Shown here piece after piece: positions 1 to 64,000 of a DNA stretch of 64,000 nt. The first letter of the stretch is position 1, and every line of letters starts with the position of its first letter. The DNA lies in the NCBI RefSeq assembly GCF_014252375.1, contig NZ_CP059221.1, positions 186,001 to 250,000 on the forward strand. The letters are read 5' to 3'. Position numbers and translations under genes: made by a program. The notes below the pieces were generated by a model, which worked only from the letters and a program-made list of their open reading frames with translations, was not told the DNA's origin and did no database searches. This DNA comes from Blattabacterium cuenoti (GTDB lineage Bacteria > Bacteroidota > Bacteroidia > Flavobacteriales > Blattabacteriaceae).

Positions 1-90
1 AAAGAAAAACTTTTTGATATTCAAAATAGACCACGATCAGAAATAATTTATTATTACAATTATTATAAAATTATTATAACTGAATATTAA
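1..90 (+). CDS. C-terminal end of an unidentified protein (cut by window edge)
   Basis: The first 90 bases read through 29 codons to a TAA stop in frame 1, ending in ..IIITEY. The start lies outside the window. I do not recognise the family from this tail, which is rich in Tyr and Ile and contains an RPRSE stretch. It runs in the same direction as pdhB, which starts 24 nt later, so the two may be co-transcribed. Confidence 0.5.
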   Translation, partial: KEKLFDIQNRPRSEIIYYYNYYKIIITEY

Positions 91-114
91 ATATATTTCG
101 TTATTTTTTTTGTT

Positions 115-1098
115 ATGAAAAAAAGGGAAATAACTTTTAGAGAGGCAATTTCAGAAGCAATGAGTGAAGAAATGAGAAGAGATAAATCAATATATCTTAT
201 GGGAGAAGAAGTTGCTCAGTATAATGGAGCTTATAAAGCTTCAAAAGGTATGTTGAAAGAATTTGGATCAAAAAGAATTATTGATACACCAATATCAGAA
301 TTAGGATTTTCCGGGATAGGTATTGGTTCTGCTATGAATGGATGTAGACCTATTATAGAATTTATGACATTTAATTTTTCTTTAATAGCTATGGATCAAA
401 TAATTAATAATGCTGCTAAAATATTTTATATGAGTGGTGGACAATGGAATATACCAATAGTATTTAGAGGTCCAACTGGATCTGCTGGTCAATTAGGTGC
501 AACACATTCTCAATCTTTCGAAAGTTGGTTTGCTAGTTGTCCAGGATTAAAAGTAGTTATTCCATGTAATCCTTATGATGCAAAAGGATTATTAAAATCA
601 TCTATTAGAGATAATAATCCAGTAATTTTTATGGAATCAGAACAAATGTATGGAGATAAAATGGTTCTTCCAGAAGAAGAATATTTGCTACCAATTGGTA
701 AAGCAAGTATAAAAAAAAAGGGAAATGATGTAAGCTTGGTATCATTTGGAAAAATGATGAAAATAGCTATTAATGCAGCAAAAAAATTAAATGAAGACAA
801 TATTAGTGTAGAAGTAATAGATCTTCAAACTATAAGACCATTAGATTATAATTCTATAATTATTTCCGTAAAAAAAACTAATCGTCTAGTAATATTAGAA
901 GAATCATGGCCATTTTCATCTATTTCGTCTGAAATATCATTTTTTGTTCAAAAAAATGCATTTGATTATTTAGATGCTCCAATTAATAGAGTTACTTTAT
1001 TAGATACGCCTGCACCTTATGCTTCAAATTTAATGTCTGAATGGTTTCCGGACGAAAAAAAAGTAATTAAATCTATAAAAGAAACCCTTTACATTTAA
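115..1098 (+). CDS. pdhB: Pyruvate dehydrogenase E1 component, beta subunit
   Basis: This is the beta chain of the thiamine-diphosphate-dependent E1 enzyme, which decarboxylates pyruvate and passes the acetyl group to lipoylated E2. At 327 residues it has normal length for a separate beta subunit. The transketolase-type pyrimidine-binding domain fills about residues 1-180, with MGEEV near residue 30 carrying the Glu that activates ThDP, and GPTGSAGQLGATHSQ near 120-135. The C-terminal transketolase domain follows, ending in TPAPYA. The alpha subunit and E2 are not in the window. The gene meets metF tail to tail with a 4-nt overlap. Confidence 0.95.
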   Translation: MKKREITFREAISEAMSEEMRRDKSIYLMGEEVAQYNGAYKASKGMLKEFGSKRIIDTPISELGFSGIGIGSAMNGCRPIIEFMTFNFSLIAMDQIINNAAKIFYMSGGQWNIPIVFRGPTGSAGQLGATHSQSFESWFASCPGLKVVIPCNPYDAKGLLKSSIRDNNPVIFMESEQMYGDKMVLPEEEYLLPIGKASIKKKGNDVSLVSFGKMMKIAINAAKKLNEDNISVEVIDLQTIRPLDYNSIIISVKKTNRLVILEESWPFSSISSEISFFVQKNAFDYLDAPINRVTLLDTPAPYASNLMSEWFPDEKKVIKSIKETLYI

Positions 1099-2030
1099 AA
1101 AACATATTTTAATATTTTATATATATTTTCGGGTTTATCCATTGTATAGTAATGGATAATTTTAGTTCCATAATTTTTTAATTCTTTAGATTGATGTATA
1201 GCCCATTCTATTCCTATATCATATATATTTTTTTTGTTTTTAGTTTTTTTTATTTCTTTAACTAATTCATTAGGTATACTTAAATAAAATTTAGAAGGTA
1301 AACTATTAAGTTGTTTTTTAGAAGAAATTGGTTTTATTCCTGGAATTATAGGTATATGTATTCCCTCAATCCTACATTTTTTTACAAAAGAAAAATATTT
1401 TTTATTATCAAAAAACATTTGAGTTATGATATAATTAGCTCCTGATTCTACTTTTTTTTTTAAAAAAAATAAGTCACTTTCAATATTAGGAGATTCTATA
1501 TGTTTTTCAGGATATCCAGCTACACCAATACAAAAATCAGATATAGGATAATTTTTTTTAATATTTAAATTATTAACTAGTTTAACTAAATCATATGCAT
1601 ATTTGTATTTATTTTTTTTTGGAAAAAATTTTTCTCCATATTTCAAATTATCTCCTCTAAGTAATAATATATTATTAATTCCTAAAAAATTTAAGTCTAT
1701 TAAAATATTTTCTACAATTTTTTTATTTAAATTTTTACATATTATATGTGGAACTACATCTAATTGATATTTATCAATAATAGTGGCACATATACTTATA
1801 GTTCCTGGACGTTTTGATATTTTTTTTAATTTTAACAATCCATTTTTTTGTTTTAAAAAAATAAATTCTTTATTATGATAGGTGACATTAATAAAGGATG
1901 GTTTAAATTCCATAAGTCTATCTAAATTAAAAAAAGTATTTTTAATATTTTTTCCTATTAAAGGCGGTAAAATCTCAAAAGAAAATAAACTATTTTTTTT
2001 TTTACATAAAATATGGTCTGTAATTTTCAT
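1095..2030 (-). CDS. metF: 5,10-methylenetetrahydrofolate reductase
   Basis: The enzyme is FAD-dependent and reduces methylene-THF to methyl-THF, the methyl donor for methionine synthesis. The 311-residue product has a TIM-barrel layout with the family blocks SFEILPP near residue 17, LLLRGD near 120, GVAGYPEKH near 168 and TQMFFD near 200. Its start overlaps the serS stop by 4 nt (ATGA), implying translational coupling in a serS-metF pair. With folD nearby on the other strand, it indicates retained one-carbon metabolism. Confidence 0.93.
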   Translation of the reverse strand: MKITDHILCKKKNSLFSFEILPPLIGKNIKNTFFNLDRLMEFKPSFINVTYHNKEFIFLKQKNGLLKLKKISKRPGTISICATIIDKYQLDVVPHIICKNLNKKIVENILIDLNFLGINNILLLRGDNLKYGEKFFPKKNKYKYAYDLVKLVNNLNIKKNYPISDFCIGVAGYPEKHIESPNIESDLFFLKKKVESGANYIITQMFFDNKKYFSFVKKCRIEGIHIPIIPGIKPISSKKQLNSLPSKFYLSIPNELVKEIKKTKNKKNIYDIGIEWAIHQSKELKNYGTKIIHYYTMDKPENIYKILKYVF

Positions 2031-3307
2031 AAATCATTTTTTATATGACAAAATCCTGTATAAGGAATTAATACTTTTGGTATAGTAATTTTATTATTTG
2101 TTTGATTATTTTCTAAAATAGTAACCAATATTCTAGGTAATGCTAACGAACTTCCGTTTAGTGTATGACAATACCCAACTTCTCCTGTAATTCTTTTTTT
2201 ATATTTAATATTTAGTCTTCTTGATTGAAAATCGTTACAGTTTGAAACTGAGCTAACTTCTAACCATTTTTTTTGAGCAATAGAATAAACTTCAAAATCA
2301 TAAGTAATTGATGAAGAATAACTTAAATTTTTTGCTGTTAATTTAATAATACGAAAAGGTAATTCTAATGATTTTAATATTTTTTTTATATGTGTAATCA
2401 TATCATATAATGAATTAGTTGAATTTTCAGGAATATTAATTTGAATAATTTCAACTTTTTCAAATTGATGTAATCTATTTAATCCTCTTACTTTAGATCC
2501 GTATGAACCAGCTTCTCTTCTGAAACATGAAGTATAAGTAGTAGATTTAATAGGAAGATCTGTATCTTTGAATATTTTATTTCTATAACAATTCATAAGA
2601 GGAATCTCTCCAGTTGGAATAAGATAAAAATTATCTTTTTCTATAAAATACATTTGATTGTTTTTATCTGGAATTTGTCCAGTAGAATATCCAGATATAT
2701 TATTAATCAAATATGGTAAACTATATTCTTTATATGAATTATTTATATTTTCGTCTAAAAAATATTGTATCAAACTTCTATGCAATTTAGCACATTTATC
2801 TATATAAACTGCAAATCCAGATTTACATATTTTTGATCCTAAACTTAAATCAAATAAATTAAATTTTTTAGATAATTCCCAATGAGGTAAAGGATTTTTT
2901 ATATTAGAAATAATTTTTTCATTTTTAAAAATTATATTATTTTCTTCATAATTATCTTTTACATTATCATTTGGAATGTTTGGTATATAAATCAATTTTT
3001 TATTTATAGAAATAAAAATTTTCTTTAACTTGTTTCTAATATTTTTTTTCTTTTTTTTTAAAATAATAGAATTTTTTTTTAAATATTCTATTTCAGATAA
3101 ATCTCTATTGTTTTTTATAATATTAGATATTTTTTTAGATAAAATATTTTCATTTTCTAATATTTTATTCAAAGAAATTTTCATTTTCTTTTTTTCATCA
3201 TATAACATTAATATTTCATCTATTAAATATAATTTTTTGAATTTTCTTTTTTTTAATCCTAATAATACTTTTTCTTTATTTTTACGCAAAAAATAAATAT
3301 CTAACAT
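2027..3307 (-). CDS. serS: Seryl-tRNA synthetase
   Basis: A class II aminoacyl-tRNA synthetase that charges tRNA-Ser. The 426 residues show the N-terminal coiled-coil arm (about 30-110), very Lys-rich here. The catalytic domain contains motif 2 (TSCFRREAG, arginine pair visible) and motif 3 (GSSLALPRILVTILE). TGEIP near residue 235 belongs to the serine-binding region. It is the first gene of a serS-metF unit and is divergent from rsmA across 64 nt. Confidence 0.96.
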   Translation of the reverse strand: MLDIYFLRKNKEKVLLGLKKRKFKKLYLIDEILMLYDEKKKMKISLNKILENENILSKKISNIIKNNRDLSEIEYLKKNSIILKKKKKNIRNKLKKIFISINKKLIYIPNIPNDNVKDNYEENNIIFKNEKIISNIKNPLPHWELSKKFNLFDLSLGSKICKSGFAVYIDKCAKLHRSLIQYFLDENINNSYKEYSLPYLINNISGYSTGQIPDKNNQMYFIEKDNFYLIPTGEIPLMNCYRNKIFKDTDLPIKSTTYTSCFRREAGSYGSKVRGLNRLHQFEKVEIIQINIPENSTNSLYDMITHIKKILKSLELPFRIIKLTAKNLSYSSSITYDFEVYSIAQKKWLEVSSVSNCNDFQSRRLNIKYKKRITGEVGYCHTLNGSSLALPRILVTILENNQTNNKITIPKVLIPYTGFCHIKNDL

Positions 3308-3362
3308 ATTTTATTATTTTCAATTAAAATACAATACAAAAAATTTCAGATTAAATATTTTT

Positions 3363-3370
3363 TATATTTG
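3363..3370 (+). promoter_or_regulatory. TATATTTG, Bacteroidetes -7 box before rsmA
   Basis: A perfect TAnnTTTG match lies in the 64-nt divergent gap and ends 1 nt before the rsmA ATG at 3372. If used in the normal way, transcription would begin in or next to the start codon. A -33 TTTG element is not evident. Confidence 0.45.
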
Positions 3371-3371
3371 T

Positions 3372-4154
3372 ATGATGTATAAATCATATTTAAAAAACGT
3401 TAAGTTTGATCAATATTTTTTAAAAAACAAAAATATAGCTAAAAAAATTGTACAAAATCTTTCCATAAAAAATTATGAAGTTATTGTTGAAGTAGGTCCA
3501 GGATTAGGAATTTTGACTAAATATTTATTAAAATTAAAAAAAAAAAATATATTAAAAAATTTTTTTATAATTGAAATTGATAAAAAATTATCAATATTTA
3601 TTAAAAAAATTTTTTTTATTCCTGATGAAAATATTATAAATAAAAATTTTTTAAAATGGAATCCAAAAGAAATACCATTATATAATTTTGCTATTATTGG
3701 AAACTTTCCTTATTCTATCTCTTCAAAAATACTTTTTCATATATTAAAATATCATAATTATATACCAGAGTGTATTGGTATGTTTCAAAAAGAATTTGTA
3801 GAACGAATTATTTCTAAAAAAGGTAAAAAATATGGAATACTATCAGTATTAATACAATCATTCTATGATATAGAATATATTTTTACAGTAAAAAAAAATA
3901 GTTTTTCACCTATATCTAAAGTAGATTCTTCAGTAATTTCTTTAAAAAGAAAGAAACAAAAAATTTCCCATTTGGAAAAGAAATTATTATTCAAATGTGT
4001 AAAAATTGCATTTAATCAAAGAAGAAAAAAATTAAAAAATTCTTTACAATTAATGAATATTAAAAATTTACACAAAATATCATTTTTAAATAATAGAGCA
4101 GAAGAATTGTCTGTAAATGAATTTATTAAATTAATAAAAGAAATAAAAATTTAA
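3372..4154 (+). CDS. rsmA: 16S rRNA (adenine1518-N6/adenine1519-N6)-dimethyltransferase
   Basis: KsgA/RsmA dimethylates two adjacent adenines in the 3' hairpin of 16S rRNA during small-subunit maturation. The 260-residue protein carries the SAM-binding motif VEVGPGLGIL near residue 40 and the catalytic motif IGNFPYSIS near 110 (NxPY class). QYFLKNKNIA near residue 15 matches the family N-terminal segment that normally reads GQHFL, which supports the annotated start. There is a tandem ATGATG start. folD begins 1 nt after the stop, so the two are likely one operon. Confidence 0.94.
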   Translation: MMYKSYLKNVKFDQYFLKNKNIAKKIVQNLSIKNYEVIVEVGPGLGILTKYLLKLKKKNILKNFFIIEIDKKLSIFIKKIFFIPDENIINKNFLKWNPKEIPLYNFAIIGNFPYSISSKILFHILKYHNYIPECIGMFQKEFVERIISKKGKKYGILSVLIQSFYDIEYIFTVKKNSFSPISKVDSSVISLKRKKQKISHLEKKLLFKCVKIAFNQRRKKLKNSLQLMNIKNLHKISFLNNRAEELSVNEFIKLIKEIKI

Positions 4155-4155
4155 A

Positions 4156-5019
4156 ATGTTAAATAAATTATTAAATGGACGAAAATTATCTATTAAAATA
4201 AAAAGTGAAATTTTTGAAAAAATAAAAAATGAGATATTAAATAAAAAAAAACGAGTTCCTAATTTAGGAATTATTTTAATTGGAAACAATAAGTCTAGTA
4301 TTTTATACGTAAATAATAAAATAAAAGAGTGTAAAAATGTAGGTATTAAATCAACATTAATTAAACTTCCAAGAAATATTGAAGAAAATGTTTTATTAGA
4401 AAAAATTCATTTTATGAACGAAAATCCAATTATAGATGGATTTATTATTCAATTACCTATTGAAAAACACATTAATAAAAATAAAATTATTTTAACTATT
4501 AATCCAAAAAAAGATGTAGATGGATTTCATCCTGAAAATATTGGAAAAATGATTTTAGGAATGGATTGTTTTTATCCTGCTACTGCATTAGGAATTATTA
4601 CTTTATTAAAAAGAAATAATATAAAAATAAAAGGAAAATATACTGTAGTTATTGGAAGAAGCCTAATAGTAGGTAGACCTATAAGTATTTTAATGAGTAG
4701 AGATAATTGTATAGGAAATAGTACAGTTACTCTAATACATAGTAAAACTATTGATATAGAATTTTATACAAAAAAAGCTGATATAATAATAGTTGCTGTT
4801 GGAATACCAAAATTTATTACTGGAAAAATGATAAAAAAAGGAGCTATAGTTATAGATGTAGGAATTCACAATATTTCTAATAAAATAATTGGAGATGTAG
4901 ATTTTAAAAGTGTATACAAAAAAGCTTCTTATATTACTCCAGTTCCAGGAGGAATAGGCCCTATGACTATAGTCATGTTATTAAAAAATACATTAAAAGC
5001 TGCATTAAATAATAGATAG
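4156..5019 (+). CDS. folD: Bifunctional methylenetetrahydrofolate dehydrogenase / cyclohydrolase
   Basis: FolD interconverts methylene-, methenyl- and formyl-THF, supplying one-carbon units for purines and formyl-Met-tRNA. The 287-residue protein is standard length. It shows YVNNKIKECKNVGI near residue 50 with the catalytic Lys, DGFIIQLPI near 95, the dinucleotide-binding VIGRSLIVGRP near 165 and the C-terminal PVPGGIGPMT. It follows rsmA by 1 nt and precedes queE by 3 nt. Confidence 0.96.
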   Translation: MLNKLLNGRKLSIKIKSEIFEKIKNEILNKKKRVPNLGIILIGNNKSSILYVNNKIKECKNVGIKSTLIKLPRNIEENVLLEKIHFMNENPIIDGFIIQLPIEKHINKNKIILTINPKKDVDGFHPENIGKMILGMDCFYPATALGIITLLKRNNIKIKGKYTVVIGRSLIVGRPISILMSRDNCIGNSTVTLIHSKTIDIEFYTKKADIIIVAVGIPKFITGKMIKKGAIVIDVGIHNISNKIIGDVDFKSVYKKASYITPVPGGIGPMTIVMLLKNTLKAALNNR

Positions 5020-5022
5020 AAA

Positions 5023-5628
5023 ATGAATAATATTAAGTTTCCAGTACAAGAATGCTTTTATTCTATTCAAGGAGAAGGATATTTTTTTGGAACACCTTCA
5101 TATTTTATTCGTTTTAAAGGTTGTAATATAAGATGTAACTGGTGTGATACTAAAAAAAGTTGGAAAATAAAAAGTAATGACTTTATTTCATTAAAAAAAA
5201 TAGTATCAAATATAAACATTAATTCTAAAATAATAATATTAACAGGAGGAGAACCTATGATGTGGAATTTATATCCTTTAACAAAAATTTTAAAAAAAAA
5301 AGGATATCGTATTCATGTAGAAACATCTGGATTTTATCCTATAAATAATTTATACATAGATTGGATATCTATTTCGCCTAAAAAAAATAATAAACCTTTA
5401 AAAGAAAATTATAAAAAAATTAACGAATTAAAGGTAGTTATTGAAAATGAAACAGATTTTTCTTTTGCAGAAGAGCAAGCATCATATATTAAAAAAAAAT
5501 GCGTATTATTCCTTCAACCAGAATGGAATAATAAAAATAAAATCATTCCAAAAATTATTTTTTATATAAAAAATAATCCAAAATGGAGAATTTCATTACA
5601 ATTTCATAAAATATTAAATATTAATTAA
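5023..5628 (+). CDS. queE: 7-carboxy-7-deazaguanine synthase (radical SAM)
   Basis: QueE converts carboxy-tetrahydropterin to 7-carboxy-7-deazaguanine in queuosine (preQ0) synthesis. The 201-residue protein has the radical SAM cluster motif as CNIRCNWC (CX3CX2C) near residues 34-41, preceded by FYSIQGEG and followed by ILTGGEPMM near 83. Its retention is notable because tgt, which uses the pathway product, is frameshifted at 44570-45699. queC, queD and queF are not in this window. Its 3' end overlaps hisIE by 4 nt. Confidence 0.92.
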   Translation: MNNIKFPVQECFYSIQGEGYFFGTPSYFIRFKGCNIRCNWCDTKKSWKIKSNDFISLKKIVSNININSKIIILTGGEPMMWNLYPLTKILKKKGYRIHVETSGFYPINNLYIDWISISPKKNNKPLKENYKKINELKVVIENETDFSFAEEQASYIKKKCVLFLQPEWNNKNKIIPKIIFYIKNNPKWRISLQFHKILNIN

Positions 5629-6248
5629 ATTAAATGTCTTTTTTCTAAAACATTTATTACGTTTTGTATATTAAAATTTCTTTTTTTTAGTAGTATAAGG
5701 TAATGAAATAATAAGTCTGCAGCTTCATTTAAAAAATTATTATCATTATTATTTTTTGATTCAATTATTAATTCTATTGACTCTTCTCCTAATTTTTGTA
5801 TAATTCTATTAATACCTTTTTTATACAATTTGTTTATATATGAATCATTTTTTTCATTTTTTTCAAAAAATCTATTTGAAATTATTTCTTCTAATAAGAA
5901 TAAAAAATTTTTTTTATTAATTTCTTTCCAACAAGTATCAGTTTTTTTATGACAAACAGGTCCATTAGGTTTTACTTTTATTAATAACGTATCTCCATCA
6001 CAATCTATAAGTATATCTTTAATAAATAAATAATTATTACTAGTTTCTCCTTTAGTCCATAATTTATTTTTAGATCTGCTGTAAAATGTTACTTTTTTAT
6101 CAAAAATACTTTTTTTATACGATTCTTCATTCATAAATCCTAACATTAAAACTACATTTGTATCACAATCTTGAATAATAGTTGGTATTATTTTGTTTTT
6201 AAAATTAATTTTATATGAAATAGGTTTAAATTTTTTATTATTATACAT
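5625..6248 (-). CDS. hisI: Bifunctional phosphoribosyl-AMP cyclohydrolase / phosphoribosyl-ATP pyrophosphatase
   Basis: This HisIE fusion performs steps 2 and 3 of histidine synthesis. The N-terminal HisI domain (about 1-110) has the metal-site motifs DCDGDTLL near 84 and HKKTDTCW near 100. The C-terminal HisE domain (about 115-207) has the EESIEL and NEAADLLFHYLILL helices of the MazG-like fold. Length of 207 is typical for the fusion. It is the last gene of the his operon, 17 nt after hisF. Confidence 0.95.
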   Translation of the reverse strand: MYNNKKFKPISYKINFKNKIIPTIIQDCDTNVVLMLGFMNEESYKKSIFDKKVTFYSRSKNKLWTKGETSNNYLFIKDILIDCDGDTLLIKVKPNGPVCHKKTDTCWKEINKKNFLFLLEEIISNRFFEKNEKNDSYINKLYKKGINRIIQKLGEESIELIIESKNNNDNNFLNEAADLLFHYLILLKKRNFNIQNVINVLEKRHLI

Positions 6249-6265
6249 AATAAATGATAATTTTT

Positions 6266-7024
6266 TTATATTATTCTAATAGGAATATTTTTATTACTCA
6301 AATATATCTTTAAATCTGGTATTCTTATTTCATTATAATGAAATATACTAGCAGCTAGAGCTGCGTCTGCTTTACCGTTTTTAAAAATTTTATAAAAATC
6401 ATTTAAAGTCCCTGCTCCACCTGAGGCAATTACTGGTATATTAATTTTTTCAGAAACATTTTTTGTAATATCAATTGCAAATCCATTTTTGGTTCCATCA
6501 TGATTCATCGATGTTAACAATAGCTCTCCAGCTCCTCTATTATATCCTTCATAAACCCAATCAATAGTATTCACAGTTGTAGGTATTTTACCTCCATTTA
6601 AATATACTTTCCATTTATTTTTATCGTATTTTGTATCAACTGCAAGAACTATACATTGACTTCCAAATCTTTTAGAAAGTCTATAAAGTAAGTTTGGATT
6701 TTTAAATGCTGCAGTGTTTATTGATATTTTATCTGCTCCATTTTCTAATAATAATTCTACATCTTTTTCTTCTTTAATTCCTCCACCAACAGTAAATGGT
6801 ATATTTATATTATATGACATTTTTTTTACTAAATTTAGTAATATTTTTTTTTTTTCATTTGTAGCAGTTATGTCTAAAAAAATTAATTCATCAGCTCCTT
6901 GTTTTGTATACCAACGTACCAATTCTATAGGATCTCCAGCATCTTTTAAATCTTTAAAATTTACTCCTTTTACTGTTCTTCCATTTTTAATATCTAAACA
7001 TGGTATTATTCTTTTAGTTAACAT
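6266..7024 (-). CDS. hisF: Imidazole glycerol phosphate synthase, cyclase subunit
   Basis: HisF accepts ammonia from HisH and makes IGP plus AICAR from PRFAR. The 252-residue TIM barrel shows the catalytic aspartates in [13 protein letters not shown] near residue 11 and in LAVDTKYD near 130. Phosphate-binding loops appear at GGGIK and IASGGAGTL. Its start overlaps the hisA end by 11 nt. Together with hisH it forms the expected heterodimer. Confidence 0.96.
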
Positions 7025-7751
7025 AATTATTAAATAATTTTTTTATATCTTTAAATACAATTTTTTTCTCATAAAATGCTTTTCCAATAATTATTCCATT
7101 ACATCCTATTTTTACTAAATTTTTAATATCTTTTATATTACTTATTCCACCACTAGCAATTATATTTAATTTAGGATACATTTTTATAATTTTTTTATAT
7201 AAATTAAATGGAGGACCAGACAGAGTTCCATCTCTATTAATATCTGTACAAAAAATATTTCTTACATTATAAGAATATATTTTTTTAATAAAATCAAAAA
7301 TTAAAATATTAGATATTTTAGTCCAACCTTTAATAGCTATTTTATTATTAAAAACATCAATTCCTAATAATATTTTTTCTTTATAAATTTTAATCCATTT
7401 TTTTAATAAAAAAGGATTTTTAACAGCAATACTGCCTACCGTTGCAATAGATGCACCATAATCAAATACTTTTTTTATATCTTCATTTTTATGTATTCCA
7501 CCCCCAAAATCTATAATCAAATTTGTATTTTTTGCAATTTTTTCTAGAATATTCCAATGAATAACTTTTCCTATTCTTGCTCCATCTAAATCTACTAAAT
7601 GCAGTCTAGATATTCCGTTATCTTCTAATATTAAAGAAATTTCTAACGGATCATAACTGTAAATTTTTTTTTTTAAAAAATTTCCTTTAGTCAAACGAAC
7701 ACATTTATTATTAATTAAATCTATAGCAATAATAATATTTTTATAATTCAT
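7014..7751 (-). CDS. hisA: ProFAR isomerase
   Basis: HisA opens the ribose of ProFAR by an Amadori rearrangement. The 245-residue barrel has the catalytic aspartates in [16 protein letters not shown] near residue 10 and [12 protein letters not shown] near 166, with the phosphate loop IIASGGISN near 195. It sits between hisH (19-nt gap) and hisF (11-nt overlap), as in other flavobacterial his operons. Confidence 0.95.
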
Positions 7752-7770
7752 ATATAATAATATTTTTTTA

Positions 7771-8355
7771 TCATAAGTTGATAAAATTTTCTAATATTTT
7801 ATGTCCTACAAAAGATGATTTTTCAGGATGAAATTGAACAGCATAAAAATTATTCTTATGTATTGCTGAACTATAATTAATTATATATTTAGTTTCTGCT
7901 ATAGTTTCTAATCCAAGTGGAACATAATATCCATGTATAAAGTATTGATAACTTTTATTAGGTATATTATTAAATAAAGAACTTTTCAAGTTAAAAATTG
8001 TATTCCAGCCAATTTGAGGTATTTTTTCATTATTAGATTTAAATTTTTTTACTGTTGAATCAAAAATACCAATACATTTAGTATTACTTTCTTCTGAATA
8101 TTTACATAATAATTGCATTCCTAAACATATTCCTAAAACAGGTTGTTTTAATTTTGGTAAAATAATATCTATTTTTTTTTCTTTTAAAGATTTCATAGCA
8201 AAATTAGCTTCTCCAACTCCTGGTAAAATAATTTTTTCTGCATTTTGAATGGATTCTATAGAATTAGTTACTATAGCCTTTACACCAATTCTTTCTAGAG
8301 AAAAAATAACTGATTGTATGTTACCTGATGGATATTTTATAATAATTGTTTTCAT
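7771..8355 (-). CDS. hisH: Imidazole glycerol phosphate synthase, glutamine amidotransferase subunit
   Basis: A class I glutamine amidotransferase that supplies ammonia to HisF. The 194-residue protein shows the oxyanion segment LPGVGEA near residue 45, the nucleophile in LGICLGMQLL near 77, and the His/Glu pair in VQFHPEKS near 173. All three catalytic residues are present. It lies 9 nt downstream of hisB. Confidence 0.96.
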   Translation of the reverse strand: MKTIIIKYPSGNIQSVIFSLERIGVKAIVTNSIESIQNAEKIILPGVGEANFAMKSLKEKKIDIILPKLKQPVLGICLGMQLLCKYSEESNTKCIGIFDSTVKKFKSNNEKIPQIGWNTIFNLKSSLFNNIPNKSYQYFIHGYYVPLGLETIAETKYIINYSSAIHKNNFYAVQFHPEKSSFVGHKILENFINL

Positions 8356-8364
8356 AATTAATTT

Positions 8365-9531
8365 TTATAATAATCCTTTTGAACTAAATATTTTATTAGT
8401 ATAGTTTTTTTTAATAGCCATTTTAATTGCTCTAGAAAAACATTTAAAAATAGATTCTATTTTATGATGTTCGTTAATTCCAGTAGAATCAATATGTATA
8501 TTGCATTTTGCAGAAGAAGAAAAAGATTTAAAAAAATGATAAAACATTTCTGTAGATACATTTCCTATTTTTTCTCTATAAAATTTAGCTTTCCATGATA
8601 ATTGTTCTCTTCCACCTAAATCTATCACTACTTTAGATAAACAATCATCCATAGGAAGAATGTAAAAGCCATAACGTTCTATTCCTTTTTTATATAAAAG
8701 TTTATTAAAAATTTTACCAAAAGTTATTCCACAATCTTCTACAATATGATGTTCATCAATGTTATTGTCACCAATGATTTTAATATTAATATCCATAAGA
8801 CTATGAACAGATATTTGTTCTAATAAATGATCAAAGAATCCTATTCCCGTATTTATATTATATTTTCCATTTCCATAAATACAAAGAGATATTTCTACAT
8901 TAGTTTCTAATGTAATACGTTTATATACTAATCTTTTTTTTCTTTTATATTTTAAATATTTATATATTTCTTTCCAATTATCAGTTTTTAATTTAATTGT
9001 TTTATTTAAAATTTCTTTATCTAAATTAGAATAATAAACTTTTTCTTCTTCCGTAAAATTTTCATAATGATCATTATTCTTTTTTATCCATATAGATTTA
9101 CATCCTAAATTATTTGCAAGTAAAACATCTGTGAGTCTATCTCCTATTACAAAAGAATCCTTAATATTATAAGATAATTTATTATTTAAATATTCATATA
9201 ACATTCCTATATTAGGTTTTCTATTATTAGATTTTTCATTTTTAAAACTTTTATCTATGTGTATATATTTAAAAAAAATCCCTTCTGATTCTAGAACACT
9301 TAATATATTATTATGTATTGGCCAAAATTTATTTTCTGGAAATTTATTAGTTCCTAATCCATCTTGATTAGAAACCATAATAAATTCATAATCTAATTCA
9401 TTTAATATTTTTGATAAATACGATATTACTCTAGGATAAAATTTAACTTTTTCAATTGAGTCAATTTGATAATTTTTATTATTTTCTTCTATAATAGTTC
9501 CATCCCTATCAATGAATAATATTTTTTGCAT
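8365..9531 (-). CDS. hisB: Bifunctional histidinol-phosphatase / imidazoleglycerol-phosphate dehydratase
   Basis: The N-terminal HAD phosphatase (about 1-165) starts with LFIDRDGTIIEE, the nucleophile motif. The C-terminal dehydratase domain (about 200-388) has the metal-binding repeats DEHHIVED and NEHHKIES. The zinc-binding Cys cluster of the E. coli phosphatase domain is absent; the loop here reads NRKPNIGML, which I believe is usual for flavobacteria. Length of 388 is slightly long because of a Lys/Tyr-rich linker. It supplies two steps of the complete his operon. Confidence 0.95.
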   Translation of the reverse strand: MQKILFIDRDGTIIEENNKNYQIDSIEKVKFYPRVISYLSKILNELDYEFIMVSNQDGLGTNKFPENKFWPIHNNILSVLESEGIFFKYIHIDKSFKNEKSNNRKPNIGMLYEYLNNKLSYNIKDSFVIGDRLTDVLLANNLGCKSIWIKKNNDHYENFTEEEKVYYSNLDKEILNKTIKLKTDNWKEIYKYLKYKRKKRLVYKRITLETNVEISLCIYGNGKYNINTGIGFFDHLLEQISVHSLMDINIKIIGDNNIDEHHIVEDCGITFGKIFNKLLYKKGIERYGFYILPMDDCLSKVVIDLGGREQLSWKAKFYREKIGNVSTEMFYHFFKSFSSSAKCNIHIDSTGINEHHKIESIFKCFSRAIKMAIKKNYTNKIFSSKGLL

Positions 9532-9535
9532 TATT

Positions 9536-10612
9536 TTAATATTCTTTAATTTTATTTATTAAATATTTATTTTCTTTATTAGTACCTATAGTAATTCTTA
9601 TGCAATTATTACACAATATTATTTTTGATCTATCTCTAACTATAATATTATTTTTAATTAAATAACGATACAAATTTTTTGAAGAATTATTTATTTCTAC
9701 TAGTATAAAATTAGTAGAACTAGGATATACTTTTTTTATAATAGAAATTTTTTTTAAAGATTTAATCATACGTGTTCTTTCTCTAAGAACACATTTTAAA
9801 TTATATAAAAACATATTTTTATTTCTTAGAGCTTTAATTGCTATTCTTTGTGATAAAAAATTTATATTATAAGGATATTTAATTTTATTCATAAATTCAA
9901 TAATTTCTTTTGATGCAATTCCTATACCTATTCTTATCCCAGCCAGTCCCCAAGATTTAGATAAAGTTTGCAATATTATTAAATTTGGATATTTGTTAAT
10001 TTTTTTTGAAAAAGATTCTTCTGAAGAAAAATCTATATATGCTTCGTCTAATACAACAATTCCACAAAATGTATTTAGTATATACTCAATATATTCTTTT
10101 TTTATGTGGTTTCCTGTTGGATTGTTAGGTGAACATATAAATATAATTTTACTATTTTTATTAACAACTAATTTAAGTTTACGTATGTTTAATTGATAAT
10201 TTTTTTTTATAAGAGGAATTTTTATAACATCTACTCCATGAATATTTCCTATTACTTCATACATACCATATGTAGGAATAAATATAATAGAATTATCTAT
10301 TTCAGGACGAGAAAAAATTCTGTATAATATATCTATTATTTCATCACTACCATTTCCTAAAAAAATATTGTATTCAGAAATTTTTTTTATTTCTGATATT
10401 TTCTTTTTTAATTCTTCTTGTAATGGATCAGGGTATCTGTTGTATGGATTTTTAAAATATAAAGGAGATCCAAATGAATTTTCATTTGCATCTAAAAGTA
10501 TAGAATTATTATTTATTTTATTATACTCATATCTAGCAGATGAATACGGTTTTATATTTAAAATATTTTTTCTTACTAAAGAATATAAATCAAAGTTCGA
10601 CGATTTATTCAT
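9536..10612 (-). CDS. hisC: Histidinol-phosphate aminotransferase
   Basis: A PLP enzyme of fold type I that converts imidazole acetol phosphate to histidinol phosphate. The 358-residue protein shows LDANENSFGSP near residue 40, FICSPNNPTGNH near 160, VLDEAYIDF near 187 and the PLP lysine in LQTLSKSWGLAG near 215. It follows hisD by 13 nt and precedes hisB by 4 nt in the operon. Confidence 0.95.
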   Translation of the reverse strand: MNKSSNFDLYSLVRKNILNIKPYSSARYEYNKINNNSILLDANENSFGSPLYFKNPYNRYPDPLQEELKKKISEIKKISEYNIFLGNGSDEIIDILYRIFSRPEIDNSIIFIPTYGMYEVIGNIHGVDVIKIPLIKKNYQLNIRKLKLVVNKNSKIIFICSPNNPTGNHIKKEYIEYILNTFCGIVVLDEAYIDFSSEESFSKKINKYPNLIILQTLSKSWGLAGIRIGIGIASKEIIEFMNKIKYPYNINFLSQRIAIKALRNKNMFLYNLKCVLRERTRMIKSLKKISIIKKVYPSSTNFILVEINNSSKNLYRYLIKNNIIVRDRSKIILCNNCIRITIGTNKENKYLINKIKEY

Positions 10613-10625
10613 TATATTAATTTTT

Positions 10626-11918
10626 TTAATTTAATCGTATATCTATAGATTTTTTATGTGCTAATAATCCTTCTTCTGAAGATAAAACGTTTATACAATT
10701 TGATAAATTTTTTAGACCTTTTTTAGATAGTTTTTGAAAAGTTATTTTTTTTATAAAACTATCAACAGATATTCCACTATAAGCTTTAGAAGCCCCACTA
10801 GTAGGAAGAACATGATTTGTCCCTGTCGCATAATCTCCTGCACTTACTGGAGAATAATTACCTAAAAATACAGATCCGGCATTGAAAATCTTTTTACTCA
10901 ATTCATAACAATTATTACAGTTTATAATTAAATGTTCTGGAGCAATTTCATTTGATAAATCTATACATTCTTTTAAAGAAGAAAAAGTTATTATTTTACT
11001 ATTTTTTATGGATTTTTTTATAATATCTTTTCTATTTTCTAAATTTATTTGTTGTTTTAAAAATTTAATAATTTTATTAATCCATGAATCTTTGTTAGTG
11101 GTAATTACGATAGCATAGCTTTCTATATCATGTTCTAATTGAGATAGTATATCAGAAGCTATATAATATGGATTTGCTGTATTGTCTGCAATAATAACTA
11201 CCTCAGAAGGTCCTGCAGGAACATCTATAGATAAATATTGTTTTTGAGAAACAATTTTTTTTGCTTTATTAACATAAGAATTTCCTGGTCCGAATATTTT
11301 ATATACTGACGGAACACTATTTGTTCCATATGCCATAGCAGCAATTGCTTGCGCACCTCCTAATTTATATATTTTATCTATTCCTATATATTTTGCTGCA
11401 TATAAAATAGAATTATGTATATTTCCAGTTTTATCAGGTGGTGTACATAAAATTATATTTTTACATCCAGCTAGTTTAGCAGGGATTCCTAGCATTAATA
11501 CAGTAGATATAAGTGGTGATGTACCTCCAGGTATATATAACCCAATTTTTTCTATAGGTACATTTTTTGTCCAACAATAAACTCCTTCTACAGGTGTTAT
11601 TTTTTTTAAATAATTATTTATTTGGTGTTTATGAAAATAAAATATATTTTCATATGATTTTTTAATAGAATCTTTTAATTCTTTAGATATTTTTTTATCA
11701 GATTCATTTATTTCTTTATAAGAAACTCTAAATACGTTAATATCTACTTTATCATATTTTTTAGTATAATTTTTTAAAGCATAATCTCCATATATTTTTA
11801 CATTTTTTATTATAGATGTAACTAAGGTTGTTAATTTTGAATTTTTTTCTGAATGTCTATTGTTCAAAATAAACTTTAATGCATTATTGAATTTAGGTTG
11901 AAAATATGTTTCAATCAT
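10626..11918 (-). CDS. hisD: Histidinol dehydrogenase
   Basis: A zinc enzyme that oxidises histidinol to histidine with NAD. The 430-residue protein has IGLYIPGGTSPLISTVLML near residue 120, FGPGNSYVNKAK near 210, DVPAGPSEVV near 232 and the signature around SQLEHDIES near 262. EIAPEHLI near 325 carries catalytic Glu and His. All hallmark residues I can check are present. It lies 3 nt after hisG. Confidence 0.96.
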   Translation of the reverse strand: MIETYFQPKFNNALKFILNNRHSEKNSKLTTLVTSIIKNVKIYGDYALKNYTKKYDKVDINVFRVSYKEINESDKKISKELKDSIKKSYENIFYFHKHQINNYLKKITPVEGVYCWTKNVPIEKIGLYIPGGTSPLISTVLMLGIPAKLAGCKNIILCTPPDKTGNIHNSILYAAKYIGIDKIYKLGGAQAIAAMAYGTNSVPSVYKIFGPGNSYVNKAKKIVSQKQYLSIDVPAGPSEVVIIADNTANPYYIASDILSQLEHDIESYAIVITTNKDSWINKIIKFLKQQINLENRKDIIKKSIKNSKIITFSSLKECIDLSNEIAPEHLIINCNNCYELSKKIFNAGSVFLGNYSPVSAGDYATGTNHVLPTSGASKAYSGISVDSFIKKITFQKLSKKGLKNLSNCINVLSSEEGLLAHKKSIDIRLN

Positions 11919-11921
11919 TAT

Positions 11922-12779
11922 TTATAGTATAATTTTTTCTATTGGAAGAACTAAAATATCTTTTGCTCCAAGTGATTTTAAATTTTCTATAATTTTCCAA
12001 AAATCATTTTCATTAATAACAGAGTGAACAGAGCTACATTTTGAATTTGATAAGGGAAGTATAACAGGACTTTTAATACCTGGAAGACATGATATTATAC
12101 TTTTTAATTGTTTATTAGGCACATTAAGTAATATATATTTATTATTTTTAGCTTTTTTTACAGATCTAATTCTAAATAATAATTTATTCATTATAATTTT
12201 TTTATAATATGTTAAATTAATATTAGATGCAAGCATAGCTTCTGACTTTAAAATTGTTTCTACTTCTTTTAATCCATTCATAAATAAAGTAGATCCACTA
12301 CTTACTAAATCACAAATACAATCAGCTAAACCTATTCCAGGAGCTATTTCTACAGCACCAGATATTTCATGTATATCAGATTTAATACATTTTTTTTTAA
12401 AAAATTTTTTTACTAGAAATGGATAACTTGTTGCAATTTTTTTTCCATTTAAATCATTTATATTTTTATAAACCAAAGATTTTGGAACTGCTATGGATAA
12501 TCTACATTTTCCAAATCCTAAAGATTCTTTAACGTTTATTTTTTTTCTTTTTTCTAATAATACATTTTTTCCTACAATTCCTATATCAGCGACTCCATCT
12601 TCTAAATATTGAGGAATATCATCGTCTCTTAAAAAAAGAATTTCTAAAGGAAAATTTAATGCCGTTGTTTTTAATTTATCTATACCAATATTGATTTCGA
12701 TACTACAGTCTTTTAATAACTTAATTGAGTCTTCATAAAGACGTCCTGATTTTTGAATAGCTATTTTAAGTTTATCCAT
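11922..12779 (-). CDS. hisG: ATP phosphoribosyltransferase (long form)
   Basis: HisG commits ATP and PRPP to histidine synthesis and is the usual feedback target. The 285-residue length indicates the long form with a C-terminal regulatory domain, so no HisZ partner is needed. KLKIAIQKSGRLYEDS opens the protein, DIGIVGKNVL lies near 85, and the PRPP loop region DLVSSGSTLFMNGL near 165. It is the first gene of the his operon. The leader upstream holds a TATATTTG box and a strong hairpin. Confidence 0.95.
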   Translation of the reverse strand: MDKLKIAIQKSGRLYEDSIKLLKDCSIEINIGIDKLKTTALNFPLEILFLRDDDIPQYLEDGVADIGIVGKNVLLEKRKKINVKESLGFGKCRLSIAVPKSLVYKNINDLNGKKIATSYPFLVKKFFKKKCIKSDIHEISGAVEIAPGIGLADCICDLVSSGSTLFMNGLKEVETILKSEAMLASNINLTYYKKIIMNKLLFRIRSVKKAKNNKYILLNVPNKQLKSIISCLPGIKSPVILPLSNSKCSSVHSVINENDFWKIIENLKSLGAKDILVLPIEKIIL

Positions 12780-12799
12780 ATCTTAGGAGAAGAAAGAAC

Positions 12800-12823
12800 A
12801 AAAGCTTACTTTTGTAAGCTTTT
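12800..12823 (-). promoter_or_regulatory. Perfect 10-bp hairpin in the his operon leader
   Basis: The arms aaaagcttac and gtaagctttt are perfect inverted repeats around a 4-nt loop and end about 20 nt before the hisG start codon. On the minus strand a pyrimidine-rich run (TTTTGTTCTTTCTTC) follows. On the plus strand a T-rich run follows, but no plus-strand gene ends here. No ATG and hence no leader peptide lies between the promoter box and hisG. An attenuator-like or mRNA-stability role is inference. Confidence 0.55.
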
Positions 12824-12866
12824 TATTTTATTTTAGATATTTTTTTTACAAAATTATGTATTTAGG

Positions 12867-12874
12867 CAAATATA
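12867..12874 (-). promoter_or_regulatory. TATATTTG, -7 box for the his operon
   Basis: The plus strand reads CAAATATA, the reverse complement of TATATTTG (TAnnTTTG consensus). It would place the transcript start near 12860 and give an untranslated leader of about 80 nt that contains the 12800-12823 hairpin. A second match (TAATTTTG) lies at 12849-12856. No clear -33 element is seen. Confidence 0.5.
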
Positions 12875-12928
12875 AATACAATTTTGAATATTTTATTTAC
12901 AATTTATTTAATGATCTTATTGTATAAA

Positions 12929-13705
12929 ATGAAAAAAATTAAAATTGTTAGTTATAATATTAATGGAATTAGATCTGGTATATTAAAAGGGCTTAATTAT
13001 TGGATTTTAAAAAATAATCCTGATATTATTTGTTTACAAGAAATTAGAGCAAATTTTGAACAAATAAATGTTTTTAATTTTAAAAAAATGGGATATTATC
13101 ATTATTGGTTTTCTTCTAAAAAAAAAGGATATAGTGGAGTAGGAATACTTTCAAAAGAAAAACCATATAATATAGAATATGGAATAGGAATAGAAGAGAT
13201 AGATAAAGAAGGTAGAGTTATTCGTATTGATTTAAATAATAAAATATCAGTAATTAGCGTTTATGTTCCATCTGGAAATGATATAAAAAACAGATTAAAA
13301 TTCAAATTTTTTTTTCTAAAAAAATTTTTTTTACATATAAAAAAAGTAAAAAAAAAAATTTCTAATTTAATTATATGTGGAGATTATAATATATGTCATA
13401 ATGAAATAGATATTTATGATCCTATTAATAATAAAAATGTTTCAGGATTCTTGTTAGAAGAAAGAGAATGGATGAGTAATTTTATAAATTTAGGATTTAT
13501 AGATAGTTTTAGAAATTTTGTAAAAACAGGAAATAATTATAGTTGGTGGAGTTACCGTAACTTTTCAAAAATTAATAACAGAGGATGGAGAATTGATTAT
13601 GTAATGATTAGTGATAATCTTAAAGATAAAATGATTAATTCTTATTTAATGCCAGAGGTATGTTATTCAGATCATTGTCCTGTTGTATTAGAAATAAAAT
13701 TATAA
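12929..13705 (+). CDS. xth: Exodeoxyribonuclease III / AP endonuclease
   Basis: This metal-dependent enzyme of the EEP fold cuts abasic sites in base-excision repair. I chose the ATG at 12929 (MKKIKIVSYNING), because the family begins there; the in-frame ATG at 12884 adds residues with no family match. The 258-residue product has all signature blocks: YNINGIRSG, ICLQEIRA, CGDYNICHNEIDI, NNRGWRIDYVMIS and SDHCPV with the catalytic Asp-His. It is divergent from hisG. Confidence 0.93.
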   Translation: MKKIKIVSYNINGIRSGILKGLNYWILKNNPDIICLQEIRANFEQINVFNFKKMGYYHYWFSSKKKGYSGVGILSKEKPYNIEYGIGIEEIDKEGRVIRIDLNNKISVISVYVPSGNDIKNRLKFKFFFLKKFFLHIKKVKKKISNLIICGDYNICHNEIDIYDPINNKNVSGFLLEEREWMSNFINLGFIDSFRNFVKTGNNYSWWSYRNFSKINNRGWRIDYVMISDNLKDKMINSYLMPEVCYSDHCPVVLEIKL

Positions 13706-13710
13706 AATAA

Positions 13711-13783
13711 TGACCTGACTGGGATTCGAACCCAGGACCCTTACATTAAAAGTGTAATGCTCTACCAGCTGAGCTACCAGGTC
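13711..13783 (-). tRNA. tRNA-Lys (UUU)
   Basis: The reverse complement folds as a complete cloverleaf of 73 nt. It has acceptor GACCTGG/TCAGGTC, D-stem GCTC/GAGC, anticodon stem TTACA/TGTAA with loop CTTTTAA (anticodon TTT), and T-arm CTGGG-TTCGAAT-CCCAG. The discriminator is A and CCA is not encoded. It lies between xth and aroK, on the opposite strand to both. Confidence 0.97.
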
Positions 13784-13808
13784 ATATTTAATATTTTTAA
13801 CTTTTAAA

Positions 13809-13816
13809 CAAATATA
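13809..13816 (-). promoter_or_regulatory. TATATTTG, -7 box for tRNA-Lys
   Basis: CAAATATA on the plus strand is TATATTTG on the minus strand, 26 nt before the tRNA-Lys 5' end. It would give a short leader of about 20 nt to be removed by RNase P. Confidence 0.5.
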
Positions 13817-13827
13817 CTATAAATTTT

Positions 13828-14346
13828 ATGTTTTTTATGAAAATTACATTAATGGGATACATGGGGTCTGGAAAAACTACTATTGGAAAAATTTTATCTA
13901 AAAAATTAGATTATAAATTTTATGATTTAGACGATTTAATTCAAAAAAATCAAAATAATTCTATTGAGAATATATTCAAAAAATATGGAGAATTACATTT
14001 TAGAAATATAGAAAATATAGTATTAAAAAAATTTTTTTTTAATAAATACAAACCATATGTTTTATCTGTTGGTGGAGGCACCCCATGTTTTTACAATAAT
14101 ATTTATTTAATGAATAAATTTTCAAAAACTTTTTATCTAAAAATGGATAGTTTTTTTTTATTTAAAAGATTATTATTAAATGAAAATAGACCTATGATAT
14201 ATAATTTTAAAAAAAATGATTTATTTAAATTCATTATGAATCATTTGTTTAAAAGAACTTTTTTTTATGAAAAATCTCATAAAAAAATAGTAATAAATAA
14301 TAAATCTAAAAACGAAATAATTAAAGAAATTTATAAATATATATAA
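13828..14346 (+). CDS. aroK: Shikimate kinase
   Basis: The kinase phosphorylates shikimate in the chorismate pathway. The 172-residue protein has the Walker A motif GYMGSGKTTIG near residue 10, DLDDLI near 34 with the shikimate-binding Asp, the FRNIE region near 60 and SVGGGTP near 82. A second ATG at 13837 is an equally good start. It precedes tilS by 8 nt. With aroA at 33021-34283 it feeds the his/trp-rich amino-acid output of this symbiont. Confidence 0.94.
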   Translation: MFFMKITLMGYMGSGKTTIGKILSKKLDYKFYDLDDLIQKNQNNSIENIFKKYGELHFRNIENIVLKKFFFNKYKPYVLSVGGGTPCFYNNIYLMNKFSKTFYLKMDSFFLFKRLLLNENRPMIYNFKKNDLFKFIMNHLFKRTFFYEKSHKKIVINNKSKNEIIKEIYKYI

Positions 14347-14354
14347 AAAAAATA

Positions 14355-15704
14355 ATGAAATATTATTCTTATTGTAAGAAAAATTTATTATTAGAAATAA
14401 AAAAATTTTTTTCATATTCAAATAAAAAATATAATAATATTGGAGTTGCTGTTAGTGGTGGATTGGATAGCATGGTACTTCTTCATTTATTGCTAAATAT
14501 TTTTAATGAATTAGAAGTAATTCATTGCAATTTTAATTTAAGAAGAAATGAATCTAATAAAGATGAATTATTTGTATATAATTTTTGTAAAAAAAATGGT
14601 ATAATATGTAATATTAAAAAATTTAATCTTTTAAAAGAAAAGAAATTTTCTATTCAAATGTTAGCTAGAAAACTAAGATATAATTGGTTTAATGAATTAT
14701 TAAATAATAATAAATATGAATGTATTGCTTTAGGCCATCATTTTGATGATTCTATTGAAACTTTTTTCATTAATCTTATTAGAGGAACTGGAATAAAAGG
14801 ATTGTTAGGTATTCCTAAATGTAATAATAAAATTATACGTCCTCTTTTCAATTTAAAAAAAGAAGATATATTATACTATGCTAATAAAAATAAAATTGAA
14901 TGGAGATTAGATTATAGTAATTACGATACTAAATATATTAGAAATAGAATACGATTAAATTTAAATCCAATTTTAAATTCTTTTTCAGATAGTTTTTATA
15001 AAGGGATGAAAAATACTATTAATTTTCTTAATGATGAAAATATTTCTATAGAAAATAATTTTAATAAAATTTGTGATGAGATTACAATATATAAAAAAAT
15101 TAATCCTTTTATTTGGAAAATAAATAATAAAATAATAAAAAAATTTAATCCTTTAAATTTTTATTTATTTAGATTATTTAATCCTTATGGATTTTATGAT
15201 ATAGATAGTTTAGTACGTATTTTAAATTCAGAATCTGGAAAAAAATTATATTCCAAAAAATATTGTCTTATAAAAGATAAAAATTATTTAATTCTTATAG
15301 AAAAAGAGTTTTTACTTAAAAAAAATATTTTCAATATACCAAATTTAAAATTTTTAAATAATATTTACTTGCCTATTAAAATAAAATTTTTTGTAAAAAA
15401 ATTTTATAAAAAATATGAATATGAAAAAAAGGAAAAAAATATTTTTTTTATCGATTTTGATAAAATTAAATTTCCATTATTTTTAAGAAAATGGAATAAA
15501 AATGATTATTTTTTTTATGATAAAAATAAAAAAAAAACTTTAAGTAAATACTATAAGGACAATAAATTTTCTTTTATTAAAAAGGAAAATACATGGTTAT
15601 TAGTAAATAATAATAATAATATTATTTTAATAATAAAAAATTGCATAGATAATAGATTTAAAGTTACAAATAAAACTAAAAATATACTTATTATTAATAC
15701 ATAA
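14355..15704 (+). CDS. tilS: tRNA(Ile)-lysidine synthase
   Basis: TilS converts C34 of the CAU-anticodon tRNA-Ile to lysidine, essential for AUA decoding, which matters in such an AT-rich genome. The 449-residue protein shows the PP-loop motif VSGGLDSMVLLH near residue 34 and the family blocks HCNFNLR, ALGHHFDDSIETFFINLIRGTG and RPLFNL. Its C-terminal domain (about 330-449) is poorly conserved and very Lys/Asn-rich. Confidence 0.93.
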   Translation: MKYYSYCKKNLLLEIKKFFSYSNKKYNNIGVAVSGGLDSMVLLHLLLNIFNELEVIHCNFNLRRNESNKDELFVYNFCKKNGIICNIKKFNLLKEKKFSIQMLARKLRYNWFNELLNNNKYECIALGHHFDDSIETFFINLIRGTGIKGLLGIPKCNNKIIRPLFNLKKEDILYYANKNKIEWRLDYSNYDTKYIRNRIRLNLNPILNSFSDSFYKGMKNTINFLNDENISIENNFNKICDEITIYKKINPFIWKINNKIIKKFNPLNFYLFRLFNPYGFYDIDSLVRILNSESGKKLYSKKYCLIKDKNYLILIEKEFLLKKNIFNIPNLKFLNNIYLPIKIKFFVKKFYKKYEYEKKEKNIFFIDFDKIKFPLFLRKWNKNDYFFYDKNKKKTLSKYYKDNKFSFIKKENTWLLVNNNNNIILIIKNCIDNRFKVTNKTKNILIINT

Positions 15705-15734
15705 ATAAATTTTATAATATCAAAAAGTTAACTT

Positions 15735-16397
15735 ATGGTAAAAATAGAAAAAAATTTTTTTAATATAAAAAATTTAATACCAAAAAATATAAAATTATTG
15801 ATAGTTTCTAAAAAACAGAATACATATTCTATAAAAAAATTATATAAAATAGGACAAAAAGATTTTGGAGAAAATTATATTCAAGATATTGTCAAAAAAT
15901 ACCATAATCTTCCAAAAGACATACGTTGGCATATGATAGGAAATATACAGAGTAATAAATTAAAATATATAATACCTTTTATACATTTAATTCATAGTGT
16001 TCAAAAATTGAAACATATAAAAATAATTAATAAAATAGGATTAAAATATAATAAAATTGTAAAATGTCTTTTACAAATACGTATTTCAAATGAACTTAAT
16101 AAATCTGGAATTTTTTATGAAAAACATGAAAAAATTGATTTTTTATTAGATTTTAGTAAAAAAATGAATAATATAAAAATATTGGGGTTAATGGGAATAG
16201 CATCATTTAAAGAAATGAAAATTGTAGAAAATGAATTTTCATGTCTAAATAATTTATATAATAAATATAAAATTAAATATAATTTTAATATTCTTTCTAT
16301 GGGAATGAGTAGAGATTTTTCCTCAGCTATTAAATATAATACTAATATGATACGATTGGGATCCTCAATTTTTGGAAAAAAAAATAAAATTTTATAA
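15735..16397 (+). CDS. YggS-family pyridoxal-phosphate homeostasis protein
   Basis: Members bind PLP in an alanine-racemase-type barrel and help keep free PLP in balance; no catalytic activity is established. The 220-residue protein shows the PLP lysine region LLIVSKKQ near residue 20, FGENYIQD near 45, WHMIGNIQSNK near 65, LGLMGIASF near 155 and LSMGMSRDFSSAI near 187. RLGSSIFG near the end is the phosphate-binding segment. It meets trpA tail to tail with a 6-nt overlap. Confidence 0.9.
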   Translation: MVKIEKNFFNIKNLIPKNIKLLIVSKKQNTYSIKKLYKIGQKDFGENYIQDIVKKYHNLPKDIRWHMIGNIQSNKLKYIIPFIHLIHSVQKLKHIKIINKIGLKYNKIVKCLLQIRISNELNKSGIFYEKHEKIDFLLDFSKKMNNIKILGLMGIASFKEMKIVENEFSCLNNLYNKYKIKYNFNILSMGMSRDFSSAIKYNTNMIRLGSSIFGKKNKIL

Positions 16398-17159
16398 AAA
16401 TTCTTTAATAAAATTTTTTTTTTTTAAATCTTTTTTTTTTTCCAAAAATTTAATGAAGTGACTTCCAATAATACCTCCATTAGCATATTTACATGATATA
16501 TTATAACTTTTTTTATTTTTTATTCCGAAACCAATTAGTTTAGGTTTTTTTATATTTAAATTATTAATTTTCTTAAAGAAAGAAATTTGTTTCTTTCCAA
16601 AAGAATGAATTTCTCCTGTTACAGAATTAGAAGATACTAAATAAATAAATCCTTTTGTTATTTTACTTATTTTAATAATCCTAGAGATACTAGTTTGTGG
16701 AGTTATTAAAAATATCATAGGAATAGAATACTTATCAAATATTATTTTGTAATTTTTTTTGAAAAAATCTATAGGAATGTCTGGAAATATTAATCCAGAT
16801 ATATTCATTTTACTACAATTTTTTAAAAATTTAATTTCTCCAAATTTATAAAATTGATTAAAATATCCCATTAAAACTATTGGTTTATTTACTATATTTA
16901 GTATTTTTTTTATTTGTGAAAATAACAAAGAAATATTCATTCCATTTTTTAATGCAATTCTATTACTATTTTGAATAATCATTCCATCAGATAATGGATC
17001 AGAATATGGAATACCTATTTCTATTAAATCTACAGGAATATTTTGTAAAATTTTTAGAATTATTGAAGTACTATTAATTTTTGGATATCCAGCTGTAAAA
17101 TAAATACATAATATATTTTTATCTTTTTTCTTAAAAAGATTATATAATTTATTTCTCAT
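16392..17159 (-). CDS. trpA: Tryptophan synthase, alpha subunit
   Basis: TrpA cleaves indole-3-glycerol phosphate to indole, which normally tunnels to TrpB. The 255-residue barrel is open throughout with the catalytic Glu in LIEIGIPYSDPLSDG near residue 50 and the Asp in the same block; IGFGI and GSHFI phosphate loops are present. Two long T tracts (T12 at 16414-16425, T11 at 16431-16441) lie in its C-terminal codons. Its partner trpB, which it overlaps by 4 nt, is broken, so its present role is uncertain. Confidence 0.93.
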   Translation of the reverse strand: MRNKLYNLFKKKDKNILCIYFTAGYPKINSTSIILKILQNIPVDLIEIGIPYSDPLSDGMIIQNSNRIALKNGMNISLLFSQIKKILNIVNKPIVLMGYFNQFYKFGEIKFLKNCSKMNISGLIFPDIPIDFFKKNYKIIFDKYSIPMIFLITPQTSISRIIKISKITKGFIYLVSSNSVTGEIHSFGKKQISFFKKINNLNIKKPKLIGFGIKNKKSYNISCKYANGGIIGSHFIKFLEKKKDLKKKNFIKEFL

Positions 17160-18305
17160 AAAAACTTATTATATATACTAATATCTTTATCGCCCCTTCC
17201 AGACAAAATTAATATAACTAAGTCATTTTTATTAAAAGATATTTTTTTTAAAGCAGACAATGCATGTGCACTTTCTAATGCAGGAATAATCCCTTCTAAT
17301 TTAATTAATTCACATCCTGCTTTTATTGATTCTTTATCATTAGAATACAAAAATTTCACACGTTTTTTTTTAAATAAATTAGCATGCATAGGACCTATAC
17401 CTGGATAATCTAAACCAGGAGATATTGAATATGCAGGAAGAATTTGTCCATATTCATCTTGTAATAATAAAGTCATACTACCATGTAGTATTCCTTTGCT
17501 TCCACAATGAATAGATGCAGCGGTACTCATAGTATTTAAACCTAATCCTGATGCCTCTACTGCTATAAGTTTTACATTTTTTTTATTTAAAAAATGATAA
17601 AAAGATCCAGCTGCATTACTACCTCCACCTATACAAGCAATTATATAATCTGGATTTATATATCCTTTTTCTTTTAATTGAATTATTATTTCCTTGCTTA
17701 TTATAGATTGTAAATCTGCAACCATTTGCGGATATGGATGTGGACCTACAGTTGATCCAATCAAATAATAACTATTATTATTATTAATCCAATAACGTAT
17801 TGATTCATTTACTGCATCTTTTAATGTTTTTTCTCCACTAAGAACAGGAATGATTTTTGCTCCTAATGCTTTCATTTTTATTACGTTATATGATTGTCTA
17901 TTAATATCTTTTTTCCCCATAAATATAACACATTTTAAATCCATCATTGAACAAGTAGTTGCTACAGCTATACCATGTTGTCCTGCACCAGTTTAAGCTA
18001 TTATTTTTTTTTTTCCTAATTTAATTGCAAATAAGCTTTGGCCAACTGTATTATTTATTTTATGCGATCCTGTATGATTTAGATCTTCTCTTTTAAAAAA
18101 AATTTTAGCTTTATATTTTCATTAAAGGAGATGGTCTTCCTACATAATCTTTTAATATTTTGTTATATGATTTTCTAAATTCATTACTTTTAATAAATTT
18201 TTTATAATTATCTTGAAGTTCTTTTATATTTTTATATAACATTTCTGGTATAAAAGCTCCTCCAAATTCCCCATAAAATCCATTTTTATCTACAAAAAAA
18301 TTCAT
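17156..18305 (-). pseudogene. trpB: Tryptophan synthase beta subunit, broken by frameshift and nonsense
   Basis: The remnant aligns over its full length with TrpB, the PLP enzyme that joins indole and serine. The first 64 codons (18305 down to 18114) end at VGRPSPL and then run into TAA at 18111. The next conserved block, [13 protein letters not shown], continues in another frame, and about nine residues between them are missing. A second lesion is an in-frame TAA at 17993-17995, where the family has the catalytic Glu of AETGAGQHG. The rest (GGGSNAAGSF and so on) is intact. Two independent lesions make sequencing error unlikely. Confidence 0.93.
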
Positions 18306-18898
18306 TTACTTTTTATTTTTTTTATAAAAGTCTTTATTTTATTTTTATTTTTTTTACCTGGATAAATTTCAAATTTACTATTTATATCTAAACCGTACAT
18401 TTTTGGATGAAAAAATTTTTTGATTTTATTAATATCTTTTAAACCAATACCTCCGCTTAAAAAAAATTTTTTATCAAAATCATATTCATAAAGTTTTTCC
18501 CAGTCAAATTTTTTTCCGCTTCCTCCATTATTATCAAAAATAAAATAAGAACAAAATGGAATATAGTTTAATAAAATTTTCATAGAAAAATTATTATTTA
18601 TTTTAAAGCTTTTTATAATTTTTATTTTTTTTTTAAATAAACTTTCACATAAATAGATATTTTCTTTTCCATGTAACTGAACAAAATCTAATTTTTTTTT
18701 ATTGTATATATTTATGATATTTTCTTTTTTTTCATCAACAAATACTCCTACTTTATAAGTATATATATCGTCAGGTATATAAAAATTATATCCAACAAAT
18801 CTAGGAGATTTAGGGTAAAATATAAAACCAATGAAATCTGGATTCAATTTTGATATTTCTTTAATATCATATTTAATTCCACATATTTTTATTTTCAA
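18302..18898 (-). CDS. trpF: Phosphoribosylanthranilate isomerase
   Basis: TrpF catalyses the Amadori rearrangement before TrpC. The 198-residue barrel begins MKIKICGIKYD with the catalytic Cys and shows GFIFYPKSPRFV near residue 25, VQLHGKE near 73, FIFDNNGGSGKKFDW near 118 with the catalytic Asp, and FLSGGI near 142. The frame is open. It overlaps the broken trpB by 4 nt and follows trpC by 5 nt. Confidence 0.93.
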   Translation of the reverse strand: MKIKICGIKYDIKEISKLNPDFIGFIFYPKSPRFVGYNFYIPDDIYTYKVGVFVDEKKENIINIYNKKKLDFVQLHGKENIYLCESLFKKKIKIIKSFKINNNFSMKILLNYIPFCSYFIFDNNGGSGKKFDWEKLYEYDFDKKFFLSGGIGLKDINKIKKFFHPKMYGLDINSKFEIYPGKKNKNKIKTFIKKIKSK

Positions 18899-18903
18899 TT
18901 AAA

Positions 18904-19698
18904 TTAAATTTTATAATTTTCGTTATTTAATAATTTCATTAAATTAATACATTTTTTACCTGGATCTTTTTCTTTCATGAAATACTCTCCTATTAAAAAT
19001 CCATCGAATCCTAATTTTTTTAAATTAATTATGTCTTCTATATTATTTATTCCACTTTCTGCTAATTTTATATAGTTACATGGTATTTTTTTGTACAAAA
19101 CAAAAGAATTTTTTTTATTAACATTAAATGATTTCAAGTCTCTATTATTAATTCCAATAAAATCTATATTATCTGTAATTTTTTCTAATTCACTTTCATT
19201 ATGTAATTCTATTATAACTTCCAGTCCTATTGATCTTGCTATTTTAGATAAAATTTTTATTTTTTTTTTAGATAAAATACTTGCTATAAGTAAAATAACA
19301 TCTGCACCTATTGATTTAGATTCAATAACTTGATACTCATCAATAATAAAGTCTTTTCTTAATAAAGGAATAGATACTAAAGGACGTGATTTTTTAATAT
19401 GATTAATACATCCAGAAAAATGATAATCTGTTAAAATAGATATACCGCTAACCTTTGCAAGGAAATATTTTTTTACTACATTTTCTACTATAGAAGTAGA
19501 ATTAATAATTCCTTTTGAAGGAGATTTTAATTTAAATTCAGCAATAACACCAAAAAGATTTTTTTTTATACTTTTTTTTAATGATATAATATTTCTATTA
19601 AAAAGTACATTGTTTTCTAATTTCTTTATAGAATTTATATTTTTGTTTATTTCAATTTCTATTTTTTTTTTTGCTAAAATTTTTTCAAGTATATTCAT
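18904..19698 (-). CDS. trpC: Indole-3-glycerol phosphate synthase
   Basis: TrpC closes the indole ring. The 264-residue barrel has FGVIAEFKLKSPSKG near residue 50, LLRKDFIIDEYQV near 112 with the catalytic Lys, GADVILLIASIL near 130, IGINNRDLKSF near 183 and LAESGI near 212. Catalytic Lys and Glu residues I can place are present. Its ATG shares one base with the trpD stop (TAATG), a coupling arrangement. Confidence 0.94.
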   Translation of the reverse strand: MNILEKILAKKKIEIEINKNINSIKKLENNVLFNRNIISLKKSIKKNLFGVIAEFKLKSPSKGIINSTSIVENVVKKYFLAKVSGISILTDYHFSGCINHIKKSRPLVSIPLLRKDFIIDEYQVIESKSIGADVILLIASILSKKKIKILSKIARSIGLEVIIELHNESELEKITDNIDFIGINNRDLKSFNVNKKNSFVLYKKIPCNYIKLAESGINNIEDIINLKKLGFDGFLIGEYFMKEKDPGKKCINLMKLLNNENYKI

Positions 19699-20696
19699 TA
19701 TAAATTCAATAGTTTTTCAAGAACAATCTTAGCATTTCCACTTTTTAGAGAATATGATGCTTTATCATAATTAGTTTCAAAATCATTGTTATTCAACAAA
19801 TTTAAGGCGAACGTAGAATTAATCAAAACAACTTCGTTTTGAGTAGGTGTTCCATTACCTGATAGTATATTCATAAAAATTTTTATATTATCTTTTATAT
19901 TTTTTCCTCCTTTTAATTCTTCTATATTTATTTTTATTTGTTTTTTATTTAATTCTTCTTTATAAGAATATTTTTCACCATTATTTGTATAACATTTAAC
20001 ATCACTAGTTAATGATATTTCATCATAACCATCTAAACTATGAATAATAGCATAATTATTTTTTGTATTTTGATATATATAATGATATAATCTAGCCAAT
20101 TCTAAACTATTTACTCCCAATAATAAATTTTTTGGATTTCCTGGATTTAATAATGGACCAATAGTATTAAATATAGTTTTAATTCCTAATTGTTTTCTAT
20201 ATATATAAATTTTTTTTAAAAAAGGATAAAATATTGGTGAATGCAAATAACAAATTCCAACATTTTTTAATTGATCTTTTATCTTTTTTTATTTAATAGT
20301 AAAACTATACCCCAATTTTTTCATAATATTTGATGATCCAATAGTTGAAGATGAATTAAAATTACCATGTTTTATTACTTTCTCTCCAGTACCTGCTATA
20401 ATAAAACAAGATATTGTAGAAATATTAAATGTATTTTTTTCATCACCTCCTGTTCCAACAATATTAATTGCAACATTATTAAAATCTTTAAGATCTATTT
20501 TTATTGATAACTCGTTCATAGCTTCGTAAAAACCTATAATTTCTTCTACATTTGGATTTCTTATATTATATATTGATGCAATAGCTATAGTTTGAGTAGT
20601 ATTTATATTTCCATCTGAAATTTCAAATATTAATTGTTTTGCTTCGTTTTTTGTTAAATATTTTTCTAGAAAAAGATCTTTTAAAATTTTATTCAT
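19698..20696 (-). pseudogene. trpD: Anthranilate phosphoribosyltransferase interrupted by one nonsense codon
   Basis: TrpD joins anthranilate to PRPP. The frame is continuous from MNKILKDLFLEKYL to the end except for one TAA at 20289-20291. The sequence around it reads FTIK-stop-KKIKDQLKNVGICYLHSP in the same frame. Conserved blocks on both sides are intact: VGTGGDEKNTFNIST near residue 80, KHGNFNSSSTIGSSN near 107, FNTIGPLLNP and DGYDEISLT. No indel is needed, so this looks like a single base substitution, probably from GAA. It follows trpG by 10 nt. Confidence 0.88.
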
Positions 20697-20706
20697 TCAA
20701 ACATTT

Positions 20707-21282
20707 TTATTTTATATTTAACCAATTATGTATTATTTTTTCTCCATGTGGGGTTAAAATAGATTCTGGATGAAATTGTACACCAGATACATCATAAATA
20801 TTATGACGAATTGCCATAATTTCTCCTTTATTTCCAACTGCTGTTATCTTAAGTTCTTTTGGAAAATTATCTTTAGATATAATCCAAGAATGGTATCGTC
20901 CAACTTTTATTTTATTTGGTAATTTATTAAAAATTATTTCTTTTTTATCTATAATTTTTATAAAACTAGATACTCCATGATATACGTTTTTTGTATTTAT
21001 AAGAGTTGCACCAAAAACTTCCCCTATTGCTTGTAATCCAAGACATACTCCAAATATACTTTTAGTTGGTGAAAAAGTTTTAATTAAAGGTTTTAAAATA
21101 TTTGCTTCATTAGGCACGCCAGGTCCTGGTGATAAAATAATTTTATTATATTTTTCTATATCTGAAAGTGTTATTTCATTATTTCTGAATACTTTTACTA
21201 AATTTTTTGTAGATTTTTTTATTGCGTAAACAAGATTATAAGTAAAAGAATCATAATTATCCAAAATTAATATTTTGTTCAT
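20707..21282 (-). CDS. trpG: Anthranilate synthase, glutamine amidotransferase component
   Basis: TrpG supplies ammonia to TrpE. The 191-residue class I amidotransferase has LDNYDSFTYNLV near residue 6, SPGPGVP near 52, the nucleophile in FGVCLGLQAIGE near 79 and the His-Glu pair in VQFHPESILTPHG near 170. Its ATG overlaps the trpE stop by 4 nt (ATGA). It could also serve para-aminobenzoate synthesis, which might explain retention after the tryptophan pathway fails. Confidence 0.94.
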   Translation of the reverse strand: MNKILILDNYDSFTYNLVYAIKKSTKNLVKVFRNNEITLSDIEKYNKIILSPGPGVPNEANILKPLIKTFSPTKSIFGVCLGLQAIGEVFGATLINTKNVYHGVSSFIKIIDKKEIIFNKLPNKIKVGRYHSWIISKDNFPKELKITAVGNKGEIMAIRHNIYDVSGVQFHPESILTPHGEKIIHNWLNIK

Positions 21283-22709
21283 ATTTTTTTAGCTAAATCT
21301 ATTGATTTAAACAATGCCATAAGTTTATTGTTTACTTCTTCTAATTCTTTATTTTCTTTTGAATTATATACTATTCCAGCTCCTGCTTGAAAAAAAATAG
21401 AATTACCTTTACTTAAAAAAGATCTTATTATAATAGCTGTATTAATAATACTATTTATTCCAAAAAATCCTATAGCTCCACCATATATACCTCTATTTTG
21501 ATTTTCAATTTTATCAATCAATTCCATTGCTTTATATTTTGGTGCTCCAGATAAAGTTCCAGAAGGAAATGTATCTTCAAATATTTTAATTATTGATGAA
21601 TTTTTATTTATACGCCCAGATACTCTAGAGACCATATGTAATACATGAGAAAATTTCCTAATTTTCTTAAATATTTCTACTTTTATATCAGATGAATTTT
21701 TACTTAAATCATTCCTAGCTAAATCAACTAACATAACATGTTCTGAATTTTCTTTAGGATCTTTAATTAAAGAATTATATAATTTATTAGTATTATTTTT
21801 ATTAGTATTATTATTTGTTATTTTTACTGTTCCTGCTATAGGATTTACGTAAGCAATATTATTATTAACAATTAGTTGTGATTCTGGTGAAGAACCAAAA
21901 ATTTTATAATATCCATAATCAAAATAAAATAAATATGGAGAAGGATTAATAAATCTTAATGCACGATATATATTAAATTCATCTCCTTTAAAATTTTGTA
22001 TATATTGACGAGATAATACTATTTGAAATACATCTCCACGTAAACAAAATTTTATTCCATCAGATACCATTCTTTTATATTCATTATCTGTAACATTTGA
22101 TGTACAGCTTCCAACTGTATTAAATGAAAAAGATGAAAAATTTTTTTTTTTTATTAATTTTATTAATTTACTTATATTAGTATTTTTATCTATATCAGAT
22201 TGATATTCAATTAAATTTAACTTATTTTCAAAGTAATTAAAAACAATTAAATTTTTATAAAATCCTATTCGTATTTTTGGAACGTTATAATTTTCTTTAA
22301 TTGGAACATTAAATTTTATTTTTTCAAAATGTTGAATGCTATCATAAGAGATATATCCGTATAATCCGGTATAATTATATATAAAATTATCACATGTTGA
22401 TTTATCAAATTTAAATATTTTAAAATAATCTTCAATTATATTTCTTACATTAAATTTTTCGTCAATAAATATATGTTTATGTATATTATTTGGATATAAT
22501 ATTTTTAATACATTTTTTTCTAAAATTAATTCTGAAATAGAATTAATACAAATAATAGATAATTTTTTACTATTTAAATAATATTGATTTGAAAATTCTA
22601 ACAATAAAGTATTAGGAAATATATCTCTTAATTTTAAATATAATTCTATCGGTGTGGTGAGATCATTCATCATTTTTTTTAGAATTACTTTAAAACAAAA
22701 TTTTAACAT
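21279..22709 (-). CDS. trpE: Anthranilate synthase component I
   Basis: TrpE converts chorismate to anthranilate. The 476-residue protein is full length, with the N-terminal regulatory region near TTPIELYLKLRD and the catalytic blocks RGDVFQIVLSRQY near 240, HVMLVDLARNDL near 325, FPSGTLSGAPK near 385 and GAGIVYNS near 445. The start fits the length of flavobacterial TrpE upstream of TPIELYLKLRD; an in-frame ATG lies 11 to 12 codons later. It is the first gene of trpEGDCFBA, preceded by a hairpin and a TATATTTG box. Confidence 0.94.
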   Translation of the reverse strand: MLKFCFKVILKKMMNDLTTPIELYLKLRDIFPNTLLLEFSNQYYLNSKKLSIICINSISELILEKNVLKILYPNNIHKHIFIDEKFNVRNIIEDYFKIFKFDKSTCDNFIYNYTGLYGYISYDSIQHFEKIKFNVPIKENYNVPKIRIGFYKNLIVFNYFENKLNLIEYQSDIDKNTNISKLIKLIKKKNFSSFSFNTVGSCTSNVTDNEYKRMVSDGIKFCLRGDVFQIVLSRQYIQNFKGDEFNIYRALRFINPSPYLFYFDYGYYKIFGSSPESQLIVNNNIAYVNPIAGTVKITNNNTNKNNTNKLYNSLIKDPKENSEHVMLVDLARNDLSKNSSDIKVEIFKKIRKFSHVLHMVSRVSGRINKNSSIIKIFEDTFPSGTLSGAPKYKAMELIDKIENQNRGIYGGAIGFFGINSIINTAIIIRSFLSKGNSIFFQAGAGIVYNSKENKELEEVNNKLMALFKSIDLAKKI

Positions 22710-22720
22710 GTATTTTTTTT

Positions 22721-22756
22721 AAAAAAAATGGCCGTCATTTTGACAAGCCTTTTTTA
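22721..22756 (-). promoter_or_regulatory. GC-rich hairpin with T8 run in the trp operon leader
   Basis: On the minus strand the core at 22749-22730 reads GGCTTGTCAAAATGACGGCC. It pairs as GGC/GCC and TGTCA/TGACG (with one wobble) around an AAA loop, followed by A and T8. This has the form of an intrinsic terminator, yet it lies about 11 nt before the trpE start, where an attenuator would sit. It is the only GC-rich block in a 176-nt gap. The GTCATTTTGAC core could instead be a protein-binding palindrome. A mini-ORF starting inside the hairpin encodes no Trp. Confidence 0.55.
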
Positions 22757-22781
22757 TATTTTTTTAAATTTTTTTTTCTAA

Positions 22782-22789
22782 CAAATATA
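22782..22789 (-). promoter_or_regulatory. TATATTTG, -7 box for the trp operon
   Basis: The plus strand reads CAAATATA, i.e. TATATTTG toward trpE. The predicted leader is about 65-70 nt and includes the 22721-22756 hairpin. No -33 TTTG is evident. Confidence 0.5.
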
Positions 22790-22885
22790 CGAATTTTTTA
22801 TATTTTATTATTTTGTAATATTAGAATTACATAATACGTAATGTATATAAAAAATTACTTAAATTATAAAAAATTTTTTAAAATT

Positions 22886-23296
22886 ATGTATCCTGATAAT
22901 ATAAAATATAGTAAAAATCATGAATGGGTAGAAATGATAGAACCTACAAAAAAAAATGGAAAAAATGATTATTATGCTAATGTAGGAATAAGTTTTTTTG
23001 CACAAAAAGAATTGGGAGACATAATATATCTTGATATAGAAAATTCTATAATAGAAAAAACAATAAAAAAAGGAGAAATATTTGGGACTATAGAAGCAGT
23101 AAAAACTATTTCAGATTTATTTATGCCTGTTTTAGGAAAAGTTTTAGAAATAAATAAGGAATCTATTTCAAATCCAGAATTTATAAATAAAAATGCCTAT
23201 AAAACATGGATAATAAAAATAAAAATTTTGTGTATTGAAGATTATAATAAATTAATGACATTTAAAGAATACGAAAATTTTTCAAAAATTTTATAA
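22886..23296 (+). CDS. gcvH: Glycine cleavage system H protein
   Basis: GcvH carries the aminomethyl group on a lipoyl arm between the P and T proteins. I start it at the ATG at 22886 (MYPDNIKYSKNHEWVEM), which matches the family N-terminus; an upstream in-frame ATG at 22841 adds an unsupported AT-rich stretch. The 136-residue product has the lipoyl-lysine motif GTIEAVKTISDL near residue 68 and the C-terminal AYKTWIIKI block. gcvP and gcvT are not in this window. Confidence 0.93.
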   Translation: MYPDNIKYSKNHEWVEMIEPTKKNGKNDYYANVGISFFAQKELGDIIYLDIENSIIEKTIKKGEIFGTIEAVKTISDLFMPVLGKVLEINKESISNPEFINKNAYKTWIIKIKILCIEDYNKLMTFKEYENFSKIL

Positions 23297-23322
23297 AAAA
23301 ATATTTACGTTAATACGTTAAT

Positions 23323-25557
23323 ATGAAAAATTACGATTTTCTTAATAATGAAAAAATATCAGAAAAAATAATAGATTTTGTACATAAAAATATAACTAGA
23401 GTTCATTTCTTTATTCCTTCAATACATTGTAGTTCATGTGTATTTATTTTAGAAGATTTACCTAATAAATATAGTAACATATTAAGTTCTAATGTTGATT
23501 TTTTAAACAAAAAAATTTGGATAACATTCTATAATAATAATTTAAAAATAAGTGATTTAGCTAAAATTCTTGAAAATATAGGTTACTCTCCATCTACTGA
23601 TCTAGAATCATTTGAAAAATATGATTTAAGTAATTCAGAAACAAATAATAAAAAAAACAGAAATAAAATACAAAAAATTGCAATATTTGTATTTTGTTTT
23701 GGAAATATTATGTTGTTGGCAATACCGGAATATGTAGGATCTATGAGTGATCCATGGTACGTAAATCATCGTTATTTTTTTCGTTTTATGATGATGATTT
23801 TATCTATACCGGTATTTTTATTTACTATATTTGATCACATAAAATATGCTATAATAGGTGTCAAAAAAAAATTAATAAATATAGACGTACCAATCTCTAT
23901 GGGAATATTAGTTATTTTTTTTTGGAGTTTATACGAAATATTATTCGATTTAGGATCAGGATATTTTGATAGTTTATCTAGTTTTTCATTATTTATTTTA
24001 ATAAGCAAACTTTTTCAAGTACATACTCATAATAAAATTTTTTCTTTTAACAAAAATTATAAATCTTTTTATCCTATTTTGATAACAAAAGTAAAAAATG
24101 GAGTAGAAAAAAAAATTTTTGTATCAAGTTTAGAAATAGGAGATATTTTTGTAGTTAAAAATGAAGAAATTATTCCAGTAGATTCTATTTTAATTAAAGG
24201 AAAATCTATATTAGATAATAGTTTTATAACAGGTGAATCTAATTTAATTATAAAAAAAATAGGTGATAAAATATATGCTGGATCTAGACAAAAAGGTGAA
24301 GCTATTTATTTGAAAGTAGTAAAAAAAATGGATAATAGTTATTTAAGTATTTTGTGGAAAAAAGGAATAAAAAAGAATAATAATTATTATATAAATTCTA
24401 TTACTACAAATGTAAGTAAATATTTTACACCTTCTATAATTATAATTTCTTTATCAAGTGGAATTTATTGGTATATAAAAAATAATATATATAATGTATT
24501 TAAAACTATATTTTCTATTTTGATTATAACTTGTCCTTGTGCATTAGTACTATCATCACCATTAATATTTGGAAATATTATAAAATTTTTTTCTAAAAAA
24601 GGATTATATATAAAAGATACATTAACAGTAGAAAAAATATCATCTATAAAAACATTAATTTTCGATAAAACTGGAACTTTGACTGATCCTAATAAAGAAA
24701 TAATTAATTTTATTGGTAAGAAAATTAGTTATAATGAAAAAAGAATGATAGCTTCTTTATTAAGAAATTCTTCTCATCCATTTAGTCAAAAAATTTTGTC
24801 TAAATTATCTATAAAAAATTTTTATAAAATAAACGATTTTAAAGAAATACCAGGAAAAGGATTAGAATGTAAAATAAATAATTTTACAATAAAAGCAGGA
24901 TCTATGAAATATGTAAGTTTATGTAATTCAAATAAAATAAAAGATAAAACATTAGTTGCTATTTCTATAAATAATAAATTATTGGGTTATTTTTATTTTA
25001 AAAATTTTTATCGTAAAGGAATACAAAAATTATTTAATGATTTAAAAAAAGATTACAATATAATAGTATTATCAGGAGATAATAACAATATAGAAAAAAA
25101 ATATATTAAATCAATACTTCCAAAATCAAGTAAAATTTTATTTAATCAAAGTCCAGAAGATAAATTAAATTATATAAAAAAATTACAAAAAAATGGAATA
25201 AAAGTTATAATGTTTGGAGATGGTGTTAATGATAGTGCAGCATTAAAAAAAAGTGAAGTAGGAATTTCCGTATCAGATAATCCAACTAGTTTTTTCCCTA
25301 GCTGTGATGCTTTTATTAAGTCTGATTGTTTAAATAAAATATCATATTTTTTAAAAATATCTAGAATTTCTTATTTATTAGTGATAATAAATTTTATTAT
25401 TAGTTTACTTTATAACATTTTAGGTATATTTTTTGCTATAACTTGTAAACTGAATCCACTAATTGCTTCTATATTAATGCCTATAAGTTCTTTTTCAGTA
25501 ATTATTTTCTCTATAATATCCACATGTATTATTTCAAAAAAAATTTTATGGATATAA
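23323..25557 (+). CDS. ccoI: Copper-transporting P1B-type ATPase of the cbb3 oxidase assembly type (CcoI/FixI)
   Basis: This integral membrane pump delivers copper for maturation of cbb3 oxidase. The 744-residue protein has an N-terminal heavy-metal domain with HCSSC near residue 37 and eight predicted membrane helices. The metal-binding TCPCALVLSSP lies in helix 6 near 405, the phosphorylation site DKTGTLT near 449 and MFGDGVNDSAALKKS near 640. The TGES actuator motif appears as TGESNLI near 305. Being first in the oxidase cluster, with ccoS overlapping its end by 10 nt, points to CcoI rather than a detoxifying CopA. Confidence 0.92.
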   Translation: MKNYDFLNNEKISEKIIDFVHKNITRVHFFIPSIHCSSCVFILEDLPNKYSNILSSNVDFLNKKIWITFYNNNLKISDLAKILENIGYSPSTDLESFEKYDLSNSETNNKKNRNKIQKIAIFVFCFGNIMLLAIPEYVGSMSDPWYVNHRYFFRFMMMILSIPVFLFTIFDHIKYAIIGVKKKLINIDVPISMGILVIFFWSLYEILFDLGSGYFDSLSSFSLFILISKLFQVHTHNKIFSFNKNYKSFYPILITKVKNGVEKKIFVSSLEIGDIFVVKNEEIIPVDSILIKGKSILDNSFITGESNLIIKKIGDKIYAGSRQKGEAIYLKVVKKMDNSYLSILWKKGIKKNNNYYINSITTNVSKYFTPSIIIISLSSGIYWYIKNNIYNVFKTIFSILIITCPCALVLSSPLIFGNIIKFFSKKGLYIKDTLTVEKISSIKTLIFDKTGTLTDPNKEIINFIGKKISYNEKRMIASLLRNSSHPFSQKILSKLSIKNFYKINDFKEIPGKGLECKINNFTIKAGSMKYVSLCNSNKIKDKTLVAISINNKLLGYFYFKNFYRKGIQKLFNDLKKDYNIIVLSGDNNNIEKKYIKSILPKSSKILFNQSPEDKLNYIKKLQKNGIKVIMFGDGVNDSAALKKSEVGISVSDNPTSFFPSCDAFIKSDCLNKISYFLKISRISYLLVIINFIISLLYNILGIFFAITCKLNPLIASILMPISSFSVIIFSIISTCIISKKILWI

Positions 25558-25721
25558 TAATTATTATGATATTATCAAGCATTTCTATATGTGTTATATT
25601 TTTAATATTTCTTTTATTTAGTATTTACTATGGACAATTTGATGATTTAGAATCTCCAAAGATTAGAATTTTAATGGATAAAAAATATGATAATTATCTT
25701 AAAAAAGATAAAAAAAGTTAA
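25548..25721 (+). CDS. ccoS: cbb3-type oxidase assembly protein CcoS
   Basis: This is a 57-residue single-pass membrane protein needed for cofactor insertion into cbb3 oxidase. I use the ATG at 25548 (MDIIIIMILSS), which overlaps ccoI by 10 nt; the in-frame start at 25524 lies deep in ccoI. One hydrophobic helix (about 2-28) is followed by the family motif GQFDDLESPKIRIL. It lies 11 nt before ccoNO. Confidence 0.9.
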   Translation: MDIIIIMILSSISICVIFLIFLLFSIYYGQFDDLESPKIRILMDKKYDNYLKKDKKS

Positions 25722-25732
25722 TTAATACTTTA

Positions 25733-27940
25733 ATGAAATTTAATCAATCTAATAATTTAAAAAAAAGTTATTATAATAACAACATAGTAAAAGCTTTTTT
25801 GTATGCTACAATATTTTGGGCTTTAATAAGTTTTTTAGCAGGTTTATTTGTAGCATTACTTCTTTTTTCTCCAAAAATTCCAGAAATAATTTTTGGAGAA
25901 AAATTAAAATATACTAGAGGTATATTCGGATTTGGTAGATGGAGAATGTTACATACAAATACGGCAATATTTGCATTTGTAGGAAATATAATTTTTACAG
26001 GTTATTACTATTCTTTACAACGTTTATTAAAAACAAGAATATTTAGTAATATTCTTAGTTGGATTCATTTTTGGGGATGGCAAATATTTATAATATCTAC
26101 ATGGATAACTTTTCTATTAGGAATTAATACAAGTAAAGAATATTCTGAACATGAATGGCCTATAGATATATTAATATTATTCATATGGATTGTATATGGA
26201 ATAAATATGATAGGAAGTATTTTAAAAAGAAGAATAAAGCACTTATATGTAAGTATTTGGTTTTTATTAGGAACATGGGTATCTGTAGCAATGTTACATA
26301 TATTTAATAATTTAGAATTACCTATATCTCTTTTTTCATTTAAAAGTTATTCTATATATGCAGGTGTTCAAGATGCATTGATGCAATGGTGGTATGGTCA
26401 TAATGCAGTTGCTTTTATTTTAACAACACCTATATTAGGTTTAATGTATTATTTTGTTCCTAAAGCTTCAAATCAACCTATATTTTCTTATAAGTTATCT
26501 ATTATTCATTTTTGGTCTTTAATATTTATATATATATGGGCTGGCCCACATCATTTAATGTACACATCTCTTCCTAATTGGGCACAAATGTTAGGTACAA
26601 TATTTTCAATTATGTTAATTGCCCCTTCTTGGGGAGGTATGTTAAATGGATTATTAACTTTAAGAAGTGATTGGAATAAGGTAAAAGAAGATCCTGTGTT
26701 AAAATTCTTTGTTGTTGGAATTGTTTGTTATGGAATGGCAACTTTTGAAGGGCCAATGTTGGCAACTAAAACTTTAAATTCAATAGGTCATTTTACAGAT
26801 TGGGTAATTGCTCATGTTCATTTAGGTACTTTAGGATGGAATGGGTTTATGTCTTTTGGTATTATATATTGGATAATACAAAAACTTTGGAATACAAAGC
26901 TATATTCTAAATTATTAGCTAATATTCATTTTTGGCTTGGCATAATAGGTATAATTCTATATATTTTTCCTATGTATTTTAGTTCTGTTTTACAATCATC
27001 AATGTGGAAACAATTTAATCCAGATGGAACATTATTATATAAAAATTTTATAGATTCTGTAATATCTATAATACCATTTTATAAACTACGATTTTTAGGA
27101 GGATTTATTTATTTAATAGGTTTTATACTAATGATATATAATATTATTAAAACAATTAATAAAGGATTTTTTGTAAAAAATGAAAAATTTTTGTATAATA
27201 AATTTTCTTATAAAGAAGATAATAAAAATGAAAAATTTCATAGTTGGTTGGAAAAAAGACCTATACAAATGACAATATTGTCTTTATTAGCAGTAGCTAT
27301 AGGAGGTTTTATTGAAATTATTCCTACTATAATAATTAAATCAAATGTTCCTACAATTAATAATGTTAAACCATATACTGCTTTGGAATTAGAAGGTAGA
27401 GATTTATTTGTAAGGGAAGGTTGTAATTCATGTCATAGTGCTCAGGTTCGTCCATTTAGAGATGAAGTTGTTCGTTATGGAGAGTATTCTAAAGCAGGAG
27501 AGTTTGTATATGATCATCCATTTTTATGGGGATCTAAAAGAACTGGGCCAGATTTAGCTAGAGAAGGAGGAAAAAATCCTAGTTCCTGGCATTATAATCA
27601 TTTATATGATCCTAGATCTACATCCACAGGATCTATTATGCCTAGATATCCATGGTTAATTTATAATAAATTAGATAGATTTTATACACATGATAAAATT
27701 AAAGCTATGATAAAATTGGGTGTACCATATACATTAGAATATGTAAAAACATATAATAATGATATGAATAAACAAGCAAAAAAAATTGTTAATGATATAT
27801 ATAGTGAATTTCCTAAATTAAAGGAAGAAATAGAGAAAGAAAGAAATGAATTTAAAAATAAATTTATACCTCTAGAAAATAGAGAAGTTATCGCGTTAAT
27901 TGCTTATTTACAAAGAATAGGTACAGATATAAAATCTTAA
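25733..27940 (+). CDS. ccoN: cbb3-type cytochrome c oxidase, fused subunits I and II (CcoNO)
   Basis: The fusion combines the 12-helix catalytic subunit CcoN (about residues 1-480) with the mono-haem cytochrome CcoO (about 510-735). In CcoN the haem and CuB histidines are visible in HTNTAIFAF, WWYGHNAVAF, GPHHLMYT and AHVHLGTLGWNG. In CcoO, CNSCHSAQVRP is the haem c site and IMPRYPWL supplies the axial Met. The N/O fusion is a Bacteroidetes trait. The enzyme is a high-affinity terminal oxidase in the inner membrane. Confidence 0.95.
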   Translation: MKFNQSNNLKKSYYNNNIVKAFLYATIFWALISFLAGLFVALLLFSPKIPEIIFGEKLKYTRGIFGFGRWRMLHTNTAIFAFVGNIIFTGYYYSLQRLLKTRIFSNILSWIHFWGWQIFIISTWITFLLGINTSKEYSEHEWPIDILILFIWIVYGINMIGSILKRRIKHLYVSIWFLLGTWVSVAMLHIFNNLELPISLFSFKSYSIYAGVQDALMQWWYGHNAVAFILTTPILGLMYYFVPKASNQPIFSYKLSIIHFWSLIFIYIWAGPHHLMYTSLPNWAQMLGTIFSIMLIAPSWGGMLNGLLTLRSDWNKVKEDPVLKFFVVGIVCYGMATFEGPMLATKTLNSIGHFTDWVIAHVHLGTLGWNGFMSFGIIYWIIQKLWNTKLYSKLLANIHFWLGIIGIILYIFPMYFSSVLQSSMWKQFNPDGTLLYKNFIDSVISIIPFYKLRFLGGFIYLIGFILMIYNIIKTINKGFFVKNEKFLYNKFSYKEDNKNEKFHSWLEKRPIQMTILSLLAVAIGGFIEIIPTIIIKSNVPTINNVKPYTALELEGRDLFVREGCNSCHSAQVRPFRDEVVRYGEYSKAGEFVYDHPFLWGSKRTGPDLAREGGKNPSSWHYNHLYDPRSTSTGSIMPRYPWLIYNKLDRFYTHDKIKAMIKLGVPYTLEYVKTYNNDMNKQAKKIVNDIYSEFPKLKEEIEKERNEFKNKFIPLENREVIALIAYLQRIGTDIKS

Positions 27941-27950
27941 ATTTATAATT

Positions 27951-28130
27951 ATGAGATTTTTTAAAAATTATTTTATAAGAGAAAAAAACATAGGAATATT
28001 TCAATCAATTATATTAATAATATTTTTTTTAATATTTTCTTTTATCTTATTTATTGTTTTTTCTAAACCAAAAGATTTTTATAAAAATGATAGTTTAATG
28101 GCTACAGATAATAATAAAGAAAAAAAATAA
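27951..28130 (+). CDS. Small CcoQ-like membrane subunit
   Basis: A 59-residue ORF beginning MRFFKNYFIREKNIGIF lies between ccoNO (10-nt gap) and ccoP (6-nt gap). It has one hydrophobic helix at about residues 18-40 (QSIILIIFFLIFSFILFIVF) and a short charged tail ending NNKEKK. Position, size and topology match the CcoQ/FixQ subunit; sequence similarity is too weak to be decisive. Confidence 0.7.
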   Translation: MRFFKNYFIREKNIGIFQSIILIIFFLIFSFILFIVFSKPKDFYKNDSLMATDNNKEKK

Positions 28131-28136
28131 TTAATT

Positions 28137-29015
28137 ATGAAATATAAAATTTCTTCTTTTATTATGATTTTTTCTTCATTATCTGTTATAATATTTTCGT
28201 TTTATACTTTTCTTAAGAGTTATAATAAAATATTTTATATAAAACATCCAATAACTATATTATTTTTTATAGTAATAGTATTATTATTGATAATATTAGA
28301 ATTTATTAATAATTTAATTTTTAAAAAAAAAATAGAATTTTTATCTGAAAATGATAAAAAAATAATTTTAGAAAAAAATGAGGGAAATTATTTATCTATT
28401 CTTTATAGATTTATATTTAATTATAATAATAAAAAATTAGAAAAAGTAAAAAAAATAGATCATGGATTTGATGGAATTATAGAATTAGATAATGATTTAC
28501 CAATTTGGTGGATACATTTATTTTTATTGACTATTATTTTTTCTACAATTTATTTTTTTTCTTACTTGACACTAGATTTTTCTAATCCTTATAAAGAATA
28601 CAAAATATCTTATGAAAAACAACTAAAGGAAATTAAAATATTTGAAAGGTATGCTCCACAAGCATCTTTAGAAAAATCATTTTTTAAAAAAAATTTAATA
28701 AATGATGGAAAAATTTTATTTGAAGAAAATTGTTCTACTTGTCATCGAAAAGATGGTAGTGGTAGTATTGGACCTAATTTAACAGATGATTATTGGATAA
28801 ATACAGTAGAAAAAGATTTATATAAAAATATATTTTCTATAGTATGGAATGGTAGTAAAAAAAATCCTACAATGCGCGCTTTTGGAAAATCAGGAGAAAT
28901 AAAAGGTAATGATATTGAAAAAATATCTAGTTATGTTTATTTTATAAATAAGAAAAAAATAAAACCAAATCAAAAAAAATCTCCTCAGGGGAAAAAAATA
29001 TTAAAATGGAATTAA
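28137..29015 (+). CDS. ccoP: cbb3-type oxidase subunit III, cytochrome c (CcoP)
   Basis: CcoP passes electrons to CcoO and CcoN. The 292-residue protein has two N-terminal helices (about 5-55), a CcoP_N-like segment around HGFDGIIELDNDLPIWW near 115 followed by another helix, then a single haem c domain with NCSTCHRKDGSG near 200 and an axial Met in NPTMRAFG near 245. Only one haem site is visible, whereas proteobacterial CcoP has two. ccoG is not between ccoP and the fixH-like gene. Confidence 0.93.
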   Translation: MKYKISSFIMIFSSLSVIIFSFYTFLKSYNKIFYIKHPITILFFIVIVLLLIILEFINNLIFKKKIEFLSENDKKIILEKNEGNYLSILYRFIFNYNNKKLEKVKKIDHGFDGIIELDNDLPIWWIHLFLLTIIFSTIYFFSYLTLDFSNPYKEYKISYEKQLKEIKIFERYAPQASLEKSFFKKNLINDGKILFEENCSTCHRKDGSGSIGPNLTDDYWINTVEKDLYKNIFSIVWNGSKKNPTMRAFGKSGEIKGNDIEKISSYVYFINKKKIKPNQKKSPQGKKILKWN

Positions 29016-29044
29016 TAAAATTTTTTTTAACTATAAAATAATTT

Positions 29045-29485
29045 ATGAAAATAAAATTAGGATGGGATACCTGTATAATATTATCAATAGTAACTTTTAT
29101 AAGTTTTATAATTTACATTGCATTTTTTTTTAAAAATATAGATAGTCAGCTTGTATCAGAAAAATATTATGAAGATGAATTAAAATATCAAGAAACTATA
29201 AATGAAAAAAAAAATGCTTTAAAATTATCAGATAAAATAAATATTTTAACTTCACCTTATGGAATTAAGGTAATATTTTATATTTCTAATGGTTATGGTT
29301 CAATAAAATTATTTAGATTTTCTTCTAAAAATTTAGATTTAACAAGATATTTTAATATTTCTGGTAGAAATAAATTATTTATTAATAAAAAATTTTTAAG
29401 GAAAGGATACTATAAAATAATAATTAGATTAAAACATAATAAAACAAAATATTTTTTTGAAAAGAATTTGTACTGGAATGAATAA
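29045..29485 (+). CDS. FixH-family protein
   Basis: FixH-type proteins are associated with assembly of cbb3 oxidase. The 146-residue product has one N-terminal membrane helix (about 8-30, ILSIVTFISFIIYIAFFF), then the family motif VSEKYYEDELKYQE near 40. A beta-rich periplasmic domain follows. It ends the oxidase cluster and lies 12 nt before maeB. Confidence 0.85.
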   Translation: MKIKLGWDTCIILSIVTFISFIIYIAFFFKNIDSQLVSEKYYEDELKYQETINEKKNALKLSDKINILTSPYGIKVIFYISNGYGSIKLFRFSSKNLDLTRYFNISGRNKLFINKKFLRKGYYKIIIRLKHNKTKYFFEKNLYWNE

Positions 29486-29497
29486 AAAAAAAATAAA

Positions 29498-31780
29498 ATG
29501 AAGAAAGTAAAAAAAAATATTCGTGAAGAATCTTTAATTTATCATAGTAAATTTCCATCAGGAAAGATAAAAATTACTCCAACAAAAAAATATAATAGCC
29601 AAAAATATTTATCTTTAGCCTACTCTCCTGGAGTAGCAGAACCTTGTAAAGAGATTGTTAGAAATCCTAAAAATGTATATAAATATACTTCTAAAGGTAA
29701 TTTAGTCGCAGTTGTAACAAACGGATCTGCAGTATTAGGATTAGGTAACATAGGTGCATTAGCTTCTAAACCAGTAATGGAAGGAAAAGCACTATTATTT
29801 AAAATATTTTCAGGAATTGATGTTTTTGATATAGAAATTAATGAATCTGATCCAAAAAAATTTATAAAAATAGTAAAATCTATATCTCCAACTTTTGGTG
29901 GAATTAATATAGAAGATATTAAATCTCCAGAAGCTTTTAACATAGAAAGAACTTTAAAAAAAGAATTAGATATTCCTGTTATGCATGATGATCAAGATGG
30001 AACTGCAATTATTTCAGGTGCTGCATTACTTAATGCAATTTATTATGTAAAAAAAAATATTAATAAAGTAAAAATGATTATTAATGGAGCTGGATCCGCT
30101 GCTATTTCTTGTGCTAGAATATACAAAAAATTAGGAGTTTTATCAAAAAATATTATGATGTTTGATAGCAAAGGATTATTACATAATTCAAGAAATGATT
30201 TAAATAAAGAAAAAAAAGAGTTTTCTATTCATGAAAATAATCACTTTTTTTCATTAAAAGAAGCTATAAAAAATTCAGATATATTTATAGGATTATCTAT
30301 AGGAGGAATATTAACTACTGATATGCTAAAAAGCATGGCAAAAAATCCAATTGTTTTTGCTATGGCTAATCCTGATCCAGAAATTGATTACAATTTAGCA
30401 TTAAAAACTAGATCAGACGTTATTATTGCTACTGGAAGAAGTGATTATCCTAATCAAGTAAATAATGTAATAGGATTTCCATATATTTTTAGAGGAGCTT
30501 TAGATGTACAAGCAAGTATTATTAATGATGAAATGAAATTAGCCGCTGTATATGCTATAGCATCTTTAGCAAAAGAACCTGTTCCTGAACAAGTAAATAT
30601 TGTTTATAATAAAAAAAATATTTTCTTTGGAAAAGAATACATTATACCAAAACCTTTTGATAATAGATTACTTCCTAGAGTCTCTATTGCAGTAGCTAAA
30701 GCTGCTATAAGTACTGGAGTAGCAAAAAATTCAATTTCTAATTGGAAAGTATATGAAGAAACACTTTTTGATAGAATGGGATATGAAAGTAAAATTTTAA
30801 GAATGATAGAAAATAGAGCACGTACAAGTCCTAAAAAAATTGTTTTTTGTAATGGTGATGAATATAATATATTGAAAGCTATTAATATTCTAAATGAAAA
30901 AGGAATAATTCATTCTCCTATAGTATTGGGAAATGAAAATAAAATAAATAATTTAATTAAAGAAAATAAATTAGATTTAAAATTAAAAATTATAGATCCT
31001 GAAGATGAAAAAAATAATGAAATAATAGATAATTATGCAAAAATTCTTTGGAAAAGAAGATGTAGAAAAGGATTAACTTTATATGAATCAAAAATTAGGA
31101 TTAAAAATAATGATCATTTTGGATCTATGATGGTAGATCAAAATGAAGCTGACGTTGTTATTACTGGATATTCTAGAAATTTTTCATTAAGTTTAAAACC
31201 TATTTTAGAAGTCATAGGAAGAAAAAAATCTGATTTTAAAGTAGCTGGTATGATTATATTATTAACAAAAAAAGGCCCATTATTTTTAGCAGATACTGCT
31301 GTTATAATTGATCCAACAAGTGAGGAGTTAGCTAGAATTGCATTAATGACATCTCATGTAGTTAAAGAATTTGATATTGAACCCCATATAGCTATGTTGT
31401 CCTTTCAAAATTTTTCATCACATTCTAAAACATCAAATAAAGTATCTAAAACTGTATCATTTTTACATAAAAAATATCCAAATTTAATAGTTGATGGAGA
31501 ATTACAGCCAGATTTTGCTTTAAATAAATTTTTATTATCTAGTAAATTTCCATTTTCTAAATTAGTAAAAAAAAATGCTAATATATTCATTTTTCCAAAT
31601 CTTGAATCAAGTAATTTAACATATAAATTTATTAGAGGACTAGGTGATATTAAAACTATAGGACCTATTATGTTAGGAATGAATAAACCGGCCCACATAA
31701 TGCAAATACAATCTAGTATAGAAGAGATAGTAAATTTATCCACTATAGCAGTAATTGATGCACAGATTAGAAATAATTAA
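29498..31780 (+). CDS. maeB: NADP-dependent malic enzyme with C-terminal phosphotransacetylase-like domain
   Basis: MaeB decarboxylates malate to pyruvate, feeding pyruvate dehydrogenase. The malic domain covers about 1-420, with LAYSPGVAEPC near 45, MHDDQDGTAI near 163 and the dinucleotide-binding INGAGSAAISCARIY near 192. A phosphate acetyltransferase-like domain (about 430-760) follows, as in the E. coli MaeB class, where it is regulatory. The 760-residue length is standard. It converges with murI, overlapping by 4 nt. Confidence 0.94.
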   Translation: MKKVKKNIREESLIYHSKFPSGKIKITPTKKYNSQKYLSLAYSPGVAEPCKEIVRNPKNVYKYTSKGNLVAVVTNGSAVLGLGNIGALASKPVMEGKALLFKIFSGIDVFDIEINESDPKKFIKIVKSISPTFGGINIEDIKSPEAFNIERTLKKELDIPVMHDDQDGTAIISGAALLNAIYYVKKNINKVKMIINGAGSAAISCARIYKKLGVLSKNIMMFDSKGLLHNSRNDLNKEKKEFSIHENNHFFSLKEAIKNSDIFIGLSIGGILTTDMLKSMAKNPIVFAMANPDPEIDYNLALKTRSDVIIATGRSDYPNQVNNVIGFPYIFRGALDVQASIINDEMKLAAVYAIASLAKEPVPEQVNIVYNKKNIFFGKEYIIPKPFDNRLLPRVSIAVAKAAISTGVAKNSISNWKVYEETLFDRMGYESKILRMIENRARTSPKKIVFCNGDEYNILKAINILNEKGIIHSPIVLGNENKINNLIKENKLDLKLKIIDPEDEKNNEIIDNYAKILWKRRCRKGLTLYESKIRIKNNDHFGSMMVDQNEADVVITGYSRNFSLSLKPILEVIGRKKSDFKVAGMIILLTKKGPLFLADTAVIIDPTSEELARIALMTSHVVKEFDIEPHIAMLSFQNFSSHSKTSNKVSKTVSFLHKKYPNLIVDGELQPDFALNKFLLSSKFPFSKLVKKNANIFIFPNLESSNLTYKFIRGLGDIKTIGPIMLGMNKPAHIMQIQSSIEEIVNLSTIAVIDAQIRNN

Positions 31781-32571
31781 TAATTATATTTTTCTATAAA
31801 ATTACTTTTACCAAATAAATAAACAACCTTTTTTTTAAAAAAAAGGTTGTTATTAGATGTATAATAAAATATTGATGGATTTATACATTGTTTAGAAGAT
31901 AATAATTCTTTTTTTACTAATATTTTTTTTATTTCTTTTACTACTATTTTTTGTACATCAATTAAATGTACTTTACCTCTATAATAATTATTTATTTCAT
32001 TTTTCATATATAAGTAATGAGTACAAGCTAAAATTAATGATTCTATTGATTTTAATTTAAATAAAGAATGATTTATAATATATCTTATTTTTTTTATATT
32101 AAAATTATTTTCTATGAAATATGCTAATAATGGTATAGATATTTGGATAATATTTAAATGATTATAATATTCTTTTATTTTACTTATATAGAAATTTGAT
32201 TTAGCAGTAGAAGGTGTAGTAATAATTCCTATATTTTTATAAGATAAAAATATCTTATCTTTAACTATTGGATCTATTACATTAAATATTAATATTTTAT
32301 TATTAAATTTATTCGATATTATATCAAAAGCATTAGATGTAATTGTATTACAAGCAATTATTATTGCCTTACATTTTTTTTCATAAAGAAATGTTGTTAT
32401 TTTAATTGCATTATTAACAATAAAATTTTTTGATTTATTACCATATGGCATATTAGCACTATCTCCAAAGTATATAAAATATTCGTTTGGCATTTGGTTT
32501 TGTATTTCTTTTGCTATTAAAAGACCACCTATACCAGAATCAAATATACCTATAGGATATTTATTCTTCAT
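31777..32571 (-). CDS. murI: Glutamate racemase
   Basis: MurI makes D-glutamate for peptidoglycan. The 264-residue protein has GIFDSGIGGLLIA near residue 8, IIACNTITSNA near 72 with the first catalytic Cys, and LILACTHYLYM near 182 with the second Cys and its His. The C-terminal codons contain a perfect 30-nt palindrome (31822-31851). Presence of this gene agrees with the mur cluster at 47079-54699. Confidence 0.94.
   Translation of the reverse strand: MKNKYPIGIFDSGIGGLLIAKEIQNQMPNEYFIYFGDSANMPYGNKSKNFIVNNAIKITTFLYEKKCKAIIIACNTITSNAFDIISNKFNNKILIFNVIDPIVKDKIFLSYKNIGIITTPSTAKSNFYISKIKEYYNHLNIIQISIPLLAYFIENNFNIKKIRYIINHSLFKLKSIESLILACTHYLYMKNEINNYYRGKVHLIDVQKIVVKEIKKILVKKELLSSKQCINPSIFYYTSNNNLFFKKKVVYLFGKSNFIEKYNY
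31822..31851. repeat. Perfect 30-nt palindrome inside the murI 3' end
   Basis: The arms aacaacctttttttt and aaaaaaaaggttgtt are exact inverted repeats with no spacer. The palindrome lies 42 nt past the maeB stop on the plus strand and within the last 25 codons of murI on the minus strand. It may shape the 3' end of the maeB transcript; no U-run follows on the plus strand, so a classical terminator is not assured. Confidence 0.6.
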
Positions 32572-32608
32572 AGTTAATTTAGTTAATTTATTATTTAACT
32601 ATAAATTT

Positions 32609-32863
32609 TTATTTAAATTTATTATTGTTAATCATTATTTTTTTATGTAAATATTTTTTTAATCTAGATGCTTTATTTAAATGTATTATATTTTTTTTAG
32701 ATAATTTATCTATCATAGATATTACTTTTGGATAAAAACTTTTATCTTTATTAATCAATAATTTTTTTATAATAGTTCTTGTACTTTTATATAAATATTT
32801 ATTTCTAATACGTTTAATATTATTTTGTCTTATTCTTTTTATTGATGATAAATGATTAGCCAT
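32609..32863 (-). CDS. rpsT: 30S ribosomal protein S20
   Basis: S20 is a small basic helical protein that binds 16S rRNA. I start it at the ATG at 32863 (MANHLSSIKRIRQN), the family N-terminus; a further in-frame ATG at 32869 is possible. Longer in-frame extension would run into tRNA-Glu. The 84-residue product is rich in Lys, Arg and Asn and ends with the ASRLKKYLHKKI helix. It lies 15 nt downstream of tRNA-Glu on the same strand. Confidence 0.92.
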   Translation of the reverse strand: MANHLSSIKRIRQNNIKRIRNKYLYKSTRTIIKKLLINKDKSFYPKVISMIDKLSKKNIIHLNKASRLKKYLHKKIMINNNKFK

Positions 32864-32878
32864 ATTCATAAATTTATG

Positions 32879-32950
32879 TAGCCCATAGGGGAATCGAACC
32901 CCTCTTTCCAGGATGAAAACCTGACGTCCTAACCAATAGACGAATGGGCC
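32879..32950 (-). tRNA. tRNA-Glu (UUC)
   Basis: The reverse complement forms a 72-nt cloverleaf. It has acceptor GGCCCAT/ATGGGCT (with a G-U first pair), D-arm GTCT-ATTGGTTA-GGAC, anticodon loop TTTTCAT with anticodon TTC, and T-arm AGGGG-TTCGATT-CCCCT. The discriminator is A and CCA is not encoded. It is upstream of rpsT in the same orientation. Confidence 0.96.
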
Positions 32951-33020
32951 TAATAACAAATTAAATTTTTTTTATATTTAATACAAGTAATAAATATAAT
33001 TTAATTATACGATTAATTAA

Positions 33021-34283
33021 TCATACTTTATCATTATTCATAATTATAAAACCAATAGATTTTAAATCATTCCAAAAAGAAGGATACGATTTTTTTACGA
33101 CATTTGGTTCTTTTATTTTTAAAATTGGAAAATTATTTAATAATGTAAAAGGGATAAATGACATAGCCATTCTATGATCTTGATAAGTATTTATTTCTAT
33201 AGGATATTTAATATTTTTTTTTATAAAATCTTTTATTTCTAAATGTGATTTTGTAATATTTACAATTATTCCAAATTTATAAAGTTCATTTTGTAATGCT
33301 GCTAATCTATCTGTTTCTTTTATTTTTAAGGTTTCTAATCCATTTATATAACATTTTATTCCAATGGATGCGCAAGTTACAATTATAGTTTGTGCCAAAT
33401 CTGGAGTTTTATTCAAGTTCAATTTAATAAATTTTTTTTGATAAAAATTATCTTTTTTTTTTAAAAAAATTTTATTTTTAATGAAAAATGTCAATATTCC
33501 AAAATATTTTTCATATAAATAAGATACTTCTTTGTCTCCTTGTAAGCTTTTATTAAAGTATGAACTTAACATAATATTACTTTTTTTTGAAACAGTTGCC
33601 ATTGAATAATAATAAGAAGCAGAACTCCAGTCTGATTCTATATGAAAGACTTTTTTTCCTTTTTTTTTATAAGGAAAAATATGGATATATTTTTCTTTCC
33701 ATATAATTTCAATTCCTGATAATGATAAAAGATCAAAAGTCATTTTTATATATGGAATTGACGTTATTTTATTTTCTAAAAAAATTTTTAATCCATTTTT
33801 AAATTTATTTGCAACTAACATTAATGAACTAATATATTGACTACTAACTTTTGCATTTACATAAATTTCTCCTCCTGAAATAGATTTACCAAAAATTTTT
33901 AATGGAGGATATCCAATTTTTTCTAAATAAATAATTTTAGCTCCTAATTTTTTTAGTGCATTAACAAGTATTGAAATAGGTCTTTGTTTCATTCTACTAG
34001 ATCCTGTCAATATTGTTGTTTTATTTTCTTTTATTGCAAGATAAGAAGTTAAAAAACGCATTGCAGTTCCAGCATGATGGATATTAATAACATCATATTC
34101 ATTTTTTAAACTATTTTCTAATACTTTAGTATCATCACAATTAGATAAATTTTCAATATTAATATTTTCTTTATATAAATATTTTATAATTAAAAGACGA
34201 TTTGATATACTTTTAGATCCAGTTATAGATATAGACCCATTTAAACAATTTGTTTTTCTATAAATGTTAATATTATTAGACAT
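33021..34283 (-). CDS. aroA: 3-phosphoshikimate 1-carboxyvinyltransferase (EPSP synthase)
   Basis: AroA joins PEP to shikimate-3-phosphate in chorismate synthesis. The 420-residue protein shows GSKSISNRLLIIKYL near residue 22, HAGTAMRFLTSYLA near 68, KQRPISILVNAL near 105, the KETDRL block near 325 and YQDHRMAMSF near 385. All are in an open frame. It follows the MazG-like gene by 1 nt and lies downstream of the transketolase genes, which make erythrose-4-phosphate for the same pathway. Confidence 0.95.
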   Translation of the reverse strand: MSNNINIYRKTNCLNGSISITGSKSISNRLLIIKYLYKENINIENLSNCDDTKVLENSLKNEYDVINIHHAGTAMRFLTSYLAIKENKTTILTGSSRMKQRPISILVNALKKLGAKIIYLEKIGYPPLKIFGKSISGGEIYVNAKVSSQYISSLMLVANKFKNGLKIFLENKITSIPYIKMTFDLLSLSGIEIIWKEKYIHIFPYKKKGKKVFHIESDWSSASYYYSMATVSKKSNIMLSSYFNKSLQGDKEVSYLYEKYFGILTFFIKNKIFLKKKDNFYQKKFIKLNLNKTPDLAQTIIVTCASIGIKCYINGLETLKIKETDRLAALQNELYKFGIIVNITKSHLEIKDFIKKNIKYPIEINTYQDHRMAMSFIPFTLLNNFPILKIKEPNVVKKSYPSFWNDLKSIGFIIMNNDKV

Positions 34284-34284
34284 A

Positions 34285-34605
34285 TTATCTTAATTCTTTA
34301 TTTTTATGATGTCTATTATAATCTCTATTAGTTTTTTCTATTAGTTTTTTATTAAATGATTTTTCTAAATCAATACCGGTTTGATTAGCCAAACATATTA
34401 CAACAAATAATACATCTGATAGTTCTTTTCCAAGATCTTCATTTATTTCTTCATTTTTATTTGACTGTTCACCATAATTTCTTGCAATAATTCTAGATAC
34501 TTCTCCAACTTCTTCAGACAATAATATAGTATTTGTTAATATATTAAAGTAACGAATACCATTTTTATGTATCCATTTATGAACAATTTTTTGTAGATTA
34601 TTCAT
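34285..34605 (-). CDS. MazG-like nucleotide pyrophosphohydrolase
   Basis: The 106-residue protein has the four-helix MazG layout: LLSEEVGEVSRIIA near residue 30 (EExxE metal ligands) and EDLGKELSDVLFVVICLA near 57 (ExxD). Such proteins hydrolyse NTPs or dNTPs to monophosphates, often for housekeeping; the exact substrate is not known from sequence. It overlaps the transketolase C-terminal gene by 4 nt and precedes aroA by 1 nt. Confidence 0.87.
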   Translation of the reverse strand: MNNLQKIVHKWIHKNGIRYFNILTNTILLSEEVGEVSRIIARNYGEQSNKNEEINEDLGKELSDVLFVVICLANQTGIDLEKSFNKKLIEKTNRDYNRHHKNKELR

Positions 34606-35552
34606 TTAATTTTCCTTTTTAATAAAATTTTTACTTTATCTATAATTGATTCACAATCAATTTTATATTTTTTCATTAATTCTATTGGTTTTCCACTTTC
34701 TCCAAAAGTATCATTAACTGCTATTAATTCTTGAGGAATATTACATTGTTTAGTAGTTATTATTCTTGCAATACTTTCTCCTAGCCCCCCCAAATAATTA
34801 TGTTCTTCAGCAGTAAGAATACATTTTGTTTTATATATTGATTTTAATATTGTTTTTTCATCTATTGGTTTAATTGTATGTACATTAATTATTTCACATT
34901 CAATTCCTTCTTTTTCATATAAAAATTTGTATGCTTTTAATGATTCCCATACTAAATGTCCTGTACTAACAATAGTTACATCCTTACCTTTTTTTAAAAT
35001 TATAGCTTTTCCTATATTGAAATCTTGATTTTTTTCTGTAAAATTTGTAACAGAAGGACGACCAAAACGTAAATATACTGGACCAAAAAATTTAGATATA
35101 GCTATAGTAGCTGCATATGTTTGATTATAATCACATGTATTTATTACAGTCATTCCAGGAAGCATTTTCATTAATCCAATATCTTCTAAACTTTGATGTG
35201 TTGCTCCATCTTCTCCTATAGTTAATCCAGAATGAGATGCACATATTTTTACATTTTTATAAGAATAAGCAATTGATTGACGTATTTGATCATATACACG
35301 AGATGTAGAAAAGTTAGCGAATGTCCCAGTAAATGGAATGTATTCTCCAATACTCAATCCTGCAGCTATACCTATCATATTAGCTTCTGCTATTCCAATC
35401 TGAAAAAATCTATCTGGAAATTTTTTACGAAATTTATCCATATACATAGATTTAGTTAAATCTGCACATAATACAACTATTTTACTATTTTGTTTTCCTA
35501 TAAAAGCCAGTGCATCGCCAAATCCAGCTCTAGTTTCTTTTAATTCTTTCAT
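34602..35552 (-). CDS. Transketolase, C-terminal subunit
   Basis: This is the second half of a split transketolase. The 316 residues cover the pyrimidine-binding domain (about 1-170), with KIVVLCADLTKS, IGIAEANMIGIAAGLS (the catalytic Glu) and PFTGTFANFSTSR. The C-terminal domain (about 185-316) contains EEHNYLGGLGE. With the N-terminal gene 18 nt upstream it forms an active heteromer. The split arrangement is common in flavobacteria. It supplies pentose and erythrose phosphates for his and shikimate synthesis. Confidence 0.92.
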   Translation of the reverse strand: MKELKETRAGFGDALAFIGKQNSKIVVLCADLTKSMYMDKFRKKFPDRFFQIGIAEANMIGIAAGLSIGEYIPFTGTFANFSTSRVYDQIRQSIAYSYKNVKICASHSGLTIGEDGATHQSLEDIGLMKMLPGMTVINTCDYNQTYAATIAISKFFGPVYLRFGRPSVTNFTEKNQDFNIGKAIILKKGKDVTIVSTGHLVWESLKAYKFLYEKEGIECEIINVHTIKPIDEKTILKSIYKTKCILTAEEHNYLGGLGESIARIITTKQCNIPQELIAVNDTFGESGKPIELMKKYKIDCESIIDKVKILLKRKIK

Positions 35553-35570
35553 TTTTAATATTAAATATTA

Positions 35571-36419
35571 TTAATAATCACCTAAACTTTCTGGAAGCTG
35601 AATTAATGCTTTTGTTAATTCATTTTTATTAGGAGCCTTTCCATGCCATTCGTTTTTTCCAACCATAAAATCTACACCATAACCCATTTTAGTATGTAAA
35701 ATAATTAATATAGGTTTTTCATTATTAGTTTTTTTTATTGCTTTTTTTAAAATATTAATAACACTTTTAACATCGTTTCCATTTTTTTCTTCTAAAACTT
35801 CCCAATTAAATGATCTAAATTTTTTATTTAAATCACCAAGAGGCAATACTTGATCAGTGCTACCATCTATTTGTTGCCTATTATAATCTATTGTTGCTAT
35901 ATAATTATCTATTTTTTTAGCTCCAGCATATAATACTGCTTCCCATATTTGACCTTCATTTAATTCTCCATCTCCATGTAAACTAAATACATTAGTATTT
36001 TTTTCATTATCTAATTTTTTTGAAATAGCTGCACCAATAGAGACAGACATACCTTGACCTAGAGATCCTGAAGAAATCCTTATTCCTGGTAATTTATCAT
36101 GTACAGATGGATGCCCTTGTAAACGAGAATTTATCTTTCTAAAAGATGATAGTTCTGAAATAGGGAAAAAACCTGATCTAGCTAATATACTATAATAAAC
36201 AGGAGAGATATGTCCATTTGACAAGAAAAAAATATCTTCTCCTTTTCCATTCATAATAAATTTTTTAGGGTTAAAATTCATTATTTCATTATATAAAGCT
36301 ACAAAATATTCTGTTGAACTTAAAGATCCACCTGGATGTCCAGATTTTGCATTATTAACCATTCTTAGAATATCTCTTCTTACTTGATTACATAAATTTT
36401 TTAAATTACATATATTCAT
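35571..36419 (-). CDS. Transketolase, N-terminal subunit
   Basis: This is the ThDP-binding first half of the split transketolase, 282 residues. It shows NAKSGHPGGSLSSTEYFVALY near residue 23, FFLSNGHISPVYYS near 66, SSGSLGQGMSVSIG near 115 and the ThDP motif GDGELNEGQIWEA near 150. It is first in a tktN-tktC-mazG-aroA unit, with a TAnnTTTG box at 36492-36499. Confidence 0.93.
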   Translation of the reverse strand: MNICNLKNLCNQVRRDILRMVNNAKSGHPGGSLSSTEYFVALYNEIMNFNPKKFIMNGKGEDIFFLSNGHISPVYYSILARSGFFPISELSSFRKINSRLQGHPSVHDKLPGIRISSGSLGQGMSVSIGAAISKKLDNEKNTNVFSLHGDGELNEGQIWEAVLYAGAKKIDNYIATIDYNRQQIDGSTDQVLPLGDLNKKFRSFNWEVLEEKNGNDVKSVINILKKAIKKTNNEKPILIILHTKMGYGVDFMVGKNEWHGKAPNKNELTKALIQLPESLGDY

Positions 36420-36491
36420 TGTTATCGTTCATTAATTTAATTTAATAAAATTAATATTATAAAATTTGTTTTTGTTATTATTAATAAAATA

Positions 36492-36499
36492 CAAAAGTA
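36492..36499 (-). promoter_or_regulatory. TACTTTTG, -7 box for the transketolase operon
   Basis: CAAAAGTA on the plus strand is TACTTTTG toward the transketolase genes (TAnnTTTG consensus), 73 nt before the start codon. No -33 element is seen. Confidence 0.4.
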
Positions 36500-36508
36500 A
36501 TAATTATA

Positions 36509-36931
36509 ATGAACATTATAAATAGAAAAGCAAGATTTCAATATTATTTATTAGATTTTTATATAGCAGGAATACAACTTTTTGGTGAGGAGGTAAAATC
36601 AATAAGAAATAGAAAAGTAAACATATCAGAGAGTTTCTGTCAAATTAAAAATCAAGAAATGTACATTATTAATCTTTATATTGAAAAATATAAGTTTGGA
36701 TCAAATGATTATACAAAAAGAGAAAGAAAGCTATTATTAAAAAAAAGAGAATTAATAAAGATTAGTAAAAAATTGATAAATCCAAAAATCACAATTATTC
36801 CAGTTGAAATTTTTTTTAAAAAAAAAAGATTTGTTAAAATAAAAATATATATAGCAAAAGGTAAAAAAATGTATGATAAACGTAAAAGTAAAAAAAATAA
36901 AGAATTAATTGAAGAAATAAATCAATATTAG
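36509..36931 (+). CDS. smpB: SsrA-binding protein
   Basis: SmpB binds tmRNA and brings it to stalled ribosomes. The 140-residue protein begins IINRKARFQYYLLDFYIAGIQLFGEEVKSIR (family hallmarks: NRKA, Y, and the G-EVKS turn), then SESFCQI and KRERKLLLKK near 80. It ends in a Lys-rich tail (YDKRKSKKNKE). The tmRNA gene itself is not in this window. Confidence 0.94.
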   Translation: MNIINRKARFQYYLLDFYIAGIQLFGEEVKSIRNRKVNISESFCQIKNQEMYIINLYIEKYKFGSNDYTKRERKLLLKKRELIKISKKLINPKITIIPVEIFFKKKRFVKIKIYIAKGKKMYDKRKSKKNKELIEEINQY

Positions 36932-36955
36932 TTATATATTATTCCTTTTTATTTT

Positions 36956-36963
36956 TATATTTG
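36956..36963 (+). promoter_or_regulatory. TATATTTG, -7 box for the outer-membrane barrel gene
   Basis: A perfect TAnnTTTG match lies 24 nt before the ATG at 36988. It overlaps the in-frame TTG at 36961, which argues that 36988 is the true start. Confidence 0.5.
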
Positions 36964-36987
36964 TTTATATATAAAGAAATTTATAGT

Positions 36988-38298
36988 ATGAAAAACGTAA
37001 GTATTTTTATTGTCGCTTTACTTGCATTTTTTTCTAATCTTTTTTCTCAAAATGAGAAAAATGATAAAAATGATAAAAATGAAAAAAAAAATTTTTCTAT
37101 AAAATTAGGAACAAGCGATATCAACTTTTTTTCAGAAAAAAATCCTTTAGAAGGTTTTTTTTCTTCTGATAGAAATAGTATAGGTCCATCTTCTGGTATA
37201 GAACTAGGATATAATATAAATGATCATGTAGGATTATATCTAGACGGTACTATAGGATTAGTAAAAAACTACAGATGGAAAGTAGGAAATTCTCAATTTG
37301 TTAAATTGAGTAATGGAGTAAAAATACATGCATTACCTAATAATAAAATTGATCCTTACCTAAGATTAGGTGGAGGATATCATAGGTCTAATGCATATAT
37401 AGAAAATGATTTGAAAATATCTGATAAACAATTATTCAGAACAAGTAAAGTAAATTTTCCACTTGTAGATGGAGGAGTCGGAGTTAATTTATGGATGCAT
37501 CCTAATCTTGGTATAAATGTAAATAGCACTTATAATCATGTTTTTTCTAAACAATCAAGTAATTATCTAGATTTTTGGAAACATGATCTGGGATTAGTAT
37601 TTCGTTTTAAAAATTTTTTAAATGGAAATAAAATTTCATATGAAGATAATGAAAAAGATCAAAAATCATCATCTGATGATGAAAAAGATTTAAAACAAAA
37701 CAATTCAAAAAAAGAAGATTCAAAAAACTCTAATAAATCAGAAGATAAATCAACTAACGATGGAAAATTAGATTTAACAAAGAAACATTTGATTACAAAT
37801 TTAAATAATGATTTATTATATGGATTAAAATTTAATAATAAAAATAAATCTAATTCAGATACAACAAAATCATCTTCAATACCTAATCAACAAAAACCTG
37901 AGAAATCTAATGAGAAACCTTCTATAAAAGAAAACAAAGAAAAAGATAAACCTTTAAATAATACAACAACAAAAACAAAAAATAAAAATACAGTAAACAC
38001 AAATAGTTCAGTAAATAAAAACGTTAAAAATAAAACTAAAAAACATAAAAAAAATAAAACAGAAAAAAGAGGTAAAAATAACAAAAAGAGTAATAAAAAT
38101 AGATCAAAAAATAATAGAAATAATAGAGGAAAACATTCTAATAAAAGACCTAATAAGAAAAGATCTAATACTAATAAAAATAGAAAATCTTTTTCAAGAA
38201 AGGTGTCTTATAAAGATGAATATAACATAATTAGTTATCCATGCCATATTTTTAAAATATGGAAGAAATTCCTCCCTATAAAAAAATCTTTTTTTTAA
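36988..38298 (+). CDS. Outer-membrane beta-barrel protein (OmpA-like N-terminus) with a long Lys/Asn/Ser-rich tail
   Basis: The ATG at 36988 gives a clear signal peptide (MKNVSIFIVALLAFFSNLFSQ). Residues about 35-205 alternate polar and hydrophobic residues as in an 8-strand OmpA-type barrel, with GIELGYNINDHVGLYLDG, PYLRLGGGY and closing GLVFRF. The remaining 230 or so residues are low-complexity, dominated by K, N, S, D and T, turning almost purely basic near the end (KKHKKNKTEKR and similar). The last 30 residues are more hydrophobic (YPCHIFKIWKKF). No OmpA peptidoglycan-binding domain is visible, although flavobacterial homologues usually carry one. Confidence 0.8.
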   Translation: MKNVSIFIVALLAFFSNLFSQNEKNDKNDKNEKKNFSIKLGTSDINFFSEKNPLEGFFSSDRNSIGPSSGIELGYNINDHVGLYLDGTIGLVKNYRWKVGNSQFVKLSNGVKIHALPNNKIDPYLRLGGGYHRSNAYIENDLKISDKQLFRTSKVNFPLVDGGVGVNLWMHPNLGINVNSTYNHVFSKQSSNYLDFWKHDLGLVFRFKNFLNGNKISYEDNEKDQKSSSDDEKDLKQNNSKKEDSKNSNKSEDKSTNDGKLDLTKKHLITNLNNDLLYGLKFNNKNKSNSDTTKSSSIPNQQKPEKSNEKPSIKENKEKDKPLNNTTTKTKNKNTVNTNSSVNKNVKNKTKKHKKNKTEKRGKNNKKSNKNRSKNNRNNRGKHSNKRPNKKRSNTNKNRKSFSRKVSYKDEYNIISYPCHIFKIWKKFLPIKKSFF

Positions 38299-38350
38299 AA
38301 GATTTTAAAAGAATTATTTTTTTTTAAGAAAAAAATTAAATAAATAAATA

Positions 38351-38383
38351 AAAAAATCCCTTTTGTATCAATAGGGATTTTTT
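38351..38383. terminator. Bidirectional intrinsic terminator
   Basis: aaaaaatccct and agggatttttt pair over 11 bp around an 11-nt loop with a further TTG/CAA pairing, flanked by A and T runs. It sits between the convergent barrel gene and tatC. The last codons and stop (38368-38370) of tatC lie inside it. Confidence 0.8.
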
Positions 38384-39156
38384 TTTGAAATAAATAAACT
38401 TATTTGATAAAGAATAATCATTGGTACTATAACTATAATAGTACTTATTATATCTCCAGGAGTAATAGCTGAAGCTATAATTAATTTTATTAAAAATGCA
38501 TGTTTTTTATATTTATTTAAAAATTCATATGTAATTAAATTCATTTTAGTCAATAAAAAAATGAAAAGTGGAAATAAAAAAATTATACCCATTAATAGTA
38601 CAGAATTTGTAATTAATGAAATATAATCAGATAAATCAAATATGTTTTTTGGTATATTACTTATTTTAAAAAAATATGAAAAATGTATTAAAAATGGACA
38701 TAATATAAAATATCCAAAAAAAATTCCAGTAGAAAATAAAATTAGTATCATTAAAAAAATTTTTTTTGAATATTTTTTTTCTTTTTTAGAAAGAGCAGGA
38801 CTCAAAAACCCCCAAAATTCATAAGATATATATGGAAAAGATAAGATTATTCCTCCAATGAAACTAGTCCATATATAAGTATTAAATTGACCAAATATTT
38901 TTCTATTTTGTATATATAAATCTTTTTCGAAAAATTGATTAGAATTATATTTTATAATATTTTTTGTAATATATTTTAATAAACGATAAGATATAAAATT
39001 CATTTTAGATGGACCAAATATTATTAAATCAAATACAATATGTTTATTAAACATAAAAAAAATCATAGAAATAATAATTACTATAATACAACGTATTATA
39101 CGTGTTCTTAATTCTTCAATATGTTTCCAAAATGGAATTTTTATTTGTTTATTCAT
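38368..39156 (-). CDS. tatC: Sec-independent (twin-arginine) translocase subunit TatC
   Basis: TatC is the receptor of the Tat system that exports folded proteins. The 262-residue protein has six hydrophobic segments, the N-terminal PFWKHIEELRTRIIR motif with its conserved Glu and Arg, and the ITPGD segment near 230. The loop after the first helix (about 45-90) is longer than in E. coli. Its stop codon lies within the terminator hairpin. tatA is not in this window. Confidence 0.92.
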   Translation of the reverse strand: MNKQIKIPFWKHIEELRTRIIRCIIVIIISMIFFMFNKHIVFDLIIFGPSKMNFISYRLLKYITKNIIKYNSNQFFEKDLYIQNRKIFGQFNTYIWTSFIGGIILSFPYISYEFWGFLSPALSKKEKKYSKKIFLMILILFSTGIFFGYFILCPFLIHFSYFFKISNIPKNIFDLSDYISLITNSVLLMGIIFLFPLFIFLLTKMNLITYEFLNKYKKHAFLIKLIIASAITPGDIISTIIVIVPMIILYQISLFISKKNPY

Positions 39157-39186
39157 ATTATTTTTTTAATTTAAAACAATAAAAAC

Positions 39187-40218
39187 ATGAAATGTGGAAT
39201 TATAGGATTACCAAACATTGGTAAATCAACATTATTTAATATCGTATCTAATTCTAGAGTTTTATCAAAAAATTTTCCTTTTTGTACTATAAATCCTAAT
39301 CATGGAATAATAAAAATTTTAGATAAAAGATCGATTGAGTTAGGAAAAATTATAAATCCTATAAAAATTACTCCATCTGAGATCAAAATAGTAGATATTG
39401 CTGGATTAATAAAAGGTTCTCACAAAGGGGAAGGTTTAGGAAATAAATTTTTATCTCATATCCGTGAAACAAACGCAATTATTCATATGATACGTTGTTT
39501 TAATGATGAAAGTATTTCTCATATAGAAGGAAGTGTTGACCCAATTAGAGATAAAGAAATTATTGATACTGAATTACAAATGAAAGATTTAGAATCTATA
39601 GAAAAAAAAATAAATCAAATTTCTCGTTTAAATAATAATAAAAAAGATTTATTTTTTTTAAAAAAAATTTTAAATTTTTTGATAGAAGGAAATAACATAA
39701 GAATGTTACCATTAAAAAATTATGAAAAAAAATATTTAAAAAATCTAAATTTGCTAACTATAAAACCTATTTTATATATTTGTAATACAAATGGTTTAAA
39801 TGAAAATTTAAAAATAAAACAATTAAAAAAAATAATTAAAAAGGAATCATCATCTATTTTATTTATTTCTTTAAAAAAAAAAGAACTTTTTGATTTTGAC
39901 AATTTTTTAAATGAAATTATTTCTTTACTTAACTTAAAAACATTTTTTACAGTAGGAAAAAAGGAAATCCGATCATGGAATATTCCTATATCATTTACCG
40001 CACACGAAGCATCATCTGTTATTCATACGGATTTCCAAAAAGGATTTATAAAAGCAGAAATTATAAGTTATAATGATTATATTAAATATAAATCTGAATC
40101 TAATTTGAAAAAAATGGGAAAAATTTTTTTATCTGGAAAAGATTATATAATAAATGATGGTGATATTATTACTTTTAGATTTAATATTAGTAAAAAAATT
40201 CTTTATAATTATTATTAA
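39187..40218 (+). CDS. ychF: Ribosome-associated ATPase/GTPase YchF (OLA1 family)
   Basis: YchF is an Obg-related P-loop NTPase that binds ribosomes. The 343-residue protein has GLPNIGKSTLFN near residue 6, VDIAGLIKGSHKGEGLGNKFL near 70, and a C-terminal TGS domain containing SFTAHEASSVIHTDFQKGF near 280. It is about 20 residues shorter than the E. coli protein, mostly in the coiled-coil arm. It is divergent from tatC over 30 nt and overlaps the M42 peptidase gene by 32 nt at its 3' end. Confidence 0.93.
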   Translation: MKCGIIGLPNIGKSTLFNIVSNSRVLSKNFPFCTINPNHGIIKILDKRSIELGKIINPIKITPSEIKIVDIAGLIKGSHKGEGLGNKFLSHIRETNAIIHMIRCFNDESISHIEGSVDPIRDKEIIDTELQMKDLESIEKKINQISRLNNNKKDLFFLKKILNFLIEGNNIRMLPLKNYEKKYLKNLNLLTIKPILYICNTNGLNENLKIKQLKKIIKKESSSILFISLKKKELFDFDNFLNEIISLLNLKTFFTVGKKEIRSWNIPISFTAHEASSVIHTDFQKGFIKAEIISYNDYIKYKSESNLKKMGKIFLSGKDYIINDGDIITFRFNISKKILYNYY

Positions 40219-41257
40219 TTGATTTTAATGTTTCAAACATTAGCATTATAGATTTTTTTATATCATATTTATTAACCATTTCTACTGAAGTGTGCATATA
40301 TTTTAGTGGGACAGATATTAAGGAACATAAAACTCCATTATTAGAATATGCAAAAGAATCTGTATCTGTTCCTGTTCCATAACTAGATACTAAGCGTTGA
40401 AATTTCATTTTATTATCTATCGCTGTATTTATAAGTAATTCTCTAATTTTTTTGTGTATCGATGGGGCATATGTTATTACTGGACCAAATCCACACTTTA
40501 TATCTCCTTGTATTTTTTTATCTATCATAGGAGTAGATGTATCATGTGTAACATCTGTTATAATAGCTATATTTGGTTTTATATTATTTGCAATCATTTT
40601 AGCCCCCCTTAATCCTACTTCTTCTTGTACTGAATTCACTACATATAATCCATATTTTAAATCTATATTATTTTTAACTATCATTTTTACTACTTCTGCT
40701 ATTATAAATCCACCTATTTTATTATCTAAAGCTTTAGATACAATAAATTTATCATTCATAATAAAAAATTTGTTAGGATATGAAATTAGACAACCAACGT
40801 CTATTCCTAGATTTTTAACTTCTTTTTTATCTGAAGCACCAACGTCTATAAATATATTTTTTATATTAGGAGATCTTTCTTCTGAAGATCTTCTAGTATG
40901 AATTGCTGGCCATCCAAAAACTCCATATATTGGTCCATTATTAGTATGAATCAAAACTACTTTTGATGGAGTAATTTGATGATCAATTCCTCCATTACGA
41001 GATACATATATTAATCCATTATCAGTTATATAATTTACATACCATGATATTTCATCAACATGAGCCTCAATTACTAATTTTTTTGATGAATTAGGATTTA
41101 TAATTCCTACAGCTGTTCCATATAGATCTGTATATACTTTTTCAACATTAGGTTTTATATAATCTATCCAAATTTTTTGTCCTACACTTTCATCTCCAGT
41201 TGGAGAAAAATTATTTAAATATTTTTCTAAAAATTTAATAGAATTGTTGTTCAACAT
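40187..41257 (-). CDS. M42-family metallopeptidase (glutamyl/endo-glucanase-type aminopeptidase)
   Basis: M42 enzymes are dizinc aminopeptidases. The 356-residue protein shows the metal and catalytic motifs in order: IEAHVDEISWY near residue 70, SKALDNKIGG near 180, QEEVGLRGA near 212, ITDVTHDTST near 236 and MHTSVEMV near 325. All look intact. A probable role is peptide turnover. A 149-codon ORF on the other strand inside it is a shadow. Confidence 0.92.
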   Translation of the reverse strand: MLNNNSIKFLEKYLNNFSPTGDESVGQKIWIDYIKPNVEKVYTDLYGTAVGIINPNSSKKLVIEAHVDEISWYVNYITDNGLIYVSRNGGIDHQITPSKVVLIHTNNGPIYGVFGWPAIHTRRSSEERSPNIKNIFIDVGASDKKEVKNLGIDVGCLISYPNKFFIMNDKFIVSKALDNKIGGFIIAEVVKMIVKNNIDLKYGLYVVNSVQEEVGLRGAKMIANNIKPNIAIITDVTHDTSTPMIDKKIQGDIKCGFGPVITYAPSIHKKIRELLINTAIDNKMKFQRLVSSYGTGTDTDSFAYSNNGVLCSLISVPLKYMHTSVEMVNKYDIKKSIMLMFETLKSINNNYKEFFY

Positions 41258-41282
41258 AAATTATTATTTGTTTAATGTTTAA

Positions 41283-42074
41283 TTAATAAAAAAATAATCC
41301 TTTAAAAACAAATTTTACAGGACCAGTTAAGTAAATATTTTCATATATATTATTTCTTTTCTCAAAAGAGACTAATAATTTACCACCCAAAGTAATAACT
41401 TCTATATTATTTTTTTTACTTATTTTTTTTGTTTCTACAGAAGCAATAACTGAAGCAACTACTCCAGTACCACAAGATAAAGTTTCATTTTCAATACCTC
41501 TTTCATAAGTTCTTACATATAAATAATTCTTATATATTTTTACAAAATTAACATTTGTTCCATATTTATAAGAAGATCTAATCCTTTTTCCTTCCTTATA
41601 TATATTTATATGTTCTTCTTTATTTAAAAAAACGATATGATGAGGAGATCCTGTAAATAAAAAAACATACTTTGGAAATATTTTTATATTTTTATTATTT
41701 ATAGAAATAATATTGATAGAAATGATGTTATTATTTTTTTTATGTATTAATCCTTTATGAACTCCGTCAATAGTTTTAAAAATTACTTTATTAGAATTAG
41801 TAATTCCTAGCATATTAGAAAAGTATACAGCACATCTACCTCCATTTCCACACATAGTGCTTTCTATACCATTAGAGTTATAATATTTCATATAAAAATT
41901 ATATTTAGAATCTTTATATTTTTTAATTAATATTAATCCATCAGATCCAATTCCAGTACGTCTATTACATAATTTTTTTAAAAATTTTGTATTTTCATTT
42001 ATTTTATAATTATCATCATTTATGATAATAAAATCGTTTCCTGTTCCATGAAATTTAAAAAAATTAATCTTCAT
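41283..42074 (-). CDS. dapF: Diaminopimelate epimerase
   Basis: DapF converts LL-DAP to meso-DAP for lysine and peptidoglycan. The 263-residue protein has FHGTGNDFIII near residue 8, the first catalytic Cys in STMCGNGGRCAVYF near 75 and the second in LSCGTGVVASV near 208. It fits with MurE carrying the DAP-type DNPR motif. It is followed by the M42 peptidase gene after 25 nt. Confidence 0.95.
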   Translation of the reverse strand: MKINFFKFHGTGNDFIIINDDNYKINENTKFLKKLCNRRTGIGSDGLILIKKYKDSKYNFYMKYYNSNGIESTMCGNGGRCAVYFSNMLGITNSNKVIFKTIDGVHKGLIHKKNNNIISINIISINNKNIKIFPKYVFLFTGSPHHIVFLNKEEHINIYKEGKRIRSSYKYGTNVNFVKIYKNYLYVRTYERGIENETLSCGTGVVASVIASVETKKISKKNNIEVITLGGKLLVSFEKRNNIYENIYLTGPVKFVFKGLFFY

Positions 42075-42180
42075 TAATAAAAAATTTACTTAATAAATTT
42101 AATTATTATTAATCAAATGTTAAAATTGAATTGTATTATTGCTTTGTATTATTTTTATTTTTTTAATTTTACAGACTATT

Positions 42181-43521
42181 ATGAATAGAATAATTTTTTA
42201 TATTATATTAACTAGTTTTATTAGTTCAATGATAAGTATTGCAGCGTATAAAAAATATATTGAAAAGGAATCTATTATATTTCCTTATAATACTTCATCT
42301 TATTCATCTAATAGTAAATCTAGACGATCATTATTAGTTAATAATGAATATAACAATAACTTTAGTAAAGTTGTAGATAAAACTATACATGCAGTTGTAA
42401 ATATAAAAAATTTTCCTAAAAATAACGTAGATAATTATAGTTTTGATCCATTTGAATTTTTTTTTGGATTTCCTGATAATGAATTTAATAAAAATAATGA
42501 AAATAAATTTCAAGAAAATGATAAAATACCAATATATCATGGATCAGGCGTAATAATATCTTCTGATGGATATATAGTAACTAATCATCATGTTATAAAA
42601 AATTCATACAAAATTGAAGTAACACTTAATGATCAAAGAGTTTATACAGCTAAATTAATAGGTACTGATCCTAGTACAGATGTAGCTCTATTAAAAATAG
42701 ACGAAAAAAATCTTCCATTTATATATTTTTCTGACTCTGATAAAGTTAAAGTAGGAGAATGGGTGTTAGCAATAGGAAATCCATTTGATTTAAATTCAAC
42801 AGTTACAGCTGGTATAATTAGTGCAAAAAATAGAAATTTGGGGATTTTAAGAGAAGAAAGTAGATCAGCAATAGAATCTTTTTTTCAAACAGATGCTGCT
42901 GTAAATCCAGGAAATAGTGGAGGAGCTTTATTAAATACTAATGGTGAATTAATTGGAATTAATACAGCTATTTCTTCTTCTTCAGGAAATTTTATAGGTT
43001 ATAGTTTTGCTTCGCCTTCTAATTTAGTATTAAAGGTCGTTCAAGATATAAAAAAATATGGTAAAGTAAAAAGAGCTTTTTTAGGTATTAAAGGTATGGA
43101 TTTATCAAAAATAGAATTATTAAGATATTTTAATAAAAAAAATAATACAAATATTAAACCACAACCTGGATTCTTAGTTGGAGAAGTTTTTTATGGAGGT
43201 AGTGCGTATGAAGCCGGAATTAAAAAGGGAGATGTAATAAAAAGTATAAATAACAATAGTATTAGAAATGTTTCAGATCTATCATTTATAATAGGAGTAA
43301 AAAGACCTGGAGAAAGGATAAAAATTATTGTATTACGTAATGGTACATTAATAAGTTTTAATGTTTTATTAAAAAATATTTATGGAAAAAATGAGATAAT
43401 AAATAAAAATAAAGTTAAACATAAATCAAGTTTACTAAATTCATGGAAATCATTAGTTGAAAAATATCAAAAATACTTTAACATAATTGTTTTTATTCAT
43501 TATTTCTTTTGTAATAAATAA
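42181..43521 (+). CDS. DegP/HtrA-like periplasmic serine protease
   Basis: This trypsin-fold protease controls envelope protein quality. I prefer the ATG at 42181 (MNRIIFYIILTS, a membrane anchor or signal); the in-frame start at 42139 coincides with a near-consensus promoter box (TTGCTTTG at 42140-42147). The triad is present: His in VTNHHVI, Asp in STDVALLKID and Ser in NPGNSGGAL. One PDZ domain is visible (about 300-395, ending VLLKNI). A recognisable second PDZ domain is missing, and the tail ends IHYFFCNK, overlapping lptG by 29 nt. Confidence 0.9.
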   Translation: MNRIIFYIILTSFISSMISIAAYKKYIEKESIIFPYNTSSYSSNSKSRRSLLVNNEYNNNFSKVVDKTIHAVVNIKNFPKNNVDNYSFDPFEFFFGFPDNEFNKNNENKFQENDKIPIYHGSGVIISSDGYIVTNHHVIKNSYKIEVTLNDQRVYTAKLIGTDPSTDVALLKIDEKNLPFIYFSDSDKVKVGEWVLAIGNPFDLNSTVTAGIISAKNRNLGILREESRSAIESFFQTDAAVNPGNSGGALLNTNGELIGINTAISSSSGNFIGYSFASPSNLVLKVVQDIKKYGKVKRAFLGIKGMDLSKIELLRYFNKKNNTNIKPQPGFLVGEVFYGGSAYEAGIKKGDVIKSINNNSIRNVSDLSFIIGVKRPGERIKIIVLRNGTLISFNVLLKNIYGKNEIINKNKVKHKSSLLNSWKSLVEKYQKYFNIIVFIHYFFCNK

Positions 43522-44563
43522 ATATTGTAAAAATAAAAGTTATTAAATTTGGTATCCATATGAAATATGATGAAATATAATTTTTTAATGAAAGTATATT
43601 TATAATTTCCATTAAAAATATATAAGAAAATATAATAATAATTCCAATAATCATATTATTTCCTAAATTATTTTTTCTATTTGAAGAAATAGATAATCCC
43701 AATATTGTGAATATTAATATAGAAAAAGGTAAAATTATTCTTTTATGATATTCATTTAAATAAATATTTTTATCGTTTTTATTTTTTTTTATAATTTTAT
43801 TTAATTCAGTAATACTCATATTTTCAGAAAAATAAACATCAGGACTTAATTCATCAGGACTTGATGATATTTTTAATATTTTATACAATCCCTCTTTAAA
43901 CAAATCATAATTTTTTTTAAAAAAAATTTCTTTATAATTATATACTATGTAATGTTTTTTTTTTTTAGACCAAAAAATATATTTTGATTTTAATAAGTAT
44001 ATTAATTTTTCGTTATAAAATATTTCATATACACATCCATTTCCTATATTATTAGCCTTAGAAAAATTTTTTACAAATAAATATCTGTTTTTATCGATTT
44101 TAGCAGTTAAATATTTATTATTTCCATATAATTTTTTATTATAATTTATTAAATATTGATAGTGAAATTTATTTTTTTTTTTATTTGTTATTGGAAGTAC
44201 ATAATAGTTTATTAGTAAACTAATTAATCCTATTACTGATGCAAATATTAAATAAATAATAGCTAATCTATTAAAACTAATTCCGTTAGATAATATAGTT
44301 GTTATTTCTGAACGTTTTGTTATTTTAGATGTAAAAAATATGACAGATAGAAAAAAAGATATTGAGGAAAATGTATTAATTAACCATATAGACCAAAATG
44401 GGTAATAATAAATTAACGCTTCTTTTATAGAAGAATTATTATTTTCTAATTTATGTATTCTTTGCGTAAGATCCATTATAATACATATTATTTGAATTGA
44501 AATTGTAAAAAAAATAAAATATTTTATAAAATTTTTAATTAAATAGCGATCTAATATTTTCAT
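43493..44563 (-). CDS. LptF/LptG-family permease (YjgP/YjgQ)
   Basis: These are inner-membrane subunits of the LPS export ABC transporter. The 356-residue protein begins MKILDRYLIKNFIKYF (family start), has three hydrophobic segments before about residue 130, a beta-rich periplasmic domain to about 260, then three more helices. Flavobacteria often carry two paralogues, and sequence alone does not tell which this is. It lies 6 nt after the tgt remnant. Confidence 0.88.
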   Translation of the reverse strand: MKILDRYLIKNFIKYFIFFTISIQIICIIMDLTQRIHKLENNNSSIKEALIYYYPFWSIWLINTFSSISFFLSVIFFTSKITKRSEITTILSNGISFNRLAIIYLIFASVIGLISLLINYYVLPITNKKKNKFHYQYLINYNKKLYGNNKYLTAKIDKNRYLFVKNFSKANNIGNGCVYEIFYNEKLIYLLKSKYIFWSKKKKHYIVYNYKEIFFKKNYDLFKEGLYKILKISSSPDELSPDVYFSENMSITELNKIIKKNKNDKNIYLNEYHKRIILPFSILIFTILGLSISSNRKNNLGNNMIIGIIIIFSYIFLMEIINILSLKNYISSYFIWIPNLITFIFTIFIYYKRNNE

Positions 44564-44569
44564 AAATTT

Positions 44570-45699
44570 TTATAATCTATTTTTTAAAAATGGAATAATA
44601 TTTTTTTTCCATACATCAAAATCATTATTCATGATATGAAATCTAGCCTTATTTAATAAATTTTTATAAAAAAATAAATTATGTGTAGAAGCTATTTCTT
44701 TACCTATATTTTCATTATTTAAAAATAAATGTCTTAAATAAGATTTACTATAAAATTTATCTACATAATGATTTCCAAATTTATCTATACAAGAATAATC
44801 ATATTTCCATTTTTTATTTTTAATATTAATAATTCCATTCCAAGTAAATAACATACCATGACGAGCATTTCTTGTAGGTATAACACAGTCGAACATATCT
44901 ATTCCAAGAGAAATATATTCTAATATATCTGATGGATTACCAACTCCCATTAAATATCTAGGTTTTTTATATGGTAATTTATCAGTTAATAAATTTATTA
45001 TATTATATGTTTCTTCTTTTTTTTCTCCTAAACTTAAACCACCTATAGCAAAACCTTCTGGTTCTATTTCAGAATTATATATTTCATCAACAAAATTTTC
45101 TCTTAATTTTGGATATATACTACCTTGTATTACAGGAAAAAATGTTTGTTTATTATTATATAATTCTGGATTTTTTTTTAAAAAAAAAAACATTTATTCA
45201 TCCATAACAATGTTCTTTTCATAGAAATTTTAGCAGTATTAAAATCACATGGAAAATCTGGACAATCATCAAATGACATTATAATATCTCCACCTATAAA
45301 ACGTTGAATTTTCATAGATTTTTCTGGAGAAAAAAAATGTATTGATCCATCTATAATAGATTTAAATATTACTCCTTCATCAGTTATTTTATTAAATTTT
45401 TTCATAGAAAAAATTTGATAACCACCACTGTCTGTTAGTATAGATTTTTTCCAATTCATAAAAGAATGTATTCCTCCAGATTTATATAAAATTTTTAATC
45501 CTGGATTAAAATATAAATGAAATGCATTTCCTAGAATAATATCAGACATATTATATAATTCTTTAACATTAACTGATTTAACATATCCTTTTGTAGCTAC
45601 AGGCATAAAAAATGGTGTATTAATTTCTCCATGATCTGTTTGTAATAAACCTACCCTTGCTTTAGATAATTTATTTTTTTTTACTAAAAAAAATTTCAT
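44570..45699 (-). pseudogene. tgt: Queuine tRNA-ribosyltransferase, frameshifted at a T11-A9 tract
   Basis: Tgt exchanges G34 for queuine or preQ1 in tRNAs. The N-terminal part (45699 to 45178, 173 codons) has ILTDSGGYQIFSM with the nucleophile-region Asp and FDDCP, ending MNKCFFF. The remainder (45193 to 44570) resumes FFFLKKNPELY and includes FPVIQGS, GIDMFDCVIPTRNARHG with the catalytic Asp, and STHNLFFY. The frames differ by one base at the tract T11 A9 (45172-45191). One extra T would restore the frame, so transcriptional slippage could rescue some product. The zinc Cys triad of E. coli is not visible. Confidence 0.88.
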
Positions 45700-45706
45700 A
45701 ACATAT

Positions 45707-45714
45707 TATATTTG
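45707..45714 (+). promoter_or_regulatory. TATATTTG, -7 box for the rsmH-mur-fts cluster
   Basis: A perfect TAnnTTTG match lies 42 nt before the rsmH ATG in the divergent gap with tgt. It probably drives the whole division and wall cluster. Confidence 0.5.
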
Positions 45715-45756
45715 TTTAATTATAATAAAAATAATTTATGAAAAATTAAAATAATT

Positions 45757-46656
45757 ATGATTAGTAAAAAACAATACCATATACCAGTTTTATTAGAAGA
45801 AAGTATAAATAATCTTATTACAGATAAAAATGGAATTTATGTAGACGCTACTTATGGATTAGGAGGACATTCGTATTCAATTTTAAAAAAATTAGAAAAA
45901 AAATCTATATTAATAGCAATTGATCAAGATAAAGATTCTATAAAAAAAAATTTTATTATAGATAAACGTTTTTATCTATTTCACAATAATTTTATTAATA
46001 TAAAAGATATTTTAAATTTATTTTCTTTGAAAAAAATATCTGGGATGATAGTTGATCTTGGACTGTCTTCTTTTCAAATAGAAAATTTATCAAAAGGTTT
46101 TTCTATTAAAGAAAACTGTATATTAGATATGAGAATGAATCAAGAATCCAATAGTTTTAATGCAAAAAATGTTATTAATGAATATTCAGAGGAAAAATTA
46201 TGTTCTATTTTAAAAGAATATGGAGATTTTAAAAACGCGAAAAAAATTGTAAAAAAAATATTGGATAAACGTATAACTAAAGAAATTAACACCAGTTATG
46301 ATTTAAAAAATATTTTTCTAATAAAAGGATCTTTTAAAAAAAGAAAAAGATTTTTTTCAAGATTGTTTCAATCCATACGAATAGAGGTTAATAATGAAAT
46401 TTCTATGTTAAAAAAATTATTATATATTTCACATGAATTAATTTTATCAGGAGGTAGATTAGTTATAATTTCATATCATTCTATTGAAGATAGAATAGTA
46501 AAAAATTTTTTAAAAAAAGGTATTTTTTTAAGAAAAAAAATTAACTATAAACCATTTAAAATAATAAATAAAAAAGTAATAAAACCTACAGTTAATGAAT
46601 TAAAAAGTAATTCTAGATCTAGAAGTGCAAAATTAAGAGTTGCAGAAAGATTATGA
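45757..46656 (+). CDS. rsmH: 16S rRNA (cytosine1402-N4)-methyltransferase
   Basis: RsmH (MraW) methylates C1402 in the ribosomal P site. The 299-residue protein starts HIPVLLEESIN, with SAM motif DATYGLGGHSYSIL near residue 29, LGLSSFQIE near 102, IEVNNE near 208, ISYHSIEDRIVKNF near 235 and a C-terminal SRSRSAKLRVAERL. It heads the division and cell-wall cluster, as in most bacteria. mraZ is absent upstream. It overlaps ftsL by 4 nt. Confidence 0.95.
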   Translation: MISKKQYHIPVLLEESINNLITDKNGIYVDATYGLGGHSYSILKKLEKKSILIAIDQDKDSIKKNFIIDKRFYLFHNNFINIKDILNLFSLKKISGMIVDLGLSSFQIENLSKGFSIKENCILDMRMNQESNSFNAKNVINEYSEEKLCSILKEYGDFKNAKKIVKKILDKRITKEINTSYDLKNIFLIKGSFKKRKRFFSRLFQSIRIEVNNEISMLKKLLYISHELILSGGRLVIISYHSIEDRIVKNFLKKGIFLRKKINYKPFKIINKKVIKPTVNELKSNSRSRSAKLRVAERL

Positions 46657-46898
46657 TTTTTTTTATAAAAAAAACTGTAAAAAAATATATTTTATATATT
46701 TTAAAAGGTACATTCTTGGTTGAAAAAGATTCGTATCATATTTGGAATTTAATAATATTTTTTGTTATTATATCTTTAATTATTATTACTAGTTCACATA
46801 TAATGGATCATAATATAAAAATAATTTCAAAATTATATAAAGAAATTAAAAAATTAGAATTTTATGAAAAAAATAATTTATTAATTTGTTTCATATGA
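46653..46898 (+). CDS. ftsL: FtsL-like cell division protein, shortened at the C-terminus
   Basis: Position between rsmH and the ftsI remnant, and one membrane helix (about 32-52, NLIIFFVIISLIIITSSH), identify this as FtsL-like. The 81-residue product has a cytoplasmic segment, the helix, then only about 28 residues of the periplasmic coiled coil (KIISKLYKEIKKLEFYEKNN). Flavobacterial homologues run to about 105-110 residues by my recollection. The last residues LLICFI are hydrophobic and unlike a coiled coil. It overlaps its neighbours by 4 nt on each side. Confidence 0.7.
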   Translation: MIFFIKKTVKKYILYILKGTFLVEKDSYHIWNLIIFFVIISLIIITSSHIMDHNIKIISKLYKEIKKLEFYEKNNLLICFI

Positions 46899-47071
46899 AA
46901 GAAAGATATTTATTATTATATAAATCTTACTTAATTAGTTTATTATTTGTATTTATTTATATATTAATTATTTATAATATAATTAATATTCAAAATAATT
47001 CAGAAAAATATAAAAAACATGTTATAAAAAGAATAAATGATTTTAAATCATTTCGTTCTTCCTTAAAATAA
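46895..47071 (+). pseudogene. ftsI: FtsI (division transpeptidase, PBP3-type) reduced to its N-terminal anchor
   Basis: This 58-residue ORF lies where flavobacteria carry ftsI, between ftsL and murE. It contains a start like that of FtsI: MKERYLLLYKSYLISLLF, one membrane helix (about 14-34), then INIQNNSEKYKKH, equivalent to the VxIQ..x.KY segment at the base of the anchor. It then stops at TAA. The PBP dimerisation and transpeptidase domains (about 600 residues) are absent, and murE begins 7 nt later. No SxxK, SxN or KTG motif occurs here. Overlap with ftsL is ATGA. Confidence 0.72.
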
Positions 47072-47078
47072 TTATAAT

Positions 47079-48569
47079 ATGAAAAAAATATTAAAATCTG
47101 TTTTAAAAGGGGTAAATATATTAAAAATAATAGGTGATACTGAATATAGTTATGGTAAATTAATAAATGGAATATATATAAATTCTAAAAACGTAAAATA
47201 TAATACCATATTTGTTGCAAATAAAGGAATCAATACAAATGGTAACTTTTTCATAGAAGAAGCTATTTGTAATGGTGCTAATGTTATTATTTGTGAAAAA
47301 CCACCAGTTTTTATACATAAAAACATAACGTATATAATTGTTAATGATTCTACAGAAGCTTTAGGAATTATATCGTCTAATTACTATAATAATCCAACAA
47401 ATAAAATAAATTTAATAGGTATTACTGGAACAAATGGAAAAACTACTGTGGCAGTTATATTACATAAATTATTTTCTTTTTTAGGAGAAAAAAATGTACT
47501 TATATCTACTATAGGTATTAGAATATTGTCTAATGAATATTCTACTGAATATACAACTCCTAATATTATTGATATTAATAAATATTTATATTTATCAATT
47601 AAAAAAGGATGTAAATACGCATTTATGGAAGTAAGTTCACATGGAATTCATCAAAAAAGAATTTTTGGATTATTTTTTAAAGGTGCAGTTTTTACAAATA
47701 TAACTCATGATCATTTAGATTATCATAAATCATTTAATAATTATTTGTCAATAAAAAAAAATTTTTTTAATAAATTATCAAAAAAATCTTTTTCAATAAT
47801 TAATATTGATGATAAAAACTATTCAAAAATAATAAAAGACAGTATTAATAAAATTTATTTTTATGGAATTAAAAATAAAAATTCAGATTTTAAACTAAAA
47901 ATATTAAATAAATCTTTTGATGGAACTAAGATTATTATTGATAATAATAAAATAAATATTAATTTGATTGGTACATTCAATGCGTATAATATTTTAGCAA
48001 GTTATGCAACTTCAGTTTTATTAGGAATAGATAAAAAAATTATTTTAAAAAACTTAAGTTTATTAAATCCTATAGTTGGAAGATTTGATCAGTATATATC
48101 TAAATGTGGAAAACGTATAATAATTGATTATGCACATAATCCAAATGGATTGAAAAATATCATAGATTCTGTAAGAGAAATAATAAAAAATATTAATACT
48201 AATTTAATATGCGTAATAGGATGTGGAGGTAATAGAGATGTTACAAAACGATCTAAAATGGGGAAAATTATATATGAAAAATGTGATATATCTATTTTTA
48301 CATCAGATAATCCAAGAATAGAAAATCCATCAAATATAATAATGGATATGAAAAAACTTATTTCTAATAAACATAAAAAATCTTCTATTATTACTATTAT
48401 TAATAGAAAAAAAGCAATTAATAACGCAATTAAATTATCAAATAAAGGAGATATTATTTTAATAATGGGAAAAGGACATGAGAATTATCAAGAAATAAAA
48501 GGAATACGTTATCCATTTAATGATATGGATATTGTAAAAAATTTTTTTAGAAAGAAAAATGATTATTAA
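47079..48569 (+). CDS. murE: UDP-N-acetylmuramoyl-L-alanyl-D-glutamate--2,6-diaminopimelate ligase
   Basis: MurE adds the third stem-peptide residue. The 496-residue Mur ligase has the ATP loop GITGTNGKTTVAVIL near residue 112, EVSSHGIHQKRI near 180, the DHLDYH segment and VIDYAHNP near 345. SDNPRIENP near 410 is the DNPR motif typical of meso-DAP-adding enzymes. dapF at 41283-42074 supplies that substrate. Its end overlaps mraY by 11 nt. Confidence 0.95.
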   Translation: MKKILKSVLKGVNILKIIGDTEYSYGKLINGIYINSKNVKYNTIFVANKGINTNGNFFIEEAICNGANVIICEKPPVFIHKNITYIIVNDSTEALGIISSNYYNNPTNKINLIGITGTNGKTTVAVILHKLFSFLGEKNVLISTIGIRILSNEYSTEYTTPNIIDINKYLYLSIKKGCKYAFMEVSSHGIHQKRIFGLFFKGAVFTNITHDHLDYHKSFNNYLSIKKNFFNKLSKKSFSIINIDDKNYSKIIKDSINKIYFYGIKNKNSDFKLKILNKSFDGTKIIIDNNKININLIGTFNAYNILASYATSVLLGIDKKIILKNLSLLNPIVGRFDQYISKCGKRIIIDYAHNPNGLKNIIDSVREIIKNINTNLICVIGCGGNRDVTKRSKMGKIIYEKCDISIFTSDNPRIENPSNIIMDMKKLISNKHKKSSIITIINRKKAINNAIKLSNKGDIILIMGKGHENYQEIKGIRYPFNDMDIVKNFFRKKNDY

Positions 48570-49689
48570 TAATATTTTTTTTAGATCTTTGATATCTGTT
48601 ATTACATCTTTTTTTTTATCATATTATTTATATAAACGTATTATAATTTGGAATAAAAAAAATAATTATATAACAGAGAGTATACGAAATTTAGGTATTA
48701 AGGGAGAAAAAAAAAAGGTAGGAATACCTACAATGGGTGGATTAGTTTTAATATTTTCTACACTAATTTCTACATTGTTATATTCTTCTATTAATAATAT
48801 TTATGTTATAATATTAATTATAACAACAATATTAATGGGAATTCTTGGATTTATAGATGATTTTATTAAAATAAGGTATAATAAAAGTGGACTTAGTATT
48901 TTAAAAAAAATATTGGGACAAATAGTTATTAGTACTTTTATTGGATTAATTATATGTTTTAATAATTTTGATTCTTCATACAAAAAACATAATAAATATG
49001 AATTTAATACTACAATACCAAAATTTTTAGAATTTTTTTTAAAAAAAGAAAATAAAAATGAATTCAGTTATTCAGAATTTATTAGTAAAAAATTTTATAA
49101 ATATACATGGATAATTTTTTTATTAATTGCTGTATTAATAATAATTTTTATATCTAATGGATCTAATATAACAGATGGAATAGATGGATTAACTGCTGGA
49201 ACTTCATTAATAATATTTTTTACATTAATTTTGTTTTCTATTATATCAAGTAATAAAAATTACTCTTATAATTTAAATTGTATGTATATTCCACATATAG
49301 AAGAAACAATTATATTTTCTATTTCTATGATTGGATCTTTAATAGGATTTTTATGGTATAATTCTTATCCAGCACAAATTTTTATGGGAGATACTGGAAG
49401 TCTTACTATAGGTGCTAATATTTCGGTTCTATTAATTATCAATAAAATTGAATTTATATTCCCAATTATATGTGGTATTTTTTTTATTGAAAATATGTCT
49501 GTAATAATACAAATTTTATATTTTAAATATACTAAAATAAGATATAATGTTAAAAAAAAAATATTTTTAATATCTCCAATACATCATCATTTTCAAAAAT
49601 TAGGTTGTCATGAAAATAAAATATGTATACGTTTTATTATTGTACAGATAATTTTATCTATTATATCATTTATTTTAATTTTAAAATGA
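48559..49689 (+). CDS. mraY: Phospho-N-acetylmuramoyl-pentapeptide-transferase
   Basis: MraY transfers phospho-MurNAc-pentapeptide to undecaprenyl phosphate, forming lipid I. The 376-residue membrane protein has about ten helices and the family motifs GIPTMGG near residue 56, IDDFIKIR near 97, NITDGIDGLTAGTS near 205, FMGDTGSL near 275 and SPIHHHFQKLG near 340. murF, which makes its substrate, is not in the cluster. It overlaps murD (ATGA). Confidence 0.95.
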   Translation: MIINNIFFRSLISVITSFFLSYYLYKRIIIWNKKNNYITESIRNLGIKGEKKKVGIPTMGGLVLIFSTLISTLLYSSINNIYVIILIITTILMGILGFIDDFIKIRYNKSGLSILKKILGQIVISTFIGLIICFNNFDSSYKKHNKYEFNTTIPKFLEFFLKKENKNEFSYSEFISKKFYKYTWIIFLLIAVLIIIFISNGSNITDGIDGLTAGTSLIIFFTLILFSIISSNKNYSYNLNCMYIPHIEETIIFSISMIGSLIGFLWYNSYPAQIFMGDTGSLTIGANISVLLIINKIEFIFPIICGIFFIENMSVIIQILYFKYTKIRYNVKKKIFLISPIHHHFQKLGCHENKICIRFIIVQIILSIISFILILK

Positions 49690-51068
49690 AAAAATATACA
49701 ATAATATTAGGTGGTGGAGAAAGTGGAGTAGGAGCGGCTTTATTAGCTAAAAAAAATAATTTAAAAATATTTGTATCAGATTATGGAACCATAAATAATA
49801 AATATAGGAAGATATTAATAGATAATGATATTCCATTTGAAGAAAATGGACATTCAGAAAATTTTATTTTAAATAAATCTATTCAAATTATTAAAAGTCC
49901 TGGTATTTATAGAAATAATGATTTTATTAAAAAAATTTATTCAATGAATATACCAATATTGTCTGAATTAGATTTTGGTATGAAATATATAAAAAATTAT
50001 AATTACTTAATAAGTATTACTGGAAGTAATGGTAAAACTACAACTAGTTATACTATATATAATATTCTTAATAAGAATAAATTTAACGTAGGATTAGCTG
50101 GAAATATAGGATTTAGTTTTTCTAGAAGAATTATAGAGAAAAAAGATATTTACGTATTGGAAATTAGTAGCTTTCAATTAGATGATTCTTATAACTTCCA
50201 TACAAATATAGCGGTATTATTAAATATCACAAATGATCATTTAGACAGATATGAAAATAATATAGAAAGATATATTTCATCTAAATTTAGATTAATTAAC
50301 AATCAAACAATAAGAGATATTTTTATTTATAATTATGATGATCCTATGATTAGAATAGGATTAGATAAATTTAAAATACAATCTAATTGTATTCCTTTTT
50401 CTGCAAAAAAAAAATTAAAATTTGGATTTTACTTAGAAAATAATATTCTATTTTATAGAAAAAAGAATAAAATTAATAAGATATTTGATATTAATTTTAT
50501 ACATGGATTATATAATATATATAATATTATTTCTATAGTAATTATAGCAAAATTATTAAATATTAATAATAATATATTAAATTTAGTGTTGAAAAACGTT
50601 CCAACTTTAAAACATAGATTGGAAAAAATTAATTATATAATAAATGGAGTAAATTTTATTAACGATTCAAAAGCAACAAATGTTGATTCTGCACTTTTTG
50701 CATTAAAAAAAATAAAAAGTCCTATTATTTGGATAGTAGGAGGTAAAGATAAGGGTAATAATTATGAAAAATTAATACCTATAGTTAAAAAAAAGGTAAA
50801 AGCTATAATATGTTTAGGTTTAGATAATATTAAAATTATAAATGTATTTAAAAATTTTGTTAATATTATATTAGATACAAAAAGCATGAAAAAAGCTGTA
50901 TATATGTCTTATTATATATCTAAACCTGGGGACAATATATTATTATCTCCTTCTTGTTCTAGTTTTGATCTTTTTGATAATTATATAAAAAGAGGAAACG
51001 AATTTAAAAAAGAAGTTAAAAATCTTTTTTACAATAAAAAAAATGAAAGTAATAAATATTTTTATTAG
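49686..51068 (+). CDS. murD: UDP-N-acetylmuramoylalanine--D-glutamate ligase
   Basis: MurD adds D-glutamate. I take the ATG at 49686 (MKKYTIILGGGESG), which overlaps the mraY stop as ATGA; an earlier in-frame start at 49623 is inside mraY. The 460-residue protein has the GGGESGVGAALLA Rossmann motif near residue 9, SITGSNGKTTTSYTI near 110, NDHLDRYEN near 178, LKHRLEKI near 300 and NDSKATN near 320. It overlaps ftsW by 26 nt. Confidence 0.94.
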   Translation: MKKYTIILGGGESGVGAALLAKKNNLKIFVSDYGTINNKYRKILIDNDIPFEENGHSENFILNKSIQIIKSPGIYRNNDFIKKIYSMNIPILSELDFGMKYIKNYNYLISITGSNGKTTTSYTIYNILNKNKFNVGLAGNIGFSFSRRIIEKKDIYVLEISSFQLDDSYNFHTNIAVLLNITNDHLDRYENNIERYISSKFRLINNQTIRDIFIYNYDDPMIRIGLDKFKIQSNCIPFSAKKKLKFGFYLENNILFYRKKNKINKIFDINFIHGLYNIYNIISIVIIAKLLNINNNILNLVLKNVPTLKHRLEKINYIINGVNFINDSKATNVDSALFALKKIKSPIIWIVGGKDKGNNYEKLIPIVKKKVKAIICLGLDNIKIINVFKNFVNIILDTKSMKKAVYMSYYISKPGDNILLSPSCSSFDLFDNYIKRGNEFKKEVKNLFYNKKNESNKYFY

Positions 51069-52197
51069 TAATTATTTAAAAGGAGACAAATATTTGTGGG
51101 CTTTCATCTCTTTATTAACTATATTTTCTTTTTTACCAGTTTATTCTGCAAGTAGTGGTTGGGCTATAAGGCATTATAATGGAGCTTTTACAATATTTTA
51201 TTGTCTATTAAAACATATACTATTCCTATTAGTAGGATATTGTATTATTTTTTTTACACAATTTATTAGTTATAAATACTTTTATAAAATATCTATATTA
51301 TTAATTTTTATATCATTTATTTTACTAGTTATAACAGTTCTTCAGGATAATAAATTAAATGGTGTTAATGCATCTAGATGGTTACATATACCAATTATTA
51401 GTATATCATTTCAAACTTCTAGTATAGGAAGTTTATCAGTATTTATTTATACTGCTAGATATTTGTCTAAATATAAAAAAATAAAATTTAATTTTATAAA
51501 TTTTTTTATAAAATTTTTATTTCCAGTATTTATAATAACTGGATTAATATTTCCTTCTAATGGATCTACTGCAGTTATTATTTTTATTTCTATTTTAATT
51601 ATAATTTTTATAAGTGGCCCTCCAATTTTAAATTTTATTACATTTTTTTTATTAGGAATATTTTTATCTACTACGTATATTTTTTTTGTTACAAAATATT
51701 TTAATAAAAACTCTGAAAATAGAGTACTTACTTGGAAAAATAGAATAGAAAAATTTTTAAAAAATGAAGATAGTTATCAAATGATACAATCTAAAACTGC
51801 AATTATTATTGGAAATAAATTTGGCCTAGGACCTGGAAAAAGTATAGTTAAAAATTTTCTTCCACTTTCTTATTCAGATTTTATATATGCTATAATTATA
51901 GAAGAATATGGATTATTTGGTGGAATAATTCTATTATTTATATACTTACTTATATTATTTAGAATTATTGTAATAGCAACTAAAGTACAAAATTATTTTT
52001 GTACACTATTAGTATTTTCTATTGGATTTCCTATTATTATACAATCACTTATTAACATGGGAATTACAGTAGGAATTTTTCCTATAACTGGACAAACGTT
52101 GCCGTTAATTAGTGCAGGAGGTTCTTCTATATGGATTACATTTTTTAGTTTTGGTATTATATTAAGCGTTAGTAAAACTATATATGAAAAATCTTAA
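51043..52197 (+). CDS. ftsW: SEDS-family peptidoglycan glycosyltransferase FtsW
   Basis: FtsW polymerises septal glycan and needs its partner transpeptidase FtsI for activity. The 384-residue membrane protein has about ten helices. The SEDS signature is present: LGPGKSIVKNFLPLSYSDFIYAII near 265-290 with the conserved Asp and EEYGLFGG. It ends ISAGGSSIW near 360. Its retention without an intact ftsI in the cluster is noteworthy. It overlaps murG by 14 nt. Confidence 0.93.
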   Translation: MKVINIFISNYLKGDKYLWAFISLLTIFSFLPVYSASSGWAIRHYNGAFTIFYCLLKHILFLLVGYCIIFFTQFISYKYFYKISILLIFISFILLVITVLQDNKLNGVNASRWLHIPIISISFQTSSIGSLSVFIYTARYLSKYKKIKFNFINFFIKFLFPVFIITGLIFPSNGSTAVIIFISILIIIFISGPPILNFITFFLLGIFLSTTYIFFVTKYFNKNSENRVLTWKNRIEKFLKNEDSYQMIQSKTAIIIGNKFGLGPGKSIVKNFLPLSYSDFIYAIIIEEYGLFGGIILLFIYLLILFRIIVIATKVQNYFCTLLVFSIGFPIIIQSLINMGITVGIFPITGQTLPLISAGGSSIWITFFSFGIILSVSKTIYEKS

Positions 52198-53302
52198 TAA
52201 AATAAATCCAAAAATTATTATTGGATGTGGAGGCACTGGTGGACATATTTATACAGGATTAGCTATTGCAAATGGGATAAAAAGTAAAATTCCAAAATCT
52301 AATATATTATTTATAGGATCTGAAAATAATATGGAAATGAAAGAAATTCCTAAATATGGATTTAAAATTAAAGGAATTAGTTTATCTGGCGGTAGGAATA
52401 AACTTGTTTCTATATATTCAGGATTTATTCTATTATACCAATTAATACATAGTTTTATTTCAATAAAAAAAGTTATTAAAGAATTTTCTCCAAATATAGT
52501 AATTGGAACAGGTGGTTACGTAAGTTTTCCTACTTTATGTGTAGCAAAAAATAATAACATTCCTATTCTTATTCAAGAACAAAATTCTATTCCAGGAATT
52601 ACTAATAGAATATTTTCTCGTTATGCAAAAAAAATATGTATTGCTTATGATAAATCAAAAAAATTTTTTCCTAAAAGAAAAACTATAGTAACAGGAAATC
52701 CAATTAGATCAGGTATTTTTAATTTACCTAGTAAAAAAATAGCATGTAAAAGATTAGGATTAAAAAAAGATAAACCAATTATTCTTTCTTTGGGAGGTAG
52801 CCATGGATCTAGCAATATAAATAATGTTTGGATAAATGGAGGATTAACTAAATTAATTCATTTGGATATTCAATTAATTTGGCAAATTGGTAATTATAAT
52901 ATTAATATAGAAAAAAATGGAATATTAAATCATCCTAACTTTATTATAAAAAAATTTATTGAAAATATATCTTATTGTTATTCTGCAGCAGATATTATTG
53001 TTTCTAGAGCTGGTGCATTAACAATATCAGAAATATGTGTAATAGGAAAACCTTATATACTTATTCCTCTTTCTAATTCTACAGACAACCATCAAAATGA
53101 GAATGCTAAAATATTAGAAAAAAAACAAGCTGCATTAATTGTTAATGATTCAGAAATAGAGTCTAAATTAATAGATTCAATTATTAAGCTTATGAATAAT
53201 ATTAATATGAAAAAAAAATTAATAAAAAATATGTTATCATTAAGTAAACCTTTCGCAACTAATGATATTATTAAAGAAATTTTACAAATTATATTATGTT
53301 AA
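52184..53302 (+). CDS. murG: UDP-N-acetylglucosamine--N-acetylmuramyl-(pentapeptide) pyrophosphoryl-undecaprenol GlcNAc transferase
   Basis: MurG adds GlcNAc to lipid I, giving lipid II. The 372-residue GT28 protein shows the first glycine loop GGTGGHIYTGLAIA near residue 15, GTGGYVSFPT near 108, IQEQNSIPG near 130, the second loop SLGGSHGSS near 200 and the donor-binding SRAGALTISE near 270. It overlaps murC by 7 nt. Confidence 0.95.
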   Translation: MKNLNKINPKIIIGCGGTGGHIYTGLAIANGIKSKIPKSNILFIGSENNMEMKEIPKYGFKIKGISLSGGRNKLVSIYSGFILLYQLIHSFISIKKVIKEFSPNIVIGTGGYVSFPTLCVAKNNNIPILIQEQNSIPGITNRIFSRYAKKICIAYDKSKKFFPKRKTIVTGNPIRSGIFNLPSKKIACKRLGLKKDKPIILSLGGSHGSSNINNVWINGGLTKLIHLDIQLIWQIGNYNINIEKNGILNHPNFIIKKFIENISYCYSAADIIVSRAGALTISEICVIGKPYILIPLSNSTDNHQNENAKILEKKQAALIVNDSEIESKLIDSIIKLMNNINMKKKLIKNMLSLSKPFATNDIIKEILQIILC

Positions 53303-54699
53303 ACAATATAAATTTTTTTTATTTTTTAGGAATAGGGGGAATAGGTATGAGTTCTTTGGCTAGATATTTTCATTATATGGGAAAAACTGTTCATGGTCAT
53401 GATAAAAATTATACTCCTTTAACAAAGAATTTAGAAAATGAAGGAATAACTATTAATTACAGTGAGAACGTTAAACTAATTCCATCTTGGATATATTCTA
53501 AACAGTGTTTAATAATTTATACTCCTGCTATACCAGATAATAATAAACAATGGATTTTTTTAAAAAAAAATGTTAAAAATATAAAAAAAAGATCTCAAGT
53601 ATTATCTTTAATTACAAAAAATAAGTTTTGTATAGCTATAGGTGGAACACATGGTAAAACTACTACATGTAGTTTATTATCACATATTTTATATAGTGAT
53701 GGAATAAAAATTACTTCTTTTTTAGGAGGAATATCTAAAAATTATAAGTCTAATTTTATTTCAAATGGAAAAGAACTATTCTTAGTAGAAGCCGATGAAT
53801 TTGATCGTTCTTTTTTATATTTATCTCCTAATATAGCTTGTATTACATCATTAGATCAAGATCATGTAGATATATATCCTAAAAAAGATATTTTAATAAA
53901 TGCTTATGTAAATTTTTCTAAAAAAGTAAAAAAACCATATAAAAAAATCTTTTTGTGTAAAGAAGATTCTTTTTTATATAAAAAATTTTTTTTAGAAAAA
54001 AATATTATTTATTATTCAACAATTTACAAAGAAGATTATTATTCTGATAATATAGTTATAAAAAATAATGTATGGTATTTTGATTTTCATACTCCTAAAG
54101 GAATTTGGAAATCTATAAAATCACCTATACCAGGAATTCATAATTTAAAAAACATAACTGCAGCTTTATCTATCGCTGATTATTTAAATATTAATCAATA
54201 TAAAATAAGAAAATATTTATATTTATTTAAAGGAATTGAAAGAAGATATTCCATTCATTATAACAAAAATGATAAGATATACATAGATGATTATGCTCAT
54301 CATCCAACAGAAATTAATGTTTTAATCAAAACTGTTAAACAATGTTTTCCTAAAAAAAAAATATTAGGTATTTTTCAGCCACATTTATTTAGTAGAACTA
54401 AATTTTTTGAAAATTCTTTTGCAAAAAGTTTAGAAAAATTAGATTTTCTAATATTATTAGATATTTATCCTGCTAGAGAATGTTATAAATTAGAATATAA
54501 TATAAATTCTAATATTTTATTACAAAAAGTAAATATTGAAAATAAATTAGTTTCTAATTTAGAAAATGTTATGTTTATAATAAAAGAAAAAAAATTTGAT
54601 TTTGACATTATAATTACAATAGGAGCAGGAAACATAGAAAATTTAGTTAATCCAATAAAAAAATGGTTGAAAAAAGAATATGGAGATAAAAATTATTAA
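53296..54699 (+). CDS. murC: UDP-N-acetylmuramate--L-alanine ligase
   Basis: MurC adds the first L-Ala of the stem peptide. The 467-residue protein has FLGIGGIGMSSLARY near residue 10, AIGGTHGKTTTCSLL near 115, VEADEFDRSFL near 165, the DQDHVDIYP segment and DDYAHHPTEI near 335. The ftsQ gene that normally follows is missing, and a 125-nt gap leads to ftsA. Confidence 0.95.
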   Translation: MLNNINFFYFLGIGGIGMSSLARYFHYMGKTVHGHDKNYTPLTKNLENEGITINYSENVKLIPSWIYSKQCLIIYTPAIPDNNKQWIFLKKNVKNIKKRSQVLSLITKNKFCIAIGGTHGKTTTCSLLSHILYSDGIKITSFLGGISKNYKSNFISNGKELFLVEADEFDRSFLYLSPNIACITSLDQDHVDIYPKKDILINAYVNFSKKVKKPYKKIFLCKEDSFLYKKFFLEKNIIYYSTIYKEDYYSDNIVIKNNVWYFDFHTPKGIWKSIKSPIPGIHNLKNITAALSIADYLNINQYKIRKYLYLFKGIERRYSIHYNKNDKIYIDDYAHHPTEINVLIKTVKQCFPKKKILGIFQPHLFSRTKFFENSFAKSLEKLDFLILLDIYPARECYKLEYNINSNILLQKVNIENKLVSNLENVMFIIKEKKFDFDIIITIGAGNIENLVNPIKKWLKKEYGDKNY

Positions 54700-54824
54700 T
54701 TATTTGTATTTATTATTAATTATTTGATATAAATATATTTTTCATATAATGTATAAATGATTTAATAAAATTATTTAATTTTATTTAAAATTTTTTAATG
54801 TTAGTAAAAAAATAATATAATTTT
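54700..54824. other. Gap in the position of ftsQ
   Basis: This 125-nt AT-only-looking stretch between murC and ftsA holds no ORF of note. It contains two copies of attaattatttg about 20 nt apart (near 54695 and 54715). ftsQ occupies this slot in related flavobacteria by established gene order, so this is probably the deletion scar. An ftsA promoter may lie here but I see no consensus TAnnTTTG. Confidence 0.6.
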
Positions 54825-56192
54825 ATGGAATATCAAGATATAGCTATAGGTCTGGATGTAGGTACTACAAAGATTGTAGCTATGGTCGGAAGAAGAAATG
54901 AGTATAATAAAATTGAAATTTTAGGTATAGGAAGATCTAAAAGTATTGGAGTACATAGAGGTGTTGTAAATAATATAACTCAAACTATTGACGCTATTAG
55001 AGAAGCTGTTTCTGAAGCAGAACATAGTTCTGGATTGAAAATAAAAGAAGTTATTGTAGGTATAGCTGGACAGCATATTAGAAGTTTACAACACAATGAT
55101 TATATTACAAGATTAGATTTTGAAAATGTTATTAATCAAGAAGATATACAACAATTGATAGATCAAGTTCATAAATTAGTAATGTTACCAGGAGAAGAAA
55201 TTATTCATGTTCTTCCACAAGAATATAAAGTAGATAGTCAATCAGAAATAGGAGAACCTATTGGAATGTATGGAAGTCGTTTAGAAGCAAATTTTCATGT
55301 AGTTGTTGGACAAATATCTTCAATTAGAAATATTGGAAGATGTGTTAAAGCTGCTGGATTAAATTTATCTGGAATGACTTTAGAACCTATAGCTTCTGCA
55401 GAAGCAGTTTTAAGCAAAGAAGAAAGAGAAGCTGGAGTAGCTTTAGTTGATATAGGAGGTGGAACTACAGACATAGCTATATTTAAAGATAATATTATTC
55501 GACATACAGCTGTTATTCCTTTCGGAGGAAACGTAATTACTGAAAATATAAAAACAGATTGTTTAATTATTGAAAGACAAGCAGAATTATTAAAAATAAA
55601 ATTTGGTTCAGCTTGGCCAGGTGAAAATAAAGAAACTGAAATTGTTTGTATACCAGGATTAAGAGGTAGAGATCCAAAAGAAATTTCTTTAAAACATCTT
55701 TCTAAAATTATTCATACAAGAGTTTGTGAAATTTTGGAACATGTTAATATAGAAATTAATAATTATGGTAATGAAGAACAAAAAAAGAGATTAATTGCCG
55801 GATTAGTAATGACAGGTGGAGGATCTCAATTAAAACATATAAGACCTTTAACTGAGTATATTACTGGAATGGATGTTCGTGTTGGATATTCTAATGAACA
55901 TATAGCAGGAGGAGATAATGGATTTATAAGTAATCCTGAATATGCAACATCAATAGGATTAGTTGTTAAAGGTTTGGATGATAAGAAAAAATATTTATGT
56001 ACATCAGATATATTATATAATCTAGATTATAAAAAAAATTCAGAATTATTTTCTACAAAATTTTATAATAAAAAGAAATCACATGGATATAAAGAAAAAT
56101 TTAATAGTTCTATAAAAAAAAATAAAAAATCCAAATCTTTTTTAGAAATTTGGGCAGATAAATTCCGTCAAATATTGAATGACACAGAATAA
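54825..56192 (+). CDS. ftsA: Cell division protein FtsA
   Basis: FtsA is an actin-like ATPase that anchors FtsZ to the membrane. The 455-residue protein has the phosphate-1 motif IGLDVGTTKIVAMVG near residue 8, the 1C subdomain around VIVGIAGQHI, phosphate-2 ALVDIGGGTTDIAIF near 205 and the adenosine motif LVMTGGGSQL near 325. The C-terminal helix reads SFLEIWADKFRQIL, an amphipathic membrane-binding type. It lies 6 nt before ftsZ. Confidence 0.95.
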   Translation: MEYQDIAIGLDVGTTKIVAMVGRRNEYNKIEILGIGRSKSIGVHRGVVNNITQTIDAIREAVSEAEHSSGLKIKEVIVGIAGQHIRSLQHNDYITRLDFENVINQEDIQQLIDQVHKLVMLPGEEIIHVLPQEYKVDSQSEIGEPIGMYGSRLEANFHVVVGQISSIRNIGRCVKAAGLNLSGMTLEPIASAEAVLSKEEREAGVALVDIGGGTTDIAIFKDNIIRHTAVIPFGGNVITENIKTDCLIIERQAELLKIKFGSAWPGENKETEIVCIPGLRGRDPKEISLKHLSKIIHTRVCEILEHVNIEINNYGNEEQKKRLIAGLVMTGGGSQLKHIRPLTEYITGMDVRVGYSNEHIAGGDNGFISNPEYATSIGLVVKGLDDKKKYLCTSDILYNLDYKKNSELFSTKFYNKKKSHGYKEKFNSSIKKNKKSKSFLEIWADKFRQILNDTE

Positions 56193-56198
56193 AAAATA

Positions 56199-57572
56199 AT
56201 GAAAAAAGAAGATTTAAAAATACAAAAAAAAGAAAAAATTAAATTATCAAATAATCGTACTGCATCAATTAAGGTAATAGGAGTAGGAGGTGGAGGAAGT
56301 AATGCATTGAGTTATATGTTTGAACAAGGAATTAATGGTGTAGATTTTATTGCATGTAATACAGATGCTCAAGCTTTAAACAATAATCCAGTTCCTACTA
56401 AAATACAACTAGGTGCATCTATAACTGAAGGTCTTGGTGCAGGAGCAGATCCAGAAGTAGGAGAAAAAGCAGCATTAGAAAGCTTAGAAGAAATAAAAAG
56501 TGTATTGGATTCAAATACAAAAATGACATTTATTACTGCAGGAATGGGGGGTGGAACAGGAACTGGTGCTGCACCTGTAATTGCAGGTATTTCTAAAGAA
56601 AAAGGAATCCTTACTGTAGGAATAGTTACTATACCATTTCATTTTGAAGGAAAAATGAGATTAAAACAAGCTCAAAAAGGAATAGAGTCTCTAAGAAAAA
56701 ATGTAGATTCATTAATTGTTATTAATAACGATAAACTAAGAGAATTATATGGTAATTTAGGATTTAAGGCAGGCTTTGCAAAAGCAGATGAAGTTTTAAC
56801 TACTGCAGCTAAAGGTATTGCAGAAGTTATTACTCATCATTATAAACAAAATATAGATTTGAGAGATACTAGAACAGTATTAAAAGAAAGCGGAACTGCT
56901 GTTATGGGGTCTTCTGTTTCTGTAGGAGAAAATAGAGCTAAAGAAGCAGTTATTCAAGCATTAGATTCTCCATTATTGAATGATAATAAAATAACTGGAG
57001 CTAAAAATGTTCTTCTATTAATTGTCTCTGGTAGGATTGAAATTACTATAGATGAGATTGGAATTATTAGCGATTATATCCAGTCAGAAGCAGGAAATAA
57101 TGCAAATATTATAATGGGAATAGGTGAAGATGATAAATTAGAAGAAAGTATTTCTGTAACAATAGTAGCAACTGGCTTTCCAACAGAAATACAACGTGCT
57201 ATTAATCATGAAGAAAAAAAAATATTTCATAGATTAGAAGAACCATATGATAAAAAATTACCTAATAAAGATGAAATACATTTATTGCAAAAAAATCCTT
57301 TTTTTTCAATAAAAAAAAAATTTTCAAAAAACTTAGATAATTTAAATGAATTAAATAATGATAAAAATAAAATTTCATTAAATAAAAATATTTTTGATGA
57401 ATCAATAAATTTAAAATCTAATTCTTTTAATATAAGTAGTAAAAATAAAAAACAAAATTTTCATTATTTAGAAGATAATTTTGATTATCCTATATCTTCA
57501 TATGAAGAAGAAAAAAAAAATAGAATTTTAAATGTAAATATTATAAAAAAAGAAGAAAATAAAAATGATTAA
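56199..57572 (+). CDS. ftsZ: Cell division protein FtsZ
   Basis: FtsZ is the tubulin-like GTPase of the division ring. The 457-residue protein has VGVGGGGSNALSYM near residue 28, the NTDAQAL loop, the tubulin signature GGGTGTGAAPVIA near 107 and the T7 loop GFKAGFAKADEV near 195. The linker after about 325 is long, Lys/Asn-rich and ends NIIKKEENKND. I do not see a clear D-I-P-x-F-L type C-terminal peptide that would bind FtsA. Confidence 0.95.
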   Translation: MKKEDLKIQKKEKIKLSNNRTASIKVIGVGGGGSNALSYMFEQGINGVDFIACNTDAQALNNNPVPTKIQLGASITEGLGAGADPEVGEKAALESLEEIKSVLDSNTKMTFITAGMGGGTGTGAAPVIAGISKEKGILTVGIVTIPFHFEGKMRLKQAQKGIESLRKNVDSLIVINNDKLRELYGNLGFKAGFAKADEVLTTAAKGIAEVITHHYKQNIDLRDTRTVLKESGTAVMGSSVSVGENRAKEAVIQALDSPLLNDNKITGAKNVLLLIVSGRIEITIDEIGIISDYIQSEAGNNANIIMGIGEDDKLEESISVTIVATGFPTEIQRAINHEEKKIFHRLEEPYDKKLPNKDEIHLLQKNPFFSIKKKFSKNLDNLNELNNDKNKISLNKNIFDESINLKSNSFNISSKNKKQNFHYLEDNFDYPISSYEEEKKNRILNVNIIKKEENKND

Positions 57573-57584
57573 TTTTTATTATAT

Positions 57585-58985
57585 ATGATGAAATATTTTA
57601 TACCTAAAGGCACTAGAGATTTTTCTCCAATTGAAACTTATAATCGTAATTTTTTAATTAAAACAATTAAAAAATGTTTTAAAATTTTTGGTTTTTATCC
57701 ATTAGAAACTACATCTATTGAAAATATATCTACTCTTAATAAAAAATATGGAGAAGAAATTGAATATTTAATATTTAGAATACTTAATTCTGGAAATTCT
57801 TTAAATAAAGAAATATTAAATTTTTTAAAAGAAATAAATAAAAGTAAAAATATAATAGATAATAATATAATATATAACTTTTTATCTAAAAAAGCTCTTA
57901 GATATGATTTAACTGTTCCTTTTATACGATATATAATAATGAATAAGGATAAAATTTTTTTTCCATTTAAAAGATATCAAATACAACCTGTATGGAGATC
58001 TGAAAATCCACAAAAAGGTAGATTTAGGGAATTCTATCAATCTGATGCAGATATTGTATCAACATCTTATTCTTTATGGGATGAAATAGAATTAATTAAA
58101 TTATGTGATTTTATTTTTACTGAACTTAATTTATCTATAACTATTTTTATAAACCATATATATATATTAAAAGGATTAGTAGAAATAGTTGGTATAAAAA
58201 ATAATTTATGGAAAAATTTTATTACAATTTTGGATAAATGGAAAAAAATAGGTGAAGATGAGGTAAAAAAAGAAATGTTAAATAAGGGAATTACACTAAA
58301 ATCATTTAACAGTATAAGATCTTTATTTAGTATAGAAGGAGATTTTAAAAATAAAAAAAAATTTTTTGAAAAAAAATTTAAATTTTCTGATAAAGGAAAA
58401 ATTGGACTTAATGAAATAAATTTTATATATAAATCTATAAAAAATATTTCATTATATAAAACTAAATTAAAATGGGATATTTCTTTAGCTAGAGGAATAA
58501 ATTATTATACAGGAATAATATGGGAAATTATTCCAAAAAAATGTGATGATTATAATTCTATTGGTGGAGGAGGAAGGTACGATAAATTAATGGGTTTATT
58601 TGGTATGAAAAATATTTATGGTACAGGAATTTCATTTGGTTTAGATAGAATTTATTTAGCTATGGAAAAAGAAAAATTATTTAAAATTAATAAACATAAT
58701 TTTTCTCCATCAAAAATTATATTTATTAATTTTGGATATAAAGAAGTTTTATATTCATATAAGTTATTAGATACTTTAAGAAAAAAAGGAATATCTGCTC
58801 AACTATATCCTAGTTATTCAGATATTAATAAGCAATTTAAATATGCTTATGACAATAATATTCCATTTGTTATAATAATAGGAGAAAAAGAAATTAAAAG
58901 TAATAAAATAAAGGTAAAAGATATTAAAAATAAAATAGAAAGAGAATATAATAATGTCAATGATTTAATAAATTATATAAAATGA
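57585..58985 (+). CDS. hisS: Histidyl-tRNA synthetase
   Basis: A class II synthetase that charges tRNA-His. The 466-residue protein starts YFIPKGTRDFSP, with LRYDLTVPFIRYI near 107, motif 2 FKRYQIQPVWRSENPQKGRFREF near 130, the histidine motifs LARGINYYTG near 303 and GGGGRYDKLMG near 328. The anticodon-binding domain (about 375-466) follows. ATG occurs twice at the start (57585 and 57588). It lies 12 nt after ftsZ. Confidence 0.95.
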   Translation: MMKYFIPKGTRDFSPIETYNRNFLIKTIKKCFKIFGFYPLETTSIENISTLNKKYGEEIEYLIFRILNSGNSLNKEILNFLKEINKSKNIIDNNIIYNFLSKKALRYDLTVPFIRYIIMNKDKIFFPFKRYQIQPVWRSENPQKGRFREFYQSDADIVSTSYSLWDEIELIKLCDFIFTELNLSITIFINHIYILKGLVEIVGIKNNLWKNFITILDKWKKIGEDEVKKEMLNKGITLKSFNSIRSLFSIEGDFKNKKKFFEKKFKFSDKGKIGLNEINFIYKSIKNISLYKTKLKWDISLARGINYYTGIIWEIIPKKCDDYNSIGGGGRYDKLMGLFGMKNIYGTGISFGLDRIYLAMEKEKLFKINKHNFSPSKIIFINFGYKEVLYSYKLLDTLRKKGISAQLYPSYSDINKQFKYAYDNNIPFVIIIGEKEIKSNKIKVKDIKNKIEREYNNVNDLINYIK

Positions 58986-58986
58986 T

Positions 58987-59583
58987 TTATTTTTTTGATT
59001 TAATGGCTTCTTTTTTCCAAAAAAAAAATCCTTCTATAGATAAAAAAATTATAATTATTGAATAAAATGATGATAAAAAAATAGGAATATATAAAATATT
59101 TAAAATATTACTAATTATATAAATTATCCAATTTTCTACTTTTTTTATAGCCATTTGATACATACTAGAAAAATATAATCCATTCATTATTATATTAACA
59201 ATAAAATGAAAGTTATCATCATTTTCATTTTTTATATTCAAAAACTCAACAACTATATTAAGTATACAAGTTATTAAAAATAATATAAATGTTTGTATAT
59301 AATCTTTTTTTTTACAAAAAGTTATATTTATTTTTTTATTAGTCCATAAAAACCATCCATATAAACCAATCATTATATGATAAATCTTCATTATGAAACT
59401 TCCATACAAATAATTTTTATATGTTAAATAACTATTTATAAAATAACTTATTATAAAAACTGGATATGTCCAAATATTATACTTTTTAGAAAGAAAGATA
59501 CTAAAAATAGTAAAAAAAATAGATATCAGATCTAATACTAAATAAAACCAATATTTATAATCGTTATTATATAAAAAAAACAT
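58987..59583 (-). CDS. pnuC: PnuC-family nicotinamide riboside/mononucleotide transporter
   Basis: PnuC proteins are facilitators that import nicotinamide riboside or a related vitamin B3 form. The 198-residue protein has about seven hydrophobic segments. Family features include the WTYPVFIISYFINSYLTY region near 38, YGWFLW near 73 and EGFFFWKKEA at the C-terminus. In an obligate symbiont it implies import of an NAD precursor from the host. It lies 14 nt downstream of the phosphopantetheinyl transferase gene. Confidence 0.8.
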   Translation of the reverse strand: MFFLYNNDYKYWFYLVLDLISIFFTIFSIFLSKKYNIWTYPVFIISYFINSYLTYKNYLYGSFIMKIYHIMIGLYGWFLWTNKKINITFCKKKDYIQTFILFLITCILNIVVEFLNIKNENDDNFHFIVNIIMNGLYFSSMYQMAIKKVENWIIYIISNILNILYIPIFLSSFYSIIIIFLSIEGFFFWKKEAIKSKK

Positions 59584-59597
59584 AATATAAAAAATGT

Positions 59598-60218
59598 TTA
59601 TATGTCTATGCTGTAAACTAAATAATAATTTTCTAATTTTTTGTAAAATGCTGTAAATTTTTTACTATAATATTTTTTTATAATCCAACATGGGATAGAA
59701 TAATCTTTTTTTATGCAAAATGAGGATACTTTATAATGATTTATAAAATTATAAAAAATGCCTCCATTTAATTTATATAAACTTTCCTTTATTCCCCATA
59801 TGATATGTAAATAATCTTTTTCAAATTTTTTTTCAAAAAAAATATTTTCATCTTTTCTAATAAATTTTTTTTTTATTTTTGTTATTTTTTCTCTGTATTT
59901 TTCTATATCTACTCCAACATGATAATAGCTTATAGCTATGGCTATTCTTTCATGAGAATGGCTTAAAGAAAAATATATTTTTTTCCCTTTATATATAAAA
60001 AAATTATTTTTATATAAAAAATTTATTTTTATTCTCATATATTTTAAAATAAAACGAATTCCTATAAATTCTATTTTCCTTTTTTCTGATAAAGAAAAAA
60101 AAAATTTTTTTTCTTTATCATTAATTAATAATTCTTTAAAATATTTAATGTTTAAATATTTATACCATTTTATAACTATAATTTTCGTATGTATTTTATT
60201 AAAATTAATATTTTTCAT
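59598..60218 (-). CDS. 4'-phosphopantetheinyl transferase (Sfp-type)
   Basis: The enzyme attaches phosphopantetheine to a carrier protein such as ACP. The 206-residue protein has the substrate loop YFSLSHSHERIAIAI near residue 80, the Mg-binding GVDIEKYREK near 98 and WGIKESLYKLNGG near 147 (the WxxKE(A/S)xxK motif). It fits Sfp rather than the short AcpS type. It is divergent from the Mrp gene over 20 nt. Confidence 0.87.
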   Translation of the reverse strand: MKNINFNKIHTKIIVIKWYKYLNIKYFKELLINDKEKKFFFSLSEKRKIEFIGIRFILKYMRIKINFLYKNNFFIYKGKKIYFSLSHSHERIAIAISYYHVGVDIEKYREKITKIKKKFIRKDENIFFEKKFEKDYLHIIWGIKESLYKLNGGIFYNFINHYKVSSFCIKKDYSIPCWIIKKYYSKKFTAFYKKLENYYLVYSIDI

Positions 60219-60238
60219 AATTTAACATTTTAATTGTT

Positions 60239-61240
60239 ATGAAAAAGAAAATTGAAAAAGTATTAAAAAATGTTTTTTTTAATAAAAAAAATATAATTGA
60301 GTCAAATTTTTTAAAAAAAATAGATATTATAAATAATAAAATTATTATTTATTTGGATTTACCAAATCCTACTATGCATTTAAAATATAAAATAGAAAAA
60401 GAAATTATGTTTCTATTGAAAAATGTAACACAAAAAAAAATATGCATAAAAATTAATGTAAAATTACATTATGAAAAAAAAAATTATACAAAAGTAAAAA
60501 ATATAATTGCTATAGCTTCTGGAAAAGGTGGAGTAGGTAAATCTACAATATCAGCTCTAATAGCCGTTTATTTAGTAAAAATGGGATTTAATGTAGGATT
60601 ATTAGATTCTGATATTTATGGACCTTCAATTCCATTAATATTTGATATTAATGTAAGTGATAAATCTATATTGTATAAAAATATGTTACTAAATCCAATA
60701 ATTATTGAAGGATTAAAAATTTTATCTATAGGATTTTTTTTAAAATATGGACAAGCAATTGTATGGAGAGGCCCTATGATTACAAAAGTTTTAATGCAAT
60801 TTATTTATCAAACTAATTGGGGGAAACTTGATTTTTTAATTATAGATCTTCCACCAGGAACTGGGGATATACATTTATCTATTTCGCAACAACACTCATT
60901 TTTAAAAGGAGTAGTAATAATAAGTACACCTCATAAATTATCTTTTTCAGATGTATCTAGAACTATAGAAATGTATAGAATAAAATCTATAAGTATTCCA
61001 ATACTAGGAATTATAGAAAATATGTCATTTTTTTTAGAAAAAAAAAATAAATATTATTTATATGGAAAAAATAATGTAAAAGAATTTTCAAAAAAAATGA
61101 ATTTATTATTTTTAGGAGAAATTCCTTTTTTACAAGAAATACAAAACATTATTGATATAGGTATATTTAAAATGATAAATAATAATATTATAGATAATAT
61201 TTTCAAAAATATTATAAAATCTATTATAAAGAAGTTGTAA
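60239..61240 (+). CDS. Mrp/NBP35-family iron-sulfur cluster carrier ATPase
   Basis: ApbC/Mrp proteins bind and transfer Fe-S clusters. The 333-residue protein has an N-terminal MIP18-like domain (about 1-85), then the deviant Walker A motif IASGKGGVGKSTISAL near 93, DSDIYGPSIP near 120, VWRGPMITK near 172 and DLPPGTGDIHLSI near 200. The central CxxC of canonical Mrp is not visible near IENMSFFLEK, where many members have CxxC. Confidence 0.88.
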   Translation: MKKKIEKVLKNVFFNKKNIIESNFLKKIDIINNKIIIYLDLPNPTMHLKYKIEKEIMFLLKNVTQKKICIKINVKLHYEKKNYTKVKNIIAIASGKGGVGKSTISALIAVYLVKMGFNVGLLDSDIYGPSIPLIFDINVSDKSILYKNMLLNPIIIEGLKILSIGFFLKYGQAIVWRGPMITKVLMQFIYQTNWGKLDFLIIDLPPGTGDIHLSISQQHSFLKGVVIISTPHKLSFSDVSRTIEMYRIKSISIPILGIIENMSFFLEKKNKYYLYGKNNVKEFSKKMNLLFLGEIPFLQEIQNIIDIGIFKMINNNIIDNIFKNIIKSIIKKL

Positions 61241-61246
61241 AATTAT

Positions 61247-62266
61247 TTAATCTATAATTATATCTACTTCTCTTGATAAAAAAACCCCTAATTTTTTTTT
61301 TACATCTTGAATGATTTGTTCTGAAATAGAATATATTTCCATACCACTTGCATTTCCATGATTTAATAATATTATAGGATATTTTTCATATACTTCTACA
61401 TCACCTATTTTTCTTCCTTTCCATCCTACATATTCAATTAAACAATTTGTAGATATTTTAATTTTATTATTATTGATAGGATGTCCAACAATATTAGGAT
61501 AATTTAATTTCAATTTTCTAAAAAAATTTTTTTCTACTATAGGATTAGTAAAAAAACTACCTGCATTACCGATCTTTTTTGGATCTGGAATTTTTTTTTT
61601 TCTAATAGACTCAATAATTTTTATTAAATCATTTATAGTAGGATATTTTAAATTTAAAAAATTTATTTTTTTTTTTATATCAATATAATTTATATTTAAT
61701 TTTCTATAATTTTTTTTTAAAATAAAAAAAACTGATATAATTAAATATTTATTTAAATTTTTTTTAAAAATAGAATTACGATATGAAAATTTACATTCTT
61801 TTTGCGTAAGTTCTAATATTTTTTTTTTAATTATGTCATATACTTGAACTTTTAAAATGAAATCTTTTATTTCTGTTCCATATGAACCAATATTTTGTAT
61901 TGGTGAAACACCTACTGTTCCAGGTATAAAAGATAAATTTTCCAATCCATAAAATCCATTATTTATAGTCCATTTTACAAATTTACTCCAATTTTCTCCT
62001 GAAAAAACTTTTAAAATAACTTTATTTTTTGTTTCATGAATTATTTCTATTCCCTCTATTTCTATTTTAATAATTAATCCTGGATAATAATTTTTTAAAA
62101 ATAATATGTTACTTCCATTTCCTAATATTAGTTTAGGAATATTTATATATTTATTGAATATTTCTATCAGATTATGAATCTGTTTTATTATTACAAAATA
62201 ACGTGCATATACATTGATTCCAAATGTATTAAATTTTTTTAATGAAAAATTTTTTTTAATTAACAT
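61247..62266 (-). CDS. murB: UDP-N-acetylmuramate dehydrogenase
   Basis: MurB reduces enolpyruvyl-UDP-GlcNAc to UDP-MurNAc with FAD. The 339-residue length indicates the E. coli-like type I. It shows the FAD-binding LGNGSNILFL near residue 48, IPGTVGVSPIQNIGSYG near 115 and GNAGSFFTNPIV near 230 with the catalytic Ser; the C-terminal region keeps LNHGNASG. It complements the mur cluster and murI in this window. Confidence 0.94.
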   Translation of the reverse strand: MLIKKNFSLKKFNTFGINVYARYFVIIKQIHNLIEIFNKYINIPKLILGNGSNILFLKNYYPGLIIKIEIEGIEIIHETKNKVILKVFSGENWSKFVKWTINNGFYGLENLSFIPGTVGVSPIQNIGSYGTEIKDFILKVQVYDIIKKKILELTQKECKFSYRNSIFKKNLNKYLIISVFFILKKNYRKLNINYIDIKKKINFLNLKYPTINDLIKIIESIRKKKIPDPKKIGNAGSFFTNPIVEKNFFRKLKLNYPNIVGHPINNNKIKISTNCLIEYVGWKGRKIGDVEVYEKYPIILLNHGNASGMEIYSISEQIIQDVKKKLGVFLSREVDIIID

Positions 62267-62333
62267 TTAAAAGATTTATATAAGTAAATTTTTATAAATA
62301 ATTATTAAATTTATTAAATATAAAATTTTTTTT

Positions 62334-62600
62334 ATGAAAAAAGTAGGAAATTTTTTTATTGGAATGATTATTGGTACAATAACTGGATTAGCAATGGGAA
62401 TTATGTTTTATCCAACAAAAAAAGAAAGCAAAGTTAAAAATATTATAAATAAAAAAACTGAAAATTTAAAAGAAAATTTACAAAAAATGAAAAAAAAAAT
62501 TGGAAAAAAAATAAATGAAATAAAATCAGATTTTGAAATAAAATGGAAAAAAGACAAAAATAATAAAATAGATAAAATAGAGAATGAATTAGGAACTTGA
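62334..62600 (+). CDS. YtxH-domain small membrane protein
   Basis: The 88-residue protein has one N-terminal helix with a glycine-rich face (GNFFIGMIIGTITGLAMGIMFYP) followed by a Lys-rich amphipathic or coiled-coil tail. This matches the YtxH/GvpP-type small proteins common in flavobacteria, whose function is unknown. It forms a likely operon with the next small membrane protein (4-nt gap) and rlmB. Confidence 0.75.
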   Translation: MKKVGNFFIGMIIGTITGLAMGIMFYPTKKESKVKNIINKKTENLKENLQKMKKKIGKKINEIKSDFEIKWKKDKNNKIDKIENELGT

Positions 62601-62604
62601 TACA

Positions 62605-62931
62605 ATGTTATATATTATAAAAAGATTTTTTTGTGAAAAACTTAATATTCTAAAAAATAAATTTTTTAAAATATTTGTTTTTATAGCAACTGAAATATTA
62701 ATAAATATTTATATGATGATATTTTGCAGCATAATTATATTTCTTAGTATAATATCCTTATGTTTTTTTTTATCTATTTATGTTGGAAATTATTTTATTG
62801 GATTTAGTATAGTAACAATATTATTTTTATTTATTTTAATTTTAATTTTCTTATTGTTTAGGAATAGTATACGAATTTTTATAAAAAATTTTATAAAAAA
62901 ATCTATAAAAAAAAATATAAAACAATTATGA
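62605..62931 (+). CDS. Small two-helix membrane protein (phage-holin-family/DUF1469-like)
   Basis: The 108-residue protein has a basic N-terminus, two strongly hydrophobic helices (about 38-62 and 66-88) and a Lys-rich C-terminus. Flavobacteria often carry such a gene annotated as a holin-family protein right after a ytxH gene. That name rests on fold only; nothing suggests phage origin. It overlaps rlmB by 4 nt (ATGA). Confidence 0.65.
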   Translation: MLYIIKRFFCEKLNILKNKFFKIFVFIATEILINIYMMIFCSIIIFLSIISLCFFLSIYVGNYFIGFSIVTILFLFILILIFLLFRNSIRIFIKNFIKKSIKKNIKQL

Positions 62932-63680
62932 AAAATATTATTTATGGAATACATTCCTTGATAGGTGCAATTGAATGTGGAAAAAAATTAAAAAAAATAT
63001 TTATTGTTAAAGAAATTAAACAATTGTCTTCTTCATATATAAAATTAATTAATCTTTCTAAAAAAAAAAATATACCAAATATAATTGTAAAAATTACAGA
63101 TTTTCCTTTTTTAAAAAATAAAAATCATCAAGGTGTTTTTGCTTATATTTCTCATATAAAAGTATTTAAAATAAAAAACTTATTACCTTTTTTAAAAAAA
63201 AAAAAAAAAGATCCAATTTTAGTTATTTTAGATAGAGTTACAGATGTAAGAAATTTTGGTTCTATTATAAGAACATCTGTATGTGCAGGTGCTGATGCTA
63301 TTATTATTCCTAATAAAAATACTGCTGAAATAGGATCTGATTCAATAAAAACTTCTTCAGGAAGTTTATTTGAAATACCAATATGTAAAGAAAATAATTT
63401 AGATAATACTATAAAATTTTTAATTGATAATGGATTTAAAATAATTTCTTCAACAGAAAAATCTAATTTAGATTGGTGTAATATTAGTTTATTGGGTCCT
63501 ATTGCGTTAATTTTAGGAAATGAAAAAAATGGAATATCTAATAAATATTTAATTTCTTCTCATAAAAGAATAAGAATTCCATCTATGAAAAAAAACATTA
63601 TAACATTAAATGTATCTGTAGCTTGTGGTATTATTTTATATGAAATTTTTAGACAAAGACACTTTTGTAAAAAAAATTAA
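62928..63680 (+). CDS. rlmB: 23S rRNA (guanosine2251-2'-O)-methyltransferase (TrmH/SpoU family)
   Basis: The protein methylates a ribose in the P loop of 23S rRNA. The 250-residue product has the substrate-binding N-terminal domain starting [15 protein letters not shown] and the SPOUT domain with [17 protein letters not shown] near 100, [14 protein letters not shown] near 195 and [23 protein letters not shown] near 212. A run of 15 A (63194-63208) lies in the coding region between the domains. It overlaps the pheS end by 4 nt. Confidence 0.92.
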
Positions 63681-64000
63681 AATACACTTGTAAATTGATT
63701 TAAAAAACAAATATCATTATTAAAAAAAATTCTAATGTCTTTAATTTTATAAATTATCATAGCTAAACGTTCTATTCCTAGTCCTAATGCAAAACCAGTA
63801 TACATATCATAATCTATATTTACATTTTTTAATACTTTTGGATCTATAATTCCACATCCCATTATTTCTAACCATTTATTATCATAAAGTATATCTACTT
63901 CTGCACTAGGTTCAGTAAATGGAAAATAAGAAAGTCTAAATCTTACTTTTATTTTACCAAATAATAAATTTATTATATATTCAATAGTTTTTTTCAAATT
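63677..64000 (-). CDS. pheS: Phenylalanyl-tRNA synthetase alpha subunit, C-terminal part (cut by window edge)
   Basis: The last 108 or so codons of PheS are present and the start lies beyond the window. [17 protein letters not shown], the [13 protein letters not shown] segment and [14 protein letters not shown] (class II motif 3) are diagnostic. The frame is open to the window end. Confidence 0.95.

Follow-up and report, generated by a model that had tools for sequence, protein, structure and literature searches.

FtsI is essential in Escherichia coli. Blattabacterium is a genus of bacteria housed within the cells of cockroaches. In the stretch of its DNA analysed here (64,000 nucleotides, hereafter the window), an open reading frame at 46895-47071 (+), flanked by ftsL and murE, encodes a 58-amino-acid FtsI membrane anchor without a transpeptidase domain. 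This arrangement raises the question of whether the short frame is a chance ORF, a remnant on its way to deletion or a gene in its own right, and, if it is a gene, what an anchor deprived of its enzyme could do. The window belongs to a Blattabacterium genome of 574 kb, which is accompanied by a second contig of 3.3 kb that matches Blattabacterium plasmids.

A truncated ftsI between ftsL and murE

The stub begins at an ATG (46895) that is shared with the ftsL stop codon as an ATGA overlap, and its end is separated by 7 bp from the start of murE at 47079. It is preceded by mraW/rsmH (45757-46656, +), which marks the upstream boundary of the locus, and by a short, 81-amino-acid form of ftsL (46653-46898, +; PF19579). 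The adjoining downstream gene, murE (47079-48569, +), served as the anchor for aligning the locus across genomes. On the basis of an AlphaFold model and the sequence itself, the stub protein is predicted to consist of a short cytoplasmic N-terminus, one transmembrane helix (residues ~13-30; 46931-46984, +) and a short periplasmic helix. The model (mean pLDDT 84.8) contains a long helix through the membrane (residues 2-34) and a shorter one (36-57). The segment IQNNSEKYKK (46988-47017, +) of the stub also occurs where the periplasmic portion of full-length FtsI begins.

We built a profile from the FtsI N-termini of 42 Blattabacterium relatives and searched it against 1577 six-frame ORFs from the window and five loci. 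The window stub is matched with E = 1.5e-19 and the best unrelated ORF with E = 0.15, which rules out chance similarity and establishes the presence of an FtsI-type N-terminal transmembrane anchor and juxtamembrane segment. Four further genomes carry the same anchor ORF at the same place (E = 7.5e-23 to 1.9e-09), such that a chance ORF can be dismissed; assembly error is likewise unlikely, given the identical structure in five genomes. In a BLASTP comparison, the window stub and the N-terminal end of the full-length FtsI of AMAZOsp (G020) share 67% identity over 45 amino acids. The stub also occupies the expected position in the mra/dcw cluster, between ftsL and murE, or between mraW and murE in the two genomes (G025 and G028) that have no ftsL.

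The stub stops just short of KRGNIY, a conserved segment with which the pedestal of relatives begins. No SxxK/SxN/KTG sequence follows it, and Pfam finds no transpeptidase domain (PF00905) at the locus. The pedestal, or PBP dimerisation domain (PF03717), is matched by a full-length FtsI relative, whereas none of the five stubs gives a Pfam match to FtsI domains; Pfam and NCBIfam searches of the stubs return weak, irrelevant matches only. Thus, the initial annotation of this DNA, which had described an FtsI-like anchor ORF of 58 residues with no transpeptidase motif after it, was correct on both counts. The stub is a direct descendant of FtsI and, with transpeptidase and pedestal both missing, is by the features tested no longer a class B PBP.

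A whole-genome search with PF00905 yields two matches, PBP2/MrdA, encoded beside rodA and mreD, and the class A enzyme PBP1A. A hidden full-length FtsI elsewhere in the genome is thereby ruled out, in agreement with the earlier suggestion that the septal transpeptidase has been lost. A full-length class B PBP with an FtsI-type N-terminus at another site, the finding that had been expected to overturn that suggestion, does not occur. The one class B PBP that is left is PBP2 rather than a relocated FtsI: it lies beside rodA and mreD, and it co-occurs with full FtsI in relatives, being present at the rodA locus in 10/10 genomes inspected, both with and without FtsI. Its catalytic motifs are intact.

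Distribution of the anchor and selection on its sequence

We compared the mraW-murE interval in 49 Blattabacterium genomes, among which the window genome is labelled G000. An ftsI of about 600-680 amino acids occupies this interval in 43 of them, including one in which the gene is frameshifted (L054 in G027, 175 + 490 amino acids; perhaps poly-A slippage or a sequencing error). The FtsI transpeptidase domain is missing in the other six. Five carry a single anchor ORF, of 58 (G000), 60 (G009), 60 (G016), 71 (G025, or EUPHYsp) and 68 (G028) amino acids, and the gap between stub and murE ranges among them from 7 to about 70 bp. The sixth, the Chorisoneura symbiont CHORISOsp (G019), has a 350-amino-acid ORF (L025:1956-3005) that aligns to FtsI residues 16-285 and retains the pedestal that the stubs lack; its stop precedes the SxxK region. 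Every relative that has lost the transpeptidase therefore keeps the anchor, and the anchorless relatives that might have marked the ORF as dispensable were not encountered. As a separate observation, three genomes with full FtsI (G001, G004 and G014) have a murE that is broken by frameshifts or stop codons.

In a tree of seven proteins, one run of which used the C20 mixture model, the five short-stub genomes form one deep clade (UFBoot 100; SH-aLRT 99 under C20), and G019 groups at support 100 with G063, which has a full FtsI. On this tree there were at least two losses of the transpeptidase, each of which spared the anchor. For the five-genome clade, the simplest reading of the sequences would be one ancestral truncation at its base, with separate truncations at almost one point also conceivable.

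Codon models give ω values of 0.03-0.11 for the five stubs (2ΔlnL 35-48 against ω = 1) and of 0.02-0.12 for four (2ΔlnL 25-36), values to be read with the saturation of synonymous sites in mind and with the possibility that part of the divergence, including that on deep-lineage branches, predates truncation. A cleaner test is provided by the sister pair G000-G009, for which all divergence postdates truncation on the tree. The two stubs share 78% amino-acid identity and evolve with an ω of 0.18 (2ΔlnL 7.96); for comparison, ω in the same pair is 0.16 for murE and 0.05 for ftsW. The conserved stub residues are those held in common with full-length FtsI.

These data bear on two readings in which the protein itself does not matter. 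The stub could be a decaying remnant awaiting deletion, as might be expected from the fast gene loss in this lineage, from the G025 stub, which has decayed downstream of its transmembrane helix, and from frameshifts in some other genes. However, neutral simulations at the dS of 0.71 observed for six neighbouring genes leave both the G000 and G009 frames open in 0/2000 runs, even without indels, and the stub has been retained in 5/5 clade genomes while about 1.8 kb of adjoining ftsI sequence and most ftsQ copies were erased. We therefore consider a remnant in transit very improbable. Equally hard to credit is a translational leader whose only task would be to pass ribosomes from ftsL to murE, whatever its protein sequence. 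The ATGA overlap and the 7-bp gap in the window fit such a leader, and ftsI and murE frequently overlap in full-length relatives; against it stand the protein-level selection in the sister pair, the variable distance to murE and the disappearance of ftsL from two genomes. The stub is under protein-level purifying selection and behaves as a gene, which bears out the earlier proposal that it has been kept and not merely left over.

Decay of the division proteins around the stub

Within the window, ftsW (51043-52197, +) is intact, as had been noted earlier, and retains ten of ten checked E. coli activity residues; ftsA and ftsZ (54825-57572, +) are both intact as well. The murC-ftsA spacer (54700-54824, +) is the site of ftsQ in relatives, and ftsQ is missing from the window genome. 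It is also missing in G009 and G025, cut in G016 and G019, and 235 amino acids long in G028. FtsL is short in G000, G009 and G016, compared with about 103-131 amino acids in most relatives with full FtsI. Genome-wide searches of G025 and G028 found no ftsL, which rules out its relocation.

All stub genomes still encode FtsW, even where ftsL is absent genome-wide and the activity residues are gone. The FtsW family score declines from 217 bits (G000) through 163 (G019) and 109 (G028) to 54 (G025), while the score of the best RodA segment stays steady near 150-163. We mapped by motif alignment ten E. coli FtsW residues whose substitution blocks septal synthesis (PMC8765783). None of the ten varies among 42 Blattabacterium that have ftsI, and G000, G009 and G016 keep them all. 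The FtsW of G028 has lost the equivalents of A135, W138, G199, R243, G380 and G381, and that of G025 keeps D297 alone. Nonetheless, the FtsW frames remain open over about 390 codons in both G028 (L027:7446-8609) and G025 (L026:7361-8530). An AlphaFold model of the G025 protein has mostly confident transmembrane helices, active-site loops with pLDDT under 50, and RodA and FtsW as its best PDB matches. These two proteins are thus candidates for catalytically dead FtsW in which the SEDS fold is kept. In another genome, G021, ftsW (L072) appears frameshifted, with a 245-amino-acid ORF, perhaps through poly-A slippage or sequencing error.

TM8 of FtsW, a candidate docking helix, shows preferential conservation in G028 (15/15 columns; uncorrected p = 0.003) and none in G025 (9/15 columns), so co-conservation of the putative FtsW-stub interface is not consistent between the two genomes, and preferential conservation of TM8/TM9 was dropped as a general signal.

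A probable role for the anchor without the enzyme

The retention of the anchor suggests that it has a job by itself, most likely that of holding its partner FtsW. In E. coli, FtsW is described as recruiting FtsI through the FtsI transmembrane helix and flanking residues (PMC8078798, citing Wissel 2005), a part of the protein that is enough for recruitment in that species, and in the Pseudomonas complex deletion of the FtsI transmembrane helix abolishes FtsW pull-down (PMC10764723). Mutations of the E. coli FtsW activity residues abolish activity, and comparable point mutants retain localisation and FtsI binding (PMC8765783). We consider it probable that the stub is a functional relic of FtsI, an FtsW-docking unit made up of the transmembrane anchor and the juxtamembrane segment, which was kept after loss of the ectodomain at the base of the clade. 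The pedestal and transpeptidase domains would have been lost once, and the stub, presumably expressed, would bind FtsW through its helix and act non-catalytically, either by stabilising FtsW or by keeping it in the divisome. Cross-linking would then be supplied by PBP1A and by RodA-PBP2. A structural divisome unit of stub and FtsW should work without transpeptidation and probably, in the case of G025 and G028, without glycan polymerisation as well. Because FtsW still looks active in the window genome, the stub there may additionally support FtsW polymerase activity.

A stronger version of this proposal is that the FtsW-FtsI pair now serves only as a structural unit in the membrane, in which an FtsI helix of 58-71 amino acids sits on an FtsW that is catalytically dead in two lineages. 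We put it forward tentatively, as a possibility somewhat short of an even prospect.

The initial annotation had offered a different role as the second of its two options; in this reading, activation of the FtsW polymerase is the specific reason for keeping the stub, and PBP1A or PBP2 performs cross-linking. SEDS polymerases do require a cognate bPBP partner (PMC8078798), PBP1A is present, PBP2 has intact motifs and the FtsW proteins of G000, G009 and G016 keep all ten activity residues checked. As a general function, however, activation does not hold up: the stub persists in two of the five genomes, G028 and G025, although their FtsW proteins have lost the W138, G199, R243, G380 and G381 equivalents, and the pedestal, whose contact with ECL4 of FtsW is important for activation (PMC8765783), is gone. 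This explanation therefore appears unlikely. Persistence of the anchor without ftsL, and beside an FtsW stripped of activity residues, would also be compatible with co-option to an unrelated function in the membrane, for instance the binding of RodA, of PBP1A or of partners of FtsA/FtsZ. Co-option sits poorly with the identity of the conserved residues, which are those of full-length FtsI, and with the presence of FtsW in every case, and we regard it as quite improbable.

The non-catalytic reading, in which the anchor holds FtsW, has partial parallels in other systems. The stub shares with the full-length FtsI/PBP3 of Blattabacterium and E. coli its locus, its anchor sequence and a single N-terminal transmembrane helix, but it lacks the pedestal, transpeptidase and PASTA domains and measures 58-71 instead of about 600-680 amino acids. 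It resembles the isolated FtsI transmembrane construct of E. coli that is attributed to Wissel et al. (2005), a transmembrane helix with flanks whose recruitment was credited to FtsW contact; unlike that artificial construct, the Blattabacterium anchor is the natural remainder of a gene and is maintained by selection. In Bacillus subtilis, a PBP 2B that has no catalytic activity can still assemble the division complex, and another PBP gives the activity (PMC5656894). The septal class B PBP thus has a structural role apart from catalysis there, as it may have in Blattabacterium, but that PBP 2B is a full-length point mutant, whereas the extracellular domains of the stub are gone. Most Wolbachia of supergroups B/C/D lack FtsL, FtsB, FtsI and FtsW and retain RodA-PBP2 (PMC10591338). 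They too are obligate intracellular symbionts that divide without the FtsI transpeptidase; in Wolbachia, however, FtsW and FtsI were lost together, whereas Blattabacterium keeps FtsW and the FtsI anchor. A search of the open literature, outside which key comparative papers on Blattabacterium may lie, found neither Blattabacterium and ftsI treated together nor any description of such a stub.

The separate role of the non-enzymatic part of FtsI has previously been approached chiefly through laboratory mutants. Here evolution has performed a natural experiment, taking the enzyme away while the anchor persisted across deep divergence. Should the stub bind FtsW, contact through the helix would be the last indispensable part of the FtsW-FtsI pair, and if the structural-unit reading is true, the role of the pair in division would be separable from wall synthesis or cross-linking. 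The clade also offers a graded series (FtsQ, FtsL, the FtsI ectodomain and then the FtsW active site) in which the dismantling of a divisome can be studied.

Elsewhere in the window, a tgt-like gene (queuine tRNA-ribosyltransferase) at 44570-45699 (-) is split into two ORFs, 45178-45699 and 44570-45193, which overlap and lie in different frames, and so is frameshifted or decayed.
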